Positions 1 through 50,821 of a stretch of 50,821 nt of DNA are shown here, one piece after another. Below the pieces are notes generated by a model. That model was not told the DNA's origin and made no database searches. It saw only the letters and a list, made by a program, of their open reading frames with translations. Origin of the DNA: a virus; the IMG/VR virus record IMGVR_UViG_3300026551_000004, positions 1 through 50,821 of that record; one strand, given 5' to 3'. The translations under genes were made by a program, and so were the position numbers. Numbering within the stretch: the stretch's first letter is position 1; every line of letters starts with the position of its first letter.

Positions 1-75
1 AACAATGCTCTCGCTAACAAATCTAATGATGGCTTAATTATTTGTCTTTCACCTTGATATGATCATAATGCTGAC

Positions 76-104
76 TTGACAATGCCACAATCAAGGATTA
101 CAAT
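76..104 (+). promoter_or_regulatory. sigma70-type promoter (early)
   Basis: TTGACA at 76-81, a 17-base spacer and TACAAT at 99-104. This is a consensus -35 box, ideal spacing and a 5/6 -10 box, so transcription should begin near 111, ahead of the first + strand genes. It implies that the host RNA polymerase reads the early region, which agrees with the absence of a phage RNA polymerase gene in the window. Confidence 0.75.
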
Positions 105-232
105 GGTATCAATAATAAGAAAAGGTATGCAAGAGTAAGCATCAATCAAGAATGCTCACTTGCCAGCTCTTTCTCATCGTTAATCAGACCCAAGCATTGC
201 CTTCACCTTGCCCGTTCACAAGAGATGTAGCA

Positions 233-484
233 ATGATAAAAGTCTATCAATCTACATTGCGCACAATATGGTTGTCTACTGTGCGCAAGCATGATCGTAA
301 TCTAACCGATTGTTATACGGCTAGATATGCGAGTGGCAGTCTTAATCCTCACTATTCCGTCCCTGCTAAGAATGTATTGGTTGTGTTTACTAAGTTTACA
401 CAACCAAAAAGTATGCACTTAGTCATCGGGCAACATGACGGTGCAGATGGGTACTCAATAGACTGGGAATATCCCGTAACCTAA
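233..484 (+). CDS. hypothetical early protein
   Basis: Not recognised. The reading frame is open from an ATG at 152, but that one lacks a clear ribosome binding site and its first 27 residues look unstructured; ATG 233 gives an 83-residue protein and follows a weak AGAG. No signal peptide, membrane segment or motif is visible. It is the first gene behind the promoter at 76-104 and is followed by another small gene at 511. The start is uncertain, and a 110-residue form from 152 is possible. Confidence 0.55.
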   Translation: MIKVYQSTLRTIWLSTVRKHDRNLTDCYTARYASGSLNPHYSVPAKNVLVVFTKFTQPKSMHLVIGQHDGADGYSIDWEYPVT

Positions 485-510
485 CAAACCAACGGAAAAG
501 GAACAAGGCA

Positions 511-735
511 ATGAGTTGTATCGTTATCACTAAGACTATCAAGGATGTGCGCCCTATCGATATCGTATATAATCGTCCTTCCGATCCTAGCATCGGAGGT
601 GTGATTAACACCTATCTAGAACAATGCGCGGAGAACCATGACACTGTTCTCTCAGTCTTAGTTGAAATGGAAGAAACGGAATGGTTGGCTCATGCCAAAT
701 ACATCCGTGAACTTAAACCTTCCGCGCGTGATTAA
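511..735 (+). CDS. hypothetical early protein
   Basis: Not recognised; 74 residues, acidic towards the C-terminus (VEMEETEWLAHAKYIREL). An AAGG eight to nine bases upstream supports ATG 511. It sits in the first + strand gene run between the 233 gene and the 426-residue gene at 830, so it is probably an early-expressed accessory protein. The 95-base gap that follows can form a short CAGGT/ACCTG stem and holds no gene. Confidence 0.65.
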   Translation: MSCIVITKTIKDVRPIDIVYNRPSDPSIGGVINTYLEQCAENHDTVLSVLVEMEETEWLAHAKYIRELKPSARD

Positions 736-829
736 CAGGTAATCAAGCCTACGAAGTTCTAATCTAACCTGCAATACACACGGGCAAGATGCGGGCAATG
801 TAAGGGTCTACAACATCAAGGTGAATACA

Positions 830-2110
830 ATGGCACGTATGCCCCGAACACAAACACAACAGCCTGCAACCAAGCCTGTTGAGCCGGATGTAAAGTCTCC
901 GTCTCAAGATGCGATCGCAGAGTGGAAGCGAAAACAGGCATTGAAGGATACAACATCCGATCCAGTGCAAGCCAATGTACAGGCCAACGTGTACGCGGAA
1001 GATGCCGAGATTAACGCAATGCTCACACGTGCTGGTGAATTTGGTGAGGCACTTGACAGCCATACTGAATATCGGCAAGGCGCCAGTGAGATAGCCAAGG
1101 CTAAGGAAGTCGATGACTACAAGGCAATAGCGTTTCTGAAATATCTAGAGACGTTCCTGTCATCGGCGCAATTGGCTTATCTACCATGGCCAGGCATGAC
1201 TAAATCGGATGCGGATGCAAAGAATATCCGCAACACTGCTTCTAACGAGAGCCCATTGCTGTTCGACAAGCCTGTCAACAGCGGTGGGCGTGCTAAGGTC
1301 GAAACGTTCTACGGTAAGTTGATCAAGAGCACGAAACTCGGACAAGAAGCGCAAGAAATACTCGACGAACTCGACAAGGAAGAGGCGAGAGCGAAGCTTG
1401 CACCTAGTGAGGCACGCGAGCGTGGTAACTTTGTTGCTGATAAAGCATCGGCAACGAGGCGTCTCAACAATCTGGTATCGGCAATGCGAACAGCGGCGCA
1501 TGTCCATCTCTTGATTAAGGACATTCAAAAGAGAATGCCGCATATCGTAATTGAGTGGATACGGGAACCGAGCGAGAAGGAAATACCGGAAGGTTCCGAC
1601 CTTACAATGCTCAACATCCCGGAAGCAGGGGAAGTTGTGCATTCCACTCAATGCCTCATGATCTACAGCACCAAGGGTTATGCTTCTCCGGCGCAAGCAT
1701 ATAAGAAAGCCAGACCCTTCTCACTCGGATCGTTCAAGAGATGGAAGCCGGATCGTGCAATTGCTAAGGCGGCAAGAAGAGTGGACGCACCTAGCGTCAC
1801 GGTAGACGATCTTATCGCTAGCGCAAAAGCACCGGCACAAGCACCTACCCCTGGATCAGTAGCCAAGGTTAGAGACGTTACCAATTGGACACAATTGGTT
1901 GAGAACCTAGACGCTATCGAAACTTATCTAACCGGACAGCCTGACAATCAACAAGCCCGGTCGGTTGAGTTCACTGGCAGTATCGGCGCAACGGATGACA
2001 CGCTCTATACCGCATATAGAATGTTCATCCGATTGCGTGCGGCATTCAATGGCAACCCGGCATTAGAACCGAAGGCAAAAGAAATCCATCTAGCACGCAC
2101 CAAGATATAA
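830..2110 (+). CDS. hypothetical protein, 426 aa
   Basis: Not recognised. ATG 830 is preceded by AAGGTG at 818-823 with good spacing; an upstream in-frame GTG at 821 overlaps that site and is unlikely. The N-terminal 50 residues are Gln/Pro/Thr-rich and probably disordered, followed by a largely helical, Lys/Glu/Ala-rich body (for example EILDELDKEEARAKL around residue 180) and an Ala/Pro-rich linker near residue 340. It is the last gene of the first transcription unit, directly followed by a strong terminator at 2116-2147. It is the largest early gene, so a host-takeover role is conceivable, but that is only inferred from position. Confidence 0.75.
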   Translation: MARMPRTQTQQPATKPVEPDVKSPSQDAIAEWKRKQALKDTTSDPVQANVQANVYAEDAEINAMLTRAGEFGEALDSHTEYRQGASEIAKAKEVDDYKAIAFLKYLETFLSSAQLAYLPWPGMTKSDADAKNIRNTASNESPLLFDKPVNSGGRAKVETFYGKLIKSTKLGQEAQEILDELDKEEARAKLAPSEARERGNFVADKASATRRLNNLVSAMRTAAHVHLLIKDIQKRMPHIVIEWIREPSEKEIPEGSDLTMLNIPEAGEVVHSTQCLMIYSTKGYASPAQAYKKARPFSLGSFKRWKPDRAIAKAARRVDAPSVTVDDLIASAKAPAQAPTPGSVAKVRDVTNWTQLVENLDAIETYLTGQPDNQQARSVEFTGSIGATDDTLYTAYRMFIRLRAAFNGNPALEPKAKEIHLARTKI

Positions 2111-2115
2111 CTAAC

Positions 2116-2147
2116 AACCCCATGTCAGTAATGGCATGGGGTTTTTT
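2116..2147 (+). terminator. rho-independent terminator
   Basis: AACCCCATG at 2116-2124 pairs with CATGGGGTT at 2135-2143, a 9-bp stem, followed by an uninterrupted T run to 2147. It ends the first + strand transcription unit seven bases after the stop codon of the 426-residue gene. Confidence 0.9.
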
Positions 2148-2174
2148 ATTGTCCTGCGTTATGTTTACACATAT

Positions 2175-2198
2175 ACAACGCACAGCATAGAGCGTTGT
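2175..2198 (+). other. intergenic hairpin
   Basis: ACAACGC (2175-2181) and GCGTTGT (2192-2198) form a perfect 7-bp stem, flanked by TACACA/TGTGTA-like arms. It lies in the 293-base gap 2111-2403 between the terminator and the next promoter. There is no T tract, so it is not an obvious terminator. Apart from this hairpin, the terminator and the promoter, I see nothing in that gap. Confidence 0.4.
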
Positions 2199-2350
2199 GT
2201 ACACATGAATATAGCGAATAGGTAACAGACCTGTCACAAACGCCAATGAGGCTGGCAATTTACAAACACAAATAGTTCTAAGAAATTAATATAATTGATA
2301 AATAGTTTTTATAAGGATGTGTGTGATATATGTCAACGAGCCTTACCAAT

Positions 2351-2379
2351 TTGACTAAGTGACTAAACTAGTTTACTAT
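2351..2379 (+). promoter_or_regulatory. sigma70-type promoter
   Basis: TTGACT at 2351-2356, 17-base spacer, TACTAT at 2374-2379. It directly follows the terminator-containing gap and would start transcription near 2386, leaving a short leader with GGAG before ATG 2404. It therefore restarts transcription for the second + strand block. Confidence 0.65.
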
Positions 2380-2403
2380 ATGAGTATAATCGGAGATAAG
2401 GAA

Positions 2404-2550
2404 ATGGAACCGAAAGCAGTCATAGTTTATCGCAATGGAACATTCGGACATTACATCGAATGTTTAACATGGGACGCTTATAAATGGTGGGTCGGTCCTT
2501 ATGCTTGGGATGGCTGCTATAACAATGAATGTTGCTTATTCATTTGGTGA
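2404..2550 (+). CDS. small hypothetical protein
   Basis: Not recognised; 48 residues, rich in Trp, Tyr and Cys (WWVGPYAWDGCYNNECC). The frame is open from a GTG at 2359, but that codon lies inside the promoter spacer; ATG 2404 has GGAG eight bases upstream and is downstream of the predicted transcription start. The stop overlaps the ribosome binding site of the KTSC gene that follows, so the two are probably translationally coupled. Confidence 0.55.
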   Translation: MEPKAVIVYRNGTFGHYIECLTWDAYKWWVGPYAWDGCYNNECCLFIW

Positions 2551-2554
2551 TCTA

Positions 2555-2749
2555 ATGCGAGTCATAACATCAGTTAACTCACAGGTTATCGAACAGATAG
2601 CGTTCGATACGTACACCCGTGCGTTATTCGTTACTATTAATGGTTCAGACTACACCTATTTGAATATATCATTTGAACAATGGCGTTCGTTCATTACTGC
2701 TGACTCCAAGGGATCGTTCTTTAACATGTATGTACGTGGGAGGTGGTGA
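2555..2749 (+). CDS. KTSC domain protein
   Basis: 64 residues that match the KTSC family throughout: an N-terminal VxSxxI strand, the YTYLNISFEQW segment and the closing ADSKGSFFN motif followed by VRGRW. KTSC is a small domain seen in phages and bacteria, sometimes fused to lysyl-tRNA synthetase, and its function is not established. ATG 2555 is chosen because the family begins there and GGTGA lies just upstream; the frame is open further upstream from 2501. The stop TGA overlaps the next ATG (TGATG at 2747-2751). Confidence 0.85.
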   Translation: MRVITSVNSQVIEQIAFDTYTRALFVTINGSDYTYLNISFEQWRSFITADSKGSFFNMYVRGRW

Positions 2750-3189
2750 TGTCTAAACGTCCACGTAAGTCAGGTATGCGGCGTGCATACTTAAAGAAAA
2801 CTTCGCACCATTACGACAGCAGTCCAGATAGTGCTTTGAAAGCAGCTATTGGGTTGGGTAGAAACATCAATCCAATTACAGCTACTCCTAACAGAGCTAG
2901 ATTATGGTTGAATAAGAATAAACACACACCAACCATGACTCAACCAATGATTGAGCGTGTGGAGTCATGGCGTATTGCTGTTAAAGAACAAAAGAATGAG
3001 TATTCACATTACATTACTAACACTCCTCTGAAACAAATTAAATTGTTTTATACTGGTTTCTCTGTTCGTGAAACCTATTGGTTTGTTTGGTTTGATCCTA
3101 TACTTAACGAACACCGTACATCAATAACCTACGGTAGCAGAGTGATTGCCATGGGTCACTTTACTAAAGGATCAATCACATGGAAATAG
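2749..3189 (+). CDS. hypothetical basic protein
   Basis: Not recognised; 146 residues, strongly basic N-terminus (KRPRKSGMRRAYLKKTSHH) and an aromatic C-terminal part (SVRETYWFVWFDPILNEH). GGGAGG precedes ATG 2749, which overlaps the KTSC stop. The stop is TAG at 3187. Reading through this TAG and another at 3211 would fuse it to a hydrophobic segment ending at 3351, but a Cys-rich gene in another frame explains that interval better. Confidence 0.7.
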   Translation: MSKRPRKSGMRRAYLKKTSHHYDSSPDSALKAAIGLGRNINPITATPNRARLWLNKNKHTPTMTQPMIERVESWRIAVKEQKNEYSHYITNTPLKQIKLFYTGFSVRETYWFVWFDPILNEHRTSITYGSRVIAMGHFTKGSITWK

Positions 3190-3197
3190 GTGAATGA

Positions 3198-3377
3198 ATG
3201 TGCAAAGCGAGGTTAGATCATGACACTGTCTGGACTTGTCCTAGTAAGCTTGACTGTGTGTTGTATGGCCATTGCTTACAGCAAATACGTAAAGGTTATC
3301 ACGCATGTGCGCCATATCCTGGTCCAGCAAACTATCCAGTACCGGAGGTAATATATGAGAAAGATACGGGGGTGTAA
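3198..3377 (+). CDS. small Cys-rich protein
   Basis: 59 residues with six cysteines (MCKARLDHDTVWTC..KLDC..YGHC..YHAC) and a Pro/Tyr-rich tail. AGGTGA at 3188-3193 gives proper spacing to ATG 3198. It overlaps the next gene by 23 bases. A competing reading is 3220-3351, ATG after GAGG, giving a 43-residue protein with one membrane segment (LVLVSLTVCCMAIAYS). I favour the Cys-rich frame from its composition, but cannot exclude the other or that both are made. Confidence 0.5.
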   Translation: MCKARLDHDTVWTCPSKLDCVLYGHCLQQIRKGYHACAPYPGPANYPVPEVIYEKDTGV

Positions 3378-3693
3378 CTTATGCACACTGGGTGATGATT
3401 GTATGTGTCATCGAGTGGTTAGATGGAACAACATACGCAACATCAATACTCCTCCTGATTTTAAAGAGGGGTATAGACGCAAATACTTAATCAATATCTA
3501 TGGTATTGATCCTGATGATCATACCAACTTAGATAGATGGTGTGAGATCCATGATAACTATACCCTACCTTACTTAATTCTGGATGATGGTTCGAGACTC
3601 CCTAATCCAGCATGTCGTTACAATGGAGATGACGGATATAACAGGTTTATCCGTGATCTTGAAGCACTTAAACCCAAACCTGTACCATGGTGA
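3355..3693 (+). CDS. hypothetical Cys-containing protein
   Basis: Not recognised; 112 residues. The N-terminus has CNLCTLGDDCMC, a cysteine spacing that could bind a metal, followed by Asp/Tyr-rich sequence (YGIDPDDHTNLDRW). GGAGG at 3344-3348 with seven bases to ATG 3355 makes the start secure. It neighbours another small Cys-rich protein, which may be a divergent relative. Confidence 0.7.
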   Translation: MRKIRGCNLCTLGDDCMCHRVVRWNNIRNINTPPDFKEGYRRKYLINIYGIDPDDHTNLDRWCEIHDNYTLPYLILDDGSRLPNPACRYNGDDGYNRFIRDLEALKPKPVPW

Positions 3694-3696
3694 TCT

Positions 3697-3780
3697 ATGT
3701 GCGAACCAACTCCAATTCCACAGAAGGAAGAAGACGAGGATGAAGAACTTGATCTTGTTGCTATCCGTTCTAGTAACTAA
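3697..3780 (+). CDS. possible acidic peptide
   Basis: 27 residues, mostly Glu/Asp in the middle (KEEDEDEEL), ATG 3697 after GGTGAT. It overlaps the start of the secreted-protein gene at 3740 in another frame. Support is weak: only the ribosome binding site and composition. It may be just the leader that covers the binding site of the next gene. Confidence 0.25.
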   Translation: MCEPTPIPQKEEDEDEELDLVAIRSSN

Positions 3781-3994
3781 CACGACTGTTCAAGCACAAC
3801 AGCGTGGTATGTACTGGAATGACTGGACTCAGCGTTGGGAATGGCGTGGTCCCGGTCCTGTCACACGTCCATATCCTCCCGGTCCTGCGTACAATCCACC
3901 CCGTGATCTATATCAAGAATATCGTGAGTGGGGTGGAAAGAGACGCGATATATGCTATCGACCCAATGGTCAGGCATATTATTGTTACTACTGA
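3740..3994 (+). CDS. secreted or periplasmic small protein
   Basis: 84 residues. The first 20 form a classical signal peptide: basic start (MKN), hydrophobic core LILLLSVLV and a cleavage-like VQA. The mature part is Pro/Tyr/Trp/Arg-rich (RPYPPGPAYNPP) and ends YYCYY. AAGGAAG lies upstream of ATG 3740; the frame is open from 3584 but the signal peptide fixes the start. Function unknown; a phage protein exported from the host cell could act in the envelope, for example in superinfection exclusion, which is only an inference. Confidence 0.65.
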   Translation: MKNLILLLSVLVTNTTVQAQQRGMYWNDWTQRWEWRGPGPVTRPYPPGPAYNPPRDLYQEYREWGGKRRDICYRPNGQAYYCYY

Positions 3995-4121
3995 TGGAGA
4001 ATGGAGGTGCAATACGGAACTTGGTTATGGATGTACGATAAACCCCGTACATCTTTCACTAAACTCGAATGGCAGGCTACTCATAAATGGCCTTTACGAA
4101 TTCGTAAATGGCAAAGAATAG
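3966..4121 (+). CDS. possible small ORF overlapping two genes
   Basis: 51 residues in a third frame between the secreted protein and the 4133 gene; composition is protein-like (Asn/Gly/Leu-rich, WRCNTELGYGCTINP). No ribosome binding site is visible at ATG 3966. The competing frame 4001-4132 is open as an N-terminal extension of the next gene. I cannot decide between them; neither has a good start. Confidence 0.3.
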   Translation: MVRHIIVTTDGEWRCNTELGYGCTINPVHLSLNSNGRLLINGLYEFVNGKE

Positions 4122-4132
4122 GAGCAGACAAC

Positions 4133-4378
4133 ATGGTAAAGTTTAGCAGAGATGTGCGAGACAGACTTGTTGACGCTATGGATGCTGTTGCAGATGGGAA
4201 AATGGACAGCACTGATGTTAGTTCATTGTGCAAACTTGCTGATTCAATTTCTAAGCAAGATGCGGTTCATTTGAATATGGCAAAATTCATATATGAACAT
4301 GAACTGCATGCTCTGCCCGCAATGACCAAACTCCTTGGTAAAGAAACGCCCAACGGCAAAGCTTCGCAACCTTCATAG
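4133..4378 (+). CDS. hypothetical helical protein
   Basis: Not recognised; 81 residues, predicted mainly helical with alternating charged and hydrophobic residues (RDVRDRLVDAMDAVADGKM). AGGAG at 4122-4126 is the better binding site and supports ATG 4133; the frame is open back to an ATG at 4001 (125 residues) that has poor spacing. The stop is TAG and a 10-bp hairpin follows at 4401-4434. Confidence 0.6.
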   Translation: MVKFSRDVRDRLVDAMDAVADGKMDSTDVSSLCKLADSISKQDAVHLNMAKFIYEHELHALPAMTKLLGKETPNGKASQPS

Positions 4379-4400
4379 CGACCTCCCACATCAAAGAAAG

Positions 4401-4434
4401 ATCAGTCAGGTAGGGTAATGACACCCTGACTGAT
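4401..4434 (+). other. 10-bp intergenic stem-loop
   Basis: ATCAGTCAGG (4401-4410) pairs perfectly with CCTGACTGAT (4425-4434) around a 14-base loop. No T tract follows, so it may be an RNA-processing or stability element, or a weak terminator. It occupies the 115-base gap between the 4133 and 4494 genes. Confidence 0.5.
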
Positions 4435-4493
4435 TAAACTCACCACGGACCTTCCTACGCAGTCCTAGGGGCATTCTAATAGGAGTGGAGCAC

Positions 4494-4760
4494 ATGCCAA
4501 TCATCAGTAAGATAACTATGCCTAAGCCAGTTCGTGAACTGAAGACAGAAACTGTGGAGGCTAATTACATTCCTGTTGATCATCCTATTGATTTAGATAA
4601 AACCATAGAAGAAGAATTAAAACGTGAATTGGCAATGGCGTCAATGATTACTCACCTATGGAAAACTAAACCCCGTATATTCAAAATGATATGCATGCAC
4701 TGTGACACTGATTATTTAGATATTTATGAATGGGCAAGGGAGAGACTAAGATGCAAATGA
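4494..4760 (+). CDS. hypothetical protein
   Basis: Not recognised; 88 residues. AGGAG at 4481-4485 is eight bases before ATG 4494; a GTG at 4485 overlaps the binding site and is rejected. The sequence is acidic with a helical middle (EEELKRELAMASM) and a C-terminal CMHC pair near residue 68. It overlaps the following small membrane-protein gene by ten bases. Confidence 0.65.
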   Translation: MPIISKITMPKPVRELKTETVEANYIPVDHPIDLDKTIEEELKRELAMASMITHLWKTKPRIFKMICMHCDTDYLDIYEWARERLRCK

Positions 4761-4855
4761 TCAGCAGTATCCAACCGCATCAATGGTTGGAAATGATACT
4801 AGCCATTATTGGTTTGTTCATTTACTTTATCCTCAAAGATAATAGGAGGATATGA
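4751..4855 (+). CDS. small membrane protein
   Basis: 34 residues with one clear transmembrane helix (MILAIIGLFIYFIL) and a charged tail (KDNRRI). GGGAGAG lies upstream of ATG 4751, inside the end of the previous gene, and the stop overlaps the binding site region of the next gene. Such one-helix phage peptides commonly act on the host membrane; the exact role is unknown. Confidence 0.5.
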   Translation: MQMISSIQPHQWLEMILAIIGLFIYFILKDNRRI

Positions 4856-4859
4856 TAGG

Positions 4860-5045
4860 ATGGCATGGCGTATATGTAAAGTACCAGGATGCCATAAAAT
4901 GAAACGTATTCAACCGTTCAATGCTAATACAAAACATCCTTGGTTGTGTTTCACACACAGACAAGAGCTGCAACAGAAAAGAATAGAACATTTAACCAGA
5001 ATGACTAATGTTAAACTATTGACTAAACTCTTTACCTCGAAATAA
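4860..5045 (+). CDS. small zinc-finger-like protein
   Basis: 61 residues. CKVPGC near the N-terminus and CFTH around residue 36 give a Cys-Cys...Cys-His set that could bind zinc; the rest is basic and helical (RQELQQKRIEHLTR). AGGAGG at 4844-4849 lies upstream of ATG 4860. The stop codon region is already part of the terminator at 5044-5070, so it ends this operon. Confidence 0.6.
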   Translation: MAWRICKVPGCHKMKRIQPFNANTKHPWLCFTHRQELQQKRIEHLTRMTNVKLLTKLFTSK

Positions 5046-5070
5046 ACTCCGTAGCCGACTGCGGAGTTTT
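5044..5070 (+). terminator. terminator 1 of a tandem pair
   Basis: AAACTCCG (5044-5051) pairs with CGGAGTTT (5062-5069), followed by TT. It overlaps the stop codon of the preceding gene. Confidence 0.75.
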
Positions 5071-5118
5071 CCAACCGCTTGAGCTGATTTCCTCAGACCT
5101 CAGCTCGCGGTTGGTTTT
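5071..5118 (+). terminator. terminator 2 of a tandem pair
   Basis: CCAACCGC (5071-5078) pairs with GCGGTTGG (5107-5114), with an inner stem GAGCTGA (5081-5087)/TCAGCTC (5100-5106), and TTTTCT follows. A 15-bp two-part stem with a T tract is a strong terminator, directly abutting the first one. Confidence 0.8.
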
Positions 5119-5123
5119 CTACC

Positions 5124-5308
5124 CTAGCTGGCGAAAGCCAGCGTCGACGTTGCCAAAGGCAACTCGAAAGCTCAGAGAGAACGCTTCCCCACGGTAACCA
5201 CCGGCGAACTCTCTGGGCCTCGCCCCTCAGTATTTTTGTTCGCCCTTAGGTACTGAGGGGCACTTATTCTCAGGATACCCACATGAAACCTGGGTATCAC
5301 CAGAATAA
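5124..5308 (+). ncRNA. candidate structured RNA of successive stem-loops
   Basis: Five stem-loops follow each other without a gene. They are GCTGGC/GCCAGC closed by GAAA (5127-5142); GTTGCC/GGCAAC with AAA loop (5149-5163); CAGAGAG/CTCTCTG (about 5173-5215); an 11-bp GCCCCTCAGTA/TACTGAGGGGC (5222-5261); and TTATTCT/AGAATAA enclosing GATACCCA/TGGGTATC (5264-5308). They fill the space between the tandem terminators and the 5325 gene. This could be a non-coding RNA or a structured 5' leader of the 5325-7195 unit. Confidence 0.55.
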
Positions 5309-5324
5309 GCGAATGGAGTGAAAC

Positions 5325-5822
5325 ATGATGTACGAGACTATCGTTCGTCTCTTTGATACGTCTCAATTTAATACATGGGTGTTCAATAACCCTGTGTTAT
5401 TTTTGTGCATCCTTACACTTGGTTTAAGCACAGGATACTTTCTCTTCCCCCGTCTTATGTTGATTTACCTGTACCTCAGACATAAGCGTCGTCTGTGGTC
5501 ATGGCAAATACTTCGGGGGAAGCAGATGAGCAAAAGGGCGAGAGATCAAAAGCTAGGAGAACGTCTATACGACTTTTGCCTAGACGAGATCAATTCAGGA
5601 AGAATGACCCACAAGGAAAAACGACGTTATCTAAGAAACATAGAAATGGCGTTTGAGCTGGAACCTGGGACGCTGATACCCAAGCCATCCATTCATGAGC
5701 GCAAACGTCGAACTCTAGGTAGACTTTCTACTGAAGGAGCTAGTAAGTTTACTGAGAAAGTATCAGCAGCCGCACAGCCGCTTAAACAACGGTTGTCTTC
5801 TCTTATCGCAGGAAAGGTGTAA
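5325..5822 (+). CDS. membrane-anchored hypothetical protein
   Basis: 165 residues. One or two hydrophobic segments near residues 22-52 (VLFLCILTLGLSTGYFLFP, then LMLIYLYL) are followed by a strongly basic cytoplasmic-type domain (KRRLWSW, HKEKRRYLRN, HERKRRTLGRL). GGAG six bases before ATG 5325 fixes the start. It is the first gene after the structured leader and is separated by five bases from the 455-residue gene, so the two are co-transcribed. Function unknown. Confidence 0.7.
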   Translation: MMYETIVRLFDTSQFNTWVFNNPVLFLCILTLGLSTGYFLFPRLMLIYLYLRHKRRLWSWQILRGKQMSKRARDQKLGERLYDFCLDEINSGRMTHKEKRRYLRNIEMAFELEPGTLIPKPSIHERKRRTLGRLSTEGASKFTEKVSAAAQPLKQRLSSLIAGKV

Positions 5823-5827
5823 ACATC

Positions 5828-7195
5828 ATGTCGACTGTTAGCCGGACTTGTTTGGTCTATGCCAACAAAGGCAATCTACCTCCGGATGATTACTTGGCAC
5901 GTGTAGCTGCCAAGTACAACTCTTGGTACGGTTTTGCATTCGTCCAAGATGGCGAGATCATTTACGACATGGCCGCTGAAAGTGCCACTGCCGACGGTAT
6001 CAAACTGTTTCTCCAAAACAAGGAGATTGAAGGCGTCGACAAGATTATGGTTTTCGGCAAAGAAGCGAACAGCGTCACTCTTGACCCGAAAGATGCTGAT
6101 CACCCAAACATTCAGCCACTCATCTTGATTGAAGAAGGCGAAGGCAGCAACGCCGTACCTAAGTGTCTCGTCTTCATTGACGGAGAATTCCCTGGACTGG
6201 AAAGCAACACAGCGGACGAAGGTCGGCCGTATTTATTCTGTGGTCAGTATCTCAATCCCAAGATCCAAGAGAAATGGGAAGACTCTGGAGCAGATGTTGC
6301 GAAGTTTCTGGAGAAGATCAAACGGCCAGTCTTTCAGACTGACATCGAGAACTATGATAAGGAAATCGCTGTTGCCGTACTGTGCCCCGGCGATGGTGGT
6401 TTCGTTTACTTCGCAGCTAGAGACTCCCACGATTATCCCTGGGGTTTCACTAACGATACCTGCGGATGGGAAGACAAAGTCCCTACGTCTGGGAGTCCGT
6501 CTTCAACGGTAACCCCTGGTAAACGGGGTAGACTGACATCATTGATGACAAGTGTGGCACCGGCTGCAAGCGATGCAGTTGTCGACAATACTTCATCTGT
6601 TATTCTGTATGAAGGGCAGCTACCTGCTAACATCATTAAGAATAACGACATCCGTGCTGCATACAAGAAATACCACGGACGTGATGAACCTCCGGGGTGG
6701 AAGAACGGAAAACCATGGGTGTCTATTCTCCCGAACATGGTGGACAATGCAAGACAACAAGGATGGAACATCCGTACATCAAAACACCTCGCTGCTCAGG
6801 CTCCCATATCACCTAGCGGTACAGAGGCTCCGCCGCAAATCCTCACCGATGTGATGAAAGACAAACTGCTGAAGTTTGTTAGCGCTATTGATGCTAACAC
6901 TCAGCAAGTCGTATCTCCGGAAGAAATGGAGAAGAATGAGACAGCGTCTCCGACATTCTGGGATGATACTGGAATGACTTTGGAAACAGGCGTCAAAGTC
7001 TTTGGTGGAAAGGAAGAGCATCGTACTACATTGATTAAAGAAAATCCTACGGCTACTTCCAAACTTATTCGTGACTTATGCTACGCTCTCTTTCGCCAAG
7101 ATGCTGCAATCGAAGCGCTCACCGAGCCTACGCCTAAAGCACCAGCTGAGCCTGCGGTTGCTGTTACCCCAGCGAAGAAGTTCTCTATGAGATAA
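5828..7195 (+). CDS. hypothetical 455-aa protein, possible amidotransferase-like fold
   Basis: Not firmly recognised. The first 220 residues have alternating strand/helix character (NSWYGFAFVQDGEIIYDM, GFVYFAARDSHDYPWGF) with a Cys at residue 8 and an NSVTLDPKDADHP segment around residue 77. This pattern faintly resembles class II (Ntn) glutamine amidotransferases, but without the diagnostic N-terminal Cys-Gly. Residues about 225-265 and 315-345 are Ser/Thr/Pro/Ala-rich linkers, and a charged region follows. Codon composition is less AT-rich than its neighbours. It is flanked by structured RNA on both sides (5124-5308, 7199-7274), suggesting its own transcription unit and high expression. Confidence 0.75.
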   Translation: MSTVSRTCLVYANKGNLPPDDYLARVAAKYNSWYGFAFVQDGEIIYDMAAESATADGIKLFLQNKEIEGVDKIMVFGKEANSVTLDPKDADHPNIQPLILIEEGEGSNAVPKCLVFIDGEFPGLESNTADEGRPYLFCGQYLNPKIQEKWEDSGADVAKFLEKIKRPVFQTDIENYDKEIAVAVLCPGDGGFVYFAARDSHDYPWGFTNDTCGWEDKVPTSGSPSSTVTPGKRGRLTSLMTSVAPAASDAVVDNTSSVILYEGQLPANIIKNNDIRAAYKKYHGRDEPPGWKNGKPWVSILPNMVDNARQQGWNIRTSKHLAAQAPISPSGTEAPPQILTDVMKDKLLKFVSAIDANTQQVVSPEEMEKNETASPTFWDDTGMTLETGVKVFGGKEEHRTTLIKENPTATSKLIRDLCYALFRQDAAIEALTEPTPKAPAEPAVAVTPAKKFSMR

Positions 7196-7198
7196 CAA

Positions 7199-7239
7199 TA
7201 ATGCGCAGTCCACCCTAGGACCCCCAGGACTGCGTATTA
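7199..7239 (+). terminator. strong stem-loop after the 455-aa gene
   Basis: TAATGCGCAGTCC (7199-7211) pairs with GGACTGCGTATTA (7227-7239), a 13-bp stem with one G-U pair, starting four bases after the stop codon. There is no T tract, so it may stabilise the 3' end or act with the next hairpin. Confidence 0.55.
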
Positions 7240-7274
7240 GCCCCCGGCCATGCGCCACACACTTGGTCGGGGGC
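7240..7274 (+). other. GC-rich stem-loop followed by ACTTATT
   Basis: GCCCCCGGCC (7240-7249) pairs with GGTCGGGGGC (7265-7274), a 10-bp stem with one G-U pair directly abutting the previous hairpin. It is followed by ACTTATT. The junction GGGGCACTTATT (7270-7281) is identical to 5257-5268 after the 11-bp hairpin there, so the same hairpin-plus-tail element precedes both the 5325 and 7296 genes. Confidence 0.6.
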
Positions 7275-7295
7275 ACTTATTGAAAGGATATTATT

Positions 7296-7535
7296 ATGTT
7301 ATATGATCCTCCAGCAGGATGGCGATATGGATTTCCTAAACTTTATTTACCTCTGACAGGTGAAACAATCGAACAAACATTACTTCGAGATGGTTATCCA
7401 CAACATGAAATAGATAATGCCGGTGCTAAATATGTTAGATTTTTAGGTTCAAATCCGGAGTCTCACGATGCACAACCCGTTCAGCAGCAAGAAACTAAAC
7501 CAAGATTGGTTGGACAAGATTGCAGAGGAAACTGA
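7296..7535 (+). CDS. hypothetical protein
   Basis: Not recognised; 79 residues. AAAGG eight bases before ATG 7296 supports the start. The sequence is Pro/Gly/Tyr-rich in the first 30 residues (YDPPAGWRYGFPKLYLPLTG), then charged and Gln-rich. The last 68 bases overlap the next gene in another frame, so the C-terminal 20 residues may be constrained by that gene. Confidence 0.6.
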   Translation: MLYDPPAGWRYGFPKLYLPLTGETIEQTLLRDGYPQHEIDNAGAKYVRFLGSNPESHDAQPVQQQETKPRLVGQDCRGN

Positions 7536-8277
7536 GTTTACAGCCGATGCACCGGAGTTGGCACGTTGTGACTTTCATAATCTATTTGTTATTGACGATA
7601 TGCAGAGAGGAAGAAAATATCATAAAATCTTATCAGAAGGTAATGCTACACTCGTAGCAACAGCCTTCACTGAAGCACAATTCCATTGCTGGAAACGTAC
7701 TCCCGATGGACCTGAGACTGTCGCCATACAAAACACAACTAATATTGTAACTGGTCCTGAAGAAGTATTCACAGTGAAAGAAGGAAAGAAAACATCACTG
7801 GGTTTTGCTTATGATTTATCCCCTCCTGTGCGAAAGAGAGAACTTCCTCCTGCTCCTCCAATTAATGTGAGCGAGTCTCTCATTATCGCCCTCCCCAAAC
7901 AAGATCAACTAACTACTACAGAATGGGTCGAAGCCAATAGACATCGTAACCGTTACGATCATTGGGCTAAGATCAAAGGAGAACTGTGGAAAGTTCCCTC
8001 GAACCATTTCTATTCTCTTGACAAATTCATGGGAAATGGTAGAGTATTCAGACGTAGCCGAGTATTGCTTGAAGTACCGTTGAAGATGTTATATCGAAAT
8101 GGTGCACATACTCACATCGAGCGAATAATCCCAAACCAAGAAGCCTATATGTATGTAGGTATAAAAGAGTTCTGGGAACCTCAACTTGATGGTGGCTACT
8201 ATTTTCAACCCATGACCATATTCAACAACAGTAGTCTTAACCGAAAATACTATTGCTATACCAAACTGGAGGATTAA
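7468..8277 (+). CDS. hypothetical protein upstream of primase-helicase
   Basis: Not recognised; 269 residues. CGGAG seven bases before ATG 7468 supports the start. No motif identified; aromatic-rich C-terminal third (EFWEPQLDGGYYFQPM). Its last codons carry GGAGG (8268-8272), which is the ribosome binding site for the primase-helicase whose ACG start immediately follows this TAA. It is thus coupled to replication gene expression. Confidence 0.7.
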   Translation: MHNPFSSKKLNQDWLDKIAEETEFTADAPELARCDFHNLFVIDDMQRGRKYHKILSEGNATLVATAFTEAQFHCWKRTPDGPETVAIQNTTNIVTGPEEVFTVKEGKKTSLGFAYDLSPPVRKRELPPAPPINVSESLIIALPKQDQLTTTEWVEANRHRNRYDHWAKIKGELWKVPSNHFYSLDKFMGNGRVFRRSRVLLEVPLKMLYRNGAHTHIERIIPNQEAYMYVGIKEFWEPQLDGGYYFQPMTIFNNSSLNRKYYCYTKLED

Positions 8278-9810
8278 ACGAGTACAATCATTGAACAACA
8301 CATTCCCTGTGACCGTTGTGGTTCTTCAGATGCTAAGTGTATTTGGGATGACGGTCATGGTTTCTGTTTCTCTTGCCAAACATTCTTTCCGAGTGAACGC
8401 CATGGGACCTCGGCCAATACCAAGGAATATACTTACGAGTATGTTCCTTGGCGTGGCGTAACTAAAGAAACAATGCAATTCTACGGTGTCAAAACTAAAG
8501 TAGACGCTGATGGTAAACCTATTGAGATTATATTTCCTTATCCTAATGCATCCAATAAGATTAGAAAGATTGAGGAAAAAGAATTTAGAACTGAGGGTGA
8601 TATATCCAAAGCTGGTTTATTTGGTCGTGATAAATTCTCGGCCGGTAGTAGCAAATTCGTTACTATCTGTGAAGGAGAACTCGATGCTCAATCGCTCCAT
8701 CAAGCTATCAACTCTCCTGTGGTCAGCGTTCGTAGTAGCACTACTGCTGCTAGCGATGTCACTTTGGATAGATCCTGGGTTGACTCATTTGAGAGGATCT
8801 ATTTATGCTTCGACAATGACCGACCTGGCAAAGAAGCTCTGGGCAATGTTGCCAAGCTATTCGACTATAATCGGGTTTATCAAGTAAAGCTTTCCAAACG
8901 AAAAGACCCGAATGAGTATCTACAGGCAGGTGAAGCGGCAGAGTTAAAGCATATCTGGTGGAATTCTAAGAATTACCTGCCTGATACCATAGTATCGTCC
9001 TTCGATGAGTTCGAAGAAATCTTAAATGCCGATCTGCAATATGGGTTTCCATATCCATGGACAACCCTAACGGAGATGACATATGGGATCCGAACAGGAG
9101 AATCAGTTCTCATCACGGCTCAAGAAGGAGTCGGAAAAACAGAATTTCTCCACGCAATCGAGTACAAGTTCCTCAGAGAAACCGATGAAAACATCGCCTC
9201 CATCTTCCTCGAAGAACCCAAAAGAAGACATCTACAGGCTATTGCAAGTCTTGAGCTTGGTAGACCTGCGCATATTCCCGCAGTTGATCTCACACAAACT
9301 GACATCATGGCTGCTGTCCGAAAAGCTATATCGTCGGATGGCCGTTACCACCTGTACAATCACTTTGGGAGTGTGGATCCAGATACACTTCTGGATGCTA
9401 TACGGTTTTTACGTACTGCCCGTGGCTGTCGCCGTATCTTCTGTGATGGTATTACTCTGGGCGTTAGCGGTCTTCAAGGAGAAGACGAAAGGAAAGCTCT
9501 CGATTACCTCACCAACAGACTAGAGATGATGGTGAAGGAACTAGACTTCTCTTTCATCTTCAGTAGCCACGTGAACGATAACTACCAAACACGTGGCTCT
9601 CGCAATACTTCTAAGGTTGCGGACATACGTATAGATTTAACAAGAGACTTAACCAATGCCGACAACACCATCAGGAACACCACAGATATCTCAGTCTCAA
9701 AAAACAGGTTCTGTGGACGAACTGGACCTGCTGGTCGACTCCTATTTAACCCTAACACGTATTCCTACGTGGAGGCATCTAATGACAACCAACGGGAGAT
9801 GGCAGCATGA
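8278..9810 (+). CDS. T7 gp4-like primase-helicase (ACG start)
   Basis: Bifunctional replication enzyme that unwinds DNA 5'-3' and makes primers. The zinc-binding domain has C11, C14, C30 and C33 (IPCDRCGSSD, GFCFSC). The Toprim motif EGELDA starts at residue 132 and DND is at 179-181. The RecA-like helicase has Walker A GVGKTE at 284-289, Walker B RRIFCDG with D390, and SSHV near 430. The length, 510 residues, is usual for the family. The frame has no ATG, GTG or TTG before 8473, which would delete the whole zinc domain; ACG at 8278 lies five bases after GGAGG and right after the upstream stop, and gives an N-terminus like T7 gp4. ATC 8287 and ATT 8290 are alternatives. Confidence 0.9.
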   Translation, partial: TSTIIEQHIPCDRCGSSDAKCIWDDGHGFCFSCQTFFPSERHGTSANTKEYTYEYVPWRGVTKETMQFYGVKTKVDADGKPIEIIFPYPNASNKIRKIEEKEFRTEGDISKAGLFGRDKFSAGSSKFVTICEGELDAQSLHQAINSPVVSVRSSTTAASDVTLDRSWVDSFERIYLCFDNDRPGKEALGNVAKLFDYNRVYQVKLSKRKDPNEYLQAGEAAELKHIWWNSKNYLPDTIVSSFDEFEEILNADLQYGFPYPWTTLTEMTYGIRTGESVLITAQEGVGKTEFLHAIEYKFLRETDENIASIFLEEPKRRHLQAIASLELGRPAHIPAVDLTQTDIMAAVRKAISSDGRYHLYNHFGSVDPDTLLDAIRFLRTARGCRRIFCDGITLGVSGLQGEDERKALDYLTNRLEMMVKELDFSFIFSSHVNDNYQTRGSRNTSKVADIRIDLTRDLTNADNTIRNTTDISVSKNRFCGRTGPAGRLLFNPNTYSYVEASNDNQREMAA

Positions 9811-10151
9811 AAACAATCCTCATTATCTGTGCAACTCTGATGTTCGGATGTGTCTCTGCCCAATCTGCATCTCAGCCCAAATACGAACAGAACTGGTTCG
9901 AACAAATCTTTCAAAGTCTGACAGGAACTGGTGGGTCAAGTACTTCTCAAATCGTGGCCCCCGTCACCCCACGGCACCACCATACAATCAAGAAGAAACA
10001 CCGACACTCCCACCATGCGCACGTTACGACACCGCATGCATCTGCTGGGGGTACGATATCCCCTGCCCATACAAAACTCTTTGAAGAGTTCCAAGTGTGG
10101 CAGAAGAAGCATCAGTGGGAAGATATAATTAACGGTGGGAGGATTGAGTGA
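9807..10151 (+). CDS. exported His-rich protein
   Basis: 114 residues with a signal peptide (MKTILIICATLMFGCVSA) that could also be a poorly matching lipoprotein signal with the Cys at residue 15. The mature part has a Ser/Thr-rich section and a striking His/Lys cluster (PRHHHTIKKKHRHSHHAH). The C-terminus is helical (LFEEFQVWQKKHQW). ATG 9807 overlaps the primase stop (ATGA). A second open frame (9782-10084) covers the same DNA. Function unknown; metal binding is possible from the histidines. Confidence 0.6.
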   Translation: MKTILIICATLMFGCVSAQSASQPKYEQNWFEQIFQSLTGTGGSSTSQIVAPVTPRHHHTIKKKHRHSHHAHVTTPHASAGGTISPAHTKLFEEFQVWQKKHQWEDIINGGRIE

Positions 10152-10324
10152 GCAAACTCCGACAGATTGTTGAGACTGCCCGTCTTAATATGAACTACAG
10201 AGGAGATACTACAATACCTCAGTTTTATATGATGAAAACAATCGCAACAATGGAAGCCGGTGAATTCAGAGATCTTTGTCGAATTATAAGCCTAGGATTT
10301 ACGGAGGATATGCAAGATGTCTAA
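10148..10324 (+). CDS. small hypothetical protein (GTG start)
   Basis: 58 residues, GTG 10148 overlapping the previous stop (GTGA), preceded by GGGAGG. The sequence is helical (IVETARLNMNYR, EAGEFRDLCRIISLGFTED). It overlaps the next ATG at 10317 by eight bases. Not recognised. Confidence 0.6.
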   Translation: MSKLRQIVETARLNMNYRGDTTIPQFYMMKTIATMEAGEFRDLCRIISLGFTEDMQDV

Positions 10325-10535
10325 TAGACACATCCTAACGGAAAGCTCAAAGTTTCCGGGGATGTGGTTAATCTGTTATCCAGATGGGACATTGAGCGAT
10401 ATGTTGAATTACACAAGAGCACATGATTTAGTAATGGAGATAAATAATGAAATTGAACGAGAAGGAGAAAGAGTTGGAGAACTTAGAAGATCAATCCAAC
10501 GTCGTAGCACTAAGCGACGTAGACCGAGCGGATAA
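10317..10535 (+). CDS. small hypothetical protein
   Basis: 72 residues; GGAGG upstream of ATG 10317. The N-terminal half contains SKFPGMWLICYPDGTLSDM, typical of small phage proteins with a short beta domain, then a charged helix ending in a very basic RRSTKRRRPSG. The last 89 bases overlap the 10447 gene in another frame, which probably explains the odd basic tail. Confidence 0.55.
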   Translation: MSNRHILTESSKFPGMWLICYPDGTLSDMLNYTRAHDLVMEINNEIEREGERVGELRRSIQRRSTKRRRPSG

Positions 10536-10776
10536 GTATCCTGATTGGTTAACACCAATGAATAGACTTTGTAAATTTGTAGTTAGAGAGAAAGATAGAT
10601 TTCATCCTAATATTTATCTTAGTGCTTATACCAAAGTAATAAACCATGAGTATTGTATTGAACTCATGGAACATAGTATATACGGTGAAGAAAGAACATT
10701 ATATGTCTTCGCTGTAGAGTTTTGTAAGAAATACCAATTGATAGAAATAGTAGATGAATATACTGGGACCGTATGA
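10447..10776 (+). CDS. hypothetical protein
   Basis: 109 residues, ATG 10447 with GGAG upstream. The N-terminus is a charged helix (EKEKELENLEDQ), then LSDVDRADKYPDWLTPMNRL and an aromatic-rich C-terminal domain. Not recognised. It overlaps its neighbours on both sides, as is general in this block of small genes. Confidence 0.6.
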   Translation: MKLNEKEKELENLEDQSNVVALSDVDRADKYPDWLTPMNRLCKFVVREKDRFHPNIYLSAYTKVINHEYCIELMEHSIYGEERTLYVFAVEFCKKYQLIEIVDEYTGTV

Positions 10777-10897
10777 TGCGGATGATTGGGAACTGATGTT
10801 AATATTGAAGAATAACTTCAAGAAGAAGCATCTATACGCAACAGAAACAGCATGGGTAAAAGAAAAGCAATTATATTTGAAAATAATACATAAATAG
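10754..10897 (+). CDS. small hypothetical protein
   Basis: 47 residues (starts MNILGPYDADDWELMLILK), overlapping the 10447 gene by 23 bases. No good ribosome binding site, stop TAG. If the TAG were read through, the frame continues 36 more codons to about 11006 with hydrophobic content, which is worth noting given other in-frame TAGs nearby. Confidence 0.4.
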   Translation: MNILGPYDADDWELMLILKNNFKKKHLYATETAWVKEKQLYLKIIHK

Positions 10898-11041
10898 TTA
10901 AAATACCTATTTACTTTTGTCTTAAAATATGGTACATACGTACGTATTGGTCGGTTAGTAAGTTTTATGGTTCTTACAACCTTCGGGTTCAAGTTAGATG
11001 GTTTTTAATTAATTTCAAGTTAGATATATAGGGATATACTT
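10898..11041 (+). promoter_or_regulatory. regulatory intergenic region before the polymerase unit
   Basis: Non-coding, AT-rich. It holds a perfect 12-bp palindrome ATACGTACGTAT (10936-10947), a small AACC-TTCG-GGTT tetraloop hairpin (10978-10989) and a 12-base direct repeat TTCAAGTTAGAT at 10988-10999 and 11014-11025, 26 bases apart. The same palindrome recurs at 50750-50761 in the terminal non-coding region. I see no convincing -35/-10 pair. Confidence 0.5.
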
Positions 11042-11308
11042 ATGTAGACTGATACTTCTACTATAAACAGATATACTAATCTTCCTAATAAAATCTATAG
11101 ATTTGGAGATAATACTCATTGTCTTGTTTTTAGAAGAAAAAGAGGATGGAGTTACACTTGTAGAATTCCAATAGAAGGAAAAAGATTTATTCAAATGTCT
11201 CTTAATAATCATACTTTTGCTGAGTCAGAAGAAGATGCTAAAAGTAAATCTATTCCTTCTTTATTTGATCTAAAAGAAAGACTATCTGGTTTACTTCTTA
11301 CAGCATGA
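11042..11308 (+). CDS. small protein coupled to DNA polymerase; TAG at codon 2
   Basis: Open frame of 87 sense codons whose only reasonable start, ATG 11042, is followed at once by TAG (11045-11047). Beyond the TAG the frame codes for a protein-like sequence (TNLPNKIYRFGDNTHCLVF, GWSYTCRIPIEGKRFIQM, a charged helix ending LSGLLLTA) and its TGA overlaps the polymerase ATG (ATGA at 11305-11308). The polymerase has no ribosome binding site of its own, so translation of this ORF is probably needed to couple it. Either the TAG is read through, a non-AUG start is used downstream, or a mutation/sequencing error is present. Not recognised otherwise. Confidence 0.5.
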
Positions 11309-13239
11309 GAGTAGTCTTAGACATAGAAGCTAATGGTAAAGATAACCCTACTAAAATATGGGTTATCTGTTGTCTGGATATCGACACTGGTAAACTACAT
11401 ACCTTCAGGAGAGTCAGCGATGATCCCGTACAGAAAGAAGAGTTTCTGGTATTTAGTAAGCGCGTCAATACTTGGATTGGCCATAATATTATCGCTTATG
11501 ACTTCCCCGTTCTCTCCTCTCTTCTTTCTCTTCAAACTCCTCCTCTTAATTGTAATAGGTGTATTGATACTCTTATTGTTAGCAAACTTAACGATTACTC
11601 CAGAGGACAAGGACATTCCTTAGAGTCTTACGGGGAAGAACTAAACTACCCCAAGAACCTCTTCTCTGACTGGTCTAAATACTCTCAAGAACTGGAGGAT
11701 CGTTGTGCAACAGATGTTCGACTCAATCTACTGGTTTACAATACTCTCTTCGATAGCTACATTAAGCATAGCTGCAATAAATCCGCTATTACTACAGAGC
11801 AGGAGTTTCAGCAGGATTGCGTGGACCTTGGTAACACTGGCTTTGGGTTTGCCACTCCTAAATGTAATCTTCTTCTAGAGAAAGTAACCAGGGAATTAAA
11901 GGAACTTGACGATGACATCAGACAATCCTTTCCTCCGCGCTTGCACTGTATTCGTGAAATCACTCCCAGATACACCAAATATGGGACTCTTAATAGGACG
12001 GACTTCCGATGGGTATCTGGCGGTGATGTATCGGAATTCAACGGAGGTTCATTCTGTAGATGTGAATACCGACCCTTTAATCCTAGCTCTCATAAACAAA
12101 TTATTCGCATCTTGCATAGTGCAGGTTGGAAACCAACAAGTAAAACCAAAGGTCACATTGAGGCCCTCCGCAACAGACAGACTCTCCCAAGCAGGCTACA
12201 GGAGATACAAAAGACCGGGTGGAAGATCAACGAAGAAAACTTAAGTACTTTACCTTCTAGTGCCCCATCCCCTGCTCGTGCGCTTGCAAGGCGTATCTTG
12301 CTTGAGTCCAGGCGTCGCACTCTCACTGAGTGGACAGGGTTAGTGGCGGAGGATGGACGCATCCACGGTAGTTTTCTCAGCATTGGTGCCTGGACTCACA
12401 GGATGGCTCACCAGAAGCCAAACATGGCTAATATTCCCAAAAGCCATGATCTTGAAGGAAAGGTTAAGCTTCTTGGGTCAGAGATGAGATCTCTATTCTG
12501 TTGTAGTAGAGACCGTCTATTGGTGGGTGTAGATGCGGAGTCAATACAACTCCGGATCTTTGCCCATTACATAGATGATGAAGAGTTCACTAACTCTCTT
12601 ATTTACGGTAAGAAGGAGGACAAAAGTGACCCACACAGCCTCAACCAAAGAGTACTCGGTAGTGTTTGCAAAAGCAGGGAAGCCGCCAAGCGTTTCATCT
12701 ATGCATTTCTACTCGGAGCGGGACTTGGAAAGCTATCTGAGATACTTGGGTGTGGAAGAGAGGAGGCGGAACGTGCTCTTGCGAAACTTATGGAGCGATA
12801 TACCGGTTTCGACTACCTTAAGAGAACAGTTATTCCAAGAGATGCCCGTAAAGGCTGGTTTACAGGACTGGATGGACGCAAAGTTAATATACCTGGAGTG
12901 GACGTGGGGGAAAGACGGCATCTGGCTATGTCTGGCTATCTTCAGAACGGAGAAGCCATCATAATGAAGAAAGCAAGATTAAATTGGAAGAAAAAGATTG
13001 ACTTAATCTTTCCGAAGGAGTACAACATCAAACTAGTTAACTTCGTACATGATGAATGGCAAACTGAAGTACCTAATGATTTAATGATTGCTCATCAAGT
13101 AGCGAAGATTAAGTGTCAATCACTGGTAGAAACAGGAGTAGAACTTAAACTAAAGTGTCCATTAGCAGGTAGCTATGGAGAAAACCACAATGATCCACGA
13201 ACGTGGACAATAGGGAGTAATTGGAAAGTTACACATTAA
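11305..13239 (+). CDS. T7-type family A DNA polymerase
   Basis: Replicative polymerase with proofreading exonuclease, 644 residues (T7 gp5 is about 700). Exo I is LDIEAN with D6/E8; Exo II is NIIAYDFPVL with D66; Exo III is CATDVRLNLLVY near 140. Polymerase motif A is VDAESIQLRIFAH with D410; motif B is AAKRFIYAFLLGAG with K462 and Y466; motif C is FVHDE with H582, D583 and E584. All catalytic residues are present. There is no Shine-Dalgarno before ATG 11305, and it overlaps the stop of the upstream small ORF. It works with the primase-helicase at 8278 and the SSB at 13401. Confidence 0.95.
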   Translation: MRVVLDIEANGKDNPTKIWVICCLDIDTGKLHTFRRVSDDPVQKEEFLVFSKRVNTWIGHNIIAYDFPVLSSLLSLQTPPLNCNRCIDTLIVSKLNDYSRGQGHSLESYGEELNYPKNLFSDWSKYSQELEDRCATDVRLNLLVYNTLFDSYIKHSCNKSAITTEQEFQQDCVDLGNTGFGFATPKCNLLLEKVTRELKELDDDIRQSFPPRLHCIREITPRYTKYGTLNRTDFRWVSGGDVSEFNGGSFCRCEYRPFNPSSHKQIIRILHSAGWKPTSKTKGHIEALRNRQTLPSRLQEIQKTGWKINEENLSTLPSSAPSPARALARRILLESRRRTLTEWTGLVAEDGRIHGSFLSIGAWTHRMAHQKPNMANIPKSHDLEGKVKLLGSEMRSLFCCSRDRLLVGVDAESIQLRIFAHYIDDEEFTNSLIYGKKEDKSDPHSLNQRVLGSVCKSREAAKRFIYAFLLGAGLGKLSEILGCGREEAERALAKLMERYTGFDYLKRTVIPRDARKGWFTGLDGRKVNIPGVDVGERRHLAMSGYLQNGEAIIMKKARLNWKKKIDLIFPKEYNIKLVNFVHDEWQTEVPNDLMIAHQVAKIKCQSLVETGVELKLKCPLAGSYGENHNDPRTWTIGSNWKVTH

Positions 13240-13240
13240 G

Positions 13241-13408
13241 ATGAAAACATATCAATTTGAATTTGAATATATGGTACCAGAGTTTGCTACTGTGACTGTG
13301 GAAACCAAAGATGATATTAATACAGCCAAGACTTTGGCTATGGCAGAATTTACCCGGATGTATCCAGAAGCAATTGATCCGGAGATTGTTAGTACTACCA
13401 GTGACTGA
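13241..13408 (+). CDS. small hypothetical protein
   Basis: 55 residues, ATG 13241 two bases after the polymerase stop. Beta-like N-terminus (YQFEFEYMVPEFATVTVET) then a helix; acidic. It ends in TGA overlapping the region of the GTG start of the SSB gene (13401). Not recognised; position suggests a replication accessory protein. Confidence 0.6.
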   Translation: MKTYQFEFEYMVPEFATVTVETKDDINTAKTLAMAEFTRMYPEAIDPEIVSTTSD

Positions 13409-13883
13409 ATACGTTTATTTAAGTGGTAAGTGTAAGTGGTGTAAGGCCATTACACCTAATCAATTCGGAGACTGGAGGACTGATCTTTATCCTGACGACA
13501 AGTCTTTAACAAAGATCATGGAACTTAAAGCGAGAGGACTTAAGAATACGCTAAAGAAAGATGACGATGGACCATGCATGTCTTTCAAACGTCCCATGAC
13601 AAAGATGATGAAAGGCAGAGCAGTTAACTTTACAAACCCTGTTGTGGTTAACAGTGCTGGAACGCCTATTAATGAAGCAATAGGCAATGGTTCAGAAGTT
13701 ACAATTAAACTCTTGATTTATCCATTTAGAACTCCCAACGGTGCCAGTGGTATCGGTGCCAGATGGGAGTCAGTAAGAGTTGATAACTTAGTTCCTTGGG
13801 AATTGAAAGACTTTGCGAGTCCAGAGGAAAGAGAAGCTATCTTTGGACTTAAGGAAGCACCTAAAGGTGAATATAACTTCTAA
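13401..13883 (+). CDS. gp2.5-like single-stranded DNA-binding protein
   Basis: 160 residues from GTG 13401; the frame is open further upstream (13311), but only this start begins with the expected short N-terminus TEYVYLSGKCKW. The OB-fold signature is the segment GNGSEVTIKLLIYPF followed by GIGARWESVRVDNLVPWEL, common to T7-like phage SSBs, and it lies next to the polymerase. The C-terminus ends GEYNF with few acidic residues in the last ten, unlike the acidic aromatic tail of T7 gp2.5. It would coat ssDNA at the fork. Translation is coupled to the 13241 gene. Confidence 0.8.
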   Translation: MTEYVYLSGKCKWCKAITPNQFGDWRTDLYPDDKSLTKIMELKARGLKNTLKKDDDGPCMSFKRPMTKMMKGRAVNFTNPVVVNSAGTPINEAIGNGSEVTIKLLIYPFRTPNGASGIGARWESVRVDNLVPWELKDFASPEEREAIFGLKEAPKGEYNF

Positions 13884-14038
13884 TGGAATTCTTAAAAGAA
13901 TACTCTAAAGAAGAGTTGGAGATTAATAAACTTAAATGTCAAGTAGAAGGACTGACAGATCGAGTTAATCTCTTAGAAAGATACTATATTGAGTGGTTGA
14001 AGTTAAAAAAGTACTATAATTTGAAAGAAGGAGAATAA
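13883..14038 (+). CDS. small coiled-coil protein
   Basis: 51 residues, starting within the SSB stop (TAATG). Almost entirely charged helix with heptad-like leucines (EELEINKLKCQVEGLTDRVN), probably a coiled coil. Not recognised. It carries the AAGGAG that serves the next gene. Confidence 0.6.
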   Translation: MEFLKEYSKEELEINKLKCQVEGLTDRVNLLERYYIEWLKLKKYYNLKEGE

Positions 14039-14039
14039 T

Positions 14040-14249
14040 ATGTACCTTACAACCGAGAAGATTTATGAGAAGGATGCTGACTCAGCACATTCTCATTACA
14101 CACGAGCATGGTCAACTAGAGAAGCAGCTGAGGATCATGCTAAGCGTAAGGCTCAGACTACCAACGGTGCACCTGAGTTCCAGGTGTATATGTTGATTTC
14201 TACTACTAAGACTTCAGGTGTTTATGAAGCTGAGGTTAAGCTTGTTTGA
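14040..14249 (+). CDS. small protein, paralog 1
   Basis: 69 residues, GGAG upstream of ATG 14040. Pattern: beta strand, a helix with alternating alanines (TREAAEDHAKRKAQ), then EFQVYMLISTTK. The same order appears in the products of 14299 and 14530, suggesting a small tandem family. Function unknown. Confidence 0.6.
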   Translation: MYLTTEKIYEKDADSAHSHYTRAWSTREAAEDHAKRKAQTTNGAPEFQVYMLISTTKTSGVYEAEVKLV

Positions 14250-14298
14250 AATTTCTAACTTCATAGAAGATATTTACAATAAAAAGGAGACAAGACCA

Positions 14299-14511
14299 AT
14301 GTCTAGTGCTGTTTATGTAGAAACTTGGATGGATGGTTATTGCAACAATCAATTCAAGACCCGTGACGAAGCTGTTGCATCCGCAACTAAGCACGCTCAG
14401 TATTATAAGACTGACGTAGCGATCTGGAGGTCCGTGGCTGTTGCCCGGTATCCGTTTCCCACAATCACTATTGAGGAAATTGTACCAGTGGTGGCACAAG
14501 CCTCAAGTTAA
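14299..14511 (+). CDS. small protein, paralog 2
   Basis: 70 residues, AAGGAG nine bases before ATG 14299; the frame is open from 14218 but there is no site there. It has the helix TRDEAVASATKHAQ followed by DVAIWRSVAVARYPFP, parallel to the 14040 product (TREAAEDHAKRKAQ ... EFQVYMLIST). Ends in a hydrophobic VPVVAQASS. Function unknown. Confidence 0.6.
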   Translation: MSSAVYVETWMDGYCNNQFKTRDEAVASATKHAQYYKTDVAIWRSVAVARYPFPTITIEEIVPVVAQASS

Positions 14512-14529
14512 TGTTGAGGAGATTGTTTA

Positions 14530-14808
14530 ATGTCTTTTAAAGATTATCTCACCGATGGTGAGTGGGATGATTTTATGTTTGACGAAGAAGAGGAGAATAC
14601 TATGACTATTGATTTCACGAAACCCGTTTACCTCGTTGCTTGCCAGGACTCTAGCGCCTTGTTCAATGATCTTGACGGGGCAATCAAGAAGGCAGCAACA
14701 AGCGCGAAAATGGATCGAGACGGTGACGATTATTTCGTCATGCAAGCGATCAAGCGTGTGGCTACGCCACGTCCCGAGGCAACCATTACGGATATGCCTG
14801 TTGCCTAA
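14530..14808 (+). CDS. small protein, paralog 3
   Basis: 92 residues from ATG 14530 (GGAG upstream); an equally good internal start is ATG 14602 after AGGAG, giving 68 residues that match the length of the two preceding paralogs. The first 24 residues are very acidic. The shared core is LDGAIKKAATSAK followed by DDYFVMQAIKRVA. The stop TAA lies inside the first hairpin of the structured RNA at 14803-14919. Confidence 0.6.
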   Translation: MSFKDYLTDGEWDDFMFDEEEENTMTIDFTKPVYLVACQDSSALFNDLDGAIKKAATSAKMDRDGDDYFVMQAIKRVATPRPEATITDMPVA

Positions 14809-14919
14809 CTACTCATCTAGTTAGGTATCTCCTGCCAGTAACAAAGAACCTGGTAGAGCCCGCGGTCAAAGGTTCTAATACCAATGTGCGCGGCGGGCAT
14901 AGTTCATTAATAGTTAGGC
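14803..14919 (+). ncRNA. compact structured RNA between genes
   Basis: GCCTAACTA (14803-14811) can pair perfectly with TAGTTAGGC (14911-14919), enclosing about 100 bases; its last eight bases can alternatively pair with TAGTTAGG (14818-14825). Inside are TGCCAG/CTGGTA (14834-14839 with 14850-14855) and GCCCGC/GCGGGC (14858-14863 with 14893-14898); AGAACCT/AGGTTCT (14845-14851 with 14870-14876) could interleave with the latter as a pseudoknot. Two mutually exclusive outer helices suggest a switch-like element or a processed small RNA. Confidence 0.5.
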
Positions 14920-14946
14920 AATTTGCCCTCACTTGGAGTAAAGATC

Positions 14947-15189
14947 ATGTCTATCTTTCGCACAACACACATATACAATTCCGATAAGATAGAAAAGTAT
15001 CATCCCTCCAAGGAAGAGGCGGTGACTTTCTTGACTATCAAAGCTTTCGAAGATTTTCTAGGACGCATACCTACCAAAGGAATGAACTTAGAAAAAAGAG
15101 CTGATACTGCAAGACAACTTCTTCCTGCTCTTTTAGACCGACTTGAAGAAATTGAGAAACACGTCGAGGAATATAAACCGGTAAAATAG
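14947..15189 (+). CDS. hypothetical helical protein
   Basis: 80 residues, GGAG eight bases before ATG 14947 (frame open from 14923). Helical, charged C-terminal part (LLPALLDRLEEIEKHVEEY). Stop is TAG, and the long non-coding structured stretch begins immediately afterwards. Not recognised. Confidence 0.65.
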   Translation: MSIFRTTHIYNSDKIEKYHPSKEEAVTFLTIKAFEDFLGRIPTKGMNLEKRADTARQLLPALLDRLEEIEKHVEEYKPVK

Positions 15190-16750
15190 TTTGTTACTTG
15201 CCACTAGTCGCATATATCACCGGGTGGTAATAAGCTCTAGTAAAGCTGACTAGAGTACCGAGTGCAACTCTGACCTACTGAAGTCCTTTTGTCCATGACT
15301 ACATGATGAGTGCGATACCGCGGGAATAGAAACAGTAGGAAACATTCCCGCCTTGGTAGTAAAACTTCATGTAAGATGCAACTCAGGAACGTGGGTGAGT
15401 GGTGGTAGAGTGGTGATCTACCCTAGTGAGGAGAGACCCAGCGTGTGCACGTAATGTACATCCATATAGGTGTGAAAGCAGACTGAGGCTTCTCAATCCA
15501 TTTAGCTGCAGGATACAAAAAGCAGCAAGACTGGCTACATCAGTACTTGTACTGGTTCGACTCCAGTCCTACTCGACTGACAGGTATCGAGAGTGTGGCG
15601 CAATATGGCAGACGCAACTGATGATGCCACCCGCAACGTCACCTGTGGAGGCTAAAAACGGAGACAATAGGACGTGTACCTCTATGTCCGGTGGCAGACG
15701 ATCAGCCGTCTGAACCACAACGGAGTCCATACCCTAGTGGTCAGACAACATAGAGCGACGTCATCCACGCCTCACGTGGAGTAGCTTTGAATAATCGTCT
15801 CATACGTAACAACCTGAGATGTGTCTCTCGGGCTAGTGTTCCTAGTATAGTATGGGACAAGTAGGATACACACCGCTCTTTGGACGGAGTGTAGGTTCCC
15901 AGATGGTTCGAAGCCATCATGGTGGTAGTGGGACCAGCTAATCCCTCAACGGGAACGCGAAATACCAAATGGTAAAGGAACCGAGGCCAGTCCTAAACGT
16001 CTTCTCTCAGAGTCCCTGGGAAATAAACCGACGTGTAAGCAAATCACATTGACAGAAACGAGACAGTCTTGTGTACCAGGCCACCGCTGAAATAGTGCGG
16101 ACTGGAATAGACAGCAGCAGATTACTGCTTCCTCTATTGTAAGCAAGATACCTCTCAAGGATGTATGCAGGGTGCAACCTGTAGATGCGGACTACCAACC
16201 CGCGTGTGGTAAGGCGAATACTGTTGAAGAGGTGAGGAAGAGTGTGATCCGAAAATAATGGGTTTCTTAGGTGTTACAGCAACGAGCAGAGCGAGTCTGC
16301 TGTTGCTAGACTGTTGAGGCTCCATTAGCTTCTCTGGTCGTCTTCTTTCCCTTTTGAAGGCAGAGGAAGCCGTTAACGATCACCGATGAACAATACCCAC
16401 TCCAAGCAGCAGCTGCTATAGTGCGCAAACTCACATTGACCGTCTTGTCTGGGATGCTAGACAGAATGGTGACGAGCAGTAGAATGTGTAGTCTTAAGTC
16501 CCAGCCGCAAGTTCCCGACTTCTCACACAGTCGCAGACATAAAGCCGCCGGATGCAAGACAACTGAGTACTCGGCCTGACTCGGGCAGGAAAGGTATTCT
16601 ACATAAGTCTCTTGTGAGGTACTCAAGTTCTACTTACCCAGTTCCGGCAGTCAACCGTAAGCTGGACCATCGTAGAGATTGGAGGTGTTGGATGAGGCAT
16701 AAGTATATTACTCCACCTATCCGCCCCCCTTAAGTTCACCAGTATGCCGA
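15190..16750 (+). ncRNA. candidate giant structured non-coding RNA (~1.5 kb)
   Basis: No credible gene in either strand. Composition is less AT-rich than the flanks. Perfect local stems include CTCTAGT/ACTAGAG (15235-15255), GAGT-GCA-ACTC (15260-15270) and GCGGGAAT/ATTCCCGC extended by TACC/GGTA (15316-15358). Others are a 14-bp bulged hairpin (15687-15724), TCCACG/CGTGGA (15764-15780), GGTTCCCA/TGGGACC (15894-15935) and a 12-bp hairpin with one bulged G (16278-16307). Two hairpins are perfect tRNA T-arms: ACTGG-TTCGACT-CCAGT (15551-15567) and GATGG-TTCGAAG-CCATC (15902-15918). The ends can pair: GGTGGTAATA (15223-15232) with TATTA-CT-CCACC (16706-16717). Size and phage setting recall GOLLD and ROOL RNAs, but I cannot assign a family. 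Confidence 0.65.
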
Positions 16751-16765
16751 GAAGAGGAGGTTAAC

Positions 16766-17038
16766 ATGTTCGGCTATCCAATTTATCAACAGTCACAACC
16801 ACAGAAATCAATTAAAGAACAGATAGATGAATTAGAACTTCTATCTGAATTTCTGAAGAAGAAATATGAAAAGAAAGATGATAAAGGATCACCTAAGTTG
16901 AAAGATAAGAAGTTCTCCATATGGGAGGGAGGTTTAATTCTCTGGGTATTTAGCTTTACTTGTGCTGTTCCTATAGTTGGACTTCAACTGAGCAGTATCT
17001 ACAATCTATTTCAAACTATGAATAGGATGTTTAAATGA
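16766..17038 (+). CDS. small membrane protein with coiled coil
   Basis: 90 residues, GAGGAGG before ATG 16766. An N-terminal charged helix (KEQIDELELLSEFLKKKYEKK) is followed by one transmembrane segment around residues 53-75 (GGLILWVFSFTCAVPIVGL) and a short tail. Its stop overlaps the MazG-like ATG (ATGA at 17035). First gene after the structured RNA. Function unknown. Confidence 0.65.
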   Translation: MFGYPIYQQSQPQKSIKEQIDELELLSEFLKKKYEKKDDKGSPKLKDKKFSIWEGGLILWVFSFTCAVPIVGLQLSSIYNLFQTMNRMFK

Positions 17039-17286
17039 AAAGACCAGAATTAAGACCCCATCATTTTGATGGGAAAGTTTCCAAAGTAGTTGAAGAATGC
17101 GGAGAAGTATTGCAGGAAATAGGTAAACTTCAGAGACACGGAGCCTTTGCAACTGATCCATCTGACTCAACTAAACACTATGATAACATTTCTCCCTTGA
17201 AAGCAGAGCTTCTTGATTTGCAAGATGCAATAGAACAATTACTTATTGAGCGAATATTTGAAATCAATACACACACTAGTACCTGA
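17035..17286 (+). CDS. MazG-like nucleotide pyrophosphohydrolase
   Basis: 83 residues with the all-alpha NTP-PPase metal-binding pattern: VVEECGEVLQEIGK (EExxE) near residue 20 and ELLDLQDAIEQL (ExxD) near residue 62. The family hydrolyses dNTPs or alarmones to monophosphates; in phages it is thought to adjust nucleotide pools. Short for the family but both motif halves are present. It overlaps the exonuclease gene by about 40 bases. Confidence 0.75.
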   Translation: MKRPELRPHHFDGKVSKVVEECGEVLQEIGKLQRHGAFATDPSDSTKHYDNISPLKAELLDLQDAIEQLLIERIFEINTHTST

Positions 17287-18124
17287 CGTTTACGAACTCT
17301 TACAAACGAAGGGATGGTACAATGAAACTCTACTTTCCTACTTCAGCGCTCAACTCAATACGAGCCTTAAAGCGCAATGGTCAGATAGTGACGGTACACA
17401 TCGCGGACTTAGATTATCTCGAATGGGAGATCAGTGTCCGAGAGCTTTATGGTACAGCATCCACCAGCCAGAACTGGCCGAACCTCTCCCATCTTGGGCT
17501 AATTTTAAATACACGTACGGACACATAATAGAGGCTTTGGCTCTAACCTTAGCTAAGGCCGCAGGCCATCGAGTTGAGGGAGAGCAGGATGAGTTGGTCG
17601 TCGATGGGATTAAAGGTCATCGCGACGCTGTTATTGACGGCTGTCTCGTGGACGTTAAATCTGCTACAAGTTTTAAAGTGGCAGAGAGCAGAAGGGGATC
17701 TTTGGAGAAGAACGATAATTTTGGCTACCTCGATCAGCTTGATGGTTATGTACTTGGATCTGCTAATGATCCTTTGGTTACTGTAAAGGACAAAGGATAT
17801 CTCTGGTTCATCGATAAAACCTTGGGGCACATGCATGTCTACGAACACACCGCGAGACCCGAACGGATACTTCATCGAGTTAACGAATATAAAATCGTTG
17901 TTGAGCGAAGCTCAGAGCCTGCTTGTACGTGCGGAACAAGACCAAGAGGAACATCCGGAAACATCGAACTCGATGTTAGAGCAAGCTATTCACCGTTTAA
18001 ACACAGCTGTTTCCCGCACCTTAGGACTTTCCTCTACTCTGATGGGCCGGTTTATCTTTCTAGAGTTTCAAAGACTCCTGATGTCCCAGAAATTAACAGA
18101 CAAGGAAGAATAGTTTATCACTAA
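17246..18124 (+). CDS. Cas4/RecB-like PD-(D/E)XK exonuclease
   Basis: 292 residues from TTG 17246; the true start is uncertain because no ATG, GTG or good binding site exists in the frame near there. The N-terminal QCPRALWY is the conserved Cys motif of Cas4/AddB-type nucleases. The core is GHRDAVIDGCLVDVKSAT, with Asp and VDVK as catalytic residues, and the C-terminal part has ACTCG and GNIELDVRASYSPFKHSC. In related phage exonucleases the last segment usually carries a CxxC pair before the final Cys; here those positions are Ala and Ser, so the iron-sulphur cluster may be absent. Probable role: degrading host DNA or processing replication ends. Confidence 0.8.
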   Translation: MSEYLKSIHTLVPDVYELLQTKGWYNETLLSYFSAQLNTSLKAQWSDSDGTHRGLRLSRMGDQCPRALWYSIHQPELAEPLPSWANFKYTYGHIIEALALTLAKAAGHRVEGEQDELVVDGIKGHRDAVIDGCLVDVKSATSFKVAESRRGSLEKNDNFGYLDQLDGYVLGSANDPLVTVKDKGYLWFIDKTLGHMHVYEHTARPERILHRVNEYKIVVERSSEPACTCGTRPRGTSGNIELDVRASYSPFKHSCFPHLRTFLYSDGPVYLSRVSKTPDVPEINRQGRIVYH

Positions 18125-18470
18125 GACTAGGAATAAGTTCGAGGAAAGAACTCGAAGACAGTTAATTCGTGCCAAGATGGGGTATGGATATGAAACAGAA
18201 AAGATATCTTATACGATCTATGGCACTTACACCCCTGATTTTATTATCAATGACAATTGGTTTCTTGAGTGCAAAGGTTATTTCAGACGAGAAGATAAAC
18301 GGAAGCTTGCTGCAGTTAAACACTGCAATCCGTCTCTTGATATCCGGATCTTGTTTTATTCCTATAACGCCAGAGATGTTGAATGGGCAGTCAAGAACGG
18401 CTTCCCATACGCAATAGAAACCATACCGACGGAGTGGTTAACATGCAAACAATCTACACAATCGGCTTAG
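18081..18470 (+). CDS. endonuclease I-like Holliday junction resolvase with in-frame TAG
   Basis: Matches T7 endonuclease I: RNKFEERTRRQL carries the first catalytic Glu, TYTPDF the catalytic Asp, FLECKGYF the Glu-x-Lys pair, then REDKRKLAAV and LDIRILFYS, ending IPTEWL. It resolves branched DNA. The first ATG that includes the catalytic Glu is 18081, but codon 11 is TAG (18111-18113), between TDKEE and FITKTRN. Otherwise the next ATG, 18177, would remove the FEER motif. So the gene needs amber readthrough or a non-AUG start such as ATC 18117, which has AAGGAAG eight bases upstream. It also ends at TAG (18468), then TAG and TAA shortly after. Overlaps the exonuclease by 44 bases. Confidence 0.8.
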
Positions 18471-18565
18471 GTCTAGAACTCTTAACTGGAATAGGTTTTG
18501 CAGCTATTCTATCTTTCTGCATAGGAGTTGCTTTGTTGCATGACTTCGGACCAAGAGGGGATTAA
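18443..18565 (+). CDS. small membrane protein
   Basis: 40 residues, CGGAG before ATG 18443, overlapping the end of the resolvase in another frame. Nearly all hydrophobic (LELLTGIGFAAILSFCIGVA) with a short charged tail GPRGD: one transmembrane helix. Function unknown. Confidence 0.55.
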   Translation: MQTIYTIGLGLELLTGIGFAAILSFCIGVALLHDFGPRGD

Positions 18566-18566
18566 A

Positions 18567-18794
18567 ATGAAACCATATAAGGGTGAGATACACAATTGGC
18601 GTAGGATACACAGTACATTTCTTAAAGAAGGTTTAGGTTTTAAAATAGGTGGGACACCTGTAGGTCATCCTAATTTTCATGTTTGGATACTTACATCTGA
18701 AGTAGTTTCTTTTGGAAAAGATTGTATAACAGGAAAGTTGAAGATCATAACTCTTAATTCTGAATATTATTTAATAGGAGACGAATTGTGTTAA
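18567..18794 (+). CDS. hypothetical protein
   Basis: 75 residues, GAGGGG upstream of ATG 18567. Small beta-rich protein by appearance (NFHVWILTSEVVSFG, KLKIITLNSEYYLIG). Not recognised. The last codons overlap the GTG start at 18788. Confidence 0.6.
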   Translation: MKPYKGEIHNWRRIHSTFLKEGLGFKIGGTPVGHPNFHVWILTSEVVSFGKDCITGKLKIITLNSEYYLIGDELC

Positions 18795-18901
18795 AATTCT
18801 CAGTAGGTTTCTTTCTAGGAGTAACTGCTTGTTCTATTTATTGGATTAGTATGTCTAAGTGTATAGGGAGAGCTTGTGTGCTTTGGTACTCATTACCGTA
18901 G
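18788..18901 (+). CDS. small membrane protein (GTG start)
   Basis: 37 residues from GTG 18788: one hydrophobic segment (FSVGFFLGVTACSIYWI) followed by a Cys-containing tail. AATAGGAG upstream serves the GTG. Stop TAG at 18899-18901, with TAA two codons on. It overlaps the next ORF. Confidence 0.45.
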   Translation: MLKFSVGFFLGVTACSIYWISMSKCIGRACVLWYSLP

Positions 18902-19038
18902 ACGAAGTAAATAAAATACTCCAGACCTATACTTTAGAAGAAATTCTAGAATGTAATGAATATACTGAAGAAGAATTAGTATTATTGTTAATAAATGAAA
19001 TGGGATTTAATGTTCCTAAGCCGGAGCCATTACAATGA
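18883..19038 (+). CDS. small acidic protein (TTG start)
   Basis: 51 residues from TTG 18883 (an alternative TTG is 18874); GGGAG lies at 18866-18870. The core TLEEILECNEYTEEELVLLL is typical of small phage acidic helical proteins. No ATG exists in the frame before position about 36 of the protein. It overlaps the next ATG at 19035 (ATGA). Confidence 0.55.
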   Translation: MVLITVDEVNKILQTYTLEEILECNEYTEEELVLLLINEMGFNVPKPEPLQ

Positions 19039-19190
19039 AATCAGACGCATTAATACTTGCTGAAGGTATACTTGAATACTTCTCAGACAAAGCTGATGGA
19101 CATTTTGTGTACCGTTGGGAACAAGATCGTTTAACCCATTATGCTTTTAAAGTTAAACAACAAGAAGAAATGCGTGAGTGGAACCTATGA
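19035..19190 (+). CDS. small hypothetical protein
   Basis: 51 residues, translationally coupled to its neighbours at both ends (ATGA overlaps at 19035 and 19187). Helical, charged and aromatic (LAEGILEYFSDKADGHFVYR). Not recognised. Confidence 0.6.
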   Translation: MKSDALILAEGILEYFSDKADGHFVYRWEQDRLTHYAFKVKQQEEMREWNL

Positions 19191-19342
19191 AACATTTACA
19201 TCCATTACCTAAGAATTGTTTCTGGCCTCCTTGTCTTGAAGTATATGATCTTTGGATTAAAGAAGGTTGTACCAGATCCGAAGCTTTAAGATTATATTAC
19301 TTTGGCACTAAGGAATTAAAAGATGAAACATCCGCAAGATAA
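19187..19342 (+). CDS. small hypothetical protein
   Basis: 51 residues, coupled by ATGA to the previous gene. Contains FWPPCLEVYDLWIKEGCTR followed by SEALRLYYFG, which looks like a short helix-turn-helix-like or structural motif but is too small to assign. The third consecutive 51-residue ORF in this string. Confidence 0.55.
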   Translation: MKHLHPLPKNCFWPPCLEVYDLWIKEGCTRSEALRLYYFGTKELKDETSAR

Positions 19343-19445
19343 AGCACAACGATTGTATATAAATGAAAAGAAGAAACGAAAGAAGAAAGATAAAAGGGAA
19401 GTCAATGATAATGGAGAAGACGATAGCTCGACAGAACATCGTTGA
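19323..19445 (+). CDS. small highly charged protein
   Basis: 40 residues with a Lys/Arg block (KKKRKKKDKR) followed by an acidic tail (NDNGEDDSSTE). AAGGAA upstream of ATG 19323. It overlaps both neighbours. Possibly nucleic-acid binding by charge alone. Confidence 0.45.
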   Translation: MKHPQDKAQRLYINEKKKRKKKDKREVNDNGEDDSSTEHR

Positions 19446-19584
19446 CGCTGTAACTACAATGCTATATGCATTGTCTATTGTTGACGATGATAAAAAGATC
19501 ACTAACATTCAGTTCTCTGATTTGTTTGGTGTTTCTACCAAAGAATTTTGTAAACTTAAGATATTTATAGAGGAGGAGGTGTAA
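19405..19584 (+). CDS. small hypothetical protein
   Basis: 59 residues, AGGGAA just upstream of ATG 19405 (19411 also possible). Helical N-terminal half (RQNIVDAVTTMLYALSIV) then FSDLFGVSTKEFCKLK. Its last codons contain AGGAGGTG, the binding site for the ATA-started HNH-like gene. Confidence 0.55.
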   Translation: MIMEKTIARQNIVDAVTTMLYALSIVDDDKKITNIQFSDLFGVSTKEFCKLKIFIEEEV

Positions 19585-19588
19585 TACT

Positions 19589-19822
19589 ATAGTCCATAAT
19601 TACGCAAAGGAAAACAAGTGGGAAGACTCTAGTGCTCAAGTTAAGCGCAGAGAGGCGCGCAATAAAGCCCGTCTAAGCGCAAAGCGTCTGGGGAAAGTCC
19701 ACAAAGGAGATATGAAGGAGTTAGATCATGTTGGATACCACCGCACTGGTTCACTCGATCGCGTCCCCACCCGCGTTGTCTCACGACACGCCAACCGCAT
19801 CAGACAACCTCCACGTCATTAA
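19589..19822 (+). CDS. HNH-like small protein (ATA start)
   Basis: 77 residues resembling the short phage HNH/DNA-binding family: a basic N-terminal helix (VKRREARNKARLSAKRLG), then KGDMKELDHVGYHRTGSLDR and a closing SRHANRIRQPPR. The Asp-His pair of an HNH site is present, but the distal Asn/His part is divergent, so nuclease activity is uncertain. There is no ATG, GTG or TTG between the upstream in-frame stop (19568) and the conserved region; ATA 19589 stands eight bases after AGGAGGT and is the evident start. Confidence 0.6.
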   Translation: MVHNYAKENKWEDSSAQVKRREARNKARLSAKRLGKVHKGDMKELDHVGYHRTGSLDRVPTRVVSRHANRIRQPPRH

Positions 19823-20000
19823 TCACTTCACAGAAGATGGCGTGGGTTATCTAGAAACAGCATCAGATATTGAGAACTTCAATAGTGCTGATGCTACTCG
19901 GTCATTCTTCCAAGACTCGGAAGATTTGACGGATGAAGATGATGATCTTGTAGAAGCAAGAGAACGTTATTTCGATGGAGAAGACGATACGGTTGATTAA
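19728..20000 (+). CDS. acidic hypothetical protein overlapping the HNH-like gene
   Basis: 90 residues, GGAG before ATG 19728. The first 31 residues are encoded over the HNH-like gene in another frame and look unstructured; the remainder is acidic (SEDLTDEDDDLVEARERYF). An acidic protein with a good binding site is likely real, but the 95-base overlap is long. The tRNA-like RNA begins nine bases after its stop. Confidence 0.55.
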   Translation: MLDTTALVHSIASPPALSHDTPTASDNLHVINHFTEDGVGYLETASDIENFNSADATRSFFQDSEDLTDEDDDLVEARERYFDGEDDTVD

Positions 20001-20008
20001 CTGAGTAG

Positions 20009-20130
20009 ACAGGACCTGTAGCTCAAGCAATAGAGTCCCACCTGTATGAGCCGGCGTGATCCGGTAGGAAACTGTGGGAGGTCCGGGGGATACGGTGAGA
20101 TCCCGTAATAAGATGCCCGGCAGGTCCTGT
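20009..20130 (+). ncRNA. tRNA-like structured RNA with expanded arms
   Basis: ACAGGACCTG (20009-20018) pairs perfectly with CAGGTCCTGT (20121-20130). Counting from 20012, the 5' half is tRNA-like: acceptor GGACCTG, linker TA, D-stem GCTC/GAGT around an 8-base loop, and then a single C. The next stem, CCCAC/GTGGG (20037-20041 with 20074-20078), encloses 32 bases with a hairpin GCCGG/CCGGT instead of a 7-base anticodon loop. The last stem, CCGGG/CCCGG (20083-20087 with 20116-20120), encloses 28 bases with TACGG-TGAGATC-CCGTA. No CCA is encoded. It is not a standard tRNA. Confidence 0.6.
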
Positions 20131-20147
20131 TTATTAAAGGAGAATAT

Positions 20148-20738
20148 ATGAACAGACAAAAGAAAGAACAGAGTAAGAGAATGAAAGACAATTGTGTAAC
20201 AACTAAGACAATTACAACTAGTAATGAGATAGGTTCAATTAGTACTACGTTTACACCTACATTATATAATATGTTATTCCCTTTTCGGCCTGGGGATTTA
20301 ATACCTACACAGGCTAAACCAGTACAGGAGAAGAACATGTATTTCAGTGAAGATACCCAGGACTATCAGGCACGCAATCGTCTCTATTGCCGTGCAGCAG
20401 ATGCCATTCGCGCTCATGAGATCCATCTTCGTGATGTGTATCATCTGAACGATACTGATACGAGCAAGTGGTCGCAGGAGGATGCTGTCCAGGCAATTAA
20501 GGACGGTAAGTTTACCTTCCGTCGACCGGATGAGGCGAAAAAGCCTGGTACTTTCATCTACTGTGGTCTCGATATTCGTTACCGTGATCCGGAGAAGCCG
20601 GCTGATGAAGTTGGTTTTAAGACCGCCCGTGAGAAGCTTTCCGAGGCTTTCGAGACGGTGGTCGATCATATCTCCGTCACCGATCCGAAGGATGCTCTGA
20701 AGAAGGTTGACTCCTTCCGTGAGCATAAGTTCCACTAA
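20148..20738 (+). CDS. hypothetical protein with possible internal start
   Basis: 196 residues from ATG 20148 (AAAGGAG upstream). A second site, CAGGAG seven bases before in-frame ATG 20338, would give a 133-residue form. The first 63 residues are Thr/Lys/Ser-rich and low complexity; the rest is a compact, charged domain (DYQARNRLYCRAADAIRAHE, AREKLSEAFETVVDHIS) and its DNA is noticeably less AT-rich. Not recognised. Followed at once by a structured 3' region and terminator. Confidence 0.7.
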   Translation: MNRQKKEQSKRMKDNCVTTKTITTSNEIGSISTTFTPTLYNMLFPFRPGDLIPTQAKPVQEKNMYFSEDTQDYQARNRLYCRAADAIRAHEIHLRDVYHLNDTDTSKWSQEDAVQAIKDGKFTFRRPDEAKKPGTFIYCGLDIRYRDPEKPADEVGFKTAREKLSEAFETVVDHISVTDPKDALKKVDSFREHKFH

Positions 20739-20847
20739 TCCACGTGGGAACTAAGAGAGTGGATCATCAGAGGTCGGGTCAGTATACCGAAGCAAAAAGC
20801 GGGCTCTGATGTAAGAAACTACAAGTGCCTCGCAAGCACAAATGACT
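20738..20847 (+). ncRNA. structured 3' region or small RNA
   Basis: ATCCAC (20738-20743)/GTGGAT (20759-20764), abutting CATCAGAG (20765-20772)/CTCTGATG (20804-20811), which encloses TCGG/CCGA, then a GTGC/GCAC hairpin, and directly a rho-independent terminator. The three helices stack without gaps, as in a trans-acting small RNA or stable 3' end. Confidence 0.5.
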
Positions 20848-20882
20848 AAACCCCGGCACCGAAAGGTGACCGGGGTTTTTTA
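20848..20882 (+). terminator. rho-independent terminator at the convergence point
   Basis: AAACCCCGG (20848-20856) pairs with CCGGGGTTT, with an inner CACC-GAAA-GGTG hairpin and a T run to about 20881. It ends + strand transcription. The - strand late operon stops at 20931 just beyond it, and in that direction only three Ts follow the stem, so bidirectional action would be weak. Confidence 0.9.
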
Positions 20883-20930
20883 GTGTCTAACGTGTCGTTT
20901 ACTGCATAAACGCACAAATTCTAGATTAAG

Positions 20931-22598
20931 TTATTTTGAAGGCTTTAATTTACCTTGTAGCATTTTAAGATAATCATCTTCTCTAATAGTCTTACCTTCA
21001 GCACGCATTGTATTAATCTTGTATTCATGTATTCTTCTCTGAAGATCTTCGACAAATGCTTTTTCTTTCTCTAGAGTCTGTTCCATTTCTTCTTTGAACC
21101 AGTCAGGTAAATCTTCCTTACCATATTTATTAAGACCTAAATTTTCCATTTGCCATCTTATCGCTGCTCTAGAAATGCCTAGTTCTTTAGCAATATTACT
21201 AATAGATTTACCAGATTCTAAGCCTTCTTTAATAGCTTTATCAAACAATCCTTTTACCACCCCTTTAGCAACTCGGGCCATACCTAATTCACCAGTCCCT
21301 ATAATATCCTCTGGCTTAACATCTCTGAGAATCTCTTTAAGCTTAGAACCTTCTATCTGATGTTTCTTAGCCAAATCTTCAATTGTCTTATCAGATATAG
21401 GAGAATAAGTATTATCTCTATCTTCGGGATTAAACGGTAATGTCTGGAACTTAGGTTGTTCAAATCTTGGATCATAAGCATCGAATGTTTGTTGTAATTT
21501 ACGGGGAGGAAGTCCGTGTTTCCACCAACCTAAAGGTTCTTTACCAGTGTCACCACGTCCTTCGGTCTCACCTGCATTTAAAGGTAAACCTGGTTTCCAC
21601 CAACCACCGTATCTATCATCAAAACTACTAGGTTTAAGAATAGTAGCATCAGGTTGGAACTGAACAGTACGTACTGTACCTGGTTCTGTTTCTTCCTTAA
21701 CTACCTCATTGTAATCAATATCAGGATTATCTTGACCAGTCTTCTCCCAACCTTTAAGAGTAGCTTCTACTCTATTATGAGTGAGAATAGCTAGGTTCTT
21801 GTCTTTATTATTTAATATAGCATCTCTAATACCAGCAAAAGATCTACCTTTAAAATCATTAAAGCTTTCACCGCCTGGAACAGGTTCATCCTGCTTGTTC
21901 TGGGCGTATTCTTTTAATACTGGATTAGAAGTAGAACAAGGTTTACCTGCGTGTTCACCTACATTCCACGTACGTAACCTAGGATCATACTGTGGAACAA
22001 TACCTAATTTCTTCCCTATGATCTCAGCAGTCTCCTTGGAGCGCTGTAAATCAGAAGCCACTAGTGTATCTACCCCTTTTGATTTTAACTCATCAGCGGC
22101 CTTCTCAGCCTCTTGGCGACCCCTTTCATTTAGAGACACAGGTTCCCAACCACGTACAGTATTATCTGCATTCTCTGTAGTTTCACCATGACGTACAATG
22201 TGTACATTTTTAGGTTCATCTAACTGACCTACTTCAGGAGGTTTAGTATTCTGTCTTTTTGTTTTATAACCAACACCTCCACCTTGTAATCCTTTAATCT
22301 CATACCAATCTTGTAACTCTTCTTTTTGAGAAGGATATAATTTATCATGCCATTGTTGAGATTCTGGACTACCAGCTTTATAAGGGTTTATATAATCAAA
22401 CTCATCTTCTTTACCTTCAGTATCGATACCTTTTAGACCAGCCATACGAGTATCTTGCTGGTCTTCACCGGCATTCATATGAGGCGTAATAGTTAACTTA
22501 AGTGGTTCTTTCTTTTGCGACGGATCAGCAACCATAGGTATACCTAATGCATGGTGCATTTCATCTTCATAAGAATTATCTGGTGTACCTATAACCAT
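20931..22598 (-). CDS. virion-region protein with histidine-phosphatase and HTH-like segments
   Basis: 555 residues, last gene of the late operon. Residues about 130-320 form a histidine phosphatase (PGAM-like) domain: IVRHGE at 134-139 with the phospho-acceptor His, SDLQRSKETAE with the second Arg near 186, GGES near 242 and ILTHNRV with the second His at 274. The N-terminal 120 residues are charged and linker-like; two similar GWWKPGLPL/GWWKHGLPP segments follow the domain. Near residue 465, ISNIAKELGISRAAIRWQM looks like a helix-turn-helix, then a long charged helix. A phosphatase inside a structural operon suggests delivery into the host or late metabolic action; this is inference. Confidence 0.75.
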   Translation of the reverse strand: MVIGTPDNSYEDEMHHALGIPMVADPSQKKEPLKLTITPHMNAGEDQQDTRMAGLKGIDTEGKEDEFDYINPYKAGSPESQQWHDKLYPSQKEELQDWYEIKGLQGGGVGYKTKRQNTKPPEVGQLDEPKNVHIVRHGETTENADNTVRGWEPVSLNERGRQEAEKAADELKSKGVDTLVASDLQRSKETAEIIGKKLGIVPQYDPRLRTWNVGEHAGKPCSTSNPVLKEYAQNKQDEPVPGGESFNDFKGRSFAGIRDAILNNKDKNLAILTHNRVEATLKGWEKTGQDNPDIDYNEVVKEETEPGTVRTVQFQPDATILKPSSFDDRYGGWWKPGLPLNAGETEGRGDTGKEPLGWWKHGLPPRKLQQTFDAYDPRFEQPKFQTLPFNPEDRDNTYSPISDKTIEDLAKKHQIEGSKLKEILRDVKPEDIIGTGELGMARVAKGVVKGLFDKAIKEGLESGKSISNIAKELGISRAAIRWQMENLGLNKYGKEDLPDWFKEEMEQTLEKEKAFVEDLQRRIHEYKINTMRAEGKTIREDDYLKMLQGKLKPSK

Positions 22599-22599
22599 A

Positions 22600-24801
22600 T
22601 TATTGTGGCTTCTTCTTACCTAGTCCTTTAACTTCTTCTACCATTTTATTGAGATCATCTTCATACTTCTTCTGCTGAGCTGCGTGAGTATTAATGAGAG
22701 ACTGCATCATACCTCCGGTAGTGCTGGTCTTACTCATATCTACATTCATACTGTTCATCATATTATAAATATAAGCATCAGGATGACTACCTTCTGCTTT
22801 AGCTATATCAGCCATAGCATGTAAACCTATATTAAGTTTATCAAGAAGTCTTTGCACAGGATGATTCTTAGGGTCTACGTAACCTAATCTTGGAGTTGTA
22901 ACAGCTCCAGTAGGAGTTTCTCCAAATCCTCCTTCTTTCCCCCAAGTTCTAGGTGGCGGAGTATAAGTGTATTCATGCTTATCTGAATTATAAATAACAT
23001 TCTTACCAGCATCAAATTGATTTAAATCTAATGCTTGCTTCTGAAATTCAGTACTAATCATAGCACTCGTAGTAGATTTATAATTATCCCATAGACCATA
23101 TCTTTTAAACATAGGATCTGAGTCTAACCGTCTAACTTCAGCAGTTATCTTTGGATCAGTCATGGCTCCAAGCATAGTCCAACGATCTGGTTTATCAGAT
23201 ACAGTACCATCTGGTTGAATACCATTACGATTCCAAGTACTCAATACACCTACGTTCTTAGGACCGAAAGTGTATAAAATCTTAGCTGCTTTCTGTTCAT
23301 TAGGAATATTAGAATCAGGCATAAGACCATGAAGATCATCGATAAACTTGTTAAATACTTTAGGAGACTTTACTCCCATTTTATCAATAAAATTACTAAT
23401 ATCATCTTGTAAAGATACTGCTGGTTTTACTCCAGCAGATTGAGCTTGCATCGGCGTCATCCAACTTCTACCCATAACAAAACCATTAAAAGCTTTAAGT
23501 CTAGGTACAAGATTATCTTTCATAGAATCTTGTGTCATCTGGGTGACATATTGTTCCATACCTAACTTCTTAAGAGCAGACACAACCAATGGAGTCGCCC
23601 CAATTCCATTCTCTTGAGAAAGTAACTGAGTTGTAACATCTTGTTCGGCAGCAGCTTGCATTCTAGTCCAATAAGTTAAAGACCCAAAGTCTTTATCTTT
23701 AACAAGTTCAAGACCTGCGTGGAAAGTCTTCAATGAATTGTCAATATTAGTTTGATAGCCTGGATGCAATTGGGCATAACTCCATACTTCTTTCTGACCA
23801 GTTTGTGGGTTTATAACTTCATGCATTTCATTAGCTTTGGCATTCAAACCTTTTCTAATTTCTTGTTCATGATTAGCGTAGGCAGCTGAAACAGCTTGCA
23901 TATCAACTGCACTATATTGTGCAGGATGTTGCAAAGCATATTCCATTTCACCTACATTCTTAAATCCAAACTGTTCAGTCATAGCGTGCATAGAGTTAGT
24001 AACTAAATTATTAACTTCACCTATGAACACACGTTCAGCCATTTGACCTTGATCTTTACTCATAGCTTCATGAGTACTGATTTCTTCTTTAAGATTTCCC
24101 AGTTGGAATTTACGAGATTGAATAGCGTTAGCATAAGCCATTCCTTGTTCAGGAGTCCATTCACCTCTATGTACTTTACCCCAAGCATCAGCAGCATTGG
24201 CAGCTCCTAGTGCAGGACCAGAACCCATATTCTGTTGTATTTCAGATAGAGCTTTATTCTGGACTTCATTCTTCTTAGTTAAGAAACTATTAATATCTTT
24301 AAGAGTAGACTGATAAAGTTCATTAGCTGTATGAGATACCCCAGTTCCCTGTGCAATTCCTTTATCAATAGCTTGAGCATACATAGGAAATCTACTACGC
24401 ATATCTGAAGCTAGTTTATCTAATTGACCATAATAATATGTAGGACTAATAGCTCCATTGGCTCTAGCTGAACCTAAATCTTCTGCACTCCTTTGAGAAT
24501 TCTGAACTTCTTTAGGAGCATCTTCATTACCTTTATTAGGAGGATTAAGAAGATCAGTTTGAACATCCTGAAGCTTATTAAGATTACCTCGAAGAATCTC
24601 TTCTGATCCTGATTGTGCCTGACTCTCTACAACATCATGTCCCAGCTCTGCTGCACCATGAATAGCAGTACCAATAGTTTTACCTAGAGTCTCTCCAGAT
24701 TTATCTGGTTCAGGTGTTGATATAGACTTAGACCAACCTAACCATTCACCTTCAGCTTGTCTACCTAGAGGTTGAGGAGCACTTGAATCGAATGTTGCCA
24801 T
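22600..24801 (-). CDS. large internal virion protein candidate
   Basis: 733 residues, no recognised enzyme motif. Largely helical, rich in Gln/Asn/Met/Ala, with a disordered charged N-terminus. It lies between the 1664-residue protein (stop overlaps its ATG, TAATG) and the phosphatase protein. In T7-like order this is where internal core and DNA-ejection proteins (gp15/gp16 type) lie, so a core or ejection role is likely. Late expression from the 49.65 kb promoter. Confidence 0.65.
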   Translation of the reverse strand: MATFDSSAPQPLGRQAEGEWLGWSKSISTPEPDKSGETLGKTIGTAIHGAAELGHDVVESQAQSGSEEILRGNLNKLQDVQTDLLNPPNKGNEDAPKEVQNSQRSAEDLGSARANGAISPTYYYGQLDKLASDMRSRFPMYAQAIDKGIAQGTGVSHTANELYQSTLKDINSFLTKKNEVQNKALSEIQQNMGSGPALGAANAADAWGKVHRGEWTPEQGMAYANAIQSRKFQLGNLKEEISTHEAMSKDQGQMAERVFIGEVNNLVTNSMHAMTEQFGFKNVGEMEYALQHPAQYSAVDMQAVSAAYANHEQEIRKGLNAKANEMHEVINPQTGQKEVWSYAQLHPGYQTNIDNSLKTFHAGLELVKDKDFGSLTYWTRMQAAAEQDVTTQLLSQENGIGATPLVVSALKKLGMEQYVTQMTQDSMKDNLVPRLKAFNGFVMGRSWMTPMQAQSAGVKPAVSLQDDISNFIDKMGVKSPKVFNKFIDDLHGLMPDSNIPNEQKAAKILYTFGPKNVGVLSTWNRNGIQPDGTVSDKPDRWTMLGAMTDPKITAEVRRLDSDPMFKRYGLWDNYKSTTSAMISTEFQKQALDLNQFDAGKNVIYNSDKHEYTYTPPPRTWGKEGGFGETPTGAVTTPRLGYVDPKNHPVQRLLDKLNIGLHAMADIAKAEGSHPDAYIYNMMNSMNVDMSKTSTTGGMMQSLINTHAAQQKKYEDDLNKMVEEVKGLGKKKPQ

Positions 24802-27800
24802 TATCTATTCCTTAATGTAGAGATCCATTGATCTGTACGTTGATCTTTAAGCCACGGGGGTACATCTTTAGTACCGAACTGTTGTCTTGTTCGTTGAACA
24901 ACATCTTGAAAACGATTAAACATTCGCGACAATACTTCTTCTTTTCTCTCTTCAGGTATATAAACATTTAAATACATCATGGCATTAGTCATGAAATCTT
25001 CGCCTTGAGCGGTATCTTTATTATCATAGGCTTCCATGGCTCGTCCTGCTTCTTGAATTGCACGACTTTGTGCCCACTTCTCTACATTCTGTTCAGCCGT
25101 TTTAATATCCGTTACATGTCTTAAGTCTGCAACCTCTTGAGGTTGAAGTCCTGTAAGAAAAGACATAACAGACTCTGGAACTGTAACTCCGCGTAGTAAA
25201 GGATTATCACCTTTACTAATCCAAGCACCTGTTTTAGCAGCAGCAACAGCTCTTTCAGCAGCATTAAAAGTAGTTATCTCTCTTAATGGCTGAAGAAGAT
25301 GTTGATAGGAAATATTAAATTGATTACCATCTTGTCTATAACCAGACATGATTGCTTGTCTAAAAGGATCAAAGGCTTCCATAACACTACCTAAAGTACT
25401 GAAAGCAGCTCCACCAGTTATATCCCATATAGTTTTATCACCATAGAAAAGATCATTAAGACCTGTATTACCAAATCTTTCACCTACATTCCAATAACGA
25501 TCATGATCTACTAAAGCTAATATAGTAGAAGGAATACCTTCTGTGACTAAAGTATTTAAGTAATTATCACCAGGATTATATCCTTGTTCAATAGCTGCAT
25601 TTCTAAAGTAGTCTGAAGGTATTCCAGTTATACCCAGACCAACAGGCAGACCGTAAGCCATTGCATTAACTGTAAGCAATCTAGCTTTCTCTGGAGAAGT
25701 AAGACGTTTACCCCACATCAACTCTGCTTGTCTAATAGTATAAGTTAAGAACTGAGCTGGTAAGGCAGCAAATCCTCTTTGAAACATAGCATTGCTAGCT
25801 CTATTCATATTACCATTAAGAAGAGCAGCTCTGTTTAATACTTTCAATCTATCAGCATTAGTCCATTGACTTACTGGTTTAATCTCAGCTTGTTCTTTAG
25901 CAGCAGTGTACCATGATCCGAAACGGGCATTACGTTCACCTTCGGTAAATGGCAATGCACCAAAGTCTAGAAATTTACCCCACTGTGTCTGAACTATTTT
26001 GTTAGACATGGGATTATCTCTAAGAGCGTATTCACTACCTACATTAAAGAATCCAGTAGAAAAACCTGCTTCTCGAAATGCCTCCCATTCACCAGGTCTA
26101 TACCCAAATTTCTCTGCATTCTTACCGAGTGCGGTGAGTATCCTGGGATCAGCATTCATCCGAGACCATTGATGCATAAGAGCGCCAACAGTTCCTTGAG
26201 AAGCTCTTACAGGACCCGCAATACCTAGAATGTTTACGTATGTTTGCCCTTGAACCAATATCTGAGGAATAGCAAATAAACCCATCTTCATATGGAAAGT
26301 CATTGTTCTAATGAACCTGGTAGGATCAGAAAGAGTATGAGCTAAGTTAACTGGATCTATTTGTTTAGCTAAACGAGATACTCCAGGTATAGTACTTTGA
26401 TAAAGAGCATCAGCTAACTTCTGAGTCCAATAACCTATGACTGCATCTGTCTCAGATACTTGTCCAATGAATTGTTTAATCTGTTCTCTTGCTACTTCTA
26501 ATTCAGCTATTTTACGTGAGTCTAGAGGACTTTTAATGAAATTGGCATGATGAAACCAATACAAGGGAGAAGCATTCAACATATCTTCTTTAACAGCTAA
26601 TAGATTCTTTGCTTCTTGTATCCAAGAAGATACTGCACTAATCTTCATATCATCCATGGCTAATGTATTAGATATCTTATTCATAGCTCTGTTCATAGTG
26701 GGAACAGCGTCTAACAAAGGAGAAGGCTCATACCGATACATAGGAGCATCTGCTGTTCCTATATTATTCCAAGTAAACATCTCATTGGCATCACGTTCCT
26801 GACTGAATTCAGTCATAAATCTTTGATTAGGAGATGTTGATCTTATATCTTCAAAATTCTTATATCTAGCTTTAAGTTCAGACTCAGGAACTTTATTTAA
26901 GAGATTCTCATTAGCTCCGTGTAATACAAAAGGTTCATTAAGATTAAATCTAGGTTTAGTTCCTTTAGTCCATTGACCGAATGAATTACGAGAAGGAGGT
27001 GGTTTAAAGAAACCCAAGAACTCATCCCAATTTATACCCAATTGATTTTCAATTATATTTCTAGCAGCAGTTCTATCTGTTCGAAGAAAACCTCTTACTT
27101 GATTTAAAAGTCCTTCAATCTTTGCTCCGTCAACTGTATTCATTACATGCCAGCCAGACGTAACACCTACTAATTTATGAACAGTACGTGATCCTATTGT
27201 TTCTGGACGAACATCTAACTGACTAATTCTCCAAGGAGCTTTATAAACAAAATGCCCTCCACCTCGCTCTGGAAGTTGTGCTCCCCAAGCTATAGGTTTA
27301 GTAGAAAACATATAAGAAGGAGCTAATACATGTTCAACAATGTCAGTGTCTTTAAGTCCTCCGTATCCTGCTAGAGGAGTCTGTTCAGGAGCGTGTAATC
27401 TAACTACTTTATATTTACCTTGCTGTACCATATCTGCATAATACTGAGACTTAGGAAATGCTTTAGTACCTGGACCAGACGCTGGATGATTGCCTAGAGC
27501 ATTTAAGCGTTTAACTGTAACACTGCCATCGTGTTCTATAATAGCTATGGTACGGTTTCCAGTAGGGAAATGATCTCCAGGTATGGCGTCGAATTCAGCA
27601 CTCTGTACAACATTACCCGGCAACTTTGGATCGCGCCAGGTAACTTGATGGGACATAACACCGAGTCTTTGTTTGTGTTTGAGAATAGAAACAGTCCTTA
27701 AGATATGGTCAAATTCATTAATTCTCTTAAAAGCAAAGTAAGCAGCTATCTCCTGATTGTCTGGAGAACGTCCTATTGTTCTGCGATAAGCATATTCAAG

Positions 27801-29795
27801 TTCACCTATATTTTTATAAGTATACCCTATTCTATTATTATCAGGATCATATTGTTTACGCGCAGCATTTAATACACGTTCCCAATCATTCCATTTCTGT
27901 TTGTCTGTTATACCTGGTACCATACCACGTATGGCTTCAGCTTCCTTCCAAGCATAGTTCTCTATAACTGAATTTACAAATGTAGCTGACTCCCTATTTC
28001 TATTACTCCAAGCTGATTGAGTTTCATTGGGAGTTCTCCATCTAGCTAAGAGTGAATTAATCACTCCACCTTCTGGAACTTTATCTTCTGGAAGTCTAGC
28101 GTAGAAAGGACGCATAGCAGGAGCATCTTCAGGAATAGGAAATGGTTTGATTATATAAAAACCAGAACCACCTTGTTGTATTGTTACTTTAGGTTCACCT
28201 GCTTCAATACCAGCTTCAATCTTAATTGATTTAGGTATAAACTGATCTCTATGAATATCAAAGATATTCTGAGCTTCTGCAGGAGTTAATCTTCCAGGAG
28301 TTTTAGTAATCTTATTACCAATGATTTGAAAACCACTAAGACCACGGTCTTTAGCAAACATACCTGCTTCAGCAGAAGTACCGAAAGGATCTACAACAGA
28401 CCTGCCAATTATAGCATCAGACCACCAAGACCGATCAATAGGATGTTGATAAGGATTAGATTGGTTTAAGAAATTATCAGAGATATCTCTCGATCTACTT
28501 CTTACAGTTTGAAGAGCAGCAGCAATGGCTTCAGGATCTTTCTCAGCTAATGCTGGAAAACGTTCGGGATAAGTCAATCCTTTTAGAACACCTGGAAGCT
28601 CTCTTTCCATTCGTTCATATTCTTCGATAATGGCATTAGTTCCGTTAATATCTCCGCCATTATTTAGAATAGCATCAGCTCTACCTCTTCGTAGAATATT
28701 AGGAAGATTCTTCTCTGCTTCTACAATAGGATCAGAACGTCTGGCTAAATTAACTAGAGTACCCCAAGCACGTTGTGCAGCAGAATTAGCTATATTACCC
28801 GAAGCAAGAGTAGCTGCTTGAGTAGGTGATATTCCAGCTTGTATGGCTGATGATTGTATTTGTTGTCTAATTGCAGTATTAACAGTATTTCTTAGAACAG
28901 TAGATTTAACTAACCCTGCTACTGCAGAAACCTCTACACCAGGCATAGCAATAGGAAAGACATCTTGCATTACTTGATCTGAAGTAGACATGCCCACCAT
29001 GTTGGTAGCAAACTGTAGTCTAAGACCAGGAGGAAGAGAACTAGATATTGTATCGTATCTATTCTTCATAGCTTCATAACTAGGAAGAGTAAGTAAATCT
29101 GTTCTTGTAGCTTCTTGCGTACTTCCAGGAAGATCATACCAATTACTACCAGTATGCATTTTAATCCAAGGATATAATGTAGTTAAATTCTTGACTTCAT
29201 CCCAAGTCCAACTCAACCAACTCTGCTTATCATAATTTTCAGCAGCTTCCTGTTGTCTTAATCTCAGAAATTGAACCCTAGCCATATATTCTGAACCTAG
29301 GTTTATATCTTTATCCCAATTTGTGTCTGCTTCTTCAGGATGTATCATATTTAACCAAGAAGTATTATCTGGATTACCTTTAGGCCAGTTAAGATGATCC
29401 ATATATCGTTGAGAATAATGATCTTCTATTACACTCCTAGGATCATTAACAGCAGCGTTTACATTGTCAACATCTTCTTTTGTTAATGGCCATCCTGCTT
29501 GAGCAAGTTGTCTTATCTGATCTACCTTACGTGCAGCACTTGTTTCAGCTAATTTATCTGAAACATACTGACGAACATTCTTCTCTTGTCCTTGTATAAA
29601 AGAAGAATAATATCCATTATAATCAACATTAACTTTGTTCTGTAAACCAAATACAGCTTTAGTAGCTCTATCTCCGGCAATAGCAGGAGACACAGGAGGG
29701 CTAGGAGTCTCAACAGGAATGTTAGGACCCGTATCTTCTTGAGACGGTTCTTCTACAGGTATATTATATTCGTTAGCCAAAAGCTTTACCTGCAC
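24801..29795 (-). CDS. giant internal virion / DNA ejection protein candidate
   Basis: 1664 residues, the largest gene. It follows the gp14-like gene and overlaps it by 23 bases. The N-terminal part is charged (EEPSQEDTGPNIPVETPSP). The C-terminal third has amphipathic and hydrophobic helices (MKMGLFAIPQILVQGQTYVN, AMAYGLPVGLGITGIPSDY), as expected of a protein that spans the envelope during ejection, like T7 gp16. I do not see the lytic transglycosylase Glu-Ser motif that T7 gp16 carries near its N-terminus. Confidence 0.7.
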   Translation of the reverse strand: MQVKLLANEYNIPVEEPSQEDTGPNIPVETPSPPVSPAIAGDRATKAVFGLQNKVNVDYNGYYSSFIQGQEKNVRQYVSDKLAETSAARKVDQIRQLAQAGWPLTKEDVDNVNAAVNDPRSVIEDHYSQRYMDHLNWPKGNPDNTSWLNMIHPEEADTNWDKDINLGSEYMARVQFLRLRQQEAAENYDKQSWLSWTWDEVKNLTTLYPWIKMHTGSNWYDLPGSTQEATRTDLLTLPSYEAMKNRYDTISSSLPPGLRLQFATNMVGMSTSDQVMQDVFPIAMPGVEVSAVAGLVKSTVLRNTVNTAIRQQIQSSAIQAGISPTQAATLASGNIANSAAQRAWGTLVNLARRSDPIVEAEKNLPNILRRGRADAILNNGGDINGTNAIIEEYERMERELPGVLKGLTYPERFPALAEKDPEAIAAALQTVRSRSRDISDNFLNQSNPYQHPIDRSWWSDAIIGRSVVDPFGTSAEAGMFAKDRGLSGFQIIGNKITKTPGRLTPAEAQNIFDIHRDQFIPKSIKIEAGIEAGEPKVTIQQGGSGFYIIKPFPIPEDAPAMRPFYARLPEDKVPEGGVINSLLARWRTPNETQSAWSNRNRESATFVNSVIENYAWKEAEAIRGMVPGITDKQKWNDWERVLNAARKQYDPDNNRIGYTYKNIGELEYAYRRTIGRSPDNQEIAAYFAFKRINEFDHILRTVSILKHKQRLGVMSHQVTWRDPKLPGNVVQSAEFDAIPGDHFPTGNRTIAIIEHDGSVTVKRLNALGNHPASGPGTKAFPKSQYYADMVQQGKYKVVRLHAPEQTPLAGYGGLKDTDIVEHVLAPSYMFSTKPIAWGAQLPERGGGHFVYKAPWRISQLDVRPETIGSRTVHKLVGVTSGWHVMNTVDGAKIEGLLNQVRGFLRTDRTAARNIIENQLGINWDEFLGFFKPPPSRNSFGQWTKGTKPRFNLNEPFVLHGANENLLNKVPESELKARYKNFEDIRSTSPNQRFMTEFSQERDANEMFTWNNIGTADAPMYRYEPSPLLDAVPTMNRAMNKISNTLAMDDMKISAVSSWIQEAKNLLAVKEDMLNASPLYWFHHANFIKSPLDSRKIAELEVAREQIKQFIGQVSETDAVIGYWTQKLADALYQSTIPGVSRLAKQIDPVNLAHTLSDPTRFIRTMTFHMKMGLFAIPQILVQGQTYVNILGIAGPVRASQGTVGALMHQWSRMNADPRILTALGKNAEKFGYRPGEWEAFREAGFSTGFFNVGSEYALRDNPMSNKIVQTQWGKFLDFGALPFTEGERNARFGSWYTAAKEQAEIKPVSQWTNADRLKVLNRAALLNGNMNRASNAMFQRGFAALPAQFLTYTIRQAELMWGKRLTSPEKARLLTVNAMAYGLPVGLGITGIPSDYFRNAAIEQGYNPGDNYLNTLVTEGIPSTILALVDHDRYWNVGERFGNTGLNDLFYGDKTIWDITGGAAFSTLGSVMEAFDPFRQAIMSGYRQDGNQFNISYQHLLQPLREITTFNAAERAVAAAKTGAWISKGDNPLLRGVTVPESVMSFLTGLQPQEVADLRHVTDIKTAEQNVEKWAQSRAIQEAGRAMEAYDNKDTAQGEDFMTNAMMYLNVYIPEERKEEVLSRMFNRFQDVVQRTRQQFGTKDVPPWLKDQRTDQWISTLRNR

Positions 29796-30255
29796 TCATA
29801 ATACTACCACCAATAGCCGAGATACCTTGATCAGTAGCAAGTTTACCTTGAGCCTTAGCCATTGACATTTTCAAATCATCTAGTTGACTGGTAAGATTAA
29901 ATTCTTGTTCACCGAACTGTAGACCTTTACTTAGTTCTGCTATATTACTTGATCCTTGTCCAGATATACTTCCGTATGCACCTGCAAGACCAGATCCAAA
30001 CTGTGCACCTTGAGATGCTCCCGTTTCTAGAGCCATAGACCTAGCTTTCTGAGTATTTCTAACTTGCTGTAACATTTGACGATGGGCACTCATTTCCATA
30101 GCCTGTCTACGCACTTCATTCTGTTGTTTTTCAACACCAGCTTCTTGCATAGAAATATTAGCGATATCTTTTTGAGCTCCCATAGCTTCAATACCGCCGT
30201 ATATACTTACACCTAGACCTACTGCTTCTGTTCCTATACTAAAAGGATTGGGCAT
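29773..30255 (-). CDS. T7 gp14-like internal virion protein
   Basis: 160 residues. A hydrophobic glycine-rich start (GTEAVGLGVSIYGGIEAMG), then long Gln/Arg-rich helices (RRQAMEMSAHRQMLQQVRN) and a Gly/Ser/Ala-rich C-terminus; this profile and the position after the gp12-like gene match gp14-family proteins that form the outer-membrane part of the ejection channel. Confidence 0.7.
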   Translation of the reverse strand: MPNPFSIGTEAVGLGVSIYGGIEAMGAQKDIANISMQEAGVEKQQNEVRRQAMEMSAHRQMLQQVRNTQKARSMALETGASQGAQFGSGLAGAYGSISGQGSSNIAELSKGLQFGEQEFNLTSQLDDLKMSMAKAQGKLATDQGISAIGGSIMSAGKAFG

Positions 30256-30256
30256 A

Positions 30257-32680
30257 TTATATTCCTGTATTCACTTCGTTCCAGATACCCCAACCCATAA
30301 GGTCAAAGGGTTTACCATCTACTGATGTTACTTTAATTTGCATTGCTAATCCTCTGCCTCTAAGTCTAACCTTATGATACATATTAGTATAATTATTGGG
30401 AGAATTAGATTTCTGTTGTTTAACACTCCATCTACCTGTTAACCCACTACCAGCATAGTCCCATATAGATTGTATATAATAAGAATTACTAGAAGGATTT
30501 CTAGAAAAGATATAAGCATAAGGAGCTTGGAATTTGGTTAAGGCTTTACCTGTTAATTTAAACCCAGTAGTAAAGAAACTAACATAATTATAACCTATGT
30601 TATTCTCTGAAAAGAAATCTACAAAGTTAATAGAATCGTTTTCTTCTGCGAATGTAATGTTAGATCCAACTGCAATTAAATATTTAAATACAGGAGCAGG
30701 ATTATTAGTACCTCCAGGATTCTGTATATACTTAATATCAGTTACAGTAGATAAACTATTAGTAGGTAAAGAATATGGATAGAAAGCCTGGGTAACGATA
30801 TTAAAAGCTAATATAGTATCGAAGTTATACCTATTAGATATACCAGATTCGTTAGTACTTCTAAAACACCATTGAACTACATAATCAAGTTCATGGTAAT
30901 CACCTCTAGCGTACTTCTTACTTAATATAGGAAATCCTGCATAATAAGAAAGAATAGTACCTAGAGTTAGATTCTTAACATCTAATTGAATATCAGGACT
31001 ATGGGCTGAACCAGCTTGTGAAGTAGGAGTAACATGATATATTCCTTCTTCATTCCAGAACATTGGATACCCTTGTACATCAATAAATGATTGACCTGAT
31101 ATTGCTCTGATACTGGATATCTTAGTTACAGTGTAATCATTAGCAGCAAATCCTATACCAGTACTACCGGCTATAAACCATATACCATTAGCAGCGAAGA
31201 CGAGTACACCAAATCTAAGAGCAAAGAGTTTATATATAGCTCCGCATCCAGGGATAACAATCTGACCACCATCTGAGGGTAAGAGATCAAAAAGAGTTTC
31301 ACTAGTAGGATCATTCTCTTGGTAGCATTTACCAAATGACTTCGCACTTGTAATGATCTGAGAGAAATAAATATTCTCAGACCACGTGTAAAAAGGTTCG
31401 TCTCCTAATGCTTGAAAAGAATCGTTAACTCCAGAATAGAAAACTCTACCTTGAAAGAATGCTCCAGTTAAAGGTCTAAGTTTAGTCGATACAGTTGTCA
31501 ATCCAGGTATATTAGAAACAGCAGAACGATCCTGTATAAATGGATTAAAAATAAATGAACCTTTAGGAGCTGCTGTTACTTGTTGCTGAACATTAGCAAA
31601 TGTAGTGGCTGGATTAAATACATTCGATGTATCTTTATACAACCACCATATATCTGAGTTAGACGGATAATTAGCAAGAACACCTAGCCATTTAGTAATA
31701 AAACCTACACTAACTAAAGACATAGTTAATGTTTCATTAGGTGTACTAAAGAAATTACCTCCTGACCAGAAACCCATTTGATTTAAATCAGTATTTGAAT
31801 TAGATAATACAGCGATAGTAATAAAAGTAAATGGAGAAACATAGGATGTAACCGTACCTGTAATAACAACAGAACCATTTAAATTATTATTATTAGATCC
31901 TGTTTTAGCAGCTTGAGGTATATTAACTTGAATTACAGAACCATTCGTCACAGATGTGGTATCAACTTGTGACGAAACATGCAAAGTGTAAAGTCCACCT
32001 GACGGAGGGATATTACCACTACCATCTCCAGTTCCTGTAGCAGTCCAAGTAGATCCTTGTGTCCATCCTTGATTAATTAGATTGTATAAATGTTCAGTAG
32101 TTAAAGTCTTAGGTCTTAAGTTATCAGGAACTCCAGGTTCATTAATACCCACGAAATCTCGTGTCTGTAATGTTACCGCTGCTCCTGTTACTAAACCATT
32201 AGAATAAGTACAAAAGAATGAATCACAATTAGGGTGAAATACAAACAAATATCCGTTACCTGTTGCATACTGACATTCAACTTGAGATATGTCTACTATG
32301 TTACCAAACGCTTGGAATCCAGGGATATTGACAGTAGAAGGCAATAAAGTAGTAGAAAGAGGATTAGTTATGGTAGCCGAACTAGATCTATAGAAATAGA
32401 GAGTACTTCCAATCTGTTCAACTAATATTTGAGTTAAGCCGTCCCCGCCAGCATTCAACCATCTAAAGGATGACCGAGCCACATTAATAGTGTTTATCTT
32501 ATTGAGGGAGAAATTACTCTCATAGTTAATCCCACTCCTACGAGTGACATCTCCAATTAAAGAATAAACGCAGTTCTGAGTATCAGTAGCTGCGTTTTCA
32601 GGAAAGTTTAATCCTGTAAATTCTGTCTTTAACCCAGCGATGAAATGGTTCTCTACTGCGGGTGAAGGTTGTTGAGCCAT
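30257..32680 (-). CDS. tail tubular protein B (gp12-like nozzle)
   Basis: 807 residues. N-terminal HFIAGLKTEFTGLNFPENA followed by CVYSLIGDVTRRSGINYE is the typical opening of gp12-like tail nozzle proteins, and the beta-rich, Asn/Ser/Thr-rich remainder fits. In transcription order it follows the gp11-like adaptor and a small gene, and precedes gp14. It builds the distal tail tube. Confidence 0.85.
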   Translation of the reverse strand: MAQQPSPAVENHFIAGLKTEFTGLNFPENAATDTQNCVYSLIGDVTRRSGINYESNFSLNKINTINVARSSFRWLNAGGDGLTQILVEQIGSTLYFYRSSSATITNPLSTTLLPSTVNIPGFQAFGNIVDISQVECQYATGNGYLFVFHPNCDSFFCTYSNGLVTGAAVTLQTRDFVGINEPGVPDNLRPKTLTTEHLYNLINQGWTQGSTWTATGTGDGSGNIPPSGGLYTLHVSSQVDTTSVTNGSVIQVNIPQAAKTGSNNNNLNGSVVITGTVTSYVSPFTFITIAVLSNSNTDLNQMGFWSGGNFFSTPNETLTMSLVSVGFITKWLGVLANYPSNSDIWWLYKDTSNVFNPATTFANVQQQVTAAPKGSFIFNPFIQDRSAVSNIPGLTTVSTKLRPLTGAFFQGRVFYSGVNDSFQALGDEPFYTWSENIYFSQIITSAKSFGKCYQENDPTSETLFDLLPSDGGQIVIPGCGAIYKLFALRFGVLVFAANGIWFIAGSTGIGFAANDYTVTKISSIRAISGQSFIDVQGYPMFWNEEGIYHVTPTSQAGSAHSPDIQLDVKNLTLGTILSYYAGFPILSKKYARGDYHELDYVVQWCFRSTNESGISNRYNFDTILAFNIVTQAFYPYSLPTNSLSTVTDIKYIQNPGGTNNPAPVFKYLIAVGSNITFAEENDSINFVDFFSENNIGYNYVSFFTTGFKLTGKALTKFQAPYAYIFSRNPSSNSYYIQSIWDYAGSGLTGRWSVKQQKSNSPNNYTNMYHKVRLRGRGLAMQIKVTSVDGKPFDLMGWGIWNEVNTGI

Positions 32681-32931
32681 TATTCTATTACTACTTCAAT
32701 GCTTCTTCCTTTAAAGTAACTGGTCACATACTTTATGAATTGATTATAATTAGTGAACTTCTGCCGTAGTGCAGATGGGACTGCACCTTGAGAATACGCA
32801 GCGTGCCACAGAGTAATATCTTGCACGGCAAATAATTTATTATCTCCATTAAGAAGACGAGGATCTACATGACCCTTATAATCTTTAGGATTACTACCCG
32901 GTATAGGTCTGAGTTTAAATTCTAATTGCAT
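32680..32931 (-). CDS. small protein between tail-tube genes
   Basis: 83 residues. Overlaps both neighbours by one base. Contains SNPKDYKGHVDPRLLNGDNK and ends VTSYFKGRSIEVVIE. Not recognised; position between gp11-like and gp12-like genes suggests a small tail or assembly component. Confidence 0.65.
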   Translation of the reverse strand: MQLEFKLRPIPGSNPKDYKGHVDPRLLNGDNKLFAVQDITLWHAAYSQGAVPSALRQKFTNYNQFIKYVTSYFKGRSIEVVIE

Positions 32932-34097
32932 TATGGAGAATTAACTCCACCAGAGTTACCTATGGAATTACGCATCCATAAATTAGGCGGATAACCCCCA
33001 TAACCACCAGTCCTAGGCACGCGACCAAAATCAGATAGTTGATCGAAATAGGAAGGTTTATTTGATTTTGATTTTGTCTTCTGTGCAACTGCCCACTGCC
33101 TTTTAATCTCCTCATCTGCTTTCGCATGAGGCATCTGTTTAAGTTCATAAAAAGCTAGAGATGTAGTTTCATTAAGTAGAAGAGGAAACTGTTGGTCATC
33201 TAACTTGGGAACAAAGTTATCCTGAAGTTTAAATACAGGAACTACTTGTCCAAAACCTAACGTCTTACTAGCTTGAAGTGTACTATCTTGAGTAGCATCG
33301 AAGGAATCAAACAATACCCAATTGTTCTGAATTACAGTACACATCATAGGTGTACGGTCATTTCTACATCTAAATGTAAACTGAGCTAAACCATCATTGA
33401 ATACATAAGAAAGTGTATTAGGTTGAGTTAAGTCTAGTTTATTAACTATATTTAGAAAGTAATCATTAGGTACTATCTCTACATACTTATACCCCGGAGG
33501 GATATTAGGAGGAGTAGCAGAAGATATAATCCAGTTGTTAAATGTACCTGGACCTGAAACATTAGTAATACTCATTGTTAATGAAGTACCTACATAAGCA
33601 ACTACATTACCAAGAATAAAATGACTACCTGATATAGCTTCAATAAACTGATTGAGCACTACAGGTAATGTACCAGAGGCTACAGTAAATGTTACCGTAC
33701 CAGTAGATAGTACAGGAATAGTAACACTAGACGTAGAGGTAGTTTGCCAAGCAACAGAAGAAACTAAATTAGTATTAAGATCATGTTTAAAAGATCCGAA
33801 CTGATCTGTCTGTGTATTGTCTAGAGGATTAGTATCAAAATACTGTAACCAATCTATTCTAGACACTCCATCGGGTAATACCATCTGTACAGGATTGTTC
33901 GAATTATCCGAAGGTGATAGTTGAAACAGCGTCTCATCAATAGTTAGCGTACCACGAGCTACTATATCATAATACTTATTCTGTAGTATCGTAGCTACCT
34001 GAAGTGACTCGGGAGTATCTCCTATCGAGTTTACTTCATCAGATGACATCCTAGAAAGGATATTCTGAACCATTGTTAAGACTGTTTGTTCGGCCAT
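32931..34097 (-). CDS. tail tubular protein A (gp11-like adaptor)
   Basis: 388 residues. N-terminal helical region (TVLTMVQNILSRMSSDEVNS, LQVATILQNKYYDIVARG) is characteristic of gp11-like adaptor proteins; C-terminal helices include the basic KTKSKSNK. A Thr/Ser/Val-rich insertion near residues 115-185 is beta-like and longer than in T7 gp11. It joins the portal to the gp12 nozzle. Confidence 0.8.
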   Translation of the reverse strand: MAEQTVLTMVQNILSRMSSDEVNSIGDTPESLQVATILQNKYYDIVARGTLTIDETLFQLSPSDNSNNPVQMVLPDGVSRIDWLQYFDTNPLDNTQTDQFGSFKHDLNTNLVSSVAWQTTSTSSVTIPVLSTGTVTFTVASGTLPVVLNQFIEAISGSHFILGNVVAYVGTSLTMSITNVSGPGTFNNWIISSATPPNIPPGYKYVEIVPNDYFLNIVNKLDLTQPNTLSYVFNDGLAQFTFRCRNDRTPMMCTVIQNNWVLFDSFDATQDSTLQASKTLGFGQVVPVFKLQDNFVPKLDDQQFPLLLNETTSLAFYELKQMPHAKADEEIKRQWAVAQKTKSKSNKPSYFDQLSDFGRVPRTGGYGGYPPNLWMRNSIGNSGGVNSP

Positions 34098-34098
34098 G

Positions 34099-34494
34099 TT
34101 ACTGTTTCATAAACTCTTTAGCTGTGCCTACAATAGTGTTATGCAAGAAATAGAAACCAATAGTAACCATTATTACATTCCACAATTCAGGAGTCAGCGT
34201 TGTTGAAGCGTCATACCAAGCAAAGGCTTTATCCCACATAAATATCTTAGCTAAGATAAAAGCAGGACCAGCTGCAAGCAGTGTTCTCATAGTAAGATCA
34301 AGATTACTATGAGTACCGTCTGCAATAAGAACATCACGTTGAGCTTCGAGAGTTTTAATCCTCTCTTCAATCTCAACTTTCTCTTGATCGGTAGTGGCAT
34401 TAATATGAGCTATTCTCTCATTGGAGATAGCTGTAGTAATGCCATTAACCGTAGTAAAGATACCTGGCAATAAGCCTAGTATTGCTGTTAGCAT
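34099..34494 (-). CDS. holin
   Basis: 131 residues with hydrophobic segments at the N-terminus (ILGLLPGIFTTVNGI), near residue 72-85 (AAGPAFILAKIFMW) and near residue 107-120 (VIMVTIGFYFLH), separated by a charged coiled helix (QEKVEIEERIKTLEAQRDV). This is the layout of the three-TM holin family. It overlaps the 55-residue membrane protein and lies downstream of the lysozyme, forming a lysis cassette. Confidence 0.75.
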   Translation of the reverse strand: MLTAILGLLPGIFTTVNGITTAISNERIAHINATTDQEKVEIEERIKTLEAQRDVLIADGTHSNLDLTMRTLLAAGPAFILAKIFMWDKAFAWYDASTTLTPELWNVIMVTIGFYFLHNTIVGTAKEFMKQ

Positions 34495-34661
34495 TAGGGA
34501 AGCTTAGCTTTGATAGCAGTCACATCAGACTTAAGAGTATTAATCTCAGTCGTAATAGTATTCTGGAGACCCACAAAGGTATACTTACCAATGAGCCAGC
34601 CAGAACCGAAGCCCACTGCCGTGAGAATCGGAGTCGCATATTCAAGGACAGTTGTCCACAT
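34494..34661 (-). CDS. small membrane protein in the lysis cassette
   Basis: 55 residues: one transmembrane segment (ILTAVGFGSGWLIGKYTF) and a coiled-coil tail (NTITTEINTLKSDVTAIKAK). Overlaps the holin start by one base and lies two bases after the lysozyme stop. Could be an antiholin, a pinholin-like peptide or an inner-membrane spanin subunit; the short tail argues against a complete spanin. Confidence 0.6.
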   Translation of the reverse strand: MWTTVLEYATPILTAVGFGSGWLIGKYTFVGLQNTITTEINTLKSDVTAIKAKLP

Positions 34662-34662
34662 A

Positions 34663-35223
34663 TTATTTTCCTTTCGAAAATAGTTTCGTTATTAAATTAT
34701 AGTAGTAATCTACTACTGAATTCCAACCAACTGTTGGAATAGACGTAGTAATAACAGATTTTAAGAATAAGTCTTTCTCTGCTTGCCTACGTCGTACAAG
34801 ACCAGCAAGAACTCTGCCTCCAGCTTTATTGTAGAGAAGAAGATGATCTGCAGCTTCTACATACTTACCTTCATTGAGAAGAGGAAGAGCTGAAGAGTGT
34901 GCCAGAGCACCAGTGTTAAACTGGAAAGAAACAAGAGCATCAAACTGATTCTGATTAAGCGTAACATGTACTAGATTAGTTACTTCTCCTTCGACTCGTC
35001 CGAGGTCTTGTCCGAGGATTTTATCCGCGTCAGCTTGTGTAATAGTATCCCCAATAGATACGTGAGGAGGACCAGCAGCACTAGTATGCCCATACCCGAT
35101 AGTAAGTACTCCATGAACTGTATCCCCGGTGTTGACAATATGATCGTTGTAATCATCATACGATTGAAGGATTAGACCTTCAAACGATTCAATCAGACTT
35201 CTGCCGTTTTGGCTTGTCTTCAT
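34663..35223 (-). CDS. T4-type lysozyme (GH24 endolysin)
   Basis: 186 residues. IESFEGLILQSYDD carries the catalytic Glu (E15) and the following Asp, and LTIGYGHT gives the catalytic Thr near residue 41, the T4 lysozyme triad. LNQNQFDALVSFQFNTGA and GLVRRRQAEKDLF are conserved lobe sequences. It hydrolyses peptidoglycan at the end of infection. No signal peptide is seen; release would need the holin at 34099. Confidence 0.9.
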   Translation of the reverse strand: MKTSQNGRSLIESFEGLILQSYDDYNDHIVNTGDTVHGVLTIGYGHTSAAGPPHVSIGDTITQADADKILGQDLGRVEGEVTNLVHVTLNQNQFDALVSFQFNTGALAHSSALPLLNEGKYVEAADHLLLYNKAGGRVLAGLVRRRQAEKDLFLKSVITTSIPTVGWNSVVDYYYNLITKLFSKGK

Positions 35224-35320
35224 ATTCTTTTATCTTCTCCTGTAATTGTGCTATTTGTACTTGAAGAGCAGCGACAGTGAATGCATATTCACCAAGTAAA
35301 GCTTTAACTTTCTGTTCCAT
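35189..35320 (-). CDS. small coiled-coil protein
   Basis: 43 residues, ATG overlapping the stop of the 35320-35613 gene, and overlapping the lysozyme start by 35 bases. Helical with QVQIAQLQEKIKEYEDK and a basic tail. Not recognised; possibly a trimerisation or chaperone peptide for the tail fibre region, or an accessory lysis peptide. Confidence 0.55.
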   Translation of the reverse strand: MEQKVKALLGEYAFTVAALQVQIAQLQEKIKEYEDKPKRQKSD

Positions 35321-35613
35321 TATGGACCGGAAATAGAATTTACAAAACTAGTTACTCCAGAAGCAAGTTTTCTAAGATTAACTCCAGGTACACTTGAGTC
35401 TTCACCTAAGATTAAATATAAAGATTTACCATCCCCAGCTGAAATCCTAAGAGTATCTCCTATTCCGCCAGCATTATCTCTAGTTCTAAAAAATCTAACA
35501 TCTGTAAAATACCCTGAAGCCTCCACAGTTGATGTATTATCAGCAGTAGAGTAATCATAAACTACAGGAGCGCCGTCAAAAGCTCTGGTTAAATTAGCAA
35601 GATTAAAAGCCAT
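35320..35613 (-). CDS. small beta-rich structural protein
   Basis: 97 residues. DGAPVVYDYSTADNTSTVEA is followed by SGYFTDVRFFRTRDNAGGIG and DGKSLYLILG, a beta-sandwich-like sequence of the kind found next to phage fibre genes. Position between fibre and lysozyme genes suggests a fibre tip or decoration role. Not assigned to a family. Confidence 0.65.
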   Translation of the reverse strand: MAFNLANLTRAFDGAPVVYDYSTADNTSTVEASGYFTDVRFFRTRDNAGGIGDTLRISAGDGKSLYLILGEDSSVPGVNLRKLASGVTSFVNSISGP

Positions 35614-35624
35614 GTTTTATTTCC

Positions 35625-37157
35625 TTATGTAGTTGTGTTGAATGCAGTCCAAACATTTGAACCAGTTGTGTTAATATATAAACGAGCGTTAATCACTCCA
35701 TCAGTTCTCAAATAAAGAGACCCTTGTGCAGCCGTTATAGTCGGAGCACCTACACCATAAAATATACCGAATAGTGAACCTGAAGCCATAAAATAAGCAT
35801 GACTTGTGTCTCCACCTGATATGGCAGGAGTAGTACTTCCTACTTTAGCACTTCCAGTAGTAACTAAATTACCACTAATATCTATAGTAAGATTACCAGC
35901 ACCTAACTGAAGAGTTCCACCAGTTGCTGAAGAGCTTAAGATAGCTGAACCACTCGTCTGTCCTGCTAATGTTAATTGACCTGCTGTAGAACCGATAACA
36001 CCTACTTGAATAGGTTGGTTAATAGTTAATAGATTTGATGTAGCATTAGTTTGAAATTGAATTTGACCACTAGTAGTTCCAGCAAGATTCAAAGTACCGT
36101 TAGATATTCCTGGACCACCTACACCAATTGTTCCTGTAGGTCCTACTGAAAATCCATTAGTTAAAAGAGCATTTCCACTAAATGTAGTAACAGAAAAATC
36201 AATACCACTTACAACTGTAGACCCACCTTTTGTTTTAATAAGGGTTCCTCCAGTCTTTACAGGAAACTGGTTAATACCATCTCCGAATTGAATTCCATTT
36301 AACCAACCAACAGAACCTGATTGATTGACCAAACGAACAGCCGCATCATTACGAGATCCAAAAACAGTGTCGTTACTTGTTTGAACAATCGCAAATCCCC
36401 ATTTATCAAGAACAGAAGAACCTGTTAAACAAGTTGTATTTATTTCACCGCCTGATATTTCTGCCATATTAGTAGCGGCAGCATTCAATATCACAGCTGG
36501 ATTAATTCCACCTATAGTTCCCTTTTCAGTTCCTATGCCACCACCATCATTAGAGACAGCTTGTGCAGTAAATACACCAGCTATATAGTTTCTACTGGTA
36601 TTAGAAACAGAAGTAGGACTTAATAATTGAATGGTTGATTGAAATGCTTGTCTAGCGCCTTTAGTATTGGAACCTCCAATACCGTGGTAAATAGAAAAAG
36701 CATCAGCTACATTCCCTAGTCCACTTGCATCTAAATTATCACCTGAAACAGCAATTTGATTGAATACATTAGTTGTGGTAAAAGAACTGGGATTTGTATT
36801 TGTTCCTAAAATACCTGCGTTAAATGTCTGTATTCCAGACCAAGTATTAGTTCCATCTAGAAATGGAACAGTATGTCCTGAGGTTCCTGTGAGAGCACTA
36901 ATAATTGTTATATTCTGAGCATTGGTTACATCCTGTAACCTAGCTGGAGAATTCAACGTAGTGGGAAAGGGAAGATTAATTATTTGATTATTGTTCATAT
37001 CCAGAGTGGAACTCATCTGATTAGGACTAATTCCACTTCTAGAAAGAACATCATTCATTGCAGTAGTTATAGCTGAGAAATTAGTGTTCACAGTATTAAC
37101 TGCAGACGTATCGTTTTGAAACGTAGCTACATTATTGAGATTTAAATTTTCAGCCAT
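35625..37157 (-). CDS. tail fibre protein
   Basis: 510 residues. The N-terminus (NLNNVATFQNDTSAVNTVNT, then LDMNNNQIINLPFPTTLNSP) is the anchor region common to fibre proteins of many podoviruses. The rest is Gly/Ser/Thr/Asn-rich beta repeat sequence (for example SVGPTGTIGVGGPGISNGT) ending in a Tyr/Trp-containing knob-like C-terminus. It binds the host surface. No pectate-lyase or peptidase motif is obvious. Confidence 0.8.
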   Translation of the reverse strand: MAENLNLNNVATFQNDTSAVNTVNTNFSAITTAMNDVLSRSGISPNQMSSTLDMNNNQIINLPFPTTLNSPARLQDVTNAQNITIISALTGTSGHTVPFLDGTNTWSGIQTFNAGILGTNTNPSSFTTTNVFNQIAVSGDNLDASGLGNVADAFSIYHGIGGSNTKGARQAFQSTIQLLSPTSVSNTSRNYIAGVFTAQAVSNDGGGIGTEKGTIGGINPAVILNAAATNMAEISGGEINTTCLTGSSVLDKWGFAIVQTSNDTVFGSRNDAAVRLVNQSGSVGWLNGIQFGDGINQFPVKTGGTLIKTKGGSTVVSGIDFSVTTFSGNALLTNGFSVGPTGTIGVGGPGISNGTLNLAGTTSGQIQFQTNATSNLLTINQPIQVGVIGSTAGQLTLAGQTSGSAILSSSATGGTLQLGAGNLTIDISGNLVTTGSAKVGSTTPAISGGDTSHAYFMASGSLFGIFYGVGAPTITAAQGSLYLRTDGVINARLYINTTGSNVWTAFNTTT

Positions 37158-37169
37158 ATTCTACTTTCT

Positions 37170-37649
37170 TTAAGCATACACGTTGTATGCTGGAGATGTA
37201 ACGTTAGAGATTTGAAGAAGAAATATCTTCTGAGTACCAGTAGCTATCGTACCAGTAGAACCTGAAGCAAGAGTGCCTCCTGTACCTACTGCAAGAGTAA
37301 CTCCTGCCGCTCCATGTGCACTTACAGTAAAGGATACCGTAGTACCTGATGTAGATGTAGTAGTTGCTCCTGAATAGGTATTAGCTAGGGCTGCAACAAT
37401 ATTAGCTGCAGTATCCAATGTAAGTGTAGTAGCACCTGCATTAGTAGAAATAACCATACCAGTAGCAATATTAGCCAACGTCAATGTAGCAGATGTTCCT
37501 GCAACAATAGTTGGATTAACACTATTAACATCAATAACAATATTACCTTGTGATCCGCCTGTACCAACAGTACCAGCAGAAGCAAAAGCAAGAGCATTCA
37601 CAATAACATCATTTCCACTGAGATCAAGGCGTCTTGAAGTATCGACCAT
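37170..37649 (-). CDS. Gly/Thr-rich structural protein
   Basis: 159 residues of low-complexity beta-type sequence (Thr, Gly, Ala, Val, Ser) with almost no charged residues after position 15. Resembles small capsid or fibre decoration domains. Lies between the stable stem-loop at 37666-37694 and the fibre gene. Confidence 0.6.
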   Translation of the reverse strand: MVDTSRRLDLSGNDVIVNALAFASAGTVGTGGSQGNIVIDVNSVNPTIVAGTSATLTLANIATGMVISTNAGATTLTLDTAANIVAALANTYSGATTTSTSGTTVSFTVSAHGAAGVTLAVGTGGTLASGSTGTIATGTQKIFLLQISNVTSPAYNVYA

Positions 37650-37665
37650 TTGTTTTCCTTTCTAC

Positions 37666-37694
37666 ATCTAGTGGGGCCGAAGCCCCACATAGAT
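37666..37694 (-). terminator. stable stem-loop after the capsid genes
   Basis: On the - strand the sequence is GTGGGGC-TTCG-GCCCCAC (37671-37688), a 7-bp GC stem with a UUCG tetraloop, extended by ATCTA/TAGAT arms. There is no T tract, so it is more likely a partial terminator or processing site that lets capsid genes be expressed more than tail genes, as is usual after phage capsid genes. Confidence 0.65.
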
Positions 37695-37702
37695 GATATC
37701 AG

Positions 37703-38452
37703 TTAGTAGCTGATGTTACCATAGATCCAGTACTTCACACGCATCTTTATAAGACCCGATGTGAATGCACCGTTCGTAAGTGTGGAAATCCAAGCATTCT
37801 GAGGAAGCGGAGTAATAGCGTTCGTCACGAGAGGAACGTTACCCAACCATGCACCACCGTTACCAGTAGTAGCAGTGGGAACACCACCACCAAAAACTGT
37901 TCCGGTTACACCTGCAACGTTGAACTCAGTACGAGTACCAACAACGAGGATAGTGCTGCTCAAAGTCAACCCAGTAGCTGCACTTGTACCAATAAGCTGA
38001 AATCCTGCATTAGGAGTAGCTTGTACAAATGTAGAGCTGGGAGAACCTGGATTAGTGAGAACCAAACCAACAGTCATAGTGTTACCACTAGGAGCGATAG
38101 TCTGGAGAGTTTCGAGTTCAACTTTCTCAATGAACAACTGAGTGTTAGAGAGAGTCAATGCACTGCCAGATGCAGTCTGCGGAGCAGTAATCTGCAACGG
38201 GAACTCAGTCGTGAGAGACTGAATACCAGACTGATACGGCGTACCAGTACCACTGAAGGTAAGGCTAGTAGGCGGTGGCTGAACAGTGAATTGGGAGTTA
38301 AGACCCCAAGTTGTGGGAACAAGCGGAATATACTGCTCTATTTCACGGTATTCACCGTAAACCAGATAGTCTCCGCCCATTTCCGGGAGTTGTTTCTGAG
38401 TGCCGTATTGAAGCGGCAACCCATCTTGATTATACCAAAAACCTGCGACCAT
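37703..38452 (-). CDS. capsid-adjacent structural protein
   Basis: 249 residues directly downstream of the major capsid gene. It starts VAGFWYNQDGLPLQYGTQK and is a Thr/Ser/Gly/Leu-rich beta protein. Its DNA is less AT-rich than the rest of the operon, as is that of the capsid gene, suggesting high expression. Likely a head decoration or minor capsid protein; no family assigned. Confidence 0.65.
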   Translation of the reverse strand: MVAGFWYNQDGLPLQYGTQKQLPEMGGDYLVYGEYREIEQYIPLVPTTWGLNSQFTVQPPPTSLTFSGTGTPYQSGIQSLTTEFPLQITAPQTASGSALTLSNTQLFIEKVELETLQTIAPSGNTMTVGLVLTNPGSPSSTFVQATPNAGFQLIGTSAATGLTLSSTILVVGTRTEFNVAGVTGTVFGGGVPTATTGNGGAWLGNVPLVTNAITPLPQNAWISTLTNGAFTSGLIKMRVKYWIYGNISY

Positions 38453-38464
38453 ATTATGTCTCCA

Positions 38465-39436
38465 TTAGCTCGGAACAACAGTAGTGTTGGTCAGGATTGT
38501 AATCAGGTTTTCCGGCCGATAGAGCTTGAAGCCCCATTCAGCAACGGTCAAATACTCTTCTTGCTGGAGATCTTTATTGAACTCCGAATACACCGTCGGG
38601 AGCTGACGGAATGCGCCAACCCAAGGAAGTGTGTCGCCGGGAGCGGCAGAGAAGAAGAAATTTGCAACACCATTAGTTACAGTACCAGCGGAACCACCAG
38701 TTGTAATAGTTTCGGAAGCAATTGTCGGAAGGTAATTTGACACATAGATATCAAAACCAAACAGATTAAATCTGAATTTAAATCCAGTCATAGCGCCATC
38801 ACGGATGACGTTTTCCCACATTGGCATGGGGGAGAGAAGATTTACCAGATTAGACTGGGTTTGAATAGTATATGCGACGGAAGGGTCAACAATCGCGCAC
38901 AGATTCACCAGTGGAACATTAGCCTTTGTAAGGGCATAATGCGCACGTGCGAAGTCTGGATATGCGATAGCGGCGCTTGCGCCAGTACCTACCCAACGAT
39001 GATCGGCAAGGTTAATTATGTTTGCATTGCCAGCGGTCTGACCGCCATTTGCCTTTGCAAGAATGTCCGTTTCTACGGCTTCCATCAATGCACGGTGTTG
39101 ACGCGGAATAAACGCGGCAATAACATCGGCTGCATAGAAAGAATCACGCTTAAACTTTTCGGAGATTGCGTTAGCTGAATACTTGTATCGATCAAATGCA
39201 AAGGTAAAGTTACCTGTATCCATTGCATTATACTTAATAGCCTGACCTTCTGTAAAGTCAGCAGTAATAGCTTCACCAATCGACGGAATGTTAAGTGTAA
39301 CACCATCTGGGAAGTCGGAGATAATACGAACAAACTTCATGGCATTCAGTTCGTCTAGGAGCAATTCCTTTATGTGGCGTGACCACAGGTTTGTTCTTAG
39401 AAGAAACTGAGTATTGGCATCCATAAAGCCTGCCAT
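38465..39436 (-). CDS. major capsid protein
   Basis: 323 residues. Sits between scaffold and decoration genes. HK97-like appearance: an N-terminal helical arm (TQFLLRTNLWSRHIKELLLD), then FDRYKYSANAISEKFKRDSF and an E-loop/spine region, and LTVAEWGFKLYRPENLITIL at the C-terminus. It is the most abundant virion protein expected, with a strong stem-loop downstream. Confidence 0.88.
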   Translation of the reverse strand: MAGFMDANTQFLLRTNLWSRHIKELLLDELNAMKFVRIISDFPDGVTLNIPSIGEAITADFTEGQAIKYNAMDTGNFTFAFDRYKYSANAISEKFKRDSFYAADVIAAFIPRQHRALMEAVETDILAKANGGQTAGNANIINLADHRWVGTGASAAIAYPDFARAHYALTKANVPLVNLCAIVDPSVAYTIQTQSNLVNLLSPMPMWENVIRDGAMTGFKFRFNLFGFDIYVSNYLPTIASETITTGGSAGTVTNGVANFFFSAAPGDTLPWVGAFRQLPTVYSEFNKDLQQEEYLTVAEWGFKLYRPENLITILTNTTVVPS

Positions 39437-39451
39437 TTGTTAGTCTCCTAT

Positions 39452-40219
39452 TTAATAATTTATACGAAAATCTTTGTCAAAACGATTAAAGTCACCAGTT
39501 TCAAAGGCTGCGCCTAGAGCTAATGCATCTTTATGCATTTGGACGTTTGTTTCACGAGAATAGTATTTCTTAGGTTCTTTCACTTTCAAGTCCTGATACC
39601 ATGCCCAGTCTCGTACTTCAGTCTTTGGTTTGAACTGGTCTGTTCTAACTTGAGAACGAGGTGGTGCGAACGGATCACGGGATGGAACCATCTGAGGTTC
39701 TAAATCCAAAAGTCTTGTTAAAGCTTTGGGATTATTACGAGCCATCAAATTGAACTGATCAGCAGAAAGATCTACTTCAGCCATTCTCGATTGAAGCGCA
39801 TCATGATATTCTTTACCAAGAGTTGCTTCTAGTTTTGTTTTAACAAACTGAATATTCTCTGCTTCTCTCTTAGTCTGCTCACGCTGACTCATACGAGAAT
39901 CAATCAAATCTTCAATCTGTTTGGAATCGATGGGAGACTTTGTTTCTGGGACGAGGGGTTTAATGTCCACTGAAACAGGTTTATTCTGGATGTTCATTTT
40001 GTCAATTAATTCCTGCAAACCAGCCTTAGCCACTTGCTCTTCATGTAGTTTTAGATAATCTCCTCTCAGTTGGTCCATCTGAGATTCGAGTGTTAGTATA
40101 TAGTTGTCAGAGATATACTTGCCTTTAGCAAGTTCTTCCGCTGTTTTAAACTTCTTTCCTTCACCTACAAGATTTTCTAAATAATTATCTTGTGGTAGGT
40201 TCAGTAGGTCGTCGGTCAT
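39452..40219 (-). CDS. capsid scaffolding protein
   Basis: 255 residues, acidic N-terminus (TDDLLNLPQDNYLENLVGEG followed by KKFKTAEELAKGKYI), long coiled helix in the middle and a basic C-terminal tail. The AEELAKGK segment recurs in phage scaffolds, and the gene lies between portal and capsid as in T7 (gp9). It directs shell assembly and is then lost. Confidence 0.85.
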   Translation of the reverse strand: MTDDLLNLPQDNYLENLVGEGKKFKTAEELAKGKYISDNYILTLESQMDQLRGDYLKLHEEQVAKAGLQELIDKMNIQNKPVSVDIKPLVPETKSPIDSKQIEDLIDSRMSQREQTKREAENIQFVKTKLEATLGKEYHDALQSRMAEVDLSADQFNLMARNNPKALTRLLDLEPQMVPSRDPFAPPRSQVRTDQFKPKTEVRDWAWYQDLKVKEPKKYYSRETNVQMHKDALALGAAFETGDFNRFDKDFRINY

Positions 40220-40343
40220 GGCCTATAAATTCTCTCAATTCTAATGCGAAGTATATAAATCCTATAAGAAAGGTCCTATCTTCGTAGGTTAATGTATCGT
40301 TAGTAATTAGTTTCTTTTGTATTGTTAATGCTTCAGGCTTCAA
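40185..40343 (-). CDS. small protein before scaffold (TTG start)
   Basis: 52 residues from TTG at 40343 with GGAG about ten bases upstream; the frame has no ATG. Sequence ALTIQKKLITNDTLTYEDRT then FLIGFIYFALELREFIG, a helical protein. It overlaps the scaffold start by 35 bases and the zinc-ribbon gene by four. Not recognised. Confidence 0.45.
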   Translation of the reverse strand: MKPEALTIQKKLITNDTLTYEDRTFLIGFIYFALELREFIGHDRRPTEPTTR

Positions 40344-40429
40344 TGTCTAGGCACTCCACAGCTTAAACAATTAGGAGCCGTAGGAGGATTTCTTGTACAA
40401 CAACGCCGACATATCCACATAAAACTCAT
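40340..40429 (-). CDS. small zinc-ribbon protein
   Basis: 29 residues with CRRCC and CLSC, i.e. two Cys-x2-Cys knuckles 14 residues apart, the minimal zinc ribbon. Its ATG overlaps the portal stop (ATGA at 40426-40429). Role unknown; similar tiny ribbons occur again at 42291-42395. Confidence 0.55.
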   Translation of the reverse strand: MSFMWICRRCCTRNPPTAPNCLSCGVPRH

Positions 40430-42294
40430 TGTGAAGCTATTGTTCCTTTAGGAGAAGCACTAGCAGCTGGTTGACGCTGTAGATTCATAGCATTGGACTG
40501 AGGAGGCGGTTGTCCACCACCTGCATTATCAAAGTCATACCCTTGTCCTGTAGCTGTTTGACTAGATGCGTGTACTTGCTCTTCTATGGCATTCATAAAC
40601 TTTTGACCTTCGCCTTGCTCAGCAAGAGCAACGAAAGGCATAACTACTTGATAATCTTCCAGATTAAATACCTTTTCTAATATCTTCGCTAGTTTAACAC
40701 CAGAGAAATGAGGTTGTACTGAGGGCCATAGGTTACTACCAGTAAGGGCGGTTAAGTTCTGTATTAAATCTGCCTGTTCTGCGAAATGCCTGGCAGCTAT
40801 TGGTTTAATCCGTCCAATACCAGTAATATCGTCTATGGTTAAGTTTTGGAACGTTACGATCTTTAATTCGTTATCAAATACAGGTATCGTGGTTGCCCCG
40901 ACAAGATTACGTTGGGCAAGTTCCAACATTGCGTTGAACAGATGTTCTTCGAAATGCTCTTCAAATTGTTTTATTTTATTGTTATAGATACGAGCAGAGG
41001 CATTTTCCAATCGTTGAACTTCATACTTAGTCTTTTCCCCGGGGGAACGAAAACCCATTGCTTCGCGAGGTGCACCTGCCATCTCTTCCATAAGACGTTC
41101 AAGATTTTGTATCTCCATGTTGGCTTGTAAAGCATTGACATCAGGGACAACCATTTCAACATCCCCTTCATCTCCCACAAAGATTTTCTCACCCGGACGC
41201 CACGTAAAGTCTTCGACAAATCCTTTTACCTTTTGTACTGGATATGTAATGAGATCGAAAACATCTGCTTTCATATTCTCCACATGATCCATACGATATT
41301 GCATACCTACTAGATTATCTAGAGGTCCCATTCCCCAAAGATTGTCTTGTTTCTTTCTCCAGGGGACATGAAATATAGGAGGATAACCAAAGAAAGAGGG
41401 ATTAGGCTTATTATTGATGAGCTTATGACGATCAATAACAGTGATGACACGGTTCTTCTCGAATGTATCGTTTATATAGTCGTAGTAATCACCGTAGAAG
41501 GTGAGTATTTCAACAAAGTCGGACATAAGGTACTGTCTAAAAGATGTGAAGCCATCCATTTGGTAGAGATGGTCCCTTTGTATCCAGTCTCCCTGAAAAG
41601 AGCGTGCATGAAAACGAATGTTCTTAAGATAGTCATAGAGTCTTTCGTATTCAACTCGGTTTTCATCATTAGACATTCTCTCCAATAGTTCTCTCAACTC
41701 ACCCATTGAGATAATAGAACGTACTATCTTAGGTGAAGAAAGAAAGTTTTCAGCAGTAGGATTAAATACAATATCAAGAGGGGAGATACGGCGAACCATA
41801 GGTCCTACGTATCCAGCTTGTGTTTTATCGCCAGTAACCTGGACCCTCTGATCTATCCACTCTACAGTAGCAAAGCAATTACCAAAATCTATGTAATCCA
41901 TGATAATCTTGTCCATTTCATGTTTAAACATAGGTTGGGCAATTACCCAGTTCATATAATTCGTAATAGCATCTCGTTTAAGAGTAGAGTTGCTATCGTA
42001 TTCATTGGCTTCCCATACCAACCATTTACGTTGAGGAAAGAGAGTAGCAGTATAGTTAGAATAAAGATTATCTCTTATTTGGCAAAGTTTCGGGACTGTC
42101 GTCTTATTCTTCCACGGGAGCTGGTTATTCGTTGTTTGTGTCGTATCTGTCGCGTAAACATATCTACGTACCTCTTCCCAATCATTCTTCTTTGTAATAC
42201 GTAAAGTATCCCACTCGATAAATCTCTCGGTGAGACGCGTAGCCAGAAGATCTGGCTCTATTACATTATGTAATTCTAATACTCGTCCAGTCAC
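40426..42294 (-). CDS. portal (head-tail connector) protein
   Basis: 622 residues from GTG 42294, which overlaps the preceding stop (GTGA). LTERFIEWDTLRITKKNDWE opens the N-terminal region; LPWKNKTTVPKLCQIRDNLY, FPQRKWLVWE and a downstream GFRSPGEKTKYEVQRLENA segment are typical of podovirus portals. The C-terminus is Gln/Pro/Ser-rich and disordered. It forms the dodecameric vertex through which DNA is packaged. Confidence 0.9.
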   Translation of the reverse strand: MTGRVLELHNVIEPDLLATRLTERFIEWDTLRITKKNDWEEVRRYVYATDTTQTTNNQLPWKNKTTVPKLCQIRDNLYSNYTATLFPQRKWLVWEANEYDSNSTLKRDAITNYMNWVIAQPMFKHEMDKIIMDYIDFGNCFATVEWIDQRVQVTGDKTQAGYVGPMVRRISPLDIVFNPTAENFLSSPKIVRSIISMGELRELLERMSNDENRVEYERLYDYLKNIRFHARSFQGDWIQRDHLYQMDGFTSFRQYLMSDFVEILTFYGDYYDYINDTFEKNRVITVIDRHKLINNKPNPSFFGYPPIFHVPWRKKQDNLWGMGPLDNLVGMQYRMDHVENMKADVFDLITYPVQKVKGFVEDFTWRPGEKIFVGDEGDVEMVVPDVNALQANMEIQNLERLMEEMAGAPREAMGFRSPGEKTKYEVQRLENASARIYNNKIKQFEEHFEEHLFNAMLELAQRNLVGATTIPVFDNELKIVTFQNLTIDDITGIGRIKPIAARHFAEQADLIQNLTALTGSNLWPSVQPHFSGVKLAKILEKVFNLEDYQVVMPFVALAEQGEGQKFMNAIEEQVHASSQTATGQGYDFDNAGGGQPPPQSNAMNLQRQPAASASPKGTIASQ

Positions 42295-42395
42295 TTAACA
42301 ACTTCTTTACAATAAGGACATATTCCATGATTAGACCAGGAAATCCACTCTCCACACTTAGGACAGTAAAATCCTTGGGGATAAAAACTATTCAT
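42291..42395 (-). CDS. small zinc-ribbon protein
   Basis: 34 residues: CPKC near the start and CPYC near the end, 15 residues apart, a clear zinc ribbon. Its ATG overlaps the upstream TAG (GATGAATAG) and its TGA overlaps the portal GTG, so it is translationally locked to its neighbours. Function unknown. Confidence 0.6.
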   Translation of the reverse strand: MNSFYPQGFYCPKCGEWISWSNHGICPYCKEVVK

Positions 42396-42561
42396 CTTTT
42401 AACTTTAATACTTCTTCTACTGTTTCCATAACATGTATGGCTTGAGATAAATCTCCCCGTTGAACTACAACTACAGAACCTTTATCTATATGAGGACTTA
42501 TTGATTGAATCTTTTCACGATCAACATTAACTATAATACCATTGTGAATGGTTAAATTCAC
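42388..42561 (-). CDS. small hypothetical protein (GTG start)
   Basis: 57 residues from GTG 42561, GGAGG six bases upstream. Beta-like first half (NLTIHNGIIVNVDREKI) and helical C-terminus (VMETVEEVLKLKDE). It ends at TAG inside the start of the zinc-ribbon gene, which is good evidence that TAG works as a normal stop in this genome. Confidence 0.6.
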   Translation of the reverse strand: MNLTIHNGIIVNVDREKIQSISPHIDKGSVVVVQRGDLSQAIHVMETVEEVLKLKDE

Positions 42562-44132
42562 GTAACACCTCCAAACTTATTATGAAAAGTAAACTCTTGT
42601 ATATCTAAACGTCGTAAACTGCGGAATAGAGAAGTAGGAGGAACACAGAAGTCAACACAAGAAGCTAGGGCATCTTTGCAATCATCATGAGATGGATTAA
42701 CAAATATCAGTTCTTCCTCAAGTACCTGACAGTTTCCACCGAGATAATGCCATATTTGTCTATTGGCGTATTTAGGCTCCAAGACTGCCAGTATTCTTTC
42801 TTCTTTACTACCCGTCCATCGACTAGGTCTATATTCTTCGACTGCAAGAGAAAGGCCATTCTTTCTTATATAATTATCCCTTAAATCTCTAACTATTACT
42901 ACTTGTGCTGAAGAAACTTCAGCTCTGATCTTATAGAATCCCCATTTCTCATATAATTTGAGTATTCTGCTATAGTATTCCGAGGGTTTATCAGTCCTGA
43001 AACGTTCAATATCAAGTATGTAGTAGTTATGGCTCCCATCGCAACCAACCACAGCAATGGCAGTATAATCGGACTTCCTATTAGTAGTATAAGCGAAGTC
43101 AACCGCTGCGAAAACATTAAGTCTTTCATTCTTAAAATACCATCTACCATCTTTAGCAACTAGCCAGATTGGATCATAGTATTGGAATTGATCTCTTTTG
43201 ATGGGGGCCGAATCGACGTCGTGCGGATCGTTATAGTATTGTGCCCGGAAGTGTACTTTATTAAGGTACTGTGCTCTTTTTTCAGCAAGTATCTTGGAGT
43301 CAAATCCGTACCATCTTCCGTTTTTAGCTTGTTGTCTTGGCCAGAGGAACTGTCCAGTTCCGTCTCCCATCGTTTCGACAGGGTATTCTTTAGTTTCAAA
43401 TAATGGTTCAGAACGGGCCACATTACCCAACTCATCGTAATCAGATATCTCCATTGCCTGTAGGTCGGCGTATAAGTCTAATGGATGGTAGCGAGTACCT
43501 ACTACCCACTCCCTTGCACCTACTGTTTCAATAGAAGAAAGAAGTGAATACTGATCTTTTACTTTTGATCGTCCTTCTTCTGTGTAGGCGTTGGCTTGAA
43601 CAACCACGTCATCAAGTACAGCAATGTCACAATGCATACCAACGATATTGCTAGTGAGCCCAGCAGTAAAGATGCTTGGATCGCGTACATAGTGTTCCCT
43701 CCTTGCTGGGTGGTCTATTGATATTTCTTTCTCAGTCCATTTCTCACGTTTAGCTTCCTCTTGGAAGATCATATCGGGCCATAATGCTCGATAATTATCA
43801 CACGTAAGAATATCTTTAATGAACTTAAGTTGTTTTATTGCTAGATTAGAAGTAGAAGAAATATATAAGATACGTAGAGTGGGATCCCGGGTTAGTTCCC
43901 ATGCCACGCGAAGTCCTATTAAAGAAGACTTCATGTGGTCTCGAGGAAGCAACAATAGTTGATACTTATGCGCTTCAGACCTCGTCCACCAAGATATTAC
44001 TTCTCGGTGTATATTTCCTAACAACCTGTGAGGTTGTACTATTTCAATGAACTTAATAAAGTCTGCTTCAGCATCTAGACGGTGTACATCCCTAGCTTCC
44101 TGAAGTTTACTTACTTTCTTTTTACGAGGCAT
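42558..44132 (-). CDS. terminase large subunit
   Basis: 524 residues. ATPase: Walker A-like LPRDHMKSS at 62-70, adenine-binding HRLLGNIHRE upstream, Walker B DIAVLDDVV with D174/D175, and a coupling WVVGTRYHPLD near 215. The RNase H-fold nuclease begins FAAVDFAYTTNRKSDYTAIA around residue 345. It cuts and pumps DNA into the head. No small subunit is recognised by sequence; the neighbouring small genes are candidates. Confidence 0.92.
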   Translation of the reverse strand: MPRKKKVSKLQEARDVHRLDAEADFIKFIEIVQPHRLLGNIHREVISWWTRSEAHKYQLLLLPRDHMKSSLIGLRVAWELTRDPTLRILYISSTSNLAIKQLKFIKDILTCDNYRALWPDMIFQEEAKREKWTEKEISIDHPARREHYVRDPSIFTAGLTSNIVGMHCDIAVLDDVVVQANAYTEEGRSKVKDQYSLLSSIETVGAREWVVGTRYHPLDLYADLQAMEISDYDELGNVARSEPLFETKEYPVETMGDGTGQFLWPRQQAKNGRWYGFDSKILAEKRAQYLNKVHFRAQYYNDPHDVDSAPIKRDQFQYYDPIWLVAKDGRWYFKNERLNVFAAVDFAYTTNRKSDYTAIAVVGCDGSHNYYILDIERFRTDKPSEYYSRILKLYEKWGFYKIRAEVSSAQVVIVRDLRDNYIRKNGLSLAVEEYRPSRWTGSKEERILAVLEPKYANRQIWHYLGGNCQVLEEELIFVNPSHDDCKDALASCVDFCVPPTSLFRSLRRLDIQEFTFHNKFGGVT

Positions 44133-44410
44133 TAATCAATATTATGACCATCTCTACGAAGATAGTCTAAAACCTTATCAAATCTACGTTCAAATAACTC
44201 AACACGATCTTTTAAATATATTATATCTTTTGTTAGTATGGCAGACTCAATAATAAGTTTGTTTAATATCTTGATATCATCTTTGATATCTCTGATATCT
44301 TCTTTTATTTCCTTGGAGTCATAGTTCTGTTTCCAATAGAAACCAGCAGCACTAACTAGAACAGTTCCTAAAGTCAATAAAGTACCGAGACTGATTTCCC
44401 ATACAATCAC
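44132..44410 (-). CDS. membrane-anchored coiled-coil protein
   Basis: 92 residues: one N-terminal transmembrane segment (LGTLLTLGTVLVSAAGFYW) followed by a long charged coiled coil (EIKEDIRDIKDDIKILNKL). This topology fits an inner-membrane spanin-like or holin-associated protein; it is far from the lysozyme cassette, so the role is uncertain. Stop overlaps the terminase ATG (TAATG). Confidence 0.65.
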   Translation of the reverse strand: MIVWEISLGTLLTLGTVLVSAAGFYWKQNYDSKEIKEDIRDIKDDIKILNKLIIESAILTKDIIYLKDRVELFERRFDKVLDYLRRDGHNID

Positions 44411-44839
44411 TCAGATCATGTACCCCCAGATATTAGCAGCACACAGAGTAGCTCCTGCACCATTAGTAGTAGTAGATATACTAATAGAACCTGTGGGAGT
44501 ACCTGTAGCACCATTAGTCACACCAGTAATATACATATAGGAAGCTACTGGAGGTATTAGATTAATTTCAAAGGGAACTTGAAGAGTTCCTGCTCCTGCA
44601 GATATAGGATAACTCCAAGTACCTAGTACTACTGCAGTACCATTAGCTGCTGGGGCATATGAAATTGTTATAGTTACTTGAGATGCAGCCGTAGCTCCTG
44701 TACTTTGATAACTAAAACCTGTACAGTACATATTACGGCCTGTATTTGTATTAGCACCTAACGTTGCAACCAAAGTACCTGATGTACCTGTAGCCGTAGC
44801 TGATAAAGGTTGTGCTCCCGATGGTATTGTATTAGCCAT
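44411..44839 (-). CDS. Thr/Gly/Ala-rich structural protein
   Basis: 142 residues, beta-type low-charge sequence (SATATGTSGTLVATLGANTN) with a Tyr/Cys/Trp-containing C-terminus (AANIWGYMI). Similar in character to the 37170 and 48757 products, suggesting virion decoration proteins. Not assigned. Confidence 0.6.
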   Translation of the reverse strand: MANTIPSGAQPLSATATGTSGTLVATLGANTNTGRNMYCTGFSYQSTGATAASQVTITISYAPAANGTAVVLGTWSYPISAGAGTLQVPFEINLIPPVASYMYITGVTNGATGTPTGSISISTTTNGAGATLCAANIWGYMI

Positions 44840-44973
44840 TATCTTCCTCTTCCAACCGCTGATTTACCTGAATGTTTACTATTCCAAATCATAGCGGCAT
44901 GTTTCTTAGCGTATTTTGTTGATTTACCTTTAGAGATAAACTTATCTCTTATTTTCTCATATCCTGCTGGCAT
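44839..44973 (-). CDS. small basic protein
   Basis: 44 residues, MPAGYEKIRDKFISKG followed by AKKHAAMIWNSKHSGK and a Gly/Arg end. This short basic pattern (YxKIRD... AxxIWN) recurs in phage structural regions. Its stop overlaps the next ATG (TAATG). Confidence 0.6.
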   Translation of the reverse strand: MPAGYEKIRDKFISKGKSTKYAKKHAAMIWNSKHSGKSAVGRGR

Positions 44974-45109
44974 TCTTAACTGCTTCTCTTAAAGACTCTC
45001 CAGCTTTGTCGTGACAATCTATTGCCTTCTTTACTGCTTCACGAGCAGCATCAATTGCATCTGCAGTAGCTATAACTGCAGCAGCAGCCTTAACTACTGA
45101 CTCTGACAT
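44957..45109 (-). CDS. small Ala-rich helical protein
   Basis: 50 residues, essentially one amphipathic Ala-rich helix (VVKAAAAVIATADAIDAARE). ATG 45109 overlaps the previous stop by one base. It overlaps the following gene by 17 bases. Not recognised. Confidence 0.5.
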   Translation of the reverse strand: MSESVVKAAAAVIATADAIDAAREAVKKAIDCHDKAGESLREAVKNASRI

Positions 45110-45402
45110 TAAGAACCTACAGGAAATTTAGCTGAGCCTTGCGGTTTAGCCTTATTACCTTTACCAAAGTGAGAAGAATCATCAATCATCTTCTTAGGAG
45201 GCATAATCTGTGGCTTCTGACCACCGCCTACTGGACGTGGGCGATTATCAATAGGATGTTTACTTACATCCTGAATATCACTACGTTTAGGCATTAGATG
45301 GTCATTAGACAGACCATGATGTGGATACTTAGGATCCATGCCTTGCATAGACTCTGAATAGAGTTGATTACCCTTATTATCTTTAGGTGCCATAATTGTC
45401 AT
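45109..45402 (-). CDS. disordered structural-region protein 4
   Basis: 97 residues, Pro/Lys/Gly/His-rich with no predicted fold (KHPIDNRPRPVGGGQKPQIM). One of four consecutive overlapping small genes (45109-46005) that all code for disordered, low-complexity proteins. Not recognised. Confidence 0.55.
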   Translation of the reverse strand: MTIMAPKDNKGNQLYSESMQGMDPKYPHHGLSNDHLMPKRSDIQDVSKHPIDNRPRPVGGGQKPQIMPPKKMIDDSSHFGKGNKAKPQGSAKFPVGS

Positions 45403-45602
45403 GCTGTCCTCCCAAACGACATATCCTGAGTCGGTCCCATAGGCGTACCATCGTCACCTGGACCCATTGGTCCTTGAGGCGCCATTGATTGAGAACCTAG
45501 ATGAGCGGCTTGACTATCTGCTTCTTGTGGAAAGCCAGGAGCAATAGTCTGAGCTATGTTCCTACCACGGTATGCGTGTGAACTTTTAGTTTGTTTCTTC
45601 AT
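45399..45602 (-). CDS. disordered structural-region protein 3
   Basis: 67 residues. Basic start (KKQTKSSHAYRGRN) then Gly/Pro/Met/Gln-rich sequence (MAPQGPMGPGDDGTPMGP). ATGA-type overlaps with both neighbours. Not recognised. Confidence 0.55.
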   Translation of the reverse strand: MKKQTKSSHAYRGRNIAQTIAPGFPQEADSQAAHLGSQSMAPQGPMGPGDDGTPMGPTQDMSFGRTA

Positions 45603-45805
45603 TCATTTATTCCTGGAGTTGTAGAAGCATCAGGAGCTGAAGATTGAGAACCAGAAGATGCTGGCTGTGCTGATCCTTGAGTAGGAAAAGAATTATCTAT
45701 CCTAAAGTCATGTTCTGCATTCTTACCACTGGGAAACTCAGGAAGCTTCTTTGGTACTGAAGGCAGCGGATAATGTTTAGGTTTATCCGCGAAAGGATTA
45801 TCCAT
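45599..45805 (-). CDS. disordered structural-region protein 2
   Basis: 68 residues. Pro/Lys-rich first half (DKPKHYPLPSVPKKLPEFPS) and Ser/Ala/Gln-rich second half (SAQPASSGSQSSAPDASTT). Overlaps both neighbours. Not recognised. Confidence 0.55.
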   Translation of the reverse strand: MDNPFADKPKHYPLPSVPKKLPEFPSGKNAEHDFRIDNSFPTQGSAQPASSGSQSSAPDASTTPGINE

Positions 45806-46005
45806 TACATATCCATACCAGAAGGAGCACCATGCTCTAGACGAGTTGGAGTACCAGAACCTACTTTACCAGCGGTATACCCACCTGGATCGTGGACTGG
45901 AGCGCCAGCACTACCATCATGCGACATAGAACCTTCGTGAGCTCTTGTTGCTGTTCCCTTTAGATTATCGTAAGAAGGAACGTTATTTAGACCATATTGA
46001 GCCAT
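45805..46005 (-). CDS. disordered structural-region protein 1
   Basis: 66 residues, Gly/Ser/His/Asp-rich (ATRAHEGSMSHDGSAGAPVH, ending HGAPSGMDM). First of four overlapping small genes with this kind of composition. Not recognised. Confidence 0.55.
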   Translation of the reverse strand: MAQYGLNNVPSYDNLKGTATRAHEGSMSHDGSAGAPVHDPGGYTAGKVGSGTPTRLEHGAPSGMDM

Positions 46006-46031
46006 TTATCGGTTTTTCCTTATAAATTTTG

Positions 46032-46148
46032 TTATGCTAAGCGGTTTCTACGGCTTAGGCTTTCTATTGTTAATGGTTTTTGCTTAGGTGGGATACCTAT
46101 GCTAAGCGGTTTTCTAGGCCGTCCGCCGAGCTTTCCCAAGGCTTGCAT
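46032..46148 (-). CDS. small basic peptide with AT-hook-like motif
   Basis: 38 residues from ATG 46148, four bases after the stop of the 601-residue gene and preceded by AAGGAA. It contains GGRPRKP, similar to the AT-hook core, and ends in a basic SLSRRNRLA. The frame is open upstream to a TTG at 46262, giving 76 residues overlapping the large gene; the short form is better supported. Its DNA contains a direct repeat ATGCTAAGCGGTTT (46034 and 46099). Confidence 0.5.
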   Translation of the reverse strand: MQALGKLGGRPRKPLSIGIPPKQKPLTIESLSRRNRLA

Positions 46149-46152
46149 TTCC

Positions 46153-47958
46153 TTATTTTTTCCATCTGTGGGCTGCGGCAATGGACGCAAGAAGGCTTCT
46201 CTCAGCTGCTGTGCGGGAGTTCGCACTTGCGAGACCTCCGATTGATCCGTATTTACGGGCAATGCTTGATATTACCTCTTCTGGAGATATCCACCGACCT
46301 GCTGAAGTAATTACAATAGGAGGTGGAGGTTCTGGTAAATTAAGAACTAAAGACTGCAACCATGTTTGATCTATTGGTTGCGTTGTTTTAGGTAAAGGCC
46401 AATCAGTTTGATTGAATGGTTGTATACCTACTGGTAAATAAATTACTAGATTTTGATTATGATTCCTATACCAATATAGTGGATAAGGATTCTTCCAATC
46501 TGTTTGAGAGAAAGGAAATGTATTCGATTGTAGAAATTCAGAGAGATTCTGGATCCAAGTAGCATCTATAGGTTGACTAACTACTGGAAGAGGAAAATCT
46601 ACATTCTGAAAGAATGGTGTAGGTCTAGGTAAAAGCTGTAGATTATTCTGCCAAAACTGATCTATAGGCACGTATGTTCGTGGTAAAGGCCAGTCTGTTT
46701 GAATAAATGGTGCTTGGAAAGTAGGAGTTAGCGTACCTTGTAAAAGATTAACACGCCAATCCTGATACCATACCGTTCGCTGTGGATTAGGCCAATCAGT
46801 CTGTACAAAGGGAAAAGTCTCTGATTGATAAAATAAGTTTAGACTTTGAGACCATGTTTGTAGGAGAGGCTGATTAGACTTAGGTAAGGGCCAGTCTAAC
46901 TGATTAAAGGGTATTGCTTGTTGAAAGCTTCGTGTCCAACTTTGATACCAAGTAATTGGTTGAGGATTTGGCCAACTATTCTGACGAAACGGAGCTTGAG
47001 TAACTGCTGTTAAAGCATTACCTGAAACACACCAACTCTGATACCAACTAACAGGTCTAGGGTTAGGCCAATCAAAAGGTAGAAAAGGAGTAGGTTTAGG
47101 AAGTAATGTGTGTTCTTCCCAAGACCTGTACCATGTTACTGGGTACGGATTAGGCCAGTCTTTCTGTACACGTAGTGTTTGTGTTAATACCGTAGGTGTA
47201 GGAAGTAGAGTATTGGTATCATCTGTCCATTTATACCAATCTGAATAAACATATCCACTAGGTGGTAAATTTGTTACGTTAGATACAAAAGGAGCAGCAC
47301 TACTACTAACAGTACCTTTAACTGTAGCAATAAAAGCATCCCAGAACTGAGCAGTATTTATCGTTGCAGTTGCAGTAATCGCAGTCGTAGCTGCGGTCAC
47401 TTGGCTCATTGCTACGGTGCTGTTTGAGTTGTAAGTACGAACACCGTCGTTAGCCCAGCCAGAGCCGACAGCGGTAATAGTGCCGGTATAAGCGAGGCCA
47501 AAGCCTACGGCGAACTCAGCTGCCTGAGCTAATGTTCCGGAGGACCCGCTACTTATTGCGGTTGAAGATCCAGGAAGAAGCGCATCGACCGCTTTGTCAA
47601 AGGAGGCTGTTCCCGCTGTGAATCCAGCTACTTCGTATATTACTAAGTCTCCTAAAACTGCAGCACTGTAATTTACAGTTACAGAGGTAGTTCCAGAAGT
47701 AGGGTTAAAGAAAGCTTTACAAAATACCCAGTATGAATTCCCATCAAATAGAGCATTGAAAGATGCACTATCATTGGCCCATGTCGTAACAGTATCACTG
47801 TTATTATCCGTCATGGAGTTTAGATTAGCAGAGCTTTGTAGACTACCAACAGCTACAATAATGCTTCCTGCAGCAATACCAGTATTGAAAGTAACAGTTA
47901 AAGAAGTAGCGGCAACTGTTAAGACGCCAGTCTTTACCTGAGTTACTGATAGTGCCAT
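46153..47958 (-). CDS. Trp-rich tandem-repeat structural protein
   Basis: 601 residues. Residues 1 to about 215 form a beta-rich domain (SLTVTFNTGIAAGSIIVAVG). Residues about 255-560 are nine tandem repeats of roughly 30-35 residues built on DWPNPxPxxWYQSW or DWPLPxxxQPIDxxWxQxL with PFxQ between them. The last 30 residues (YGSIGGLASANSRTAAERSL then AAAHRW) match a short basic GG...AA.RW motif seen at the end of phage and bacterial proteins. It is the largest protein of the first part of the late operon. A fibre or appendage role is plausible but not shown. Confidence 0.65.
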   Translation of the reverse strand: MALSVTQVKTGVLTVAATSLTVTFNTGIAAGSIIVAVGSLQSSANLNSMTDNNSDTVTTWANDSASFNALFDGNSYWVFCKAFFNPTSGTTSVTVNYSAAVLGDLVIYEVAGFTAGTASFDKAVDALLPGSSTAISSGSSGTLAQAAEFAVGFGLAYTGTITAVGSGWANDGVRTYNSNSTVAMSQVTAATTAITATATINTAQFWDAFIATVKGTVSSSAAPFVSNVTNLPPSGYVYSDWYKWTDDTNTLLPTPTVLTQTLRVQKDWPNPYPVTWYRSWEEHTLLPKPTPFLPFDWPNPRPVSWYQSWCVSGNALTAVTQAPFRQNSWPNPQPITWYQSWTRSFQQAIPFNQLDWPLPKSNQPLLQTWSQSLNLFYQSETFPFVQTDWPNPQRTVWYQDWRVNLLQGTLTPTFQAPFIQTDWPLPRTYVPIDQFWQNNLQLLPRPTPFFQNVDFPLPVVSQPIDATWIQNLSEFLQSNTFPFSQTDWKNPYPLYWYRNHNQNLVIYLPVGIQPFNQTDWPLPKTTQPIDQTWLQSLVLNLPEPPPPIVITSAGRWISPEEVISSIARKYGSIGGLASANSRTAAERSLLASIAAAHRWKK

Positions 47959-47964
47959 TGGCTA

Positions 47965-48342
47965 TTAGCCGTTAGGTACTCTTATGTAACTATTAAACTG
48001 AGCAGATATCGCATTAGAAATATGAGTATCAGTTACTAATATAGCTTGAGCAGCTGCATTGGCTCCTGTAATGGGAACTGTACCAGCTACTGTAGCATCA
48101 GCTAAGATACTAGTATCAGCAGCTACTGAGTGCGCAAACTGTACTTGATAAGGATTTACACCCTGAGCACTTAAAGGAGCATTAAAGACATTAACTGCTA
48201 ACTGTGCTCGTTCCCTATGAAATGCTACAGTCCATCCTTCTGTACCTACTACTTGACAGTAGGTGAACAGACCTGCTCCGACCCTGCCTTGGAAGGTAGG
48301 GTCTTGAGCGAGTAGGTAGGAATCTGAGAAAGAAGCAGCCAT
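47965..48342 (-). CDS. hypothetical structural-region protein
   Basis: 125 residues, Ala/Val-rich (SDSYLLAQDPTFQGRVGAGL at the start). Starts with AASFSDSYLLA and ends SAQFNSYIRVPNG. The helical first 50 residues and beta remainder resemble small head-completion or neck proteins, but I cannot assign one. Stop and next start overlap at 48342. Confidence 0.6.
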   Translation of the reverse strand: MAASFSDSYLLAQDPTFQGRVGAGLFTYCQVVGTEGWTVAFHRERAQLAVNVFNAPLSAQGVNPYQVQFAHSVAADTSILADATVAGTVPITGANAAAQAILVTDTHISNAISAQFNSYIRVPNG

Positions 48343-48770
48343 TAGGGGTTTAGCATTGCAGAGAGGTTAGTCACTGCAGATGGATTAGCCTGAGTAGCGG
48401 GGACAACTACAGTAGCGACATTAGAGGCTGCTGAAGTATGACCAGTTGTATCCTGGACAGTAACTGTAAAGTTATGCGTATCGACAGTTAGCGTTGGAGT
48501 GGTGAAGGTAATGCCTGCACCTGGGACAGTTCCAATAAGGACAGTACCAGGGACTAGGTTGGCTAGATCGAAGACGTTGATCTGAGCGATATCAGTAGGA
48601 GCAAGAGTAGAACCATCCAGACGTGTAGTTGGATTAGTCCAAGTGAGAGTAGCAGTAGACATAGAGGTATTATTCCTGTATTTTATATGTAAATCTAACC
48701 TGGTTATTGCAGCAGGTTTAGGTGGAGATTTAGAAGGTGGTCTTTTCCTAAACCAATCAATAAGGCTCAT
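48342..48770 (-). CDS. fibronectin-III/Ig-like structural protein
   Basis: 142 residues from ATG 48770 (an ORF from 48803 exists but lies deep in the previous gene; a further ATG at 48662, preceded by AGGAA, would give only the domain). The domain ATLTWTNPTTRLDGSTLAPT followed by VTVQDTTGHTSAASNVATV is Fn3-like. The N-terminal 35 residues are basic (RKRPPSKSPPKPA). Such domains decorate capsids or tails and bind carbohydrates. Confidence 0.65.
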   Translation of the reverse strand: MSLIDWFRKRPPSKSPPKPAAITRLDLHIKYRNNTSMSTATLTWTNPTTRLDGSTLAPTDIAQINVFDLANLVPGTVLIGTVPGAGITFTTPTLTVDTHNFTVTVQDTTGHTSAASNVATVVVPATQANPSAVTNLSAMLNP

Positions 48771-49293
48771 AGATAATATGGGCGTTAGCAGTTGCAGCAC
48801 CACCAGTACCGGCAGTCATATTCATTAAAACTGATTGTCCAAAAGTAACAGGAGGACCAGCAGCAAAGACAGCATTACCAATCATAGTAAATTGCTGAGT
48901 TGGAGCTGCGTTCCAACGGATAATTCCACCAAAAGTGTTTAAACCAACGTTAATCTTAGGTGCTGTAATAGCGTTAGATGCTTGAGGTCCATTAGTAGTA
49001 GCAGCAACATATGTAGTATTTGCTACCGGAGTTGCATTTGACTGAACAGGACCATCTGAATTAGGAGCTGCTAGAGCGGTAGCGCCACCAGCCTGAGCTG
49101 TAGAAATGGGAATATAAGCAAATGCTCCAATGGTAGAAGCAGCACCAGTACCTGAAATAAGAATCTCAAGAATATCTGTAATTTGAGTAGTAGATGAACC
49201 GACCATAGCCATATAAGTACCGTTGGCTAGGTTAGTTGCCAAAGCAGTATTAGTGAAGGTCTGTCCGAAAGTATTAAACGATCGTTTAGCCAT
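48757..49293 (-). CDS. Ala/Thr-rich structural protein
   Basis: 178 residues, beta-type. Starts AKRSFNTFGQTFTNTALATN and is nearly uncharged afterwards. Similar in composition to the 44411 and 37170 products. Probably a virion decoration protein; not assigned. Overlaps the next gene by 14 bases. Confidence 0.6.
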   Translation of the reverse strand: MAKRSFNTFGQTFTNTALATNLANGTYMAMVGSSTTQITDILEILISGTGAASTIGAFAYIPISTAQAGGATALAAPNSDGPVQSNATPVANTTYVAATTNGPQASNAITAPKINVGLNTFGGIIRWNAAPTQQFTMIGNAVFAAGPPVTFGQSVLMNMTAGTGGAATANAHIIYEPY

Positions 49294-49295
49294 TA

Positions 49296-49592
49296 TTATT
49301 CCTTAAAGTTTGAATAGAAGGTAAGACCTTCTTCTAGTATTTGTGTATAAGTTTTATGTACATAATCTGGTAATCTCATTCCTATTCCACAATTATCACA
49401 AATATACTTATTGCAAGCTTGACAATAAGATCTTTCTCGTGTACGATGTGGGTTCATAATAACAACAGTACCACAGTGACTACAGTGATTAGTCTTGGCT
49501 TCATAGAGTTTCTCTCCAGAAGCTTCTGTACCGTAACCTAGACTCATGGCTTCCTCCGGAGTTAATCCTGGAGATGCTCTGTGGTCTAGCAT
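49296..49592 (-). CDS. zinc-finger protein, first gene of the late operon
   Basis: 98 residues from ATG 49592, AAGG seven bases upstream. The frame is open to 49679, but starts beyond about 49644 lie upstream of the predicted transcription start. LDHRASPGLTPEEAMSLGYG leads into CSHCGTVV and CQACNKYICDNC: three Cys-x2-Cys pairs, so one or two zinc sites. This type is found near phage terminase genes and could bind DNA or be part of the packaging machinery, but that is inferred. Confidence 0.7.
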   Translation of the reverse strand: MLDHRASPGLTPEEAMSLGYGTEASGEKLYEAKTNHCSHCGTVVIMNPHRTRERSYCQACNKYICDNCGIGMRLPDYVHKTYTQILEEGLTFYSNFKE

Positions 49593-49650
49593 TAAGTAGC
49601 CTTCGTGTAGTTGTTTATTAGAAATAGAATGAATATTACTCATATACATA

Positions 49651-49679
49651 AGTATAAACCTTTTTAAGGAGTTTGTCAA
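49651..49679 (-). promoter_or_regulatory. strong sigma70-type late promoter
   Basis: Read on the - strand: TTGACA (49679-49674), 17-base spacer, TATACT (49656-49651). It is the best promoter match in the window, followed at once by the 29-kb structural operon. ATG 49643 would sit at the very 5' end of this transcript. Its -35 box overlaps the ribosome binding site of the divergent + strand gene at 49680. Confidence 0.85.
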
Positions 49680-49853
49680 GTGTTTTATTACGAATTTAAT
49701 AAAAAAGATAATTTACATGAGTTTTGTTATAGTAGAAATAGAGGAGAGTTTATTACTTGTATGAACTTTCCTAAAGATACGGATAATTTAGAATCCTTTT
49801 GTAAATGGATTAATCAGTGTTTAGATAAAATAGAAGACAACCATTTACATTAG
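49680..49853 (+). CDS. small hypothetical protein (GTG start)
   Basis: 57 residues from GTG 49680, AAGGAG at 49666-49671 with eight bases spacing. Aromatic/acidic (FYYEFNKKDNLHEFCYSRNR). Stop TAG. Divergent to the late operon; first of five small + strand genes at the right end. Not recognised. Confidence 0.55.
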   Translation: MFYYEFNKKDNLHEFCYSRNRGEFITCMNFPKDTDNLESFCKWINQCLDKIEDNHLH

Positions 49854-49854
49854 A

Positions 49855-49941
49855 ATGCCTCGCCAAGCCCGTAGGAAGCTCACTGATGCATTATTTTTAC
49901 AACTTGGAGGGATAGTATCACTTTATGAAAATAGCACATAA
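49855..49941 (+). CDS. possible small peptide
   Basis: 28 residues (PRQARRKLTDALFLQLGGIV). No clear ribosome binding site; it starts two bases after the previous stop and overlaps the next gene by 17 bases. Position and basic N-terminus make it plausible only. Confidence 0.35.
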   Translation: MPRQARRKLTDALFLQLGGIVSLYENST

Positions 49942-50230
49942 AAGACCGTCTAATGCGATAGTAGTTCACTACGATCAAATAGATAAAATACCTATGAATG
50001 TTAAACCTAGAATTCAAGTATTTTGTAAAAATCTTATGGAATCTGGGATTCAGGGACAATTATGGATTTATCACAACTTAGATAAAGATTTAGAACATTT
50101 ACCTGATGTTATTTATCCTTCTATAAAAGAAGCAGCAAATAATGCAACATGTAAGTATTTACAAATGGGGATACATTACTGGGTGAATCAAGGTAAAGTT
50201 TACAATTTACCAGGAAATAAATATGAATGA
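49925..50230 (+). CDS. hypothetical protein
   Basis: 101 residues, GGAGGG about 13 bases before ATG 49925. Mixed alpha/beta sequence (SNAIVVHYDQIDKIPMNVKP, IKEAANNATCKYLQMGIHYW). Not recognised. Overlaps the next ATG at 50223. Confidence 0.6.
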   Translation: MKIAHKRPSNAIVVHYDQIDKIPMNVKPRIQVFCKNLMESGIQGQLWIYHNLDKDLEHLPDVIYPSIKEAANNATCKYLQMGIHYWVNQGKVYNLPGNKYE

Positions 50231-50396
50231 ACATTGGTTAACAACCAACTCACATTGGTTAGATAAGAAAAGCAAACATGGAATGTCTGATTATTTCTGG
50301 AAACATAAATATCCTTGTTTACTAGAAGCTACTGGACATTCAGAAGAAGAAATAGAGAAATTAATAAATGAATCAAGAATTGAAAGAATTAGCTAA
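50223..50396 (+). CDS. small hypothetical protein
   Basis: 57 residues, overlapping the previous gene by eight bases. Trp/His-rich N-terminus (EHWLTTNSHWLDKKSKHG) and helical C-terminus (SEEEIEKLINESRIERIS). Not recognised. Confidence 0.55.
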   Translation: MNEHWLTTNSHWLDKKSKHGMSDYFWKHKYPCLLEATGHSEEEIEKLINESRIERIS

Positions 50397-50505
50397 ACAA
50401 CATTATCAGTTTATAGTAATAGAAAAGAGATTGTTCTCTGATCCGGAAGTTATTGAGAATCAAACTAAGTATCAACAGTTAATATCCAAAATAGAAGTTC
50501 CTTAA
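50368..50505 (+). CDS. small helical protein
   Basis: 45 residues, overlapping the previous gene by 29 bases. Helical, charged (NQELKELAKQHYQFIVIEKR). Last gene of the window on the + strand. Not recognised. Confidence 0.5.
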   Translation: MNQELKELAKQHYQFIVIEKRLFSDPEVIENQTKYQQLISKIEVP

Positions 50506-50821
50506 AATTTTACCGAGATACTTTTGAGGTGTAGAAAATATTGTTAGATATTCTCGAGGTGTAGTTCATTGCGCCGACGGTGGGGGTATGACCCCTATGG
50601 AGGGGGTCAAGAGGTTTCACATTGTAGCATTGGCTACACTTTCTACTATAGTATTCCATATGTACATATGTATACATGATGTAGTACGTACTGTACGCAC
50701 ATAAACATACGTTAGTATCTATAGTTTATTACGTATGTAATAGCTGCGGATACGTACGTATACCTATAGTCTTACAATAGGATAACAATAGGATAATATA
50801 GTAAGCATACGTAGGTAGGAA
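50506..50821. repeat. palindrome- and repeat-rich terminal non-coding region
   Basis: No gene. It contains GAGGTGTAG twice (about 50525 and 50554), a 7-bp hairpin TGACCCC/GGGGTCA (50589-50609), the 14-bp palindrome CATATGTACATATG (50657-50670), AGTACGTACT (50683-50692), ATACGTACGTAT (50750-50761, identical to 10936-10947) and an adjacent 11-base tandem repeat CAATAGGATAA (50775-50785 and 50786-50796). This fits a control region, origin or genome-end region. Confidence 0.6.

Follow-up and report, generated by a model that had tools for sequence, protein, structure and literature searches.

The genome of an uncultured phage contains, at positions 15190–16765, a long stretch without recognizable genes, which raises the question of what it encodes. 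The stretch lies in a 50.8-kb virus contig from IMG/VR, which in its full length of 50,821 nucleotides forms the window analyzed here. The original prediction, made from the nucleotide sequence alone, was that the stretch is one giant structured RNA, either new or a divergent member of the GOLLD or ROOL families. To our knowledge, apart from those of the ribosome, very few RNAs longer than 1 kb have an elaborate conserved structure.

A Long Gene-poor Interval Marks a Clade of Related Phages

The + strand of the record encodes a T7-like PolA, a Gp2.5-like single-stranded DNA-binding protein (SSB), and a Cas4-like exonuclease, and the − strand carries the structural genes and the terminase. The cultured kin belong to the Zobellviridae and include Celeribacter phage P12053L, Lentibacter phages ICBM1-3, and Roseobacter phage SIO1, with terminase identities of 56–60%. 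Two genes delimit the interval. The 5′ landmark is the gene for the Gp2.5-like protein (13395–13883, + strand; phrog_112, E 5e-7), which flanks the interval in all complete relatives, and the 3′ landmark is the exonuclease gene (17246–18124, + strand).

Relatives were gathered by PolA and exonuclease scans of IMG/VR. The distance between the SSB-like and exonuclease genes is bimodal, measuring 15–906 nt in more distant relatives and 1785–4182 nt in the clade of the window. A long gene-poor interval (1.8–4.2 kb) is present at the same place in 78 related IMG/VR phages, the number reached after a second scan; a few are cut by contig ends, and 77 are complete. In a tree of the exonuclease, 76 long-interval rows make up one side of a single branch with a support of 100/100. 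The sister phages, among them the cultured Zobellviridae, have 0–0.9 kb between the two genes, and in five cultured kin the place of the RNA is empty or nearly so. Two homologues, L002 and L003, show about 75% identity to the stretch, with indels; L002 aligns along the full length of the RNA and L003 only as far as its contig reaches. Most members from different subfamilies have diverged beyond the reach of blastn, and a DNA similarity search of INPHARED with the stretch gave no match.

Covariation Supports a New Giant Structured RNA

The predicted shift in base composition is present, with a GC content of 0.48–0.515 over positions 15200–16799 compared with 0.35–0.47 in the flanks. The longest open reading frames in the stretch are 95 amino acids on the + strand and 106 on the − strand. 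A coding role for the whole stretch was rejected, as the longer frames are conserved no further than the nucleotide similarity of the closest relative. The earlier statement that there is no credible open reading frame therefore holds for the long frames and fails for one conserved ORF of 13 codons at the 3′ end (16692–16733). A conserved protein-coding pattern across relatives, which had been named as evidence against an RNA, is confined to this mini-ORF. The mini-ORF belongs to the element itself and gives no reason to abandon the RNA.

Covariation was assessed with RNAalifold on an alignment of the window, L002, and L003, in comparison with column-shuffled alignments. The stem-loops proposed from the single sequence proved real, with 66 double-compensated cells against 21 ± 5.7 in the shuffled alignments, and RNAalifold window energies were as low as z = −5 relative to the shuffles. 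An excess of compensatory changes is seen in eight subfamilies, that of the window and seven more, each tested on its own. The counts are 167 versus 37 for the L159 group, 198 versus 57 for the L031 group, 86 versus 25 for the L014 group, 118 versus 56 for the L016 group, and 67 versus 39, 101 versus 67, and 45 versus 27 for the three remaining subfamilies.

Rfam models gave no match in the window at the gathering score, nor any up to E 5 in positions 14800–16800. On the loci of 23 relatives they matched nothing in the interval and only two tRNA genes outside it. ARAGORN found no tRNA or tmRNA in the stretch and no ordinary tRNA gene in the intervals of the members. The covariation in eight subfamilies and the lack of an Rfam match together strongly support the prediction of a new giant structured RNA. 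The proposal of a divergent GOLLD or ROOL member is not supported: there is no match up to E 5, no full tRNA in the interval, a different genomic setting, and a different set of defining parts. It is nearly certain that these phages carry a real and new family of structured RNA built from the parts described below.

In the window, the RNA occupies approximately positions 15190–16740 on the + strand, as judged from the identity to L002 and L003, the compensatory changes, and the occupancy across the clade; its size in the family is about 1.1–1.5 kb. The interval is presumably transcribed as one giant RNA, and a search for consensus σ70 promoters showed no excess. The RNA shares its strand with the replication genes, whereas the structural genes are on the opposite one, and the suggestion that it is abundant late or packaged with the virion found no support. 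The proposed pairing of the two extremes (15223–15232 with 16706–16717) can form, with 10 bp and a 2-nt bulge. Its bases do not vary between the window and L002, so the pairing is neither supported nor refuted, and the partner strand 16706–16717 falls within the mini-ORF. The repeat TCACATTGAC is present, as described, at 16044 and 16431.

Several short hairpins recur. The K motif TCCGGTGGCAGACGATCAG (15687–15705, + strand) shows purine-pyrimidine covariation, with GAC/GUC in some cases and GGC/GCC in others. A pattern search located it in 14 IMG/VR contigs, and a stricter form of it in none of 84,980 prokaryote genomes. The H hairpin (TGCAGG GTGCAA CCTGTA; 16166–16183, + strand) carries a GUGNAA hexaloop motif and is present in L014 and L017 as well. 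The commonest 6-nt loops in the clade are GTGCAA and GTGAAA, with 15 members each. A second module is seen in six members (L159, L170, L138, L133, L179, and L164), where a GUGNAA hairpin is followed directly by a T-arm and then by AGUAGGA..GAUAAAAGCGAGA.

The RNA Contains T-arms and, in a Subset of Members, a Permuted tRNA Fold

Word counts across the intervals revealed GGTTCGA in 31 of the first 41. The sites of this word are textbook T-arms, in which the stem sequences vary freely yet always pair, mostly over 5 bp, and enclose UUCRANY loops. Over all 78 members, 108 T-arms lie on the RNA strand and none on the opposite strand. The first 41 intervals contain 55 on the RNA strand, none on the other strand, and 0.25 in shuffles, and the sequence outside the interval of these loci contains 6 in 595 kb. 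The corresponding numbers are 53, 0, and 0.05 in 37 validation intervals, which were fetched only once the motif was known. A T-arm with a UUCRANY loop, a stem of at least 4 bp, and a G53-C61 closing pair is found in 62 of the 78 members. Both T-arm hairpins predicted in the window are real: the first (ACTGG TTCGACT CCAGT; 15551–15567, + strand) has a 5-bp stem and a canonical UUCRANY loop, and the second, T-arm-like hairpin (GATGG TTCGAAG CCATC; 15902–15918, + strand) has a loop that is canonical, TTCAAAT, in L002 and L003.

Downstream of many T-arms there is a short closed hairpin and then TGGYGNAA..GGYANACRC, a D-arm of the tRNA-Leu type with U8 and GG. In L173 the D-arm is of class I, and lengths are canonical throughout; among the members, L173 and L024 have the most canonical permuted tRNA. 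The outer strands pair like an anticodon stem, as in L137 (CACTGACA/TGTCAGTG) and L103 (GGTTCTCGTT/GACGAGAACC). Compared with tRNA, the T-arm, acceptor, and D-arm follow one another in circularly permuted order. The module of the window (15538–15623, + strand) begins and ends with the anticodon-stem-like helix (15538–15544/15617–15623; 7 bp, CATCAGT/ACTGATG). Between its strands lie the T-arm, a capped hairpin that replaces the acceptor stem (15572–15575/15588–15591), and the D-arm, GCG CAATATGGCAGA CGC (15598–15615), with a GG dinucleotide as G18G19 of tRNA.

The module is supported by covariation, by a covariance model termed R1, and by permutations of the outer helix. When 16 members were aligned, 92.7% of cells in the three inner helices were paired, and all 3 pairs of the D-stem held in 16 of 16 members. 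The same alignment gives a covariation score of 0.554 for the module; shuffling lowers it to 0.164, and slid versions do not exceed 0.157. The outer helix has a mean of 5.4 Watson-Crick pairs against 4.4, and none of 20000 flank permutations reached 5.4. The R1 model matches window positions 15550–15616 at 56.8 bits, the window being one of its seed sequences. R1 matches about 28 of the 78 members at E < 1e-4. Among members outside the seed, 13 are matched at E < 1e-3. All these matches lie on the RNA strand. The complete permuted module is recognizable in these roughly 28 members only. The minimum-energy fold of the window-L002 alignment did not pick the cloverleaf; the permuted cloverleaf rests on the comparison of members and not on energy folding.

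In the sister set, three R1 matches fall below E 1e-3, each of them a junction from T-arm to D-arm that lies at a real tRNA gene or between two such genes. Since R1 matches tandem real tRNA genes of sister phages, the arms are tRNA-like in sequence, and such genes are the one source of false R1 matches. Two sister phages without the RNA have a tRNA-Trp gene or a doubtful tRNA between the SSB and exonuclease genes (L037, 12813–12888; L042, 12911–12985), at the site taken by the RNA in the other clade. Five members (L003, L009, L033, L034, and L175) have insertions in the D-loop of the module, some of them hairpins. A recurrent hairpin loop, GUAUCCUAGAA, occurs in the RNA interval of L103, L168, L009, L106, and L175; depending on the member, it takes the position of the variable arm or lies in the acceptor hairpin.

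An Invariant Pro-Pro-stop Mini-ORF Lies at the 3′ End of the RNA

The conserved ORF of the window encodes MRHKYITPPIRPP followed by a stop codon (16692–16733, + strand) and is preceded by the Shine-Dalgarno sequence GGAGG (16681–16685), at a spacing that is mostly 6–10 nt across the members. All 77 complete members have a Shine-Dalgarno-led ORF of 11–33 codons that ends with Pro-Pro-stop near the 3′ end of the RNA. The sole interval of the 78 without it is that of L003, whose sequence ends before that point. For comparison, the whole set yielded 1.3 of these ORFs when shuffled and 1 on the opposite strand, 594 kb of sequence elsewhere in the loci contained 4, and none was present in 29 sister intervals. 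Among Shine-Dalgarno-led mini-ORFs starting with ATG, the final dipeptide is Pro-Pro in 69 members and the next commonest dipeptide occurs in 4. The stop codon is TAA in 76 of 77. The lengths of the mini-ORFs have two peaks, at 12–14 and 20–25 codons, with few between.

All four bases occur at the wobble position of the first proline codon; in 67 members the second proline codon is CCT. Between subfamilies only the Pro-Pro-stop is kept, usually preceded by Arg or Gln, and the frequent 3′ word CCACCTTAAG is the end of the mini-ORF. Single-base codon changes within subfamilies comprise 129 synonymous and 102 nonsynonymous ones, compared with a neutral expectation of 57 and 174, and the mini-ORF is therefore under purifying selection as a coding sequence. 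A role of CCNCCTTAA as an anti-Shine-Dalgarno element was rejected, as any base (T, A, C, or G) can occupy the wobble position of the first proline codon, with no relation to GGNGG motifs nearby. The stop codon is followed by a hairpin with a mean minimum free energy of −13.6 kcal/mol compared with −8.1 kcal/mol in shuffles.

In E. coli, a C-terminal Pro-Pro before the stop codon leads to failed termination, cleavage at the stop codon, and ssrA tagging (PMC3834316). In YbeL-PP of E. coli, the dipeptide before the stop codon blocks termination (PMC3834316); in the present family, by contrast, Pro-Pro-stop is all that stays constant in a very short ORF at the end of a structured RNA. Bacterial proteins are depleted in Pro-Pro-stop, with an odds ratio of 0.44 (PMC7246954), and CCU is among the slower codons in diproline synthesis (PMC8129111). 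Stalling was measured in E. coli, and the effect may be species-specific (PMC7246954); ribosomes may stall at the Pro-Pro-stop in the real host as well.

A Gene for a Small Transmembrane Protein Follows the Mini-ORF

In at least 72 of the 77 members, the mini-ORF is followed, at a median distance of 64 nt, by a gene for a protein of 72–132 residues with a middle part rich in Lys and Glu and a single C-terminal transmembrane (TM) segment, which often contains P-[IFLV]-x-G. In the window this gene (16766–17038, + strand) encodes 90 residues, with a P-x-x-G motif in the TM segment. The protein has no PHROG match.

Comparison with Known RNAs

The RNA is not GOLLD, ROOL, OLE, or tmRNA; it is a previously undescribed RNA from uncultured phages. 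No description of the family was found in the literature, in a search that covered mainly journal papers with free access.

GOLLD is a giant RNA of phages and prophages and is often over 800 nt in length. The present RNA resembles GOLLD in being a very large structured phage RNA with a connection to tRNA, which for GOLLD consists of a location near tRNA islands and of tRNAs that sometimes lie in the GOLLD linker. In contrast to GOLLD, it is longer, shows no covariance-model match, has a permuted tRNA fold built into it where GOLLD is associated with whole tRNAs, and has the Pro-Pro-stop mini-ORF and an adjacent TM gene. ROOL is likewise a large phage or prophage RNA of complex structure with many loop contacts (PMC12286853). 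It differs in its length of about 660 nt and in the absence of a model match, and a translated mini-ORF is not mentioned for ROOL in PMC12286853. The new family thus offers three testable handles that GOLLD and ROOL lack, namely an invariant arrest mini-ORF, a natural permuted tRNA fold, and a constant protein neighbor, and it makes the function of a giant phage RNA directly testable at the ribosome.

The OLE RNA gene colocalizes with the gene for OapA, a TM protein that binds OLE and brings it to the membrane (PMC12054373). OLE is also a large structured RNA, and it is linked to translation via bS21 (PMC12054373). The small TM-protein gene beside the present RNA is a parallel to this arrangement. 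There is no covariance-model match, OLE comes from Bacillota and measures about 600 nt, and OapA is a 21-kDa protein, whereas the TM protein here is about 10 kDa.

A tRNA-like domain and a short ORF are combined in one RNA in tmRNA as well, and in the permuted tmRNA genes of some bacteria the 3′ tRNA half comes before the 5′ half. Unlike tmRNA, the present RNA has no ARAGORN or Rfam tmRNA match, and its D-arm is canonical. Its acceptor-like stem is closed by short loops (GAAA, AGTT, or GAGCA), with no CCA in the members inspected. Its ORF has its own Shine-Dalgarno sequence and ATG and ends with Pro-Pro, whereas the tmRNA tag ends with LAA. Circularly permuted tRNA genes share the placement of the T-arm before the D-arm; their transcripts are circularized and cut so that a standard tRNA is restored (PMC10085705). 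The module described here, in contrast, is one domain of a large RNA and has no anticodon loop, the anticodon stem leading into the rest of the RNA. The natural circular permutations treated in PMC10085705 do not include a tRNA fold that stays permuted as part of a larger RNA. The module is a natural case of the tRNA fold as a building block within a larger RNA.

Proposed Mechanism and Alternatives

The mini-ORF ends in a known stalling signal, and this points to a parking of ribosomes on the RNA by the phage. The reading that we favor, with a probability of about 0.45, is that the RNA forms a ribosome-parking ribonucleoprotein, possibly associated with the membrane. The RNA is a mosaic of folded modules, commonly including one permuted tRNA cloverleaf. 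During early phage expression, a ribosome would load at the 3′ Shine-Dalgarno sequence, synthesize a peptide of 11–33 residues, and stall at the Pro-Pro-stop. The RNA 5′ of the stalled ribosome might then be held as a ribosome-bound particle, or the 3′ end might be protected or cut there. The tRNA-elbow mimic could be a docking or folding element; the module lies at very variable distances from the mini-ORF, which speaks against a single fixed geometry of docking. The TM protein, whose Lys/Glu-rich segment would face the cytoplasm, may anchor the particle or be co-regulated with it. Attachment of the RNA to the ribosome and to the membrane is predicted. The ribosome-binding part of the proposal has a parallel in GOLLD, which binds ribosomes in pull-downs (PMC12286853), and the TM protein has one in the OapA of OLE RNA (PMC12054373).

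A bolder version, which we consider possible and on balance doubtful, is that the RNA traps ribosomes at the Pro-Pro-stop and, by means of its tRNA elbow, reprograms or sequesters host translation at the membrane. The RNA might engage the trapped ribosome, for example, at the tRNA exit side. If true, the family would establish a new class of structured RNAs that attach by means of an arrest peptide of their own.

The main rival to a ribosome-parking particle, itself unlikely in our estimate, is a cis-acting leader. The structured RNA and the Pro-Pro-stop peptide would then be a very long 5′ region that controls the translation or stability of the TM gene in the manner of arrest-peptide leaders and senses, for example, tRNA-binding proteins or termination capacity. 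The mini-ORF and the TM gene are nearly always found together at the short distance given above, and they could be a cis-regulatory pair without the need of a trans-acting RNA. Stalling short ORFs before genes for membrane proteins are, moreover, an established layout, as for CliM upstream of yidC (PMC13183943). However, the Shine-Dalgarno sequence of the TM gene is not sequestered, with a mean unpaired value of 0.44 compared with 0.42 at random positions, and it is complementary to the Pro-Pro codons in 0 of 72 cases (permuted mean, 4.2). The hairpin after the stop codon lacks a U-run in the members inspected. A leader would also leave 1 kb of conserved fold unexplained, and a conserved structure of more than 1 kb far exceeds the leaders known to us.

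An RNA-only assembly, either a nanocage or a homo-oligomer, is quite improbable. The T-, D-, and K/H loops would in that case be intermolecular contacts, and the mini-ORF would serve solely for processing of the 3′ end or for translation coupling. GOLLD and ROOL form such RNA-only cages (PMC12286853), and the scale and the phage setting are similar; the many short conserved loops (K, H, and T) fit tertiary or quaternary contacts. Against this stand the absence of any sequence or Rfam relation to GOLLD and ROOL, the invariance of the mini-ORF, which an assembly leaves unexplained, and the lack of evidence for symmetry. Neither a decayed tandem array of tRNA genes nor the chance survival of tRNA pieces in an ordinary gene-poor region is, almost certainly, the explanation: the R1 matches to tandem tRNA genes of the sister clade make a tRNA origin of the module plausible, but T-arms are present without any full tRNA, the acceptor is a closed short hairpin, the outer strands pair, the mini-ORF is under selection, and changes in the stems are compensatory, the covariation on which the idea was rejected.

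Other Features of the Window and Its Relatives

A small second gene-free stretch of the window (14809–14950) contains the inverted repeat CCTAACTACTCATCTAGTTAGG and lies upstream of an ORF at 14923–15189. Within the structural gene block, the − strand at 20931–22598 encodes a protein with a histidine-phosphatase-like RHGET...SDLQRSKETAE segment. In four relatives (L062, L064, L114, and L115), PolA is 757–785 residues long instead of 644; the extra stretch, at about residues 312–352, resembles an intein or an inserted domain.
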